Shown in pieces: positions 1-64,000 of a DNA stretch of 64,000 bases (within the stretch, counting starts at the first letter, position 1; the number at the start of each line of letters is the position of its first letter). The position numbers and the translations under genes were made by a program. The stretch is from positions 15,327,162 to 15,391,161 of the forward strand of contig NC_086283.1 in the NCBI RefSeq assembly GCF_021018805.1, written 5' to 3'. The notes under the pieces were generated by a model, which did not search any database, was not told where the DNA came from, and saw only the letters and a list, made by a program, of their open reading frames with translations. Source of the stretch: Prinia subflava (taxonomy: Eukaryota > Chordata > Aves > Passeriformes > Cisticolidae).

Positions 1-3000
1 CCAAGTGGTGAATGCAGTGTTACATTTCCTTCATCAGCCAACAGAAACATCACACTGGTGAGGCCAAGCCCTTGCAGGTGATAGGATTCTTGTTGGAAAT
101 TCAGGCTAACATTCAGAAAACCTCCAATCTCCCTCTTATCCAGATTTCTCTCCCTGCACATAAAATAAAATCTCGTTCATGTGGAACCTGCATTACAGCT
201 CTCTGGGCACAGTGCTGGCTCACCTCCACTGAAAGGGATCTTAAATCTCTATTTTTAGTTCTTTTTCTTACCTCGGGTCAGTTCCAAAACTAACCCCTGC
301 CTATCTCACTTGTCATTGCCTACAAACCACTTCTACATCTGCTCCTTGGGTAACGAGCTGCTCCTTCCAGTTTTATTTCTCCATTGTCCTCCATTTGCTT
401 TCCCTCCCCAGAAAAGGAAATGGAACACATCCTCACATGGAACTTTTGCCTGCTTCTTGGCTTTCTGTTTCCTTAACTCGAAAATGAAGGATTCTCTCAA
501 GGTAAACAATTTTAGCTATCCCGTTTACTTGACATCTGATGCTACTCCACCAACCCTCCTCAAGGTCCAGTGGGCACGACTTGCAGTGTGGGGTGTGTCT
601 TTCCGGCTGATGTGCTACATCCTAGTGGTAATATTTGCAGAATTACCACATTCTCCCCCTTTGGAGAACCAGCAGCGAAGTATTAAAGTCTGATTGCAGG
701 GTGGAAACCTCATTCATTTTCCCACACCCAGAACTGCCACATGAACTACTTGTGTTTGTGAGGATGTGTTTGTATGTACTCTTCTTTCTCCTCCACAATA
801 CAAATTACAATTACAGTCAGCTGCATCTGATCAAACAGTACGTGAAAAAGGATAGTAGATTTGCACTCAAAACACCTATCTCATTATAATTGGCATTCTT
901 TTACATAGTTTTGTTATTTTTAAAAAATAGAAAAATTGAACCAAAATTGATACCCATAAAAGCATTTGTGATTTGTTCTTCTACAAGTTATATGTGCTCA
1001 ATCAGAACTGCAGGCAAAGACCTGTTTTTCCCAATGATAAGCAAGCATTCTAAAAAAAAAAGGTATATTATGAGACACTTAGCTCTCTAATAACCCAACT
1101 TGAAGTCAAGGGCATCCTTCCTAGGCCAGAATATATTTTATTGAACAAAACTTTCCAATTAATTGCTGACAATATAAAAGCTGTGTCAGCAAAAGCTTCC
1201 ACACTGCCTATTTCTCCTTGCCACTCTGCCATGCAGCAAGATGGGAGACAACAAAGCCCTGATTAAGCCTTCCTTGTTGCAGGGCATCCTCAGTATTCTC
1301 AGTGAAATATGCGTTCAGTCCCCACTGTCCTTGGTGGCTGAGGTTACCCCATCTGCAGGAGGCGTGCAGCTGGCATGTGGAAATGGCATGAATGATGATA
1401 GGTAATGATTTAGCCAAAATGACCCATCATTTGGGCAGCCAGTCAGAGACACAGATAATGATTAGTGTTATTGCATTCATGCACAGAAGCTTCAGGATGC
1501 AACAGGAGCAGCTGGATATTTGTTCCAGCCTACAGTGTTGGAGGCAGCATGAGGTGTTGGGGAAGAAAACATCACCACACACGTGGCAATATCACATCAT
1601 CCTCCAAGAGCTCTCAGGTAAAGAAAGGCTCATTTTATTACCAGGCTTGTAGGCAAAGAACGGAAAGAGCTATGGAGAGCTGAAAAAGTATTTAACCTTT
1701 GAAAAGTGAGACAACTACCCAACTGCTGTCCTGAGAACATTAGTATGTTGAGACAGAGATGTGGCAAGGGAGCGAAAGTCAACTGTGTGTTCCCTGTGGA
1801 GCTCCTGCTCCATGGGTCAGTGTAGGAGCTCGTGAAGCAGACCCACGTTTAGTTGCTTTTGTTGTTTGCAATTAGTCCCTTTGAAGTGTTACAGTCCTAA
1901 CCAAATAAAGAAAATTGCTTGGGCACTGAATATTCAGGAAACCACTGTCCCACTGAGAGCAAAACGGCAGGGGGGATGCAAGGGGAATGAGCTGTGCTCA
2001 GTACAGATTGAGTCCTGTGCAGCATGTGCCATTACAAGTGGGTCAGGAAGGACTTTGCAGACTTCCCTTTCTCTTAATTTTTGCAGTTCATTATTTTCCC
2101 CCTAGGAAAAGACAATGCAGACACAGTGGGCAAGGCATTTAGGTCAAGACTTTCATAAACAGGATCCCAATGTTTGTCTCTGAACAAGTGACCTGATTTT
2201 TAAAAACACTAAGAAAGCAGTATCTCCCACTACCTTAAACAAACACTGGCCTTTTGAGTATCAGATTATTTAGGGGTCTCAGCCTGACTTTCAGATCAAG
2301 TTTCATCTTCTCATATCACAGGCTCAGTATTGACTAAAGTGTCCAATCTAATCAAGGTGCATGTGGGAGATCAGATCTAAGATGAAGCCTAAAAAAATAA
2401 GGTGCTCAATTCACTCAAACCAGCCAGGAAATCCTGAATGCACATTAGCAAGCAGTGACTGCTGTATTTACATCACACCTCAAATACCTATCATTTCCAG
2501 TAAACCACAAACATCCTCTTCATACTCCTACAGGAATGCTCAGTTTTGCAAGGTGCTTTTCCTAATCTCCGTCTGAAGGTGCTCCTCTTCCTTGGTGGCA
2601 GAGGGAACCCAGTGGATGGTTTAGCCCATCAAATTTTAAAAAGATCAAGATGGCTTAAATCCCTCCCATGGCTTGCTACCTCTGTATACGTCTCCTTGCA
2701 TTTGCTGGACTGAATTAGAAGCAAGGATAGCCTTTATTACGGTCAGGTTAGATTAGTGCTCCTGGTTAGAACAGTGTCTCAGGGCTAAGGAACATCTGCT
2801 CCAGATTTGCTTTGAAACATCCAAAGAGAGCCTGTGCTGCCCGGTTTCTCCCCACTCTCTGGCAGAGAGCCCTGCACCAGCCTACATGTACCTCCTGCCT
2901 CCCATGTCACTGTTCGAGTTCCAAGTTGACTGTCTTAGGTGCTTGGGGGGGGAAAAATAATCTCTTTTCTTATCAGCTTTTGAACAAATTTCACTGCTGG

Positions 3001-6000
3001 AAAAAGAATTTCTATTCTTGTTTTTCTGAATACAGAGGATGTACTCTATAAATCTTTAAAAAATACTATGTGAAATAGAGCATTGATAGGTATCGCATCT
3101 GAACTGAGACTGATACTCAGAAGCATTTTGCTTTGCCTTTTTACAATAAAAACTGTATCAATTATTAGCAATAATACAATATATAACCTAGGGACATGGA
3201 CTACCACACACAAAACTTGTTAACCTGGTAGTGCAGAGCATGTACAGAGTCCCAGTTCAGTACAGCTTTTATAGCTAGACTCACACTTAAGAGCCTAGCA
3301 TGGATTTAACTCATTTCACAACCAGAGACACAAACTTTTAAATCCTCATTTGGCTCAACTTCGCAGGAGATGAAAAAAAAGCCACATGAACCAAAAAATG
3401 AAGCAGGACTAAGAGAGGGATCCAGCATCTCTCCCAAGCAGTGCTTACATAACAACAGAGATCTGTCATGCTCAGGCCACATTAGAGAGGACGAGAGCAT
3501 GTGAAATGAATTTTTCTATACAGTAGAGAACAAATGAAATAGTATATTAGGGATCAAATGCTGCAATAACACAACACTGATCCCGGTCTATCTCTGTGCC
3601 CCATCAGCTCAGCCCCAACAAGGGCTGAATCTGACTGAATCTTTCACACAAACACCACCAAACATTGTTTCAATTGAAAAAGGCTTAAGGTGAGATATAC
3701 TTTGTTCCATACAAGTTCCTGCCACAACCACTGTCAAGACTCTTGCATGCAGTAACACATGATAGATACTAAATGATGAAGTGTTATATTTCTTTTCTTT
3801 TTCTTTGAAAAAAATCTTGCATCATTCTATATTTTAATTCAGCTCCTGTTTGTCTAAAACAGCATCTTGTTCCTCTGCTGTGCTGTAGTTGCTGAGGTTT
3901 TCCAAATACTACAGAGATAGACAAGTCGATATTTTTTATATACTTACAAAAAATAGATCAAGTTTTCTCAAACCTTGTTAACATTTGTCCGCTCCTTGCA
4001 TCAGGACCACGTCCTGGTGACAAAAAGCTAAGCAGAGCTGAAGGTACAATGTTACAGACAAAGAGCAATAGGGAAGAAAATATGTAACAGAAATAAATTA
4101 GTCTCTTAATGAACAAGGACCCTGTTTCTGAATAAATGTCCTCAAGAGGAAGGAAAATCTGCAATGAAAACACAAGTTTATAAAACATAGCTAATTTGCT
4201 AAATTGCCTCAGAACAGACTGGTATTTTTTTCATCAAGATTTCCATGGTTCCTCACAAAAAGCACTCCAAAAGCCAATAATATAGTATCTGTGGCTTTTA
4301 CACCTCACTGAGACACCTGGCAGACAGCACTTCGTGACCTATGCTTGCCTTCCAGGTGCTGGAGGTGATGATCCAACTTTTTGGCTGTTTGATGAGATGA
4401 GATCCGTGTCCAGTTCTTGCTATTTCCAGTTTTGTGATTTTTCTTTCAGCTGCCAACAAATTTTCAAACATATGATATGCCACAGATCTTGTGGTTTGGA
4501 TTTCCTCCAGCACTTCACTAACATCTGCCAAATTCCTGTTAAATCCAACACTGGTTGATGAGCACTTTCCAATGGTGTGAAACTTAATGCAAGTAACTAG
4601 TGGAAGCTTGGGAGCAATTAAATTTTAATCAGAGGTAAGTTTCAGTTTTCAGCATTGTGAGTTATCTCTAGTGTCTAAATAGCTAATATCTATAATAACC
4701 CTCTTCTCTTGTGATCAGCAGCACAGAGCCACAGAAAGGGAGAAAAATAACAGCTTAAGAAGTGCTCTCCCTGAGAAAGCCACTTGCCATATTAATTGCT
4801 TATGCAGTCTTTCTCTCTGATATGTCATCTGTATCCCAAATTACTCAGTCATGTTTTCCAGGCAGGTCCAAGTATCTGCCCCTCTCCTGGCTGCCTCTCC
4901 TCAGCCTCCTGCCCAAGATGGGCTCTCATGCCTGGCTCTGTTAGCAGGGCTTTTGTCTCTCTGCTCTTCAGTGTGTGTCTAGCCAAAGGAGCAGGGCTAA
5001 TATTTCCTTTTGAAATCCCAGACTGCTTCTTTTCACCCTTCTTCCAGAACACACTAGGTTCTTGATTGCGAGCTGGTTTTTGCCTAGTTTCTTGGTCTTT
5101 CCCTTCAGCTGTGCCTGGAGCAGTGGGAATCCCAATACTGCTCCAAATCCCTTCCTCCTGTGGGCTGTAAATTTACAGATCTCCTGCCGAAGTGTGCCTA
5201 ATCCACAGCCTTCCCCATCCTTGTAGACATACAGGACAGCACGATGGCTTCTCGTAAAATAAATCAAGCCTTTCTACTGCTCAGTGACACATGCAAGATA
5301 CAGTCCTTTTATTATGCTGCCACAGTAGGCTCAAAGCTTTCCCACTGCTCTTCCAAGTTCAAAAATCCCCTGTTGCCAACCTAGAGCTATTTCTTTATGC
5401 ACTCCAGCAGGACCAACATAGCAAGCAGAGTTCAGCACCTCCCAGACTGTTCTTAATGGAAAACGTAAGCCCTAAAACAGAGGTTGGTGGCTGAGGTCTG
5501 AGAAGCATTCAGAGAAGTAGAAGGACCCCTGCAAAAGCCACTCTTTGGTACAAAATCTTTGTTAGAAGATGGCCACACCATCAGCGCCAAGCTTCAGGGA
5601 ACCACAAAACACAGCAGTGGGCTCTCTGGCCTCAGAAGGCTCCACAAAAAGCAGAAAAGATAACAGAAGCTGGTGATTTTTTTTTTTTAATTTATTTCTT
5701 TGTAAGTGAAAATATCCTAAACATCCTCAGCATGTGCAGCCTGGGGAAGTTAGATGAACAGCTGCCTGGAACTGAGCACTAATTCATCCATTTTGCTTTC
5801 TGTTAATGAATACAGACAATGGAAAATCAGTAGATGCAAAAACTCCACAATTTTTATGGATTTACAGACTGATTTTCTGTACCTCATCTAGTCATTTTTA
5901 TGCCTGTGCAAAGTGATGGCACAGTTGGTGTAAAGTACTACCAAATTATCATAGGGATATTTTTACCCTCCATTCCCACTGGTATGGCAAATGGCTACAG

Positions 6001-7091
6001 GTGTCAAAGGCAAAAGAAAATGTGCCTTTTAGGAGAGAAAATGAATACTCAGAAGAACACAAAATGAAGTGAACTTGCTATCCCCACTGCTGCGTCCAGA
6101 TAACGTGTGTGGATATGTACTGCTTTTTCCACAGAAAATCGTATTTATCTCTCCACCTCTGCCTCAGATTTTTCACATTTGAAGTGGTGTGCGACCACCA
6201 GGACCTGTTTAGAGAAAGGCAGGAGGAGCACCAGTCCCAGCTGCAATCCTGTGTTGGAACAGCCTCTTTCACGTTTCTCACCTGGTAGGACGTGCACCCT
6301 GCTGTGCATTTCTCTTCTTACCTTACAGCCTGCAGCTCAAATCCAGCTGGATTAGTGATGAACTGCACTGGGCTCAAGGGGAGATTGAGCACAGAGTGTA
6401 CAAACCATGTTCTGACTTGCACAGCCTCTCCTGGATTCCAGTTATAAATTTTTTAACCAAAAAAACTACTGTGTAGGGTAAGAGAAACATCTTCAGAGAG
6501 TGTGTGCAGCTATGAGACAATCTTCTCTTTTCAGTTAACAGCAAATTTTGAGGACATGGTTATTATGACAAGACAAATATTCACATGTGCAAATGTGAAA
6601 TCCCTTTGAAGCTGAATATATACACCAAATACCAAGTACTGTTAGGAAGACGAAAGAGAAAATGTCATTTCCCACCAAGCCAGCGAGGATAATGCAGCGC
6701 AGCACAAAGCCATTACAGTATGCACAGTTGAATAAACTATCCCTCTTCAAAAAATATACACAGAAACTCCTTGCACTGGTTTGCAGACTTTTAAAGCATG
6801 AAGGCATCAGGCATCATCTGCTCTGACCTCTGTGGGAACCAACTGGTACTGTTTCAGCCCCTGTGCCAAAAACTCAGGCTCTGGGGCTTGCATCACTGTC
6901 AGATCGGTCCAACTGCTGAATCTGCCTGCTGAGAAAGCAGTGACTCTGAGCCAAAAACTGGCTTGCCACCCTTTATTTTCGATGTGGGCACTCAGTGCAC
7001 TGAGTTACTACACACCTACGCCAGCTAAACCTCAGCATTATTAAGCAGAGCACAACAGACTCACTATTGATCTTATTCGGTGACATTTCTG

Positions 7092-7105
7092 CACACACAC
7101 ACACA
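7092..7105. repeat. Short (CA)7 microsatellite
   Basis: Seven CA units after TTCTG. Confidence 0.85.
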
Positions 7106-7648
7106 AAATCCATAGACAAACAAGCAGCCCCACAGAAACTGTAGGTCAAGAACAAACAGACAAAATCTTCCCTTTAAAAACAAGAGAAAATCCCACCACT
7201 CTGCCAGGTGAAATTAGCTATGTCTATATTTGATATCTAGAATGCAGTGAATACCACTGTCTCCAAAAACCATGGCAACCTGAAAATCAGAGCAATTTTT
7301 TTTCCCTTTTTAAAATAGTTCTTCACACTGCCGAAATTCCTGTGTTGTTTTTTAAGACAACAGTGTGGTGCCTTGGGGGCTCCAACCTGGAACATGGCTG
7401 CTGGATGATGCATTAATAATTTTAGGGCTTTGGGAGATTTTGCACCAAGTTTCTTTGGTTTTTTTCACTCAACTGCATTTAATCAAAGACTACAGTTATT
7501 CCTCACTCACAGCCAGTATATCCATCTGTGTGCATTCACCTTAGGAAGTTTTTTTCTACCTGAGAAATAGTCACATCCAGAATTATGAGCTGTTTGGACA
7601 GCCCTCGTTTTTTTTTTGTTTCCCCAATGCTACATAACTTTTTTCCCC

Positions 7649-7667
7649 TTTTTTTTTTTTTTTTTTT
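7649..7667. repeat. Poly(T) run of 19 nt
   Basis: Uninterrupted T run after TTTTTTCCCC. No flanking element recognised. Confidence 0.9.
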
Positions 7668-9053
7668 ACCTTTGTCCACTTAAAGGTGAAATACCATCAA
7701 ACAAAAGCCAAACAACAACCTGCATTAGGGCAAGAGCCAAGAGAAAGTAGCAATTTACAGCTCTCTGCCTGAAGCAAGGGTAGAGATTACTGCCATTTAA
7801 ACCCACTTCCACCTTGCAATTTCCACCATTTCCTGCTACTTTGCAGCCTGGTGTATTAAAAACCAAGACACCAGAGCCGAAGTCTGACTTGAAGAGAAGC
7901 CCATCTCATTCTGCTTGGGAATTACATCATATTTCAAGGCAATGTACATCTTGCTGTGGACAAAATTAAGTCCAATAAAACCAATTTCCGCTCTGACATT
8001 ATTTAAACATGGCCACAATCAAATAGAGTAGAAAGCCAAATGAAAAACCTAAACACTAAAGCGATTTCATAGATGGAGGCTGAAAAGCTCCACTGATTTG
8101 AACCCCTCCTGCTAAAGATGGATGTCCTGCAGTATATTATGGTCTGTGCACTGTAAAATTCTGGGACTTTTCAGATACACTTTTCATTTTAAGTGGATCA
8201 TATACTCTACACTCCCTTCTGCAACAGCTTAAATCCCACCATGCGATTATCTTTTCCTGTAATACCGCACTTTTCAGAATAGCAGCACACTAGCATTGTG
8301 AATAAACCCCAACAAAAGAAATTTAAGCACAAAAGAAGCATTGAGGGAGGCAGCCTCAATAACTACACTGTGGTTCATTCTTGTTTGCGGCTGTTGCTGT
8401 AACTGTGTGAAGTACCTTTGCCTTTTGAAAAGTGCTGCATGAAAAACTCTCAGTTATCCAGTCAGTAATAGCAGCTTCTTTAATGATTTCTGATAAACTG
8501 CATTGGACTTTATTTGGACACAGGAAAAAAAATTCTTAGTATCTTTCGACCTAATAAAATTGCCTATATATTTGTTTCTTTATTCTTCACCCACAAAGCT
8601 GCCCACAGAAGTCACAACCCATCCCCTGAGGCTGCAATAGAGGGGCAGAAGAAATTCTTGCTAAATCCTTGCTGATCTGACAGTGACTTCCAGTCCTGAA
8701 CTCCGAACCCTGTCATCTAGCATGGTATCAAACCCGCCCCCTTCTCTACTCATCCCGGCAGCCCTGACAGAGCTTAAAGAAACAAAGCTCACGAGCAGAT
8801 GCATCTGTATCATTTAAATACAGGGATGTAGGTACAACAAACCTCTCAACAGCAAATTAAATGTTAGGATGTGCTTCCTCCTCCCTGCCAGCCGGGCAAA
8901 GCAGTGCATGGGGAAGCAGTAGCTGCACTACCACCCTGAGGACACAAAGAGCAGAGCCAACGCTGCATCTCAGCCCTGCCTGCAGATTGCAGGGAGTGTG
9001 TCAAATCCTATTCCTTTTTTTTTGCTTTTCTCTTCTATTTCTGCCTCCCTCCA

Positions 9054-9069
9054 TTTTTTTTTTTTTTTT
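9054..9069. repeat. Poly(T) run followed by G-rich and GT-repeat sequence
   Basis: Sixteen T, then GAGGGGGGGTGGTGATGAGG and GTGTGTGTGTG to about 9102, preceded by a T/C-rich stretch from about 9010. Confidence 0.88.
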
Positions 9070-11823
9070 GAGGGGGGGTGGTGATGAGGGGTGTGTGTGT
9101 GAACAAATGATAGCTCTGTGAAAATCAGAGAACAAAGGGAAGATCAAAGAAGCAGGTAACTAGATCATTATGTATCCCAGCTGGGACAAGAGTTTAAGCC
9201 TCCGGAGCTTACTTGCCAGGTTATTTTAGAGTTATGCCAAGAGAGCTGTGCCCTCTGAAGCCTTCTGGCATAGGACATGTTGTGAGGCAAAGCAATGAGG
9301 TTTCCAGTGCTGCAGGAGGGATGTCAGGTTGCAGGAGCCATCAACTACACAGGCATCTAGTTAATTCAAGTGCAATTACGGTCAATAAAAGTTCTTTGTT
9401 ACTTACATTTCTTTGGCATCCAGTTCCAAGAGATGCAGGTTTATGTGCTGAGGCCCCCTAGGGCCCGTGGGGGTGCGTGTGTGTGTGAGGGTTTTGGGGC
9501 AGAATCTGGGTTTGCTGAAGATGCAGCTAGCAACTCTGGGGTGCTCACAGAGCACTCTCTCCCTATGCTGCAGCACTCCTGGGACAGTCAGTGCCTCTGG
9601 GAAGAGGATGTACACGGACAACATGTTGGAGATTAGGGTGGAAATGTGGGTCAAGAAAACACCCCAGAAATACCACCACATCCCTGATGGGATCTGGCTG
9701 CAGAAAAAACCCCAGGATTCTAAGTGTGGCTTGGGTTCTTCACTAGGAGTCTCTTCTGCTCTGCTTTCTCTACCTCTGTGTTTGGAAATGCTCAAAGGTA
9801 CAATTTTGGTGGCCGGGAAAACCTCCCTTGCCCAGCATGCACCTCTGTTCCTCCATCCTCACTGCTCATATACTGTGCTCTGTATTTTCCCAGCACCTCT
9901 TGCACAACTGAATGCAATCTGTACTAATTAGGCTGTTCATACAGACCCTTGTCCCCTTGTTTTGTCCTGTTGCTTTTCTACCCACATTTTTATTTTCCTC
10001 TTCTATTATTATTCAAAAAATAAAAAATAAAAATAAGGCTTTTAGCTTTGAGCCACCTAAAAAAGTGGGGGTAAAGTGCTCTGTGCCAAGACGTTTTCCC
10101 TACTTTCCATGCCAGTGTTCTCTTAAGAGCCAAACCCATGCCGCCTTTGGGAATGTGTTTTCTGGATCTAATTTGTAATTGTCTGCACAGAGAACAGAAG
10201 CAAGATGTTAATTTCACTAGATACTGATTGCAAAAGTCAATACTCCATGAGCCATTCGTGCCATTTCTCATCTTGACAAATCTTCTGGAAAAAAATTAAA
10301 AGTCAAAAAGTGTAAAATATTTTACCCATGTGTGCAGATTATCAACAACGGTGCCTAGAGAGCTCAACAAACAAAAAGCATTTTAAAGTATAAACTCCTT
10401 TCTTTTCTACATGAAAAGGACAGGACATGTATTTCTGTCATTAGCTGCTGATTTTGGAAATATTTGTACATTAATTACACTGTGCCTGCAATAATTGACC
10501 AGCTCTGCAATTGCCTTTTCTCTTTTCCTTGAAACCTAGAGGTTCTACAGAACCGAAAAGACCATTTCCCATCACTCAGAACAGTACATGAAATAAACAG
10601 CCACAAGGTTAGAGGGTGCCACAGTTGAAAAATCACTTTCTACAGAAACTAGATATATGTGTGAGTGCATGAAATGACTAATCACACAACCTGCACAAGG
10701 AAACCTAAAAATAAAATCTGGTATCCTGACAAGCAAGCAATGGCTCCTAGGCCATGACCTGCTTTCCCCACTGTTTGCAAGGAGCAACTCTTTATTAAAA
10801 CCATGCCATAGGATGGTGATGCCACATGTCACAGGAAGGTGAAGGGACTGTATGGGCAGAGCAATGCCTGGAGATGGGGCTGCCACATTGCTCCTAAAAG
10901 GACTATCCAAGTGAGATGGATCCTGCTTTAACTATTGGGGTATTCCGTCATTCCTTTGGGAATCACAAACTGTATTCCTCTAAAAGCTATTTTAGCTCTT
11001 GCTCTTATGTTCACTTCCATTTGCCTGGGCAAGCATGACAAGCAAGAGAGACAGACTGACAGCCCTGTGGTGGGCTGGTCCCTAGTCCGTCACTGTTGCC
11101 TCCTCCCCAGCACTTCAGCTCAGCAGCAAAATTTAGCATCCCACCTCCAGTTTCTTGCAATATAAACATTTTAATATGATTAACGAGTGCACTGCAGGTT
11201 CTACAAACACTACAGCAAAGCCAGAGACTTCAGATGCTCTGACCACTGTGATGCCAGCAAGCAGGAGCAAAGAGGACACACTATGACCGTAGGTGCAGGA
11301 ACTCACTGCTCCACGGGGACTCAAGAAGACGGTATCAGATCTCATTAAATGTTTAAGATCTTAATTTTTTAGTGACTTCAACGGACAGGTAAGCATCAAA
11401 AAGAAATTGGTGGTCATTATATATACAAGTCAGGTAAGAGTTTGAGAGTCTGCCTCAGCACAAAGGTCTCTAATTCAGTACATTAAATGAGCAGACAGGA
11501 CAGCACAGACCTGGTGCTGCAGCAGAACCTTCAGCTCCCCCCAGGAGTCATTTCACTGGAAGCAGCAAGCAGAGGAGAACTGACACAGAAGTCCTGCATC
11601 TGAAAGCAGGGCCTCAAGATTTCACTGTGAGCAAAAGAAAAAAAACCTCTTCCCTCTAAAGGAGGCTCAACACCTGCCACTCTCCTGTCTCCAGCCTTTG
11701 TTCGCTCCAGTAATGAACACCTTTGTACAAATAGCTGTAGATTAGAAAAGGAATTAACCTCCAAACAAAGGAGAAGCTTAATTAAGCATTGCAGTAAAAG
11801 AAAACAGAGGGGAAGTACAGGTT

Positions 11824-11843
11824 AAAAAAAAAAAAAAAAAAAA
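11824..11843. repeat. Poly(A) run of 20 nt
   Basis: Uninterrupted A run followed by GAAAGACAAGACAG. No recognisable retroposon upstream. Confidence 0.9.
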
Positions 11844-14800
11844 GAAAGACAAGACAGCTGTGCAGACTTAATTCCATTTTTTCCTCTTGTAGGTCATTTT
11901 ATTCAATGCAATTTCCTTTCTGTATTTGCATGATTTTGTTGCTGAGGCACAGCCCATTAACAGAAGGGTTTCTCTTGCTTTCCATTCACTTGTACCTTTT
12001 TTAATGCTTTGCATTACAAGCCCTTCGTGAAAAAAATAATAAAAAAAAGCAAAACAGATTTAAATTAGACTTTGGGAGTATGCCATTTCATACACTTCTC
12101 CCCAGAGAGCTTCAGCTAATTAAACAAATGATTGCAAAATACTCACAATGTCAACCCTGTCAGCTTATATGCAAAATATCTACACCAAGCTGTGGTTATT
12201 TAACCAAACACAATGTGAGGAGCAATGTCCTTCGAAGATAAGCACAAACCTTAGCACTGTAAGGGGACACTTTTTAAAACCATGGGTGGATTATGGGGAG
12301 ACAATGGACTTTCAATATCCCAGCCCACGGCCTCAGGAGCCCGCAGGCACAGCCACACCAATCTGAAAGGGAAAGGAGCTGAAGAGCTGGGTGACCAGGA
12401 CGAGGAGACTTCAACACATTCCAAAAATGAATGAGCACACTGAGCTGCTCCTGACATTTAGGCTGAGCTCTATATTACTGCTAGGAGGACAGGGTAGGAG
12501 TGGCTAATGACGATGAAGGAAATATCTGGATTTTTTGCTGTTAAATTGTAGCAGCTCAGAGCAAAAGCTGGAAAGAAGCAAGCAGATAGAAATAGGTGCC
12601 TGGAGTAGGAAAGCAGGAATATAAATGTTATGTGATTAGTCTGTGCATAATTGCTGGAGGCAGTGAAAGTCTCAATTGTCTAAAGCGAAAGGATTTAAAA
12701 TTTCTCTACACATTACATAAAAACCTTCTTAAAATACACCCCCTCCCTTTTTCACATCCTATCTTGCCTTCCTCTACTCTAAGCCATGAAAGCTTGCCCA
12801 ACAAGCTCTCTGTGTCCATCCTCTCTGCACAGACACCACTGCCTGTTTCCACCCTCTGCTACTCTTCCTTTCTCCCATTTTCTTCTTTACAACTCACACC
12901 TTCAGCATGAAGTATGTACTGACTCTCAGGACTGAGTACTCCTTTCCCTCTCACCCCTCCATCCTGCTCTTGTCTCAGACTATGTTTAATTTTCCCAAGA
13001 TAGAGACACTTCCCAGGCCAGGCACCTTAGCTTCCAGAAGAATTTTATGATCAGGTGTATGTAACAAGGTCTAACATAAATTATTACAGCCTTAGCTAGG
13101 AAAAGGCAATATTAACTTTCCTAAAGCCTTGTTAAGGGTCACAAGAACCCACTGCACAAGGTTTGAGCAAAAAGAACAGTGAGGAGGGAAGGCAGAGGAT
13201 AAGGGAGGAAAGGTTGCTCATCATAGCAGGGTCAGAGGCTGAAGCTGATATTATGTTAAAATGCACTAACAGAGTTAGGATGCTGGCAAGCCTCTGATGG
13301 GTTTCCCAGCCCTACTTAAGCACTGCTGCTCGCTGTAGCTCTGGCAAACAGGACTGATCTCAGCTGGGTGGACCTGCTTGCACAGCACCCCTCGATTTAG
13401 GAGATGAGGTTAGCAAGGGATAAGCCTCACCCGGCCTGATCCAGGTGCAAACCCAGCTCTGTTGCACTGAATGTTTGAAAGTGTGAGACAGTGGTACCAG
13501 GCAAATATTATTATCTCTTGTCAGGTGCCATGACCATGATAATCCTGAGAATACTCCTGAGGACATTGTCCTGGCTGAATCAGCGAGGTGCAAGGCACAG
13601 CAGAACTGAGACGAGCTCCTACCCATCCAGTCCTTCTCTGTGGTTGCTTCATGCTTTGGCAGCAGTATTAATGAGAAAACATTTTTGAAAGGGGAAACTC
13701 AGTTCAGAATGTTCCTTTAGGAGAAATGCCAAGATCCTTCCTTGTTTATTTTACTTGTTGTGTAAACATTTTCATAATGCTTATCAATACAGTCTGTAGA
13801 GTGTATTTGTTAAAATAACCATAATGGACATCAGTATCTTGCTCAGGACTCTGGCCTTCTCTCTAACTTCATATACTGGAGCTAATGCATAATTTGCCAT
13901 TTATTTTACTTTGTGTATGGTGCTGGTCACACTGCAGGTTCTTAATGAATCAAGTTAAATGAATGAGAAAGTACCAAAATCCCATAACAGACACCAGCAC
14001 TGGAAATGGTCAGGAAATAGGAATTAAGGATGAATGCTCTGTTTACATGATTCAAACACATTAAGGCATGAGGAAGCTGTGAAATTCTTCACTGTACGTG
14101 CTTGGTAAAAGCATTCAGCTTGCTCCTGCCAGATTCCCTCTTAGCAGTACTAGTTCCAGATTCCAACTGCTGAGCAATTTTAAAGTTCAGTGAACAAATT
14201 GTTTCAATTGTTTGGTTTTCTCCCATTTTCTGTGTGAATTATTCTCAAATTCAAGCTTAGTTTTTGCTTCTAAATGTGAGTAACAATCTGAGGAGGCTCT
14301 AATCAAAATGGTGCATTAACTTCTCCCCCCACTCAACTTTTTCAATGTACATAACCCAGTCTGCATAGTTATAGTCACAAAATATTAACATAATGTACCT
14401 CTTCCTAGGCAACAGCTATAGTGTCAGGGGAATGCAGCCCATAATAATACAGCTTGATCTAGAAGCACAATAAAATATAAATAAGTTTGTTACACTTCAG
14501 TGGCACACAGGATTCTACTGTGAAGGGCCTTCATGAATTTAGAAACCTCACCTTCTTTTTACTCTCCAACACAGATTATTTAGAAGAAGATTTATGGGCC
14601 CACATTCCCTTTTATTCCTGAAAATGAAATGTAATTGTTTACTCAGTAACAGTGTTATTTTGCTGCATGTCTACTACTAAATTTGTGGGCATAATACAGT
14701 CACACACACACTCATCAGTGGAAAGCAGTGCTCATAATGAGATAAACCCAAAACCAGGACTTTGAGAAAATCTAAAGGGGAGACTGCCATGACAGCATCC

Positions 14801-14848
14801 ATGGTTGTGGTCATTTTCAAATGAAGAAAGCCCAAACAATTTTCTGGG

Positions 14849-14925
14849 AAAACAAACAAACAAACAACAAAACCCCCCTCCAAAACAAATAAACAAACAA
14901 ACACCCCACAAAAAATCCAAAACCA
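14849..14925. repeat. (CAAA)n low-complexity tract with C run
   Basis: AACAAACAAACAAACAACAA followed by CCCCCC and more CAAA/CAAAT units. Same composition and strand as the other A/C-rich tracts. Confidence 0.9.
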
Positions 14926-16070
14926 ATCCGCTACAGTGAATAACTGCTAATTAGCATGATTAATCTATAAGCCTTTCCCTGTACCTATCTGCAAAAAGCC
15001 CAGCATCCCTGGCTGGGTAAGGGCAGTCTTCTTCTTGCCCCAAGTCCAGCTGCTTCTCTCCATCCCTGAAAGCTCCTTGGCCAACAACCCCATGGCTGCT
15101 TCCCCTCGTGCATGCTGGCCCTCTAACCCTTCTAATTACAGCTGATCAATCTTCGTATCTATTCTTACAGACAGTAAGATCTTTCAAATACTGCTTCTTG
15201 TGAATTTGCAAGGAGAAAAAACCACATCAAGCCAATTTGAAGGCAGCAACAAACCATTTGGAGCTAGAGGATAGCAGGCCTTCTCTTCTGAGCAAACACT
15301 GAGGTTTTCAAGCCAAATTTACTTGGCTGAAAGTCAGAATATGAGGACTCTTATGAGGGAGCCAAGTTACAATCTTAGCATGATGTTCTATAATCAGTAA
15401 ATCAGTATTTAGTATGCATTTATTAAGGCTGGGATTTCCAAAAGCATTTAAGAGTGAGGTACACAATGCACAGGTATAACTTTCCCTCTGAATGGATTAT
15501 ATCACACCACTAGGATTCCCTGCAACAAACAAGACACAAAGAAAATCAAAATTCAACAATCAACTTTGAGGAAATCCAGGGGCCAGAACAGGCCTGAAAT
15601 CCAGACATTTTACATCAGATCACTGTTCTGGTGGAAATCTCTCATTTCCAACAATATCTCACTCAGCCAAGATGATTCCAAGAGCCAAGTGCCTTTAAAA
15701 AAACCTGCTTACCTACAGAAAATCCCACTGCACAGCTGAAGAGCCATTAAATAAACACAAAACTCTTTGACTCGGTGCTGTCAAGAGTAGTATGTCTGAG
15801 CCTAACATGATTTGCTTGTATGGGAAATCTGCCTACCTTTCTACAGCACTGCGGATAAACTTCTACAAGAGCGTGGTAAACTATAGTTCTACGTTTTACT
15901 GAAAGGCAGACAGACTACACCGCTGGATAGCTCAGGTCCTTAGAAGTTGCTGTTCCTAATTTGTCATTACCTAGAACATTTTTCACATTTTTAACATTTC
16001 TTTTTGTAAGGGTGATTTGCTTTCAGTGACTACATCATATACATAGTGAAAAATAACAGCAACTGACAAT

Positions 16071-16470
16071 CACAGACTCAGAATAGTTTGGGTTGGAAGG
16101 GACCTTAAGGATCATTTGGTTCCAACCCTCCTGCCATGGGCAGGGACACCTTCCACTAGACCAGGCTGCTCAGAGCCCCATCCAACCTGGCCTTGAACAC
16201 TTCCATGGATGGGACATCCACAGCTGCTCTGGGCAACCTGTGCCAGTGCCTCACTCACAGCAAAGAATTTGTTTCTAATGCTGCTTTCAGTTTAAAGCCA
16301 TTATCCCTTGTCCTATTTCAACAAGCCCTGCTAAAATGTTTGTTCTTATCCTTCTTGTAGGCCCCTTGAAGGTGCTGGAAGGTCTCCTGGGGGCCTTCTC
16401 TTCTCCATGCTGAACAAGGCCAACTCTCAGCCTGCCTTCATAGGACAGGTGCTTCAAATCCCTGATCATT
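16071..16470 (-). mobile_element. CR1 LINE, 5'-truncated 3' end (about 400 bp)
   Basis: The plus strand shows the reverse complement of an avian CR1 3' end: a degraded GAATCATA-like terminus, then GTTTGGGTTGGAAGGGACCT, CCATGGGCAGGGACACCTTC, CCATCCAACCTGGCCTTGAA and GGGCAACCTGTGCCAGTGCC. On the minus strand the distal part reads MIRDLKHLSYEGRL, resembling the C-terminal end of CR1 ORF2 (reverse transcriptase protein). The copy is truncated near 16470, typical of incomplete target-primed reverse transcription. Moderate divergence from the familiar consensus suggests an old, inactive copy. Confidence 0.93.
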
Positions 16471-18737
16471 ATACACTATAATACATTATAACAGTATTAT
16501 ATAACATTAACAATAGAAATGTATAAAAGGCAATCTTCCCAATCCTTTGAACTTGTATCTATTTGTGAATATACACAACCCCTCCACTGAACAACTGGGA
16601 TCCTATGTCCCACTCCAGAGGAATCCTCTAGATATCAGGGTTTTCATAGCCTCCATCCTTCCAGGTGATGATGACACACTTCAGCTACGTCATGGAGCCC
16701 TTCTTTAAGCAGGCCCCACATGGTGCAGCACAAGAGATAACACGACACACAGCAAATGATGCCAGCAGCACGGCTGCAGTGGCAAATCCTAGCTTTCCAG
16801 GGGCTAAGCTCCTTGTGACAGAGGGCTCCCACAGGAAGTGCTACTTCACATCCTGCACCTTTTTAACATCTCTGGATGTGTAAAATGAAGGCCAGTTATG
16901 CCTCTCAATCAAAGCACTGCAGACCAATCCCAGTCTCTTTCACACAGGCATATGGCTTAGAAAATCAGTGAACCTGAAATTTGATCTCTTATATGATTTA
17001 TTTGCCATCTTCTCCCATTACACAAATATAAATATAACAGGCATTTTTCTGCAGCCCTGAAATGATTCAGAATTAATACCAGATGACAAAATGGACCATG
17101 TACCAGGAGGGGAAAAGTTACAGTAAAAGCTCCTTCCCATTAATGGGGCCATTCATTCATATGCCCACTATTCCACAGGGGAGCTGGACATAAATTATGT
17201 ATTTGACATCTAGTTATAGACGATTATATCTGACATAATGAAGTTATAATGGAAGGAGTTTGCACATTGTTTGGTTATTAAGTGCCCATTTCTTGTCCCT
17301 GCACCAGGTGCAATGGTGATAGGCCATACAAATCATCCAGAAGAAATGCCAAAATGGGCTCCCTTACTGATAAAGCACCACACATGTTTATTAATTTAAC
17401 AGCTTGTCTTATGTCTCCCCCATCTGCTCATTTAAAACAGCTATTTGCCCTATAAATATTTCAGGAAGAGAGTGTAGCCAAAAATTAGTCTGGCAGAAAA
17501 AGAAAAAAAAAAAAGTTTGAGAAAGGGTCTCTGATGCTGTATGCAGCACTACATTCTTTTTTTTTTTTCACATTGCTCTGGCTCAACAGCTTTTTTTCAA
17601 GCTGGTAATAGGACATTCACTTTAGATTAGTGATGCTTGAAGGTGCACCACCATAGCTGACTCTACTTTCCAGCTGTTGCCACTGTCAGGTGGGGAAAAA
17701 CTTCCACCACTGATGGCAACTGGCAAAACTCAGTGCAGCGGAAAATAAAAGCCACTGTCAAAAGAATCTCCTGGGTGCTTGTCCATGTCCATTTTGAGCT
17801 TATCAGGTCATACGGTGGCTTCAAACAGCCTACAAAGAGTAACATTTCAAGGCATCTTTAAATCACAGTTCAGGATGATCTCCATAGCAAAACTCCTTTA
17901 CAAGACAGTAGCCAGCTGGTAAAAAAAAAGCTTCTTAAGAAATGCCCTTTTAAATTTTTTTTTTCACATTACTAAGAATAATGGAAAAGGTGTTAAATAT
18001 CACTCAGACTGTTCTTTCCCCCCTTTCCCAAAATCCTCAAATATTTTCAAGTGTAAATACTTTGAACAGTTTCCACCAGCACATAGGAGTTAGCACTCCT
18101 CCTTGAGAGACTTTGTTAGCTCCAGCTTTCTGCTAGAGCAAATGCTGTTATCTTATAAATAAACAGCAATGCCCCAAGGTGCTCCTCTGCAGTGAAAACA
18201 CACATTCCAGAGAAATCAGAGCAACAGTCCAGCACCACAGTGAAAACCAAAACGGTGAGCGGTCTGCCATTAACCCTTTCTGACTGTGGAGAGCTACAGG
18301 CAGGACCTCACCGATGGCAGCAAGCAAACAGGAGAACTGCATGCTGGCTGCAAGATTTCCAGGAGCTCTGGCTGCTCTGGATGTGATAATCGCTAGCCCC
18401 AGCCATGCTACCTAATAGAAATTAATAAATACAGAGTATGGCCCATGTTCAAAGCAGCTGCCTGCCCCAGGAACATCAGTGTAGTCCAGAAAAGTGGACA
18501 TTTCAGTACAGACCTGAGCCACAATGGGAGATTTTCTGAGAGTGCTTCATAAAACTGAGAAAAGCATTGTATCAGAGCTCATCCATCTCTTCATCATTTT
18601 GAGGACCCAAACAAGCTCATATCTGTCAATAGATTCCTGCATCCACATCTACCACTCTGCCCAAAACCCACCCCATTGCAAGGTCGACCCGTGTGCAAAC
18701 AGATATCCAGCCTCGAATGAGGCTGCCTATCACAAGG

Positions 18738-18817
18738 AAAAAAAAAAAAAAAACACAAAAAAACCCCACAACTCAAATGAAAAGAAAACAAACAGCAAAA
18801 GAATACAACAAACAAAT
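18738..18817. repeat. Poly(A) run grading into A/C-rich sequence
   Basis: Sixteen A, then CACAAAAAAACCCCACA and A-rich sequence with scattered C and G to about 18817. Confidence 0.85.
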
Positions 18818-19366
18818 CTCTGTAGACAGATTCAAGAACAGACTTTGAAACAAGGCAGCTGCAAATTCACAGTAGACATGAGGCTTGCAGTCACTGCAAA
18901 ACCTTTCCGCTGATGGTGCAAGTGTGGTGACTGGCATTTCCCTTCCACACAACTGGTGCAACACCAGCTACCTGCATGCCTGTTACACACTGCCTTCCTA
19001 AAAGCCACGTGGGATAACAGAATGGTGCTGGCTTGCTGCAATGAGAACTCGCATCCCATGCTGGAGTGAAGGAAGGGGATGCTCTAGTGGGCTCAGGCCA
19101 GCCATGAAAGGGAAATCCTGAGAGATGTCATCCTTGAAAAAAAGGCTGAGCAAAACCAAAGTGCACGACCAAGAAAGCGAAGGATGCAATACAGCATCCC
19201 GGAATCACATAGGGAAAAAGGAATGAGGGTCCTGAGCATAGGAGACCTCAAACAGCATTCACTGCATGATCCTTTCTTGACTTAGAGGCATCAAATTACC
19301 CTCTCTCCTGGACTCTTCCACCTGAATGATGTGAGGTAAAAAAGCTGCCTTAAGAAGCTGGACAGC

Positions 19367-19406
19367 TATATATAGTTAGTTAGTTATATATAGTTAGTTA
19401 GTTATA
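19367..19406. repeat. 18-bp tandem repeat, 2.2 copies
   Basis: Unit TATATATAGTTAGTTAGT at 19367-19384, repeated exactly at 19385-19402, with a partial third TATA. The unit itself has a TAGT sub-repeat. Confidence 0.92.
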
Positions 19407-21251
19407 CAGCTAACTCAGAAGGAGCAGGATGAGTAAAAACAGGACCTCTGAGAGCAGCAGAGGGACACTGTTACGGACTCCTGAGCTGAGAGAATGCCTT
19501 CCCCAGTGGCACTCCAGCAGAAAAAGAAAAAGCCTGGAAAATGAATGAGCCTGGCCAGCTTATAGCAGAGAGCCCTGAACAGCACCTCTCTCACAGTGCT
19601 GGACCTGGGAGGGAGAGGCAGGCAAGCTGGTGTCTCAGGGCCTGGTGAGCACGGGATACATGACCCCATGTGTCAGCTTGAATTAAGGCAAGGAGTGCAA
19701 CTGGGCCTCGCTGCCCAGCTCTCCCCTTTCTCTGGACCTGGGAAGGAGGACAGGGGCTGTGCAATAAGCCCAGCTGTCAGATCCTCCTTCATCATCTGCA
19801 AAGCCATCGACCCTCTCGGGACCTTTAGGAGGGAAAAAAATAAATAAGACCCAGAATGCATACTTACAAAAAGCCTACTCTATTTCTGGTTCTAAGATTT
19901 CACTGTGCTTCTGCTGTTCAGGAAAGGTTCTCCCTCGGAGACTGCAAATGCAAAGGGGGGAGAAATGGCAAAATGGACCCGGGTTTTGAGGAAAGAAAGC
20001 ACAAAGGGACATCTTCCACTAAGCTGGCAAAGAAAGGTGCAAACCCAGCAAAACCTCTGGCTTCCTAATGTGCTAAGGACTAGGGCCAGATTCTGTGATT
20101 ATGGAATATGAATCTATCTGAGGTTTACAGGAAAACCTCCCACAGTGCCTTAACACAGTGCCACAACAACCTCCCTGGCTAGAGAAATGCATGCAGAAGG
20201 ATAAGAACTTCCTGTGCATCCTTTATTTGATATTTATTTCTGGAACTGGGGACCAGTACAGAGTTTTGCTTATCAGGTAATGCTTAGGAAATATACTGAC
20301 TTCAAGCATATCGATCTCCAAGATAACTATTCTCTGGACTTAAACTTAGAAGGAAACCTTTGCAAAACACACCAGCTCAACAGGACAGGAGAGTTTTTCA
20401 GGCTACCTAGCTTTAAATGCCAGACATACGTTTCAAGTTTAGTATGATACGACATATACATTAAAATCTGCTTCTACACTGCTTTATAAATAGTTTTAGT
20501 GCACATATTTGGTGTGTTTAATTCACTTCTTTACTTTGTTTTAGTACCTGGCAGAATTTGAGTATAAACGTTTAGTTTAATTTAATTTATTGCTATACAC
20601 GACAATTCTATAAAATCCCTTTTCAAGCCAGAGTATGAGTGTCACTCTCATCTGTGAAACTTCTTGTTATTGTCAGTAACCAGAGATCCATTTTTAAACA
20701 CAGATTTAATCTTCAGTCTGTGATATCACAACCTGAAGTCTCAGCTATGCCTGGAATTATTCTGTACAAAGAAGGTGTAAACACTTGCATAAAAATCATA
20801 TAGTCACATCCAAATTGTTGGATTGAAAGGAGGAGTAAAAATATAGTTAACAGTGCTTCATATACGGAACTAATTTTACAATAGCCTCAAATTAAAAAGT
20901 GGGTGGGGACTAAGAAGTGCCTTGATGAAAAATGCTGATTCAAGGCTTCATTTCAATTCAGTGATGTATAGTGTCATTACTGGGTGGCTGCACAGAGCAG
21001 TGGCTCAGAGTAATTACCCTGTAATGCACAGTGACACTAATGTACTAGTAAACTACTGCAGTTTATACTCTATTCACCACCAGCGTCAGGACTCTGAAAG
21101 GCAGGTAAAAATCCCCTGCATGCATAAACAATGTGTGTAAATGTCACCAGTGATGAAATCTTTAAAAAAGAGAAGGAAGAGGCAGTTACAAATAAATCTG
21201 TCAGCTGAGAATTGCAACTGCATAGGCCCACAAAAGCACTAAAGCTGTATC

Positions 21252-21269
21252 TTTTTTTTTTTTTTTTTT
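21252..21269. repeat. Poly(T) run of 18 nt
   Basis: Uninterrupted T run between GTATC and GATAATAC. Confidence 0.9.
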
Positions 21270-23724
21270 GATAATACAGGAAGGAAATATGTTTCTCTTA
21301 AAGCATCTTACCCAGGTTCTATTTCCATTTATTACAATTAAAACCGTAAGGTGGCTGCTTCTTTTTGCCACTCTAAGAGCAAGGTTGGCCTGTACCTGGC
21401 TTAGTGCAAGGGGAAGCATGGAAGGGAAATGAAGAGCATCAAAGGAGTAGTCAGAAGCATTAGTGGTTTATGCTGACTGCCATAATGGTTCTCTGGTTTT
21501 AGAGACCCAGCTACAGGAAATGTGAAAGAACACAAACTTAAGGACAGATGTTTTGAGTCCTTTGTTTAAAACAGCTCTTGTGGTTAAGGGAATGAAGCTT
21601 GGAAGCATAACCCAAGCATGTCCTAAGGTGTCAGAAAAAGCAGACAAACAAAAAGGAATTATAAGCCTAATACACTTAGAGAAAAAAGAAAAAATATTGC
21701 AATACTCTAATGAATTCTGGATGCTGAGGCTAGAAATGAAGCAGCAGAGCTTCACATCCCACATCCCAGGGCCAGAGGAAAGCCTTGTTCTTCCCTCAGG
21801 AAACAGTACCAATTACTACATTTTTAACAACCAGTAGTCACCAGCTAAAAGATTGATGCCTCCAGAGCTAACTTTCTCTCTGGCCCTCTCCTGTTACGTT
21901 ACACAAGACTATTCAAATCCTTTTACCAGCACACAGCAGCAATAATACCAGTCCATCCACCATGAGTAGCTCCTTCTTTAAGATCTCTCAAGTAGGGGGA
22001 CGGAGGCCCTGGTGAAAGCCACCAGTGTAGCAGTTCATGTTGGATAAACTCTATTTTAGCCTCTCTGCAAGCACTGCAGCTGTTCTGCCTGACCCACTTT
22101 GCCCTGCTCCTGGTGGCACTGCCATTCATCTTGCTGAGCTAGCTCTGCCCTCATGAACAGCAGATCACTGAAGAGTTTTGTTAGTCTTTAGCTCTTTCAG
22201 TTTGGAGAAAGCAAGAGGTTCTCTGTCTGCTGCTGTTCCAGTATCCTTGAATCTTCTATAGTCTGTTCAGATGCCAAGGCAAAGATTTACATTGACCTAT
22301 TCTAAGTAAGCTCTGATTCATCACCTCAATGACAGACTAGAGCAAGAAGGTCCTGCAAGCCATAACTGTCTCTGCCTCACTAGAGTGCTCTGCTATAAAA
22401 GCAAGGTAGTAAATTTTACCACAGACCTGGAGGTTTTCAAATGACTTAGAAGAAGCTGATGATATGTTCATGTCAAATCCCAGGGTAATTCACTTAAAGC
22501 TGAATGGAGGTTGTGGACTGCCAGGAGATTATACACAACTAGCCTGACTCATTGCAAAACCAGATTCTGAGAGAGGATTGTGAATCTGGAATCATTGCAC
22601 CACCCAGTACATGGCTCCACCTTCCATTTATCCATTGGCAGCAGTTAGAGAAACATGTGCAGACACAAACACACATCAACAGCCTTACAGTGCTGTTGCA
22701 CAATGGTGACAATCACCACGCAGGTCAAATTGGTACTCTTTCTGCCACTGCAGCTCCCTTGGAAAAGTCTGAAAAAGGGAAAAACCCCAAACCCAAGGTA
22801 TAGAATATCTCCAGGCTGGCTTCTTCCTCCCCTTCTTCCACAAAATTCCCTGGGTTTGATGTACTTGCACTTGCAGTGCTGACCAATGAATCCCTTCATA
22901 TTCCTGTACGATTTTCACTTTGCTATTATCTATTCCAAGAAGAAGAAGCTATTTATTTCGGTATCATACCTGAATATTGACCAGCCTAACTGAAAGGAGC
23001 AAAGGGAGGTGTAAGAAGTCTGCACCACCAGATACGCTTGCTTTGGGGACAAGCTCATTTCCCCAGGCCTCAGGGGCAACCACTGGGGAATGATTGTCCA
23101 AATGTGGCAGAGGAATCAAGGGCTTGCATTCATATTGCTTTATTTGCACCATTCAAGACCGGCACCTAGAAACAGCAGGGCTATTCTGGACTTGCTCTGC
23201 ACATATTGGCTACTAGCATTGCTCCCCAGGGCAATCATCCCACCTAAAATTCGAGTCATCCTCTATAATGAACTCCTCATCAAGTCTAGAAAAAAACCCT
23301 TCAAGCAACAGCAATGCAGACTGAATCCAGGTTTGAACCAGTAGAACCCATTCTGTACCCTTTATTCACCTCAGGGGCAGCTGAATTCTGCCCTTTTGCA
23401 TTTTGCTATCAGCTCCCTGTGCCTTTGCACTGCCATTAGGAAAGAAAGGTGCAAGACAGAGGGCAGGACCTCAGGTGTACCTCTCCCTGCAGGAGCAAAC
23501 CAGTAGGGAAAGCAAATCAACCTGTGAAGTGATGGGATGTTCAAAGCTATGTAATGGGACACTGTCATCTCACATACATCTCTCCTGCATGAATTAATTT
23601 ACTCCCCAGAGTGTCCTTGGATGGAGGGTTGGCCATGGAAGCTCAGTGAACAAATGAGTGATATCCACCCGTGCCTGTGGCTGGTTTGGAATGCGAGTGA
23701 ATGGAGACTGTCCCACTGACTCAC

Positions 23725-23805
23725 CCTTGGATGGCGGTCTCTCCAGATCCGAATCCAGGTGGATCGGTGGGGCAATGTAGGAAACCTGCCCATGGTGAGC
23801 CTGAC
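23725..23805 (-). CDS. ADGRL3: ADGRL3 81-nt exon: start of the extracellular stalk after the OLF domain
   Basis: An 81-nt exon with acceptor TTTGTCCACAG (AG at 23807-23806) and donor AAGG|GTGAGT (GT at 23724-23723), phase 1 at both ends. Spliced to the OLF exon (ending GCA G) it continues Ala-Gly-Gln-Ala-His-His-Gly-Gln-Val-Ser-Tyr-Ile-Ala-Pro-Pro and then HLDSDLERPPSK. This matches the segment that follows the OLF domain in latrophilin-3, where mammals as I recall read PVHHGQVSYISPP and HLDSELERPSVK. The segment links the beta-propeller to the Ser/Thr-rich, probably O-glycosylated stalk. The following stalk exon was not found downstream (positions below 23725). The frame continues open for some 40 codons past the donor, but that read-through has no latrophilin similarity. 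Small substitutions relative to the mammalian sequence fit normal divergence of a flexible linker. Confidence 0.93.
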
Positions 23806-24082
23806 CTGTGGACAAATAAGGGGTTTAGTTCTGCTGTTTCCTACAGAGCTCTATCAGGGCTATAGTCAAATACACAGCATTTGGATTTAAAACAGATTTG
23901 CAAGTATATTGTTCTGTGTGTTTTTCACAATGAACTTCCATTTTGTGGAGGCACCTGGTGACAAGCTGAAATCACTTCCATCTCTCACTTTCTCCTTGCA
24001 GATGTAGGTAGTCTGTTGAACTTTAGTTACACTTGGTTTACCACTACTACGTCTACATTACGCCATGTTCTCTTGGAACCTG

Positions 24083-24104
24083 CTCTCTCTCTCTATATAT
24101 ATAT
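24083..24104. repeat. Compound (CT)n(TA)n microsatellite
   Basis: CTCTCTCTCTCT followed directly by TATATATATAT. Confidence 0.88.
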
Positions 24105-25194
24105 GCTATGGAAGAGAATTCAATTTCACACAAGCTCATTCAGTCTGTTAATGTCACTTTAAAGAGGGAAACAAACACTCCTATGTCACAGTCATTTTTG
24201 GAAGAAGCATGGTATGAAGTACAATACCACCTGTTTGTCCCACCTGCAGGAGACACACATACCATTTTTCAGAGCTCAGCATTGCTTTCACATGAGTGGA
24301 AGATTTTTTGGTTCCCAACACCATCATGCAGTTTCTCAGTTGTTAAAGACTCAACCCTTCTGTAGCAATTTGGAGGTAACTAGAAAGAAACTTCTATTTA
24401 TAATAAAAACATTTTTTTACAATTCATCTATTTACTGTACCAATTTACAGGGTTGTTAATCTCTTCTTCTAAACATGGAAAGTTAATGACACATAGATGA
24501 TGATAACAGTTAGAATAACCTTCCCATTTCAAGTAATATTCGTTCTGCAATAAAAGCAGTTGATTTCTCTTAAGAGACACATTCCAAATAATTAATACAG
24601 CTCCCTGTTGACATTTGCTGTTGTTGCTCCAAGCAATTTCCAACCTAGCATCACAGGCAATGGAGCAGTGGTACAGTCTTCAGGCTTCTTTGTAATGACA
24701 TTCAGGAATACCACAAGCACAGTATGCTGGTGCACATAATATGTTGAAAACAACTCTTCAGGGAGATAAAACATTAATGGGAAAGGGGAGAGAGGGGAGA
24801 AAAAAAAAGAAGCGTGTCCGAATGTGCAGGTTATATTTACTGCTTTACACTGAGGATGACTCAGATAATTTGCATTACAACAACTGGACAAAATTCAGGT
24901 TTAAAATCTACCAACACATCATAAATTCTGTATTTGCTTTTAAGTGCTTTAACATGAGAAATCTGCTTCAGGCGAACCCATAGCAAATAACAAGTTCCTC
25001 TGCTTTCCTCTTCTCATGTACATGTTAAAAACTTATTTGATGTTATTAGTGAGCAAAAGTCATCACTTAAGAGCTGCTTGGTTCTGCAGCAGAAACAAGC
25101 GGACGGTCTGCTCTCACTCCGAGCTGCTCAATGTGCAGGATGATCAGTGCCCCTATTATCACAGAACAGTCTCCTCATTTGCTGCATCAAAGAT

Positions 25195-25612
25195 ACCACT
25201 GAAATACAAAATAGCTGAGCTTGGCAGGAAACTCTGGAAATCACCTAGCCCAGCTCAAGGGCAGCAAGAGCCCATAGCAAGTGTCCAATCTCATTTCCAG
25301 TATCCCTAAGAATGGAGACTCTACAATCTCTCTGGGCAATCTGTACCAGTGCTTAGTCACCCTCATAGGAAAAAAAAAAAAAAAAAAAAGGCAGAAAAGC
25401 TTTTCCACTATCTGTCTGTAAGAAGAGCCCGGCTCCATCTTCTTTATTACTTGTCATCATGTACTTATACCTATCAGTAAGTTCCCCTGGATGATCTGGT
25501 CCAGGCTGGATATTCATAGCTTCTTTGCCCATCCCCATAAAGAGATGCTTCAATCCCTTTATCATCATTATGGTCCTTTGCTGGACTTGCTTTGGGCACA
25601 CTGCTGACACAT
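25195..25612 (-). mobile_element. CR1 LINE fragment, diverged, with internal poly(A) expansion
   Basis: Plus-strand blocks in CR1 reverse-complement order: GAAATCACCTAGCCCA, GGAGACTCTACAATCTCTCT, GGGCAATCTGTACCAGTGCT, GTCACCCTCATAGG, AGAGCCCGGCTCCATCTTCT, then AGATGCTTCAATCCCTTTAT and GTCCTTTGCTGGACTT. The minus strand encodes HWYRLPREIVESP, a recognisable variant of the CR1 ORF2 C-terminus. A run of 20 A (25370-25389) interrupts it where CR1 normally has a short A-rich segment. It is more diverged than the copy at 16071 and belongs to a different CR1 subfamily type. Confidence 0.85.
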
Positions 25613-25666
25613 GGTTTATGGTTTATTTTGTTTGTTTATTTTTAATCACATGGTCTTCCTGGGAGC

Positions 25667-25771
25667 AAAAAAACAAACAAACAAAACAAAAAACAAAACA
25701 AAACACAACAACACAAAAAAAAACCCCAAAAAACACAAAAAACAAAACAAAACAAAAAAAAACCCAAAAAA
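25667..25771. repeat. A/C-rich low-complexity tract (AAAAC)n
   Basis: About 105 bp of A with interspersed C on the plus strand, starting 55 bp beyond the recognisable end of the CR1 fragment at 25195-25612. Confidence 0.93.
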
Positions 25772-26009
25772 TTCTGGAGGCTGGATTAAGGAAGATACAC
25801 ACACATTATACAAAAGACTAAAAAACATCTGTGAGTTTGTTTGGACATTCATTACAATTTAGTAATAACTATGAAAGCTTATTATTGCTTTATTAAGAGT
25901 TTTACTTTATATGGAGGAAGCAGTAGCATCAAATGCTCTCCAGTGATAAATGAAACAAGCTGCAGAAAGCTTTTATCTATTTGCTGCTGATGCAAAACAC
26001 AGTACTTCC

Positions 26010-26100
26010 AAAACAAACAAACAAACAAACAAACAAAACCAAAAAAACAACAAAACCCCCCCCAAAACTTCTGTTACTACTACTACACACTACTACTAAA
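26010..26100. repeat. (CAAA)n microsatellite with C run, followed by short (ACT)n
   Basis: Seven or so CAAA units, then A-rich sequence and a run of eight or more C, ending near 26068. A short imperfect ACT repeat follows (about 26075-26100). Confidence 0.9.
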
Positions 26101-26718
26101 AAAACAGACTTCTGTTAGACTGCACACTTTCCACAATGCTAATAATTCAAACTTTGGGTTTTAATAGTCCTTCTCAAAAAAAAGCTATGTAAACAATTGT
26201 TGTGATTCATTTTCTGGGTATGAATGCCAAGTCACTTGTCATTCAGACTCATCAGAGTGTTCACACTGGAGAAACAAGGGGTCTCCACTGTTACTTTTTA
26301 ATCAATAGAATCACATATTCCCTTTGGTTTCACTATAATTGCCAGAGGTGACCTTTGAGACAGTTGAAGCAAGTGGAGGTATCTGAACCAAGGCCTGGCA
26401 ATGGGACTGGTACACAAGCACATTGTCTTCTTGGCTTTAATGGCATTAGAAGTGCTGTCACTCACCCAGTTAAAAACCAAAATTTTAACCAATGGACCTA
26501 TGAAAGGTTTTCAGACTGATAGCACTGACACAGCTCCAATTATCCTGACTGACAGAATGAGCTTTCCCAAGTGAGGCCGACTCCCAGTCCGTGTGGAGTG
26601 AGTTTTGCAGTTTCAGATGCCTGCAAGTCCCAGCCCTAGGAACGAGGGACTCCTATCTCCCTCTCTTCAGCTCCAGTTGCTATAGAAAACCAATTTAAAA
26701 GATGGATGTGAAAGCATC

Positions 26719-26738
26719 AAAAAAAAAAAAAAAAAAAA
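26719..26738. repeat. Poly(A) run of 20 nt
   Basis: Uninterrupted A run after AAAGCATC and before GGCAGAAAC. Confidence 0.9.
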
Positions 26739-29700
26739 GGCAGAAACACTCCAAATTCCACACCTCTCTCTCCAATCCTTCAGCTGTTTTCTCTGCACAC
26801 TGAGTCTGAGCTGACAGTGGTGCAGGAAAAAGAAAGACTTCTGACAAAATACCAAAGGTCAAGATGTCTCTGTTGCTGATGGGAAATTGAGCGTGCCTGG
26901 TATTGGAGCAGCTTGCATGTCCTTCTCCCAATCCCATCCTGCCTATAACCATCTGCTCTTTCTGCAGCCGGCTCCCAGGTAAAAAAGTAAACAGCAATCA
27001 AATGTAATCATCAAAGTAACGTTTGATGAAGTTGCCAATTTTGTACCTACCAGCTCAGGTTGTGTTCCATTTCTTTTATCCCTCTTGCCTGGAGAGACCT
27101 TTGCCCATGGCTCCCCGTGAGGGCTGGAAGACAGCTGTGGGTCATCCCTGACCTGCTTTTCTTGCATCACAACACAGGGGTGCAGGTCTGGCCAATACTG
27201 CCTAAATATCAACACCATCTCAGGTGAGACGGGGCACAGGTAGCCACAAACCAGCAGTCTTCATAGCAGCCAGGCCACCTGCATGTGCTGTGACAATGTG
27301 AAAAAAAACCCCATGTTTGGTAGAAACAATTTTTGGAGCAACAATATGGCTATGACCTTGAAGTCTATCTACTACATGCCTTCCTCAGATAGAGGAAATG
27401 AGAAAGATGTTTGTGAATTACAAAAAGTGCTTGACTGGCCATTATTTTCAGGTCTGCCACATGAGAGATACAATGCATTTTAAAAAGCCAATAACTTAGA
27501 AGAACAAAGATAATATTTTGTGAAGACTGAAGGAAACATAATAGCTTGGCCTAAGGGATTTTTTTAAACTTTTTTTTTTTAAAGGGATCTGGATGCTCAT
27601 AGACAGAAAATAAACATCCACACATCTTCAAAAATCTGCCCCTGAGTGATTTACTGATCTACAGATGCAATGATATAAAACTACAGAAAAAAGTTTGCAA
27701 ATGCATGGAATAACCAAGAAAAGTAGCAACAAAGAAGTCTCATCCGTGTATGTATTAAAACCACTTCCTCCTGATCCTTTTTGGATGCATACCCACTGTT
27801 TGCAGCACCTGAGAGGGCAGGCCTTCCTCCTGATCCTGGGCCAAATTTCCATTGCTGGTGACATTTAATTTTTCTAGAGTACAATGCCTATTGTCATGTG
27901 TGCACATGGGAAACTTTTCTGCCTGGCCCCTGCTCATTTTCTATCTGAGATTTTTCCACTTCACTGTCAAAGAGAAAACGTGAATAGAAAACATAAGACC
28001 GAAAGATTCAAACCCCCAAAAGCAAAGGGAAAAAATCACCAACATTTACCAGGCTAAAAAGAAGGTTTTTTAAAACATTTGATGACTTGTCTCCTAAAGC
28101 CCTGGTGATACCATGAAGATAACCAGTCACCTGAATGGATGGCTCTCCCTTTTCTCTGCTGCTCCTTTGCTCAGTGCCCATGGTGGGTATGGACAATCAT
28201 GCACCTTAATTGCAGTTCTGCCCCACACTTGACTCAGATCCAGCTGCAGCAGTGAGAAGCCACCAGCAGATATATTTTTTTAAACAAACATGCTTCAAGT
28301 TTTTTGTTCTCAAGGGATGAGAGTCCCCTTTCTTTGCTGTCCTTAGCCAGAGGTGATCACTGCAACACAATTTTTGCTGTCAAGTCAGATTACTCAGATT
28401 TCGACCCATTTTCCAGCTTCTTTTAGCATTCTTTTGTCTTCCACAGGTTCACCAGTTCCCAAGATCCTTTTTAGACAACCTAGTCAGCATTTCATGTGGA
28501 GGATTTAATTTAATTTCGTGCTGTTATCTCTGATGACCCGTGTTCCCAGGTACTGCCTCTCCTACACCCCTTCTTGTCTGCATCTCTGAATGCAGGCACC
28601 TCCATGGATTTAATCCCTCATCTGTTAGTCCATTTACTTGGATCATTAATTAGTTAATACCCATGAAACCACACATCCATTCCTGAGCCTTTGATTTCAG
28701 TTCTTCAGATATTTTTACTTTTTTTTAAGTAACGATAGGATGGACACATACTAGGTATGCAAAATACATATTCTGAGAAGTCTTCGAAAACATGATGACA
28801 ATTTTACTAATATGTCTACAGACAAAATATTCTTTACATGCTGTGGTGCTTTTCTTCTCATGTAACTGAAAAAAGTAATTTTTAAAAGCAGTCCAGTTTG
28901 TCTGTGAAAATCTGATCTATAAAATACAACATTACCTTTTGGGCACATTTATATAATTCTGTAAGCTTTAGGAGGATTTTTTTAAAAATCCAATTTATTA
29001 TCTACCAAAAGACTACATTCATTTTGTTGGAGGGCAGCTTCTAGGATCGTCACTCTCATCGTCTTTAATTTTCAAAGCTAGTTAATTTTTTTTCTTGTCC
29101 TTTTTTCTCCCTTCATGAGTCTTTTTGAAACCCATAATATGTAGGCATATATAAAAACATATGAAAAGAGAAATTAAATAGCTGGTGGGCTTGTTAACAA
29201 ACTCTTTTGACATGCCATTAAACAAATTTAATTCAGACCTATTACTCTGCGTATATTCTGACTTCTCCTGGCAGCCTTTTTTTCTTCCTTTCATCAATGA
29301 CTATCTTTACAAAACACCATTCCCTCACTGCCCACCCTCTTCCATTTTGCATTAAAAGCCTCCTTTTTAAGTAAACCTTTCATAAAGCCATTCTCTTCCT
29401 TAGACACGTCAGAGTTAGCACGGATTCTGTCCACTGCCTCATTTATTCATGGCCTTTTATGGAGTCTCTCTCTTTCATCTGTACATCTCTCTTTCATCTC
29501 TCAATGCCATTTAACTCCTTAGGTTAGCAGCAACTCACGCGCTCCCTCTTCTTCCCTCGCTCCCACGGTCATTTCTCTGTCCTTCTCTTGAAGCCATGGA
29601 TGCTTCTAAATACAAGAAACACTCTTTTCCAAGAAGAACTCTCTGACTACACTATTTCTGTTCTATGGCCATTTTGCATCTTGCGTTTCATACCGGGAAC

Positions 29701-32700
29701 TATCGCAAGACTAAAGCCACTGCAGCAGGAAAAAGCAGGGTACCTGCAGTGTGGCTTCCATGAGGGACAGCTGACTCCTGGTCATGTCTGCCTGCTGGAA
29801 ACAGAGGGTAACAACACCAGCAGCCTCAGTGGGCTATGGCCGTTTCCCAGTACTAAAGTAAACATCAGGCTCAGTCAAGGCAGCTGCCAAATGCAAAGAC
29901 AACCTTGGATGTGAGGAAGAAAGTGCAATGAAGAATGCGGGGAAAGGGGTAAACTGGGAAGATGTTTGGCTAAGTCCCTGTCACACATGCATCTCATGTT
30001 CTAGAGTAAATGCAAATGCAAAAGCAGCATCTGGCAGTGTGTCTGTGTGAGCAGAGGCTGGCCTAGACGTATTAGGTAGTACTATTCCTGCTTTTAATTT
30101 GTCATAACAAACAGCCCTAACCATGAGAGGAAGGAAATCAAAATGACCCTTTTTGATGACCAAGCTGTCCCGCATGTGACAGGCACTACCCGAGATGGCC
30201 AAGGCTAGGTTTGAGCTACAGGGTACAATAAGGACAAAAACAATGCCAAGGGAATAGGTAAAAACTGAGTATTATAGCAGGTCAAACAACTGGAAGCTTT
30301 TCACTAGTGGCAGACATGTATTTTCCAAGGAGTATTTAGGACTCAGAAACTCAAGTTCCAGCTGAAGTCAGAGGTGAATGATCTTCTTCAAGTCACACTA
30401 GGATTCCTCGTTTTGACGTGTGGTCATTGTAATTTGTGTCTTTAGATGAATCTCATCCTTCTGTTAAGGACTTAAAACATTTGATTTAGCAGCACCTTGG
30501 CTCCAGTGATGCTCTTTATCTTGCAGTGCACATTCCAAAATCTACCCTGTGGTACAAGAGCCTGGTATAAAGGCTGGGAAAGAAGAACTAAAACACCTGG
30601 GAAATATTTCACATGTGCTATGATAATTAAACTGTGTTAAACTTATCTCCTGTCTTCCCTGACCCCTGCCATATGGCAGCACATGTAGGAAGGCTGCATC
30701 CAGCCAGCTTTCCCCAGTGCCCAAAGCAGAGACCTGACCTCCAGGGCTGCACATTTTTTGACCTTGTCTCTCCAAAGGCTTACCCAGCAGGCAAAAGAAA
30801 CCTGACACGTTGAATTTTTCCTCCCCTCCCAGATGTGCTCACTCTGAAATACAATTTATCACTCATCTGTACTGAAAAACATGGGAGAAGAAAAGAAGGA
30901 CTTTGGAGCAGAGGAAACAGAGGGATTTGGAGCAATGCAGTCCTCAGAGCCCTGGAGCAGATGACAAATACTGGTCACAAACCACTTAAAGTGGGTTTAG
31001 CAATGGTGAATATAGCAAAACCCAGCAAGATTTTTTGGCCTTCTCTCAGAGATTGAATCTGATATGAAGAGCTCTGTGCCAGCTCCTGATGTCCTTACTC
31101 AGCTCTTGTCCCAAAAGTCAAACAGGATGTTTCCAACCTCCTTAGTGGGTCAAGCCCAGTCTGTTCTGCCTCAGGTACGCCTGAAAACACTTGGGATGGA
31201 GAAGTTTAGGGAAAACCCAGCAAAAGCCATTCAGTTTATCTCCTGCAAAGGAAAAGTTATTTCTTATACTGCTTTGAAAGATATGTCCTTGGGACTGTCC
31301 ACCTCACACTATCAGACGCTGAGCAGCAGATATCATCATCAGAAGATTTTGGTTTGGTTTTCCCTTTCTTTGGGGGCAGGAATATTGCTGACTATTTATT
31401 TTCTCCTCCATCTCTTTTAGCTGGGTGCAGCTGTTAGAGCTGAACCATTTCACAGCAGTTTCCTCTCCCCTGTGACATGGCTAGACATTCCCATCTCCTC
31501 TCTTGGAGCAGCTCTGGCAATTAATGCAAACACAGAGCGAGGTAGAGTTGATCTGACGGAAAATGCCCCACTGAAAACAATAATTACTAGTTTTCCACTA
31601 GCTCAATGAGCAGAACCAATTCAGGCTGCTGCAGCAGCACTGCCAGATCTGAAGCAAAGGAGAGGGCAAGACTAGAAGAGCCAGGGGTGGGATGGGGACA
31701 GCTATCAGTTTAACCGTAACATAGAGCCACACCTGGGAACAGTAGTGGCATTGTATCTGGCTGACCCCTCCACCCCCACACCAGACTCCCTCCTTGCCCC
31801 AGGGAGACTCCCACCAACTGCAACTTTCCTTCACTGCCTTTCAGACAGCTTTAAATTCACCTGCCAGCACAATTTAGAGAGCAACTCCAGGTCAAGGGGT
31901 TTAATGAAAGCCAAATGCGTTACAGCACACAACTCACAGGCAGAGCTTGGGACACAGCCGTGTCATTCTCTTACTTATGCTACTCTTGTTCATGCAGAAA
32001 GAGGAGCAGTGGGGGAGAACAAGAAATCAGACAGTAGCTGTTGCCATGCTGAGCTTAAATTTCAGTGGCAAAGCATACAGGGGGGTTGTCAGAGAAATCA
32101 GCTGAGATGCTGGATTATGAGGTAGGAGACACGTCCAGAGCAGACAGGTAGATCTGTGAGTCACCAGCCTGGAGACAGTAATTGAAGTGTCTGGTAGTTT
32201 CAGATACTGCGTGATGTGGTCCAAGAATTTGTCACTCTCGCCTGCCTCCATTTGTGATAGCCTATAGCAGATGTCCCCTCCAATTTTGTCTTTATTTTCC
32301 AACATTTATATCTCTGCATGTGTAGCACGATCTCCATTCCCATGCTGTACCTCCCCGGTCCTTCCTGTACTTCTGCTGTGAGCCCTCATTTCATCACAGG
32401 CCTAATTCCCTGCCTCCCAACCTGCATCCTCCTGTCCAGCTTCGTCAACTCCATCCTCCGTTGCTATCTGGCCAATACAACATGTAAACCTTAAATCTTA
32501 TTTCACATGGGTTTCTCTAACTATTCCTGACTGCGACTGCAGCCCAGAAAGAGCTGTCAGATAATAAAGCATCAAACCATCTTCTTCATTACAGGTATTT
32601 TTATCAACTGCTTTCATTAAGGAAGTGCAAAGAGACGAGTAATCTGTTTTCTTTTCTGAGTGGGTCAGTGCACCCTAACTACATTAATCACTTCTTCTGA

Positions 32701-32930
32701 TCTGCATCAGGAGCCCTGAGACAAGCAGTGCTCCCTCCCTGGCTCTGCATTCCTGCCTGCTGCCAAGCCTCAGCTGCGGTGCAGGGGACACTGCAAGAGG
32801 GGACAGACTCCATGTCAAAGTGAGTGATCAAGCAGCAAATGAGATTAACATGACATGATTTGATGAAGAAATGAAACAAGAGTGGGTATTTTCCCCATGA
32901 CCTAAAAGAACAGGAATGTAAGCCATCTTG

Positions 32931-32978
32931 TTTTTTCTTTTTTTTTTTTTTCTTTTCTTTTCTTCTTTCTTCTCTTTT
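32931..32978. repeat. T/C-rich tract
   Basis: T runs broken by single C residues (TTTTCTTTTCTTTTC type), pyrimidine on the plus strand and therefore purine-rich in the transcript. Confidence 0.85.
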
Positions 32979-35425
32979 GAGATAATATAAGGTATTTCTC
33001 AGCATGAAGGACATGACTGCCTGTAGAGAGATTTTGACAACTCCCCTCTGAGTGCTAAAATGCTGTCAGCTGAAAAACTGAACTGTTTGGGCAAATTGAT
33101 CCAACTCTGACAGACTTCTCTGTTTTCATGTTTTCTCTCTCAATCAAAAGCCTCCTAAAGAATCCATGTTCCAGTTCAATGTCAGGGAAAGGGGGAGAAG
33201 AGGGGAGATTGTCTACTTTTGCAGCACTGTTCATCATTAACCTAGCTGGCTGGAGAAACCTGTGAGAGGAAGAGGAAGGTCTCAGAAGTCTCTTGCATCT
33301 CCCCATTGCACACAGATACAGGATCTGAACACAACAGTTTCCCTAATTCACATACAGGAACTGCATATGGACTTCCTGACTGCCACTGAGGACAGAGTCA
33401 ACACAGTTTGGGTGCAGACACGAACAGCATAGGAAGCTGAGCTTATAGGCCTGAGTTAGGCCTGAGTTATCTCCAGTGCCAATACCAGGGAAACTGCTGG
33501 ATCAGCCATGCGAAGAAAGCCTTACTGGATTTTTTTTTTTTAATATGATAATTAGAAATCATCTTCCCCTTCCTCAGCCCAAAGAAAATAAAAGCAAAGC
33601 ATTTTTAAACCTTGTCCCTAGCTGTGAATATATCTGTAACCTTTCTGCACCAGTGGCAATTCTGAATACAAGTTTTGATGGCCAAATCCTGAGAGCGCTC
33701 TTGCCACTTTATAGCAAAGATTAAGTAGGCTCCTGTCACAGTCAGTGAAAGAGCATCTCTTTCCATCACCTCGTTTGGGAACTCCAGAAATCTCCAGTCC
33801 TCTAAAGTGAAGCAATGCCGAGCAGCCCAAAAGTGCTTTCCAAAGATAATTTGGTGCTTTGTTGTTTTTGCACTGTTTTCACCTTTGCATACAACACAGT
33901 TTTAGAACTTTGTGACTGCTGTGGTGCTTATAGGGTCAGTCTCCAGTTTTTTGAGCTAACTATCAAAACACTGTGATGTTTACTTCTCCTCTTTACCTAT
34001 CTGAGGAGACCCATGCTCAATGTGGCCTTTTTTTTTTAAGACCTGTGAGGCAGAATTGCTGGTTTATGGATTCAAAGAGCTTTGAAGTCCGTAGCTTATG
34101 AATTTTACTTTTGGTGAAGTCAACTATGGACTTTATAAACTTCATTATGTCCCTTTTCATTGCTTTACAAAATCAGGAATGACATAGAAGATTTTACTGT
34201 CTGTTCCCTTCATGCTGTGATTCTACATTTATTTATTTGCTCATGGCCAGTGAGTGAGAAGTTTGCAATGGTTCAGAAACTGCACGGGCTCACAGACTTC
34301 TAAATAACTGTACACAGAACACAGGTTCATACAGCAAACATGTACAGATCAGATGTTTCCTACAAAGTCTAATATAATCTTTTAGCATCAGATATTCTGT
34401 ATTTGGGACCTGTATTCCTTAAGGCCCTTCAAGCATGTCTCAGGATTATCTTAGCTCCCATTATGTTACGGTAGGCCTTTGGATGAGAGTCTTGATTATG
34501 AGTTTGCACACTGCCTAGACAATAAGATCCTGATTGGTACTCCTTGAATAATACAAATCAATTCTCGCCTGAGCCTCCTTCGCCCTGTATGAATCATGCT
34601 GGATGTCTGCCCTCTGCTAGGGCAGCAGACAGGTCTGCTGGGGCACTGCTCTGTCTGCCAGCACTGAGGCAAGGGTCCTAAGGCACTGCCAAATTTCCTG
34701 ATCCCAAGGATCTAACTGCATACGTGCAGGGGAAGAGGCTTTTACCCTACATCGTTTCTGATGTGCCTTTCAGACCCCCCAAAAAGACTGCAGGAAACGT
34801 ACAGCATGACTGAAAATTAGACCACAGAGTGTGAAAAGTACACCCAAAAGGTTGTGCGTTTCAGCGCAGCTGAAAACTCTCTCAGCTTGTTCTGCTTCAG
34901 GCTCCTGTTCCTTGCAGTAAACTTAACAGACAGCCTTAGTTTAGAGTATTTTCCTTTACAATATTCAAATTGTCCTTAGTCATACATTCCATGACGTCTG
35001 AAACACAATCACCCAATAAGTCAATGCAAGAGAAGTATTTTTGTCCCTTTATACAACCCTTCAGTTGCTTTAAATGAACATACAGATTTATATATTCATA
35101 TATATACTAGCCCTGACCACCACTTCAAACTAAACTTCCTCTAAACAGGCTAGCCCTTAACTTTGCATTGAGGTTTCTTAAATGATCTCTTGACTGAAGA
35201 GCTGACCAATTCAAGCTTCAATTATCTGGACAACCTGGCCTCTATCAGGGACATGAAGCTCTTTCTTTCTTTCTTCACCCTCTTGCGACCTAAGCCAGAA
35301 AGAAAGAACACACGTATTTCTGATTAGGTATCTGACCTATGTGAGATTCTAAATTCTACAGAATTAGCTTCACACTGAGCCCCAGTAACGACCACCTCAT
35401 TGTTTAGGAGCCCAGGATGGATACA

Positions 35426-35427
<2 letters not shown>

Positions 35428-35481
<54 letters not shown>
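35428..35481. repeat. Poly(T) run of 54 nt followed by ATT triplets
   Basis: An uninterrupted run of 54 T on the plus strand, followed by AAATTATTATTATTAACC. Read on the minus strand it is a unique sequence ending in TTAATAATAATAATTT then A54, the form of a retroposed tail, but the adjacent sequence is not a retroposon I recognise and I see no clear target-site duplication. Run length is likely to vary between individuals and is prone to sequencing error. Confidence 0.95.
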
Positions 35482-35487
<6 letters not shown>

Positions 35488-38400
35488 TTATTATTAACCT
35501 GGATCAGAGAGAGGATAGAGCAACCCTGTTTAATCCTTCTTTTGAGGGGTTATATCTAATAGCATTCAGTGCCTTTTAGGGACACTCAGAGGGAGGTATG
35601 GTTTCTGGGTTGGCACCTTGCAGTCCCAGTAATATCAGCCATTCCAGCTGTGATTGACATGATACTTTTGAATAACATTGGTCGAATGGCTTGGTGGCCA
35701 CTACAGCAAGAATTGTGTAGACACAAGTGTCTGATAAAAGAATATTTTGCTTTCAGTAACTTGCATTACAAACAAGCCCACTTCCTGCAGAGGGATTCTT
35801 ATGCAGCATAATCTGCTTAAAGAAAAGACAGAAAATTTCCACTGTGGAAGTACTTGTGGCCCCACCATGGCACTGACACCTTCAGAACAGTATAAATTCA
35901 GCTTTCTAAATCTAAGTCCTCAAGCAAGCCAGCTGAATACTGGGCAAGCCTCAGCCAAAAGTTCACCTCCCTTCCACAGCTGCTGTGGATGGAGGGAACA
36001 CCACTGAGGAAGGTGGCTGTGCTGCTCCCTATGCCAGTCTGCCATTCCAAAGTGTGTTAAAGCTCATTGGCACAGGTGACTTCTTTGTGCAGGAGTTCAA
36101 GCTTTCATTGTGCTTGCCCTCCAGGAATGTCCTAATTAGAGATTAGGGGTTCCCTTCTCAAGTTACTGGATTTGAGGAATCATGCTGTTGTTATTTCCAG
36201 GCAAATCAAACAGGAGCAAAGATGGACAGAGGGGAGGAACAGAGGCAGGAAAAATGTCCCTGGTTGTGGGGGGGCAAGGGAGCCATACCGTAATGCATCC
36301 ACAAAAAAGACAAGAACACCTTCACAGCAGGTTGCAGACCTTGACATCCCATCCTGTATCCCTCTGGTCAGGGAGCAAGTCCTCTGAAAGCTTTTCCTTC
36401 ACAAGACGCCAGACAAAAATCTCCAATTAGTTTCATAAAGATAAGAAGCCAGATTGGAAGCTGCCTGTTATTTGACACAAAGGTGGCTTTCTGCTCAGGA
36501 GAAGCAGAGGTTTAGAAAACACTGAAAGATTTTAATTAAAAGTGGGAACAAAAGAAGAAAGAAAAAGTGGAGGACAACAAAGTATCCATGCTGTGGATTG
36601 AGGGCAAATACCTACACTTTGTGTTTTATAAGATGGATGAGCAGGGCTGCAGGTTGTCCCCAGATACCCCAGTCAAGCTGATTACAAAGGTTACAAATGA
36701 CTGGAACAAGCTTAGGGCACCCAGGACAGCTAAGAAAAAAAACACCAGTGAAAAAGCCTCCTTCTTCTGTGTTTGGAATGACATTCCTCAAAAATCAGTG
36801 CCAGAAAGATGTTTCACATTCAGTCTCAAGCATGTGCAAGGCAGGAGCAGCACCCCTGAATTCTGAGATTACATCCTACAACTTTTAAACCAAAGGAAAA
36901 TAAAACCCACAAGAAATAATAAACATTAGAGATTTAGGCTTTTCTATGCTGTGCCTCAAAGACTTCAGGACCTATACTTTAAGACTTCTCTTTACACTTA
37001 AAAATGCATGATGACTTTTATACTTTTCAATGGAACTGAAAATCCTGTGAACACAGAGACTCTGGATAATCCATCCCTGAGCTCAACAATGAAGTCACTA
37101 GCCCTGACAGCCCTGAAGTTATACAGTAGAGCCGTCTTTGGAAAAATTTGTATATTCTGGAGGGCATTTAGAAAATTAGAGCAGAACACGGTCTCAGAAG
37201 CCCAAACTCCCAGGGATCTGGTAACCAAGTCAGGCTGCTTGATTTGGCACTGGAGCAGTCCTACCAGCTATGCTGGGATAACCTCTCGAGGGGGCGAGTG
37301 ATGAACTGGGCATGGGAACATCACTGCACAGCCACAGCACCTGGGCAGCTGCAGTGTGCTCAGATTCATAGCACCCTGAACCTGAGCCATACATTTTAGC
37401 GGCTTGTGGTGTGCACAGGACACACACACAGAGCTGCTGAGACAGCCTGAGGTGCTCAGCAGGAGGAATCATATTTGAAACAGCAAGTCAGGTTTTGATT
37501 AAACTGGCAATTAAGCAAGCAAGGAGCAGCATGCCCTGTGGCTGCAGAGATGACAAGACAAAAGACCAATTCCTTTGGTAGTGCAAGTGGCTGCAACTTC
37601 GCTGCCTTCAGCAGGGCTGCACTTTTCCATGCGAGCTGTGGAGCCAGCCCTCTCTCAGACAGGACTGTGATATAAATAGTAGTGAACTGCATTCATCTGG
37701 GAAGAAGCCGTGGTGCAGGGAGGCAAAAACTGATGCTTCACAGGGATTTGCAACGCAGCAATGGGCCATCAGCAGCACCCATCTTCTGTGTTGGCTTCCT
37801 CTTTCAAGCTATTGCTGGACTCTTTTTCTAGGGGCAGCTGGGCAAAAAGGTAGCCAAGCAGATACTTGCTGCTATCCCTCTGCCCACCAGAAGCTCACAA
37901 GAGTCTTCACTTGTTTATAATGTTCAGCCCATTTGTGGTCAGAAGCTTTTCTGAATTAATACAATACTTCTCAGTGAACTGATGCATCTTACATTTTCGA
38001 TGGGCACAGGACAAATGAGAATTTGGCAATTCTGTTATAATCTTCAAGATGATAGTAGATGGACATCTACCATAATTTCATTGAATAGGAGGTCTCGAGG
38101 ATGAGGAACTTAGGGTTATTTTAGGTCAGCAGTCCTGTGGCTCAAATTTTAGCTAAGAAAATTGCTGCAGAGAAATTAATGCATTTGAAACATCAGAACT
38201 GATCAGTATGTTTAACCAAAAGATAGGCTGCTGACAGTGATTGTGTAGACAAACTTTGATATCAGTAAAACCTTTGTGCTCTGGTCCGCATCTAGTTTCA
38301 GACCAAAGGTCCAGAATTCAATTTAAAATACTACGAATGCAGCACTAACATGCACAGAGAAAAGCAGGTGACAACCTTACGGTGGGGTGCAATGAAAGGA

Positions 38401-41400
38401 GAAAATATCATGACTGTCTGAAGATGACTTAGATGACTTGGATAACTGCGAGCATCCAAGCATTCAGGTGAGACTGCGTTTGGAGGAGGAGGAGGACCCC
38501 ACAATATGAAGTGGAAAAGCAAGCTCTAAGAATGGCAGAAAATTCAGAAAGAAATTCAGCCGAGCTCAGAAAGATGCAGGGCCTGGATCCATTCCTGTCT
38601 CGTATTCACAGAGCCAACCTGGAAAGGCACAAAGGGTGATTTTCAACCGAAGTCCTCTGTGCTTAGCTCTCACAAAAAAGGCCGTACTGACAGTTAACCC
38701 CACTGGTCACCTCTCTGCCATCCCTCTACTCCTGGCATGTGACATTTTCCTCTGTGTTTCAGCTCCCTTCGCTAGTTTGCTCTTAGCGCGATGCACCCAA
38801 CCATCAGAAAACCTGGCACACGATGCACTCCCTGCTTAATGCCAACCCCTCCGTTCCAGCCAGGAGCTGAATCTCAGCCCATGCATCTAGCAACACAGAT
38901 GAAACACAGAGCTTCATCTCAGCATATAAATGAACACTGGGCAATCTTAGTTAACTCTGGATATCAAACGCAGCCGGGGTGGACCACAGAGGTCTGCTCC
39001 CTATGCACAGCTAAGGCGCTGATTCTTGCATAGACAAATGTATCACCACTGGGCACAGTTACAAAACATATCCTAACATGAGATTTATGAAGATAAAGAC
39101 TCCCTCCCAGGACTGCAAATAAGTAAATCACCCAGTAATTTGCTTGGCACGCTTGCTCCTTTTTCTCCCAAGGCAAAATGCAGGATGTGCGATTCATCTT
39201 ATTAACCAGTGGTCAGCAAACCTAAGACTCCTTGGGCAGTTCAGCAAGCACTGCTCAGTCTTCCCAAATTTTCCCACTTGCAGATGAAAGTTATGGGCTA
39301 TGGGAAAGGGCAGAGTATGAAACAGACATGATGTAGCTATAGGGATAGCTAGAAAAGCCAGGAATATTCCTTGTCACATCTCCTCTAGGTAGATAATCCA
39401 CAGTGTCCCTGTTCTGTCTAAAAATGCAGTGAGTCGAGGATACAAGGCTCAAATCAACAACACATTCTTCTGGAAAGGCTGAGGGGCCAGAATGCCAGTT
39501 CATACCAGAAAAAAAAGGAGGTCAGAAAAACCTGTTCACCAAAGGAAATTATGATGTGCAAGGATCTATTTTTATTACGACCAGAAAGAAAAGACTGGAA
39601 TTTATAAAGGATTGTGACTTTCAAACAATATTGACTCAAGGGCCATCAAACCTTTCATTTCCATAGAATTGCTTTTTTTTCTTCTCCCCCCCCATGGGTA
39701 ATACAAAAATGTTCTATGTTTAAATGTACAGTTTTCTACATCTAAACCCCAGGCTGGTATAAAAAACCTTCAGCCTTAATAGACAAGAAGGAGGCCGACA
39801 GCAGCAGTGCCCCAACTATTTGCCACCCTATTTGCCACCTGGCCAATTCCTCTCCAGCCTGTGAAAATCTGTTTGTGAATTTCCATCAGGCTGATGCTCT
39901 TTTCTCTTCAAAGCCACGTCTTTACTTGGAAACATCAGAGGCTGCAAACTATTGCCTAACAAATCCAGACAGTCTAACTGTGTTAGAGTTAGAAACGAGT
40001 CTTTGCTTCACTAAAAGCTATAGGAATTTCGCCCAGTTCTGGAGCCTCTCCCTTCCCTCACAATCTTGCTGCCTCACTTGGGTCTAGGCCTTTTTCCTCT
40101 CCTGCTAAGCTTGGTACTAGCCAGCTGATGCTGTCTGACAGAGCCAAGGACCTCCACTGCTTTGCCAAAGCCCAAGTACTCCTGCCTAGAAAAGAGAATT
40201 TTATCAGACAGCAAATAGATAAAGGGATAGAAATATATCAATTCCCTATATTGCATTTGGAGTGATGTCCAAAATCAAATTAATTAGGCCTGCATCGTAT
40301 CTTGATGTCTACAGTCAGGGAAGCCTATCAAATGTTTGTATCTATTAGAACATGTGAATTGCTTGGGACAGCTTCGTCCAAGGAGAAAACACCCTCCTCT
40401 GTCCCTGTCTTCCATGAGAACAAATGTATATTTACTGTGAAAATCCTACTTTTTCAAATGTATCTCAATGACACACAGGTATCTATCTATCTATACATCT
40501 GAAGTGTGCACAGCACTACTGTCAATAGTGCTTCCCTGCAGCAGTAGCTTCAGACTCAATGTTTAATTTCAGATACAAGAAGATGAACAGCAAATAGGCC
40601 TAAATAAACATTTCGGTGATGCAGGCATGGCTTTCACCAAGTCAGCACCTCACCTCACAGTCAGTCAGGCTCTCCAGATGCCCGAGAACCTCCCAGTGAA
40701 AGTGATGCAAGGTTTTTCTGGGAAAGAGTAGCTTCCTGGGGACATGGCCACTGACTTCAAGTGGGGCTTTTAATCTGCTAAAATTCAGAAACAGGGCTAA
40801 CCTTGACCTTGAAGCCCATGCAAAAAGCATCAGTGCTTTTCAATAGGTAATGAAATTAGGTATATAAAAAGCCAGGTAGAAAAGACAAATTTTTGTTTAA
40901 TGCTCTGGAATTGCCTAAAATATTTTCTTTTTTAATAAGGGGATCCAGTTTTCAGGCCTTCAGTACAACAATTTTTATGTTGTTAATAAACACATTTGTC
41001 TAATGAATGTCTCTTGGTAAGCTTGCCTGTAATTCAGGAAACTCAAGTGTAGCCAAGATAAAAATATGCACATACTAAAAGCTCAAATTGAAGAGGAAAA
41101 AAAAAATCAATTCAAAGTTAAATTACCCATCTTAAATTTCAGTATAAAGGCTACTACAAATACTGAGCTCTTGAACTTCAATTAATCTTCAGCAATTAAG
41201 CCAGAAGGGAAAAAGATTCCTCAGAGTATCAGGAAAAAAAAAAAAAAAGAAGAAAAAATAGGCTGCAAAGAGCTCATATCAGCTTTGGTAGGGACGCCAC
41301 CATTGCTTAAACTCCCATTCATGGCTCTGTTGGGCTGATTAACTCATGCTTGTCTTAGACTCCTCTGGGTTTCTTTTTTCCAGGATCCGTGTGTGACTGC

Positions 41401-43831
41401 CTGCTTGCGTGTGGCTTACATTTTCCAGCTTCACTTCTCAGGGATTAATTGACAGAAGTGCTTGTCATGGTTAAATAATTTTATTTAATTTGCACTGTGT
41501 GAAGATATTTGGGCAAAAGGGAAAAATAATCAAAATTTAATTACTTTTCCCCCCTTTATAATGAGAAACAGTTGCACTCCTTTGAGACTCAGCTGGGAAT
41601 AGAACACCACTTAGTTTTATTGCTAAATATGCAATAATAAGAAAAAATAATAATTAAAAAATCAATAATCAATCTCTTGCTGTAAGAGAGTGACAAGCCC
41701 AGCACAGGTAAAACAGATTTTTATAATCAACAACTGAGGGGACAAGATAGCATTGACATCATGTCAGGAAACATCCCAAGGACTTTGCTACAGGTTTCTA
41801 AACAAGGAAAAACTTATACTAAATGCCTCAAAGATGCCATTTCAATAAGTCAAGCCAGCTATGGGAAGTATCACCTTCAGTGACTGGCCAGAGTCTCTGC
41901 CTCGCAAGTCAAAGCACTTCCTAAAACTTGACCACCTCTCCATTTTTCTGACTTCAGGCAAAAACATTAGGTTGTTTTCTGTGGATTCCAAGTGGAAATA
42001 AGGGCTGCCTTAGCCCTCCTCTTCCCTCGGTGTCATTTTTCCTTACATACTACCTATCAGAAGAGGGTCCAAGGTTTCCAGGGAAGATGAATTAGAGAAA
42101 TGCACTGATGCATGTCATACTTTTTATGATGATTCATTTGGCATGTTAAAATCAGCTTTCAAATTGGAGTAGGAAGAGGACAGCCAGGTCACTGTAACAA
42201 GAGTTTCATCTGGAGAGGACCTGCTTTTACAGCTCTGGCTTTTCTCACTAAAGACAAGACATTCCTCACTAGTAAGTGTTAACCAACTGTAGAAGGAAAC
42301 TTCTCACATCACTTCCCCCTACCCTACAAGACATCGCAGGGAGATTTAATGAAACACGTAGGGGCCATGGTTCAGCAAGGTGATGCTTGCCACGTTCAAT
42401 GTACAAATCAGGTTGCCTGGAAACCCACAGCCCAAAACTCCCTCTGGCACTACCTTATAACAGCTAGCCCCAAAGACATTTTGGAGTAATTATGGCTAAT
42501 TCCAGTAATTTTTCTTTGGTTACAGCTGATGTTCATTTTGCCAAGAACTTTGTGGCAATGACTTCCAAACATGCACAGGACCATTTTGGTCACACACTCT
42601 GCAGTAAAGGGGAAGGGAGGACTTCCCTAGCCTTCCTCGACACATGCCCATTTTAAGGGTTCCTCTCTCCAAAAGTTCCTCTCTGCTACCCTCACACCGC
42701 TCAATCTAATGAAGCCACAGCCTTGACAAAGCCTCTCTCAGGTGGTCACTAACCGTAAGGAAGTGCCTGAAGGTGAAGTTTACCCAAAGTATTGCAAAAC
42801 ACGGTGTTTGGAGGAAAACAGTACTTCAAATTGAATTAAGGCACTTTTGGGTGCAGGAAATTCATGTTTGCATATTAAGAAAATCACAACCTCTTTCCAC
42901 TAGGATTTGCTAGTGTATTTTGCCGTGAAAAAACTAGTGTTAACAAGACTCTTAACACAATTAATTAATTACCCATTTACTTCTTGTATCCTCTACAGTT
43001 AATTTCCTTGCATCATCAACATCATCTTTTTTTACCCAGTATACTCCTTTAAAAAGAGTATAGGAAACAGAAGTGGGAAAAAAAAAGACAAGCCAACAAT
43101 CAGAATGCACATTTGGCATTAAATAATTCAATATCTTATGCAAAAACTGCTGTAACAAATTTTTGCCCTTTCCCATGGACAGATGTTTTCACCAAGAAGA
43201 AAATTAGAACTTGATGACAAACTCCGAGGTTTAAATGTCACTCCTTAGCACTCTGGTTCAAATAAAAATGGAAGTGGCATTAAGAGAACAGTATGCAAGC
43301 TCTGCAGACTGCTAATTTCTTTTACTTAGAAAGCAGAGTTTACACACACATTTAGTAGCACTTATCATAAAGTACACATCTGAAAGAAAAGCCTTTCTTG
43401 ATTTTAGTACCCAGAAAGATATTTTCTCATTGCTAGTGAATTATTTGCTTTCTTGGTCTATTCAGGAATTTCCTACTACAGTAACAAGTTGCTAAGATCT
43501 TAAAAAAAAATAAAATAAAAAATCAGACCTACCATTAAGTCACACTTAAGTCACACTGGAAGGCAACTTCCAGAGTACTCTCTGAGCAAGGTCCAAAGAG
43601 TACGACTCAAGAAACACATTTTTACCTTTTTATGTATGATGCAAATAGGCACAATCAAAACATTTATAATGCGAATGTTATTTTACCTCTTAACTAAGGG
43701 CGAGAACATCCAACCAAGAAAAGCACTCAGTGAAGCAAGGCACTGACTGTCTGGGTGCCTTTCTCGGAGGTACACTTCAGTTAAAGTCAAGTCATTAGGC
43801 TCAGCAGAAGAGGAAGCAGATGAAATCCAAT

Positions 43832-43902
43832 CGAATGCATTACAGAGGTCAGACTAAATGAGCTAATGGTCCCTTCTGGTCTTAAAAAATCTATTAATCT
43901 AA
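43832..43902 (+). mobile_element. Ancient CR1 3' terminus
   Basis: The block AGAGGTCAGACTAAATGAGC followed by TAATGGTCCCTTCTGGTCTT, then AAAAATCTATTAATCT, matches the 3' end of old CR1 families of the type common in turtles, crocodilians and birds (AGATGATC..ATGGTCCCTTCTGGCCTTA..ATCTATGA). It is in the plus orientation, opposite to the other three CR1 copies. Its 5' limit is unclear and may extend to about 43790. Confidence 0.72.
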
Positions 43903-46345
43903 TTTAATTCTCTGTTCTACTCCTCATACCAGAGTCAATTTGAACTCATTTATATGAAAAAAACCACATTACAGCAGCCTTACACAACACTGTGTTCTGA
44001 CCATGCAGTTTTAGGCTACCCAAAAGCTTCATTTACTCCCCACCGAGCTCAGGAGGAGGCTTGATTTACCCATAAAGAGAGCTTACATTTACAAGCAAGG
44101 CACCAGCCACAGGCACTCCTCCCAGCAGAATGCTGGATGAATGTTCACCTTAAACTGTACAAATCAACCAGAAACTTGCCAGAGCACTCTCCCCCTTGGC
44201 TTGGTTTTTCAGGTGATGGCATCCTTTACTCAACGGATACTTACCATGGAGAAGAGCACAATGCTTTCATCAATAAAATCTGTTCCAGTCATTCCAAGGA
44301 TATTTCTCGTGAATAACTTGTAACACACTCAATATTGCACCAAGAAAAAACTTGGCAGTGACCGACCAGTGAGAAAAGCAACCACTTAGGAGGAGAAGGC
44401 CAGAAATATTCAGTGCCGTTAATGCCACCAAGGTACTCAATATGCTCCTATCAAGCAAATATATTTTATTATCCCTCCTTCAAAAAAAAAAAAATTCCTT
44501 TTTTTTGCTTCGTGCAGTTTTCCCTCAGCATTTCCCTCCTCCTGGAGCCTCAGTGCTCACATTAACATCACCAATCACCAGTCATTTGCTTAATTTGGCG
44601 GTACAAGAATGCAAAGCATCACATGAATCCAGGCTGATCGACCTTGGTGAGCCACAGCATCCTCCAAGCACGCCTTGGATAGAGGGAATAATTTAACACA
44701 GAAGAACAACCAAAGGCCAGTCCATGGGGGCTCACAAAAGCTTTCCTTCACATGGTAGGTTGGAAAGATCTTAGGAGTGGGGTAAGGACTTCATCTCTGC
44801 TGGCATGTCTATACTTGATGTTGCCTTTGCTTTTTCTCTCTGCCTGCAGCTTAGACAGCCCTTCCCCTGTCTCTGTCCCAAACATCAACAGATGAAAAAG
44901 AACTGCAGAGCTGCCTAATGCCTCGTCTCTCCAGTGGTTGTGTTAATTTATTCTAGCTATTTGAGGGAAGCATGAATGGCACCCCAGTTAGCCAGCTCAA
45001 ACTGGTATAAAAGCAGCCGATTTTCCCATCTTCTGTCATGACCAGTGTATAACTTCTATACTTTTCAGCTCTGATGTTTCTTTGCCTTTTTTTTCCCCCC
45101 TCCCTTCTGAGTCTCAAGCAGGTGGTACTTTGTGAAAACAGATCCAAGGAGCTACGTAACATGAAACAGCTGGTTTGGCTCTTCAGTGCCAGTCTTTTCA
45201 AACTGAATCCCGTATTTCAGTGAAACTTGCCTTAAGTCCTCTTTCCTCTCAGCACATTTTAATCAAACAAAAATCCCATTTTCACTGAAGAAATCCTGTT
45301 ACAGTGAACAATCATGACATTGTTTTCTTGGACACATCTCGTTCACCTAAGCCTTTATTGCCTGCTTGCCCTCCAGTCATGAGCATACCCTTAAAAAACA
45401 ACCTTTTCAACATAAAAATGTAAGGCAGATATTGCAACTCAAATTCATATGGATATTTGCCATTTGTTCCAGCTTACCATTTTCTTACAATATTCCAGCT
45501 TATATTCTCTTTGGATGCTTCAGACACAAATCAGAAGGTCAAAAAGACTCTCACTGGAAAAATGCAATTCCTTCCAGGGCAAACAGCAATCCACTGCATA
45601 CTCACTCCTGAAGCCCGTAGCTCAAACTCCCACCAGCTTCAGAGGATTTATCGGAATAAAAGCTAAGTTGAAGCTCTTCTGGGATTTTGTCCCAGAAAGT
45701 TTGTCATTTTATCAACCTTTACTTTTGCACACCTGGTGGACTCACCTGAAAGAAATCAACAATTCCATCTGTTGATTTAGTGTAGTTACTAATAACAAAA
45801 GGCACTTTCAGAAGGAGTGCTTTGAAGTGCTTACTACTTCTTTCTTTCTGGAATCTGTGTTCCCCTTTCAGGGGTATTTTACAGCCCTTCATGGCTGGTC
45901 CCATTTTTCCCTGAACTTGGAGGTTTTCAAACTATCTACCAAGTTTTTTTTTTCCCCTTCAACCTGAATTCCCTTCCTGTCAGTAATCAACCCAATCCAA
46001 CCCTACTATGAGAATTCAGCTGGATTTATGAGGATAATGCTGACCCTTCCATTCCTCATACATGCCTCGGGCTACTTTTTATCAGCACTGATATACCTCT
46101 GGAAAGTTGACTTGCTGCCACATCTGAAGGATGGAGACATGCTAATGATATCACCACAACTGCCTGAAGTCAAGGGAAGGCTCTTTAAAGCCTCCCCTTA
46201 AAGGTTCAGACTCCCAAAGAGCTCCTTACTCTTCTTTAACCTGAGTATCAAGGCAGAAAGAAGGGCATCCAACACCTCCCCCTCCTTGCTTTGACTCTAA
46301 AGGAGGATATGGGAGGGCATCCATATCTGCATATCTGCTTTCTCA

Positions 46346-46348
<3 letters not shown>

Positions 46349-46387
<39 letters not shown>
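46349..46387. repeat. Poly(A) run of 39 nt
   Basis: Pure A run directly after CTGCTTTCTCAGTT and before GAAACATGGCATAGAAG. It may be a retroposed tail on the plus strand or a slippage-expanded homopolymer; neither a source transcript nor flanking duplications were identified. Confidence 0.95.
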
Positions 46388-46389
<2 letters not shown>

Positions 46390-49300
46390 AACATGGCATA
46401 GAAGCACTGCAGAGTGCTGGTGGCATCGAAGATGTTAATTAGCAACGTTGAACTAGACTTTAGGAGAAGAGTCTTAATAAGTGTTGCTAAAAATATTGCA
46501 CTAGTAATTTTCAGAACAAACACAATCAGTGGCAGACGAGGGAGGAGAGCAATCCAGACCCGTGAGCTACCGTGGTGGAAGTATTTTCAGTAGGGAGCAG
46601 GAATAAAGGCTGCTCAATTCAAAAACGCAGTAGCCAAAAAAGAAAATCCAGGCTAACCTTGTTCCAAGCCAGGCTAGTGGCTCTACAGCCAGGCCACACA
46701 GAACCTCAAGGAGCAGAAGGTGTTTGCACCATATAGGACCTCAAGGTGCACAGATATAACCTACATTGAAAGGGTAATGTCTTGAGAAAAAGCCTAGAAG
46801 ATTATAATCTTGGTTTGGGCTGGGAGGAAAGGAGCTGGCAGAGGCAACAGCTCAAAAATGGAACATTCAGGAGTCTCTTCTTGGGCTAAACCCCCAAGCC
46901 CATGCAGACCCCCATCACTGCACACAAGCCAGCTAAATCTGCTGGCCAAGAGATAAATGATTGACTAATCACTAAAAACCCAACACCCAAAGGCTGTTGC
47001 TAGTACACAATGCAGTCCCTTTCTCCTGCAAAAAGCAGCCTTGGACATTTGCTATGTGTCACCTCTTGCTCCCTGCTGCTGGCAAACAGCTCTAACCCAA
47101 CGTGCTGGCACATTCACAGCTGGGTTTGGTGCAAAGTACTGGCACAGGACTGATAAGCCATAGTTGATGTCAGCATGACTCGGTGGTCTCGAACTCAATG
47201 AAATAACAACAAATCACTACTCAGGCTGATTCCTCACACTGAGGAACTCACTGCAGAAGAGGAAAAGCCACTATCCTTCAGTGGCACTTAATGCTTTTTC
47301 TCCTATGCAATCTCCCCCCTATCTGCATCCCATGCTTGCTGCCAGAAACAGCTGTCTCAGCTTTTCAGGCACATTCTTGGCAAGGTCCTTTTCCCTCTCA
47401 CGGTGTTTGACAGGATTATGAAGTGCTGAAGCCTCAGGCCTCCTTTTGTTTTGAAGCTTGAAAGTGAAGTTTAGCTTAATCATTTGGTCTCTTCTAGCCC
47501 TTCCTCTGCTTCAACCATCCTGGCTGCTCATCAGCTCAGTCCCCAAGCACTCCCATGGGAACAGGACCCCAGCCCATGGGTACAGGCAATGGCAACAACT
47601 GACCTCCTACAAGGATACCAGCATTATCCCAATTTAGCTCATGGGTGGGTTAGGTCTGCTGCACCATTTTCTCAGGGTGGTTTAAACAGGTGCCTCAGAA
47701 CAGGAAGGGAAGGAAGGCTGCTCCAGCTCTGGCAAAGTTATCTGCTGTTCCATGGTAGTTTTATTTAGGAAAAAGGAGCAACCACATATTTATTCGTACT
47801 GATGAGACACTGAAGTCTCTCCCACTGTGCTAACCAAGCAGTATTAATATTTATGACACACTCTGCAAAGGGATAATTTTGAAGCTGACGAATATTGCAC
47901 TTTTAAAGGGTTTTTTTCATGAGAATGTAGACAAAAGAGTTCAAACTCCAGCTTTCCAGACAGAAAGCAGAAACCCCTAATTTCAGAAGTCTAGTGTGGT
48001 ATGATGCTTTTTGATATTTTTTGTTCAAACACTGTTTTACAAAGAGGACAAATTTAAAACAGGATAAAAATTAAGCGACAGATCAGGCCTAAAAAAAAAA
48101 TGGAGTATGAATGCAATACTGACTGTCCTCCCATCCCTCTGAGCTTAAGGTACTTTCTGCCCAACAAATGTAGGCTGAAAGGCCTGCCTTGCTGTAAAAG
48201 ATGTTCTTCTTTTTTCACCTCCAAACCTAGACATCTCTTTTTGTTTTAGATAGCAAAAAGGGACTGAAATATTCATTGACTGAATGGAACACAAATATGT
48301 GGGCAAATACTGGTGGATAAAAGCCAGGGCTCCAGCCACACTACACGTTTAGCAGAAAGCAAGAGCTTGTCTTCTCTGAAAGCCTCCAGCAACACTGTGC
48401 AACCAGCAGCTGTCACTGTAAGCAATGAGGAGGATCAGGAGTGAGAGAGTCAGGGACGCTCCTAGGTGGGAGGAAAGCAACTGGAAAGTAAAAACACAGG
48501 AGAAGCAGCAATTAAACACTCAGCAGCTCCCTAAAAAATGGCCTTTGTCCACCAGGAGAACCTGCTCATCAGAAAGGCTCAGATGGCTTTTTAAAATGCA
48601 GCCCAAATTCAACTTTGGAGATAGCAAACATGGCTTATCACACGGGTTCTTGAAGCGATAGCAATTCATATCCTGTGCACAAGTGGGATTTAAGATTCCG
48701 TAGCCCTTTTGATGCGTTCCTAGGCAAGGAAGTCGGGTGTCGGAGGCGAGCAGCGCGGGAAGCAGTTCCCAGCTACATATGAGGAGCACGTGACAGCTTT
48801 GAAACCTTCAGGTTCCTCTGCCCACTGCCCACATTACTCAGCTGTCAAAGGCAAGACCTCAGATTTATGATGTGAAAATTACATTTTAATGAGGTGTCAT
48901 ATGTGTTTAAAGTCCATATTCATCACCATGCTGCCACTTCTTTTACTCAAGACACAAACGCACTTAATTAGCATATTATAAGGACAGACAGTTCACCTCA
49001 TCTGCATTGTGGAACTGCCTCGGGAAGAAAAAAACCACAAAAACAGCCCAAGCATTCTGACTGAATAAAATACTTGCAATCACATGTCAAGAGAGCATCC
49101 CACAATACTTGACAAAATGTGGAAAATAAAAGTTTGACATGCACCCTCTTAAGTTCTTAAAATATCAAAGATATCCTTGTAATTTCTGTATCACATCTGA
49201 TTACCAGAATGGCTGACCACAGTGTTAATATGAAATGTGTGGAAGCCACTTAAGCACATTTAGGCTGTATTGAAAGTCCTACATATCATAGCAGCATCTT

Positions 49301-49950
49301 CCCTGTGTAATGGTCATATTTATTTATTTATTGATTTCACATATCCATGGAACAGCCCATATAGTCATACTTGGGTCTCCTGGACATAATTTAGAACACC
49401 TTCTCGGAAACAGGAGGTCTGCGTTTCTCATGTAACTGGGTTTCCATGTAACTTTGGCTGCTGCCACATCCAAGGCCAAAGTATGCACAAAGGGATACTT
49501 AACTTGGTTCAAGTTCTTCCCTGGACTTCTCTACTACAGGACAGGACCCAGTCCCCACTTAAGCACCCAAATGCTCTGTCAGCATATCCTGAGCCCTGGC
49601 AAGAGCTGCTAGCACTGGGGCACCTTTTAAACCTTCAAAAGACAGAACCGGTGGTCTCTGTGATGCCCAGGAACCTGTGGCTGGTGTCCAGGGAGGAGCT
49701 GAGGCACAGATCCGGGAGATGTGTGTTTGTATGCAGCACAGTGTTGGGAAGCAGGATGGGAGCACTTCACCTTTTGGAGAGGAAGGCTTGTTGATATTTT
49801 CTTGTGTTTATTTGCACAGAACGTATCATAAGTGAGTGATGATTAAAACAGGTAACTCTAGTGAATATCAACTAATTAGGCTGCAGAAAATTTTCATCCT
49901 GTCACTACAGCCTTCTGTTTACCTCTCTGTATATGTCTAATAGGACACAT

Positions 49951-50060
49951 AAAACAAACAAACAAACCACAAACAAAAACAAACAAACAACCCCCAAAAC
50001 CAACCAACCAACCAAAACAACAACAACAACAAACCCCAAACACCAAACCAAACCAAAACC
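49951..50060. repeat. A/C-rich low-complexity tract (CAAA, CCAA, CAA)n
   Basis: Mixture of CAAA, CCAA and CAA units on the plus strand, about 110 bp. Open frames across it are artefacts of the repeat. Confidence 0.93.
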
Positions 50061-51205
50061 TGAATACTCTTCTGGGTTTAACTTCTCGAAGAATGAGGAA
50101 AGGTGCAAAGCTATCCTTACTAATGCTTTAAATTCAAAAACTCAATAGAAGCTACAAAGAAATAACCCAAAAACTCAGGAGCATTTTTGAAGAAGCATCC
50201 CCTAAAAAGCTCATTTTAAGGCCAAACAGCTCGAAAAAATACACTTCAAAGGATTTTGGTATCTTCAAGGTCTCTTCTTGAGGGCAGACATTAATGACAG
50301 GTTTCTTGGGACTTGCACGTACTGAGGAGTGTTTGCTTTCAAAGCCCCTTTTGGCATAAATGAGAAACAACCCCAGACAAAAGGGGAAAAAAAAAAAAAA
50401 GAGTGGGGTAAAACTTTAAAATGCAGCTTTTCTCATTTCTGAGAAAAACGAACAATAGGGGTTTAATTCTGTCAAGAGCCTTGAATTGCCTCTAGATCAG
50501 CTAAACTCAGCTTTTAGCACTTGAAAATAGTTTGTTTTGCCTGGTAAGTTCAACTGCTGCAGAAGCTGAGCACAGAAACTCCAGGATTTAACACTCACTC
50601 TCTCCAAAGAGTAAAAGACCATTTTTTTAAACAGTAGGTGAGAGATGTTCTGCAACAGCAAGATTTCAAATATATTCCAAACCTACATGCATAGATCTTT
50701 AATTAAAAATCACAGAAAATGATTAGACAATGTGAAGAGCAAGGGGATGTGAGCATTGCCTTTTCTACAAATTAAGCTACTCCTGCCAACTCCTAGTATT
50801 TCTGGACAGTTTGGGAAAAGACTGGAAATGCTTGATTCTAGGTAAACTGCACTCCCCAGAACCTGTATTTTATTTTAGATATCCCTGAAATGTATGATGC
50901 AAATGATTTCAAATATTTTACTGGCTATTTAGGTAGTTAAATATTTCACTTTTCTTGTTATGATCAATTTTTAGTTTTAAGAGCTCTTCTGAAACTTCAC
51001 CCTTAATTGTTTTTTAACAACCCATATGTTCAACCCATCAATTTTACAGTCCTTCTTTTCTTTTCTAATTAAGCTGATATAGTTTACAAATTTTGCTACT
51101 CAAATTGTACCACTATGGAACAGCCTGCATTGAACATGGCTATAATACAGAGAAATACTGGTGATTTCTGAAGAGAAGACAAACACATATCCACAATCCA
51201 CTCTG

Positions 51206-51369
51206 AAAAAAAAACCCAAAAAAAACCCCCAAAAAAACCCCAAAACAAAACCCAAAAAAACCCAAAAGACCCCCACAAACTCAGCAAACAAACAAACAAA
51301 CAAAACCCCCAGACAAACCAAACCAACAAAAAAATCAAACCACCACAACAAAAAAAAACCCACCAAAAA
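51206..51369. repeat. A/C-rich low-complexity tract (AAACCC, CAAA)n
   Basis: About 165 bp made almost only of A and C on the plus strand, with AAAAACCCC units followed by (CAAA)n. The transcript strand is therefore U/G-rich. It creates long artefactual Lys/Pro/Thr/Asn or Phe/Gly/Leu open frames on both strands. Confidence 0.93.
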
Positions 51370-51668
51370 TTCTTCACTGCTTTCACAGGGTTGTATCAGC
51401 TTCTGTTCCTGCTCTTTGGTGGAGGAGCTGGATTTAAGCCAACCAGATATTTAGTGTTACATGTAAAGCAATGCACCATGAAATTTGGTGCTAACCCGAA
51501 AATGAGTTGCAATGAACTTGGAAGAGAAAGCATCATACAGACCTGGTCTCCTGCCTCCTCTATGCAAAAAAGCCTGATGTCAAGCAACTATTTGCCTACA
51601 TGTTCAACTCTAAATCAGTGCTTCTGTTTCATTGATTCATAAAAAATTTTTCCCACTAATCAGGCTGT

Positions 51669-52253
51669 GTGGGTAATGGAGCAGTAAACTCCCTTAGTGA
51701 AGTTTTTTCCCTTCTTTTTGAAGTGTCTTGGCCCATTCAATTTTTTTCATCAAAAAATTCAGCTGCTGTCAGAGCAGACCTCTCAAAAGTCCTCTCAACT
51801 TGTAAAATAGTAAGGCAACAGGATCCTTATGTAGTTTTGCCAGAAAGGAAATCTCAACAATTTTCAGAGAAGAAAACTGAAGGTAAAATTCAGCTGTTTG
51901 TCCATATTACAATGCTTTGTAAAAAAATTGCACACAGGGAATGTCAGAGAAGACTCACCAGATTCCCTGACACCAGATTAAGTCTCTCATACCCATCATT
52001 CAAAACTAAGAACTGCTTCAGCTTCCTATGTGACACACTGGGTCCAAATCAGAGTGAAACTAAAGGGGCTTCAAATCAGAATGAAACTAAAGGGACTTCA
52101 AACCAAAGTGACACAAATGTAAATCAAATCCTTGCACCTCACAGATTTTCAGCCCCCTGCAAGGTTTTCACCTATTCTCCCATTTCACCATCTTACACTG
52201 CAAAAAAGGGAGAACGATCACCTTTTCCTAATAGGTTTTTTCCCATTTTTTAG
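51669..52253 (+). other. Unrecognised 194-codon open frame, antisense to the ADGRL3 intron
   Basis: Longest plus-strand open frame in the window and unusual for AT-rich intron. It begins at a GTG; the first in-frame ATG is at 51912, leaving 113 codons from there to the TAG at 52251. It contains the three-unit 9-residue repeat at 52041-52118 with Asn-Gln-Ser/Asn motifs. No family, signal peptide or membrane segment is recognised. An ATTAAA, a weak poly(A) signal, lies about a dozen bases after the stop. It could be an exon of an antisense transcript, a decayed retrocopy, or chance. I do not claim it is a gene. Confidence 0.25.
52041..52118 (+). repeat. 27-bp in-frame tandem repeat, three units
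   Basis: Unit GGG GCT TCA AAT CAG AAT GAA ACT AAA. The first copy (52041-52064) lacks one codon, the second spans 52065-52091, and the third, more diverged, spans 52092-52118. It lies in the open frame at 51669-52253, where it reads as a 9-residue G-x-S-N-Q-x-E-T-K motif. Confidence 0.85.
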
Positions 52254-53827
52254 GTTTTTCACTGATTAAACCCTTTTTTTAAAGATTGTATTAAAGATGC
52301 TATTACTAACAATGGTCACCACATGCAAAGCACCAGAAAAGATTCCATTATAATACCAGGAAGTACTATACTAAAAAGAAGAGAAACTCTGTGAAATGGA
52401 AGGGATGCAAATGATTTCCAGTCCTTGGGGAGAGCCAATAGCTCACAAATTGCTCTGCTTCACTCCACCACCCAGAAAGTACATGCTTGTCATTAAGTTA
52501 GGAGAACGAGAAGTATTACGTCATTTTTTACTCATCTCAGATCTTACAGAGGTCAACATCATGGAAAATATCTCTACCCCTTAGCAGTCACTCAGTTCTT
52601 GCTCATCTGCTTCAAGATTTTCTTCTCCCTTTCCTTACATTTGTGTAAAAAAAATCACAATTTCACTGCCAGTTTACTACTTTCATTCCAGCACTCCCCA
52701 GATTTTCATACCCACAATTTCTTTCAGCACCTCTTGATCCATTGTCATTATATATCGGTAATAGACTGCACAGAGGAAAAGAAAATCTCAGCAACAGAAA
52801 CCTTTTCACTTCTCTTTTGCAATCTAAAGCCTTGAATCCACTCACCCACTTTCAAGCTTCTTACTTAAAAAAAGAAATGTTTCAGAAAAAGCCATGTTAT
52901 GAGGTGAATACTGTCCAAATTATATTAATTCTGCCTTTTTCTTACTTTTTCAGCCTTTCAAAGTACACCACAAGAACTACCTGATACTATGACTACATCA
53001 GTACAGTAGCAACCATTTAACATGACTGAGAAAATCCTGTTTGGAAATTCTTGCAACATCATACGAGCTTGACCACGGTGTAGGCCAAGTCTTGTTACTA
53101 GTAAAGTGGCAACTTTATAATTGCAAAATGGTGATGGAGTCGATAAAGGTAAGGGAATACACCTAAGTAACTAACAGGAAAAAAAGTGGAAAAGCTGGGA
53201 ACCTCTAGGGACCAGATGATCCTCTAAGGTAAAGTATAGTAAGTCACAGTAAGTCGTGAAATGCTTTAAAAAATAAAGAGAAACTTTACAGAAAATAAAG
53301 CAAGAATTTAGAGGGTTTTGTTGATTCTCCTCCTGCCTCCACACACTTGTGGGTGCATGATCACATATTCAATTAGTCTCAGCTTCCCTAAAAAGACAAA
53401 ACTCCCTCAGCTTAATAAAACAACGTAATTTAAACTGGCAGGCAGTTTTCCTCCAGCTGTTTGCAACAACATCTTCCACACTTTGTTTTGTCAAAATTTC
53501 TGCAGAAAGGAAAACGATCTGATGATGCATGAAAGAAATTTGATTCAGGAGAAAAGACTGCTACTACCCCTGTGAATAAAAGCATGGGCATTTGGAAACT
53601 GTTTCAGGCTACTTATGTGTAGATACTCCTTAGTCCACTTCATTTCAACTAAGATACAAAAAAAAATTCTGCACATATAAATGTCTTAATAATCATTATT
53701 GGTCTGTGGTGGGCCTTTATTTGCAGCAACTCAGCCAGATCAGTAAGATCACAGTGTACTTCGATTTTACACAGAAAATAAATAATAATAAAAAATAGAT
53801 TTTTTGGTTCGGTATTAAACCCCTTAC

Positions 53828-54628
53828 CTGCTCTGCTATCCAGCGGGCCAAAATCCAAGGAGTATTTGACAACGTGATAATTGTTCCATACATACAGGAG
53901 ATTGTCCCGGGGATTATAATCCACAGCAGCAATGTACTGGTAGGAGTTTGGAAAGGGCACATCCACCATGCTATCCTTGCTTTGGTCAGTGTTATATATG
54001 TAATCTATTTTATTCCCTGTGGCTTCATTGTCGTCATCTTCGTACACAGACTTCACCACATACAGAATCCCGCAGATCATGAAGGCATTAGAAGCTGACC
54101 TCTTGTCATAGGCAGTATCCCATGTCCCTTCGATCCTTAATGTGTAAGGGTTCAGCTGGCTAATGACTATCTTGCCATTGTTCTGTTCTGTTGCATAGAT
54201 TACCCAGAGCCCGTTCTCATCCACGGCCAGGTCTATGTCGGACTTGCCTCCCCAGCGGTAGGGAGAGGTGTCGTGGTAGTTGGCGTTAGCTATGATTGCC
54301 TCCCCGCTCTTTATCCTCGTCCGCAGGTCAAACTTGACGATGTTCCTGGTCCGCTCCTTGTTGAAGAACAACGCCCCGTCGTACACCACGAACCCCGTGC
54401 CGTCCACCCGGTGCGGGAGTTTGTAGGTCGTGGTCGGCCTCCCGGCAATGAAGTCATCCTTGGAGGAGTATTCTGTCAGCGTGTCTGTCCGGTACGGCGT
54501 CCAGGGCATGTAGTAGATCTTGTCAGAGGCCTGCAGAGGGTCCTTGCACCAGGCGCCCGACTGGTGGTCAGACTCGAATAAGTGTTCGCTCTGGTAAACT
54601 CCTTTCAGCAGTCCAGGGCAAAGAAAAA
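53828..54628 (-). CDS. ADGRL3: ADGRL3 (latrophilin-3) exon: complete olfactomedin domain
   Basis: Internal 801-nt exon of an adhesion GPCR, encoding 267 residues of the extracellular olfactomedin (OLF) beta-propeller that binds FLRT proteins and contributes to teneurin binding at synapses. It is bounded by a 3' splice site (pyrimidine-rich run then ATGACAG, AG at 54630-54629) and a GTAAGG donor at 53827. Both ends are phase 1. Numbering the split first Val as 1, Cys4 (in CPG) and Cys186 match the conserved OLF disulfide. Asp133, Asn181, Ala182, Val236 and Asp237 match the calcium site known from myocilin and latrophilin OLF structures. Arg93 and Tyr124 fall where I recall the LPHN3 FLRT3-contact residues (R292, Y323). 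Wording such as [18 protein letters not shown] and [13 protein letters not shown] resembles latrophilin-3 rather than -1 or -2 as I remember them. The frame has no stop or frameshift. The exon is markedly more GC-rich than its introns. The open frame running past the donor (to 53649) is intron read-through, and the ATG at 54635 lies inside the acceptor region and is not a start. Confidence 0.97.
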
Positions 54629-56409
54629 CTGTCATGAGGGAAAAGAATTTAAAAGAAAAACAAAAGTTAACGTCAGTTCAGGGGTGGCTGGCCCAAGCAT
54701 CTCAACAGCTTCTAGTCCCGGAACAGAGGACACTCGAGATGAGAGGAAACCCAAGAGCAATGCCCTGTAGCTGAAGACTATTCTTCCAGCCCATCGTATC
54801 TTTGGAACAAGATCTGCTCCACCAAACTGGGTTTTCCCACCCCCACTTTTCTATCAGCTGTGTCTTGTTTTCTTACTGCTTTTCAAATCTACTTTTACAG
54901 GTAATACTTACTTGGACCACTCAGTTTTGTAAACTCTGAAATGAATATGTGCCCCAAAGGATTTCTGGGTTTGTATTTCCAAATTATATTCTGCAGTGAA
55001 TCTGTACCTACTAGGTGAAGGGCTAAACTCCGAGGGAATTGATCCACATATTTATTTGAACAGCCCACAGAAGAGTGGCCTAGAAATGGAAATAAGAGAA
55101 AGAAATTCCCATCCTTACAGCCCAAGTGATATTAAATATTTAAACGATACCAATAGCAAAGCAGAGGCGAATCCCTTAGCAACTCAGAAGAGCGTTTAAA
55201 GCAAAGGGAGTGCGGGGAGAACACCCATCTGGAGTATAACTAGAAATGAGACTTTCCAAGCTGCTACAGGACACATGAAACATGCAGTCCACACAATTAA
55301 AAACGAATGACATATGGATGCTGAAAGGAAAAGACAAGGAAGAAAGGAAGAAAGGAAAGAAGGAAGGAAAAGAATAAAGTTTGCTGGAGAGGAACCCAAT
55401 GTCTAGATTTTAATCAGTTAAAAAATGTCCTGTTAAATATAGTAGTAATTCAAACTTAAAAACATATACCTTTTATTGTTACATGAGAGGAGCACAGAGG
55501 AGCAGTTTGACTAACTGGGATGCTTTGCTGCTCAGACTTCGGGGAGGGCTGACAGGGGCCAGGGCACACCCAAAACCTGGGAAGAGGCTCAGCCGCTGCC
55601 TGGCTGGCCTCGGCCCCACAGGAACACCACCACCACCAAGGGGCCAGCTGGATGGATAGGGAGGCAAGAGGAGGGATGCTGCAGAGCAAATCTGGCCCTC
55701 GCCATCCCCATCAGCACCCTCCTGGCCGGGAGGCGCTGCACATGCTTCGGGGGGGGGGAGAATATTGGCTGGTTATTTGGAACGCTGATCTCCATGATCC
55801 GCGAGAGGCACAGAAACCATGACGATGGGACGGGCGGCAGGGAGGCATGAAGAAGTATCCCACCGCGCACTTCTGGCAGCACGGGGCTGGCAAGATGGGA
55901 TCCCACATTCACACTTCCTGCTCGGAGCATAATTGGTTATTTTTTGCAAATGCAGAGATTGGTAATGTTGTCTGGAGAGCAAGACAGGAGGAAAATCAGA
56001 TTTAATAATCAGTATAAAAATTATATAGATCCATTGGAGTCTAAGTAACCACGCAGAGTTGCTGAAAAAGGGGTGCCTTTTCCAAGAGGCTTTTATGCCA
56101 TAGTAAGACATACTTATGCACGTACATAAGTATGCACACCTTCCAAATTCTTTGGGGCAGGAAAATGAGTTATCTAAGCCTTTGAATAGAAATTCAATGA
56201 AAAAAAAAAAAAAAAGGTGGCACTGGCAAAAACTTTTCAGCAAATGTGAGTTATCTGGTGAAGTTGAGCAGCAGAGATACTAAATAAACTTTAACAAAAA
56301 GGTAGTGAGGAATTAATGACAAAGTATTTCAACTAAAACGTTAAACTGTTAAATAACTTAGCCTATACATAAGTAATATATATATATAATTTGAAAGGTA
56401 TTTAATTAC
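54629..56409 (-). other. ADGRL3: ADGRL3 1.8-kb intron between KVEQK microexon and OLF exon
   Basis: Runs from donor GTAATT (56409) to the AG at 54630-54629, 1,781 bp. It includes a GC-richer patch (about 55500-55930) with a run of ten G at 55749-55758, a GGAA/GAAA microsatellite (55324-55374) and an A run (56200-56215). Sense-strand open frames up to 156 codons occur here (for example 55773-56243), but they resemble no latrophilin sequence and begin in a homopolymer-encoded Phe run, so they are treated as chance. Confidence 0.88.
55324..55374. repeat. GGAA/GAAA purine microsatellite
   Basis: Imperfect repeats of GGAA and GAAA, purine-only apart from a single C. In the transcript it is a pyrimidine tract inside the short intron between the microexon and the OLF exon, about 700 nt before the OLF exon. 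Confidence 0.88.
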
Positions 56410-56424
56410 CTTTTTGTTCCACTT
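56410..56424 (-). CDS. ADGRL3: ADGRL3 15-nt microexon encoding the KVEQK insert (latrophilin splice site A)
   Basis: On the minus strand this reads ACAATAG|AAGTGGAACAAAAAG|GTAATT, a consensus acceptor and donor around 15 nt. The OLF exon begins at the second base of a Val codon. Joining the two therefore gives (A)AA GTG GAA CAA AAA G|TT, i.e. Lys-Val-Glu-Gln-Lys-Val. This is the five-residue insert known in latrophilins between the lectin and olfactomedin domains. If the exon is skipped, the predicted junction (TAC A|TT TTT, assuming a conserved Tyr codon upstream) reads Tyr-Ile-Phe, the insert-minus form. The exon is preceded by about 40 nt of almost pure pyrimidine. It lies 1,781 bp upstream of the OLF exon. 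In latrophilin-1 the insert is reported to lower teneurin affinity; the same role in this species is inferred. It is far too short to appear as an open reading frame. Identity rests on exact peptide, phase, splice sites and position together. Confidence 0.93.
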
Positions 56425-56466
56425 CTATTGTAGAGAGAGAGGTAAAGAGAGAAAGGAGAAAAGAGA
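56425..56466 (-). promoter_or_regulatory. Extended polypyrimidine tract and 3' splice site of the KVEQK microexon
   Basis: In the transcript orientation about 40 nt upstream of the microexon are nearly all C and U, with repeated CUCUCU and UUCUCUC motifs, ending in ACAAUAG. A branch-point-like UUAAU lies near 56471-56477, about 50 nt from the exon. Long pyrimidine tracts compensate for very short exons, and CU-rich motifs are known binding sites for PTBP proteins, which repress many neuronal microexons in non-neuronal cells. I see no UGC motif (the reported SRRM4 element) between the tract and the AG. PTBP control is an inference. Confidence 0.7.
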
Positions 56467-59400
56467 ATAGATTAATGGTACTGTATTGGCCAGATACTTT
56501 TCTTTACCTCTTTCATAAGAAAAGGAAGATATATTAATTTACTTTGGTATGTGAACATTTATATATATAAAATCCTGTCCTCTGATATATACACTGGATA
56601 ATATGCAGACAAGCTGAACAAAATACAGGTAAATTTTAACTTTAGAAAAATCTGGCAGAAGAAAAAAACAGCCCAACACTTGGGATGTAATGAGCCCCCT
56701 GGACTCTACTTTGTCAGCAACAACCTTGGACTAGTTTCACAGAGCAAAATGAAATACCTATAAAGTGAAATATGACTGATACGGTTTTATGTATAGAATA
56801 AAAAATTCCAGGGAGAAACTTTATATAATATACATCTTCATATATTTTGCCCAAATCCTGTAAAACAAAGATCCCTACCTAAAACAGGAGAACATTAATT
56901 TATGATTTGAAAAGAAAACTTAAGAGAGTCAAATGAGGCATGTCCGCGGATGTGCGTAGAGTCCTGTCCTTTGTCTTGGAGAAACACACTTTAGTAAGAG
57001 TAGGAAAAAAGCACTGGAAACATTGTAGCACTTATAAGATCCCAAAGATTCACAGTGTTAACAAGACAAAAAATGTGTAAGCATTATTTTTAAAGCCCAA
57101 CCCCAGAACTTGCTGGATATTTTAATGTGAATCATTCACCATGCATCATAATGCTGCTGAAGAGACTGTGTACCTTTGGAGAAAGCCCTTTCAAGTGGAA
57201 TACATAAATGAAGTGCACTTATTAATTCCTAAATACTCAGTACTAGTTTTTATACCTAACAACCTTCTTGCAAGAAAGTTTGGGGGTCCTTATCCATAAG
57301 CCTCCTGCAGTTGTGGCACAGGCCCTGACTTCTTCCAGCATGGTGGGGACCCAACAGCGTCTGCACCCCCAGCCCTGCGGTTTGCTGGTTCCATGGGACC
57401 TCTTCCCCAAAATGTAAGAGAAGACAGGCCCCATGAAATATCAGAGGGAGAAGTGAGAACATGCCAGCAAACCAGGATGGCTTTGACAGCTGAAATATCT
57501 CTGGAGACAGGAACGTGACAGTGTCCACGCATGCTTTGGTTCTGTTGCCCAGAGTTTGCTCCAGCCCCTCCCAGACCGAGACACTTGCCAAGTGTCTTCT
57601 GATGCTGGCACTGAAGAACTCCTTGCATTCAGAAGTCTTGTCCATGTCTATGGGAAATTGCAGGCTTGGAGGAAGAACAATTTCAGGGTAGGGCTGCAAA
57701 TGCTCTGGCTAGACATATGGATCTACACGTCCCTGTCCAGAGAGGCATACAGCTGGAGCCAACTGCAGCTCCCAGAACGAGCGTCTCCAAACTCCAACAG
57801 CCTTTTTTACCTGGGCTTTGATTCAGGCGCCTTTCTACCTCATAACAGGTTAAGGTTAAAGGCAAATGTTTTCAACATGTGGCTGTCAGGACTCTAGGGA
57901 CCAGACACACTGCATTTGAGTGCAATCTGGTTTTGCAAGGGAAGGAGCCAGCAATATTTAAAAGCTCCAGACTCAGCAATCAGAGAAACCCACACACCAC
58001 TTGTTCTCCCCATCCTGGGCTGTGGCTGGTCACAGTTAAGTAAGGTATTCAGGAAAGCACTAAATGTCCCTGGCAAAAGCAAGAAGGCAACATGACAGAT
58101 CCCCAAATGTATGGCTTCACACTGATTCATCTGGCTGATGGTATACAGTACCTCTGGCAGCATGGAAGGTAGTAATTTACATTTCCAAAGGCACAAAAGC
58201 TTTTGTAATGCATTCAAACAACTGCGTGATATTGTAAAGCAGGGAGAGAGAAGCTTCTAGAGGAGATAATATATTTGTGACCAGCTGATCCTAGTGACCT
58301 GAAGCATTAATTACCCTTACCCCGAATAACTCATATGTGTTATTAACGCTCAGTGCCATATCCAGCTCTCTTATAATTCCAGACACAGATGTGTTTTGGT
58401 GACCTCCTAAATGGTGTTTCTATTATATGTATTGCAAATACATATTTTCCCTCTGCTAATTTAAGAATTAATGCTTTTGAATTTCAATAATTACTCAGCT
58501 TATACAGGGGTGCCATATTTTTCAGACAAGTTCCATGAGAAGGCTGGAAGATTTAGCTCATTGAACCATATTAAAAAAAAGGATCTAATTAGAGTCTGAT
58601 TATCCCTTCAGTTATATAACATACCACTGCAAAACAGTCTTCATAAAGTACTGATGGAATTTTTAAAATTTTGCTCATTTACAGACAGTTTCACATCTCT
58701 GTAATGCTTGTGCTGATCTACAGAGCTTATGTACAGATAACAGCACAGAGTGGACCTTAGTTTCCTACACAGTTCCACAGAAAAAAAACCCCTAGGCATA
58801 CATAGTTTTTACTCTTATAGTGAGGTTTTCCATTCCTGCTGTCAGTGCGCAGGAGGAGAACAAGGGTATTTCACCTTGATTCCCTACAGTGGTTGCCAGT
58901 GCCATTGACTTCAACAGTGCCAGAGGCCAAAAAGAAATCAAGGACCGCTTGCTATGTCTGAGGGGAGTTACTAACAAGACTTTCCACACACACTGACTTT
59001 CTCATGATTCTTTAGATGGAAGGAAAACTGAGGACAGCATGCAATCATGAGGCACTACAGCCTGTCCCCAAGCAGGCTCCTGCCACCCGTTCAGAGAAAT
59101 TGCACAAAAGCATTAATTAAATGTTCTTAGTATTGCTGTGTCGAAGCTCTGAAAACACACTCTGGCACAATTAACACTTGAACAACATTAACTGCTCATT
59201 TTCTTACTGCCACATTGAATTGCACTCAACTATTTAAGGCACAGGCACACAGTGGCAGAGCCATATAGAGAGCTGTCTCCCTGGCACTGCTTCAAACCCA
59301 CACAACAGCAGCATAAAACTCCTGGGAAAAAAGAGAAAATGTTAGTAGGGGAATGTTAAAAGGCAATTGCAAAAGTAGTGCAAAAATTTGCGCCCTGTAC

Positions 59401-59972
59401 TTTGCTAGCTGTTTGTTTCACTTGTTACTTTTTTAAGGGTGGATGTTTAATAGTGGAATAGGTGACATCTACTCCCTGCTCCTGTTCCTCATAGATCTGA
59501 TTGATTTAATATACTCAGACTAATAATTAATACACTTAGTACTAAACACATAGTTAATGACAAAACAGAAGGACTAAAAAACCCAGGTTTTTGAGGTTGA
59601 CCTTAGTAGCACAAGCTGCAGCTTCTCAGCCATGCTGAGAGTGTTTTTCATGATGTGGCTGCTGCATCTTTTACCCACAACCAACTTGACCACAAGATGA
59701 AAAGCAATTAATGTGTTTCTCCCTAACACACAGCCCCATCTATGGGTCCTACACACAGGTTGAACAGGGATATGTTTGAGAAGCTGAAAATCTACCAAGG
59801 TGCATGTAGAGCAAAGCATGCCCATGTAGAGCCTGCTCACTGGCGAAGGTGCACTTCTTTTTTGAAGGCATGGTTGAGTCCTGGAGTCACAGTAAAAAAA
59901 ACAAAACACACATTCAAAATTCAGGGCAGCAGCAAATCTGAAATAAAAATACCTAAAGCCCAGGGAATGAAA

Positions 59973-60088
59973 ATCACAGAATCATCAAATGGTTTTGGTT
60001 GGAAGGGACCTTAAACATCATACAGTTCTAACAACACAGCAATGGGCAAGGACGTATTCCGCTATGCCAGGTTGCTCAAAGCCCCATT
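59973..60088 (-). mobile_element. CR1 LINE, very short 3' end
   Basis: Plus strand begins ATCACAGAATCATCAAATGG, then GGTTGGAAGGGACCTTAAAC, GGGCAAGGACGTATTCC and CCAGGTTGCTCAAAGCCCCA, the reverse complement of about the last 115 bp of an avian CR1. Similarity stops at 60088, so it is strongly 5'-truncated. Confidence 0.9.
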
Positions 60089-62160
60089 AAAATATGAAAA
60101 TAGTTTGAAAAAAAATTTGCATTTCAAACCCACTCAACCTCCATATATGGTTCACCAGAAGAAAAGCTAAGAGAGCTAGCTTGGCATTTATACGACATGT
60201 TCTGGAAACCTGAAGTTTAACATGCTGCAGAAGTACCCATCTCTGCTTCTTTTGCTTCTCCCCACACATAATTAAAGTCACAAAAGAGACCACACAGCCA
60301 AGTTCAGCGCTCACTCTGTACAGCACAGACACAAAACAAAGTACATGGCACCATTTCTCTCATCCACCCACTCCTTCTAGGAAAGCCAGGAGTCCCTGGC
60401 TGCAGTGCAGGTGGGCAGTCACCAGACCCCAAATGCCTTGATAATGGGAACACAGTCACGTCCACTGCAGCAAGCTGTAGCTAGCAGAAAGCCAAATGAT
60501 ATTTTGCCTGTAGGCAAAGGAAACCAAACAGTAATACAATGGTCTTGGGGTTCACTCCCTCCACTGCAACTATCCTCTCTACAGAAGACACAGTGACCAG
60601 CCTTTATCCCCAACCTCCACATCAAGCTGTCCCCAAGTCACAACTAAACTCCAGCCCTGTCAGTCCCAGTGAAACACTCATTTTCTGAGCTTTTAATGTG
60701 AAAAGTTTGAATTTGCAACAGGAGAAAACCTCTTGAGTCTTGGCTCAGGAGAAAACACAAAGAATGAAAGAATAACGTTTTCTAAGACTACTTTACAAAT
60801 ACATATTACTATTGCTATTTTTCCATTTTTTGCCGCCAAGTCTTCCTTTACTTTGATTTTTTTTCCCTCAGCATGACGGGTTTTCTAGAATGCATTTAAA
60901 TGGAGAACAGACCCCATTAACATTACCGGAATTTGCAGTCCAAAAGCAACCTGACACTTGAATGTAAAGCATTCAGACTTTCATTCTCCAGCCAGAGGAA
61001 TGAAGAAATTATTCTTATCAAGTACATCACCATGAATTATCTTTCCTGTGGTTGACAATTTCTCTTACAAAAGAAAATTCAAACTCGAGCCTCTCTGATG
61101 GAGTTCTCCACCAGACAAAAATTACTCTGCAAACTAAGCTTTAAAGTTTATTTAGGTTTAAACTGTTACAGTAGTGGGAGTTAGTTTGTAATGTTATTTT
61201 AAGATTTCAATAAACAGAGTGCTTCCTTCTTCTTAGCTGTATGTAGCTATGTGTGCTCATTAGACTCTCTCCTATAATGCTGGGAAAAATTTGTCCGGAT
61301 TTATTATGCAAGATCCATGCCTGCCTTTTACAGCAAATGAAGAGTTAATCCTGTATTTAATAGAAGGGAGGAATAATCTCCCTTGCTTAAATTCCATGCT
61401 ACATTTTCCATATAATATCCAAACACCAATAAACAAAGTTTCTTTAAAAATACTTTGCGCAACAATGGCTTCGTGTAACCCATTCCCAAAATTATCACCT
61501 TCTAATTAATTCTGCTGTGAACTACAGAGACTGGAAATGTCAATAATCTATGCTTTCATGAACCACAACCTAAATTAGATCCTTAAATATGGTATCTATA
61601 GATCTGCAGAAATCAAAGCTTTCGTTTCTCATAAGTGATTTTTTTTTCCTCCTCAGATTTCCATTCATCTGATAAATCTGTGAAACCTTTCAAACCATTA
61701 ATTTGGGCTTCCTTAAAATGTCAGTGCTTTCAGTCTGCTTTTTAATACATAATAACTAAATTTAATAGATGTTCACTAAAATAAAACTAAGGATTATTAA
61801 TGTTAAAACACCTGTCAGTGTAACTTAAAAGTCCTCAGGACCCAGGAAACCACTAATATACATTAAGCCTTGTCCACTAGAGGTTTCTGTGAGATCAAAA
61901 AAGTTATGGCTTCCTACAAAAATGTCTTGTGTATTATAGATCAAACGTCAGGCTATTTGGGGAGAAAACCATAATTTTGTTAAGACATTCATATAATGGA
62001 TGACAGGCATCAGAGGCCCAAGCTCTCACATGGACTCTCCCACAAACCCAAGTAATAACAAATGCTTTTCCATGGCACAGTCCCCTTGAGGCAAATTTTC
62101 TATGAGCTGAAATGTTATTACCTCATTTCCTAATTTTTGGTACCAAACCACCCCCCCTCC

Positions 62161-62203
62161 AAAAAAAAAAAAAAAAAAAAAAAAAAAAGAAAAAAAAGAA
62201 AAA
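62161..62203. repeat. Poly(A)/A-rich run (28 A then GAAAAAAAG)
   Basis: Twenty-eight consecutive A after CCCCCCCTCC, continuing as A-rich sequence with two interrupting G. On the transcript strand this is a T-rich tract adjacent to a G run. Confidence 0.93.
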
Positions 62204-64000
62204 GCAAGCCTTTAAACGTTTTGTAAAGGGAAAACCAGAAATCTCTCCTGCAGGAAGCCAATTAAACTTGGGGATTCTGAGTTTTGGGATGAAACAGATC
62301 CATGCTGTGTGCCTGGCCCTGCGAGAGGAGCAAACAATGAGCTGGTTCTCAGCAATTTTGCAAACATTTGGATTTCCTGATATTCTGTGAATAATTTCTA
62401 TTCTTTCTTTGCCTCTCTCCTCTCATTATTATTCCAGGTGGCAGTCACAGTGACTGGCTTCTCTGAAGAAGCAGACACTTAATCAGCTTCAGTAGATACT
62501 GAATGTGATTGTGCTGCACTTCTAAATGTATTATTCTAAGAGATAAATATTTTTTTCTCAAGTAAAGATAATTCACTTAAGATATAATGAGTCCTGAAAT
62601 ATACTGCACTGGAAAGAAAAGAAGCAGCAGGAATTGTTATATTCAAATTTCATCTTCAGAAGGAATATCTGATTTTTTAATGTGTATAAATCTGTTTTGT
62701 AAATGAAATTTTATGTTTAGAGAACCATTTCAAAGATAAAGCAACCTGAAAAATGAATTCATCCCTGAATATGGGAAACAAAAAAATTGTTTATGCTAGT
62801 CAAATTGTTTGTCAGAGCAGTGGCCACCACTCACCACCCTCACAAATAGAAAAATTCCTCTCAAATTGTTGTCCACCAGAATTTTCCTTTTAAATTTGCC
62901 AATTAAAAAAAAAGCAGCAAGGCAGCAAGATGAGTGAGCACGAGAGGGGAAGGAAGAAAAAAGAAAAAAAAAAAAAAGTGTACAAGAACTGTGCAAAATT
63001 CAATTAAGGCTACAAGTCATTCAGCCAAACTTTCCCTGGCAGTTGGCCTCATATTGTTTCCAGCACAACAGCAGATGAGTGAGCGGCCATTAAATTATAG
63101 CAGAATCAGCCACCTGGACATCATTTTCCCATTTAAAAAAAAGAAAAAATATAAAAGAAGTGAAAGCGCAGCTCCAGAAAGGGAGGTAAGCACTGCAGGG
63201 CTGACCCTCTGCAGTGCTTGTTCTGTGGCTGGCTCCTGCTGCCAATGAAGAGCCTGATGCTGAGCACCCATCAGCCTTTTGCAACGCAGACCTGCAGCAA
63301 AGGACAAACGAGATGTGGAGACCCAGTCTCCCCAACAGAGACATGAATTAAACCTCATCCAGGCTGTAAGCCTCTTTATAAAATGGAGGAGAGGCATTAC
63401 TGTGCATCTGTGCATTATTAACAGCTTCAAGCCTAAACAAATTAAAAAAAAAAAAAAAAGATGGTTGAGCATTTCCCCAGCACATTGATTTAACAGTGCC
63501 CTTCCAAAAAGGGTCTGGGGGCAAGCTGAGTACCAAGATGCTGTTCCCCTCCATCAAGAAAGGCTTCTGTGCACATAGAGGTGGACTAAGAGGTGCTAGC
63601 AGCAGGTTTGATGCTCCAGGGTTGCTAAGTGTGGTTTTTGAGGGCAGGAACATACATTTAATTCCCAGGGCTGCCAGCTCAGTCCAGGAGTGCTCAGAGA
63701 CAGGGTATGGAGAGATAAACTGACAGAATGTTTAAAGACCCACAATAAAACAGCTGTTTGGGAAACAAATAACCTTGTCTGGTAAAATCTGTCCCCAGAA
63801 AGCTCTTGTAATCAAGTTTGAGTCTACCTCTTACTCCCTTTGACCATACAGCCATTGTAACTGGGTCAGGCAAACAGACCTGAATAACTACCACACTTGT
63901 TCCACCTTTTGAGATTTCAAATGCACAGGAATATCACATGGCATATCTAGGCAAATGTAGCTGACTAGGAATAATTATTATTTGGGGGAGGGGGGGGTGC

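Follow-up and report, generated by a model that had tools for sequence, protein, structure and literature searches.

The insert KVEQK is known in ADGRL3 (latrophilin-3), as given in a passage of PMC9902482, and an insert in the linker between the lectin and olfactomedin (OLF) domains of latrophilins lowers their affinity for teneurin according to passages of PMC7195488, PMC6608557 and PMC6629964. The teneurin effect is described for latrophilin-1 in the relevant part of PMC6629964, as the original prediction for the locus presented here had stated, and FLRT3 binding is unchanged by the insert in the account of PMC6608557. A synthetic antibody activates ADGRL3 independently of the insert in the experiments described in the passage of PMC9902482, in which teneurin was not tested. 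As for its use, the main brain form of Lphn3 is without the insert in the passage of PMC6629964 that cites Boucard 2014. In the corresponding part of PMC13108381, inclusion of mouse Adgrl3 exon 9, one of four variable exons besides the C-terminal ones, is cell-type-dependent, and all three latrophilins differ most in their splicing between neuronal and non-neuronal cells; the two accounts differ in emphasis.

The exon tables of PMC13108381, as far as they bear on this site, give mouse Adgrl3 an exon 8 ending in CCTTATA, an exon 9 of AAGTGGAACAAAAAG and an exon 10 starting with TTTTTCTTTG. The paralogues have homologous microexons at the same linker position and with the same EQK core: splice site A of mouse Adgrl1 (exons 7a/7b) is 18 and 15 nt long (TAGAAGTGGAGCAGAAAG and AAGTGGAGCAGAAAG), and exon 9 of mouse Adgrl2 is 12 nt long (TGGAGCAAAAAG, encoding MEQK), the differences from the ADGRL3 core being synonymous (GAG CAG AAA; GAG CAA AAA).

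The DNA analysed here is a stretch of 64,000 nt from Prinia subflava, referred to as the window. Judging from its sequence, 15 bases on the minus strand almost certainly form a cassette microexon of ADGRL3 splice site A in this bird (Table 1). The KVEQK splice insert itself is already known, and bird protein records already contain it.

Table 1. Positions of the ADGRL3 features read in the window
Feature	Position	Strand	Length	Sequence	Basis
ADGRL3 splice-site-A microexon (predicted)	56410..56424	-	15 nt	AAGTGGAACAAAAAG	direct reading; identity with mouse exon 9; bird KVEQK records
3' splice site region of the microexon	56425..56480	-		pyrimidine-rich, UCUCU repeats, acceptor TAG/AAG	
5' splice site of the microexon	56404..56409	-		GTAATT	
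ADGRL3 olfactomedin (OLF) exon	53828..54628	-	801 nt	acceptor ...CATGACAG, donor GTAAGG	
Next ADGRL3 exon (mouse exon 11)	23725..23805	-	81 nt	acceptor CCACAG, donor GTGAGT; G-QAHHGQVSYIAPPIHLDSDLERPPSK	

The microexon, its splice sites and its frame

Read from 56424 to 56410, the minus strand gives the 15-mer between AG and GTAATT, exactly as originally predicted, with ...CTCTCTCTACAATAG before it and GTAATTAAATACC after it, and this 15-mer is present once in the window. Its splice sites are intact, with a YAG acceptor that follows a strong pyrimidine tract and a GTAA donor. Indeed, the sole AG in the 56 nt upstream is the acceptor itself, and the pyrimidine fraction at -40 to -4 is 0.89, a value of at least 0.89 being found at 2 of the 2224 YAG sites of the minus strand (the microexon's included) and at 1 of the 2311 of the plus strand. 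A G at +5 is common in the donor consensus, and the microexon donor is without it. Furthermore, the window was screened for small exons, defined as AG, then 3-30 nt in a multiple of three, then GTRA, with no nearby AG and a pyrimidine content at least that of the microexon. The screen returned one minus-strand site, the microexon itself, and none on the plus strand; as the pyrimidine threshold is the microexon's own value, this count describes rarity and is not an independent test.

The microexon is in phase 1. If the lectin exon is taken to end as mouse exon 8 does, the codons run (A)AA GTG GAA CAA AAA G/TT TTT CTT and encode K-V-E-Q-K-V-F-L, so that the 15 bases supply KVEQK and the initial G of the following Val codon. 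Since the following exon starts with TT, the joined products would be VPY-KVEQK-VFLCPG on inclusion and VPY-I-FLCPG on skipping, and both junctions occur in bird records. Inclusion thus does more than add residues, since it also converts the shared codon from Ile to Val. The frame proposed in the original prediction was therefore right, but the Val that it had placed at the start of the OLF exon exists on inclusion only and is replaced by Ile on skipping. Similarly, the first Lys codon is not complete within the window, its initial base being supplied by the lectin exon beyond it. We infer that this base is A, since bird proteins show both KVEQK (A/AA) and Ile (A/TT). Mouse lectin exons 7 and 8 gave no match above noise within the 64-kb window, so the upstream lectin junction lies outside it.

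With regard to engineered proteins, insert-minus constructs carry Val after Tyr, as seen in the ADGRL3 primers given in PMC9902482 and in the ADGRL1 chain of PDB 6ska, at a codon where natural skipping gives Ile.

Host gene and genomic setting

Downstream of the microexon, the first ADGRL3 exon encountered is the OLF exon, 1.8 kb away; it is intact, with an open frame of 266 residues. Compared with PDB chains, these residues match the ADGRL3 chain 4rmk best (619 bits, 264/266 identical) and the ADGRL1 chain 6ska at 432 bits. They show 100% identity with ADGRL3 records of Gallus, Columba and crocodilians and are unchanged in 46 of the 48 bird and crocodilian records among the best 120 of 4602 matches, Serinus canaria and Rhea pennata being the exceptions among the matches listed. 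Three listed matches that rank above these by score, at 59-76% identity, are an ADGRL2 of Gadus, a Petromyzon protein and an ADGRL1-like protein of Sinocyclocheilus. On sequence comparison the host gene is ADGRL3 and not ADGRL1 or ADGRL2, since the ADGRL3 chains outrank the ADGRL1 chain and the identity to bird ADGRL3 records is complete; the original assignment to this gene and to splice site A agrees with the OLF match and with the identity of the 15-mer to mouse Adgrl3 exon 9. The peptide of the 81-nt exon is the same, or nearly so, in the 25 of the 48 listed bird and crocodilian records that include it. Within the OLF exon (53828-54628), third-position GC is 0.80 over the first half and drops to 0.56 over the second, the mouse values being 0.51 and 0.53, which is a sharp GC gradient inside one exon of a conserved protein.

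The alignment to another vertebrate ADGRL3 locus that had been suggested could be made at base level with the mouse exons. All 15 bases are identical to mouse exon 9 (Table 4 of PMC13108381), in the same phase and at the same place before the OLF exon. Mouse exon 10 has the same length as the OLF exon of the window, 801 nt, with 680 of the 801 bases identical. In the same codon phase the OLF exon has 263 15-mers, of which 16 are likewise identical, so the identity of the microexon provides only modest evidence for constraint beyond coding. Moreover, KVEQK is found in bird and crocodilian proteins; ADGRL3 of chicken (Gallus gallus isoform X5) and pigeon (Columba livia isoforms), compared as proteins only, has the identical OLF protein and the KVEQK junction.

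The reading of the genome as bird-like is borne out by the unchanged OLF protein in the listed bird and crocodilian records and by two copies of a repeat (16082-16181 and 59988-60087; 77% identity across 100 nt) with the sequence GGTTGGAAGGGACCTTAA..., which we take to resemble the 3' part of avian CR1; the OLF protein match alone does not separate birds from crocodilians. In addition, the plus strand shows interrupted A-rich arrays of the AAAC/AAAACCC type at 14849-14933, 18726-18814, 25662-25778, 26008-26079, 49943-50059 and 51172-51367, possibly retroelement tails or satellite-like remnants.

Inclusion, skipping and rival readings of the site

In order to compare protein forms, records were collected by a search with the OLF exon only, in which the insert cannot bias the ranking; the best 120 of 4602 matches comprise 28 bird and 20 crocodilian records. 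Among the bird records, 8 carry KVEQK (six of Columba livia, with Tinamus guttatus and Gallus gallus), 17 are skipped and 3 differ in their upstream end, and Columba livia is one bird with both forms among the matches listed. The crocodilian records divide into 11 with KVEQK, 8 skipped and 1, of Alligator sinensis, that shows KVEQK after a different upstream end. These counts refer to cluster representatives and not to species, the Gallus record alone representing 2187 clustered sequences. Species found only in the skipped form give no evidence of exon loss, since further isoforms may lie outside the best 120 of 4602. A mouse query that carries KVEQK, and that favours KVEQK matches, returned 105 records with KVEQK, 14 with Ile and 1 with another junction among the best 120 of 4695, the named ones being mammalian. 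Four models named 'isoform CRA', for latrophilin 3 of rat and human (records P0108, P0209, P0225 and P0234), read VPY-SIV-FLCPG at the junction and are perhaps model artefacts.

All six bird records named 'AGRL3 protein' among the matches listed are without the insert and look like gene-model omissions. This agrees with the expectation that automatic models would leave only the insert-minus protein, but that expectation fails for Gallus, Columba and Tinamus, whose records carry KVEQK. For the same reason the microexon, which had been called invisible to ORF-based annotation, is neither invisible nor without annotation in birds: it is present in the ADGRL3 records of chicken, pigeon and tinamou. 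Models of the 'AGRL3 protein' kind without the microexon nevertheless matter to those who build receptor constructs from them.

Two readings would deny that the site is a working exon. Fifteen nucleotides are short, a look-alike with two mismatches lies at 59409-59423, and two such matches were reached in 9 of 100 shuffled windows, all of which would suit a non-exonic 15-mer that is flanked by AG and GT by chance. We give this a negligible probability: given its trinucleotide composition, the window should hold ~0.001 exact copies, or 4e-6 once the AG and GT on either side are required, and the position upstream of the OLF exon, the phase, the strand, the polypyrimidine tract and the identity with mouse exon 9 agree with one another. 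It is also highly unlikely that the cassette has decayed, its sequence kept and its splicing lost in the lineage. The 17 skipped records of the 28 listed for birds, with RefSeq-type isoforms of Patagioenas, Lathamus and Rhea among them, are what such a loss would produce, but this set includes the six apparent omissions, the chicken, pigeon and tinamou records include KVEQK, and the full base identity with mouse speaks, as modest evidence, against decay.

A different question is whether the predicted microexon has two states or three. The window reads TAG/AAG/TGG, so that a 12-nt exon starting 3 nt later is possible in principle, and a tandem TAGAAG acceptor would then yield 15-nt KVEQK, 12-nt MEQK or skipping. 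The 12-nt MEQK form of mouse Adgrl2 and the 18- and 15-nt forms of mouse Adgrl1, as given in PMC13108381, are consistent with staggered use of such an acceptor; the latrophilin insert is given as MEQK or KVEQK in a passage of PMC7195488, and a full and a shorter insert are reported for Lphn2 in PMC6629964. However, in the passage of PMC6629964 the shorter form belongs to Lphn2 only, and PYMEQK occurs in none of the 293 records pooled from three protein searches, among the matches listed. A search with an MEQK query added 57 new records, all 57 of which read KVEQK; its best 120 of 2705 matches hold no MEQK record of any latrophilin, and thus no positive control. The literature search found no paper on a NAGNAG acceptor in a latrophilin. 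We regard a three-state site as unlikely, and as quite unlikely the fuller proposal that bird ADGRL3 is a three-way dial (KVEQK, MEQK or none, with the Val/Ile codon) whose three linkers set teneurin affinity; if it were true, three linker lengths and charges would do so. The preferred reading remains a cassette microexon that is either included or skipped.

Regulation and function of splice site A

The tract upstream of the microexon contains TCTCT at 6 per 100 nt; of 12780 overlapping windows, 13 attain this density, and 7 of the 13 include part of the microexon site itself. The UCUCU motif is bound by PTB proteins, and this tract would be a candidate site of PTB-type repression outside neurons; a UC-rich tract is equally what a strong acceptor looks like. 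Inclusion of the microexon in Prinia is probably neuron-biased.

The canonical layout for SRRM4 (nSR100), as described in part of PMC12626420, has UGC and a UC repeat directly upstream of the exon. At the ADGRL3 microexon the UC repeats are present and UGC is not: none lies within 100 nt upstream, the nearest ends 180 nt upstream, and two are found downstream at +137 and +140. The same source also treats 44 microexons that typically have only one of the two elements as possible SRRM4 targets, so SRRM4 may still control this exon. Rbfox-type GCAUG is absent from the 100 nt upstream and the 150 nt downstream, and no RNA family reached its gathering threshold in the window. Loss of SLM2 alters ADGRL3 in interneurons (PMC10066595), the affected exon not being seen in the passage concerned.

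Regarding function, inclusion of KVEQK would make the linker longer and charged, and skipping would leave it as Y-I-F-L. By analogy with the mammalian latrophilins, the microexon would tune teneurin adhesion, and its role in the bird is likely the same as theirs. Given that splice site A is base-for-base the same in bird and mouse, a switch of teneurin affinity at this site, if there is one, is probably older than the divergence of birds and mammals.
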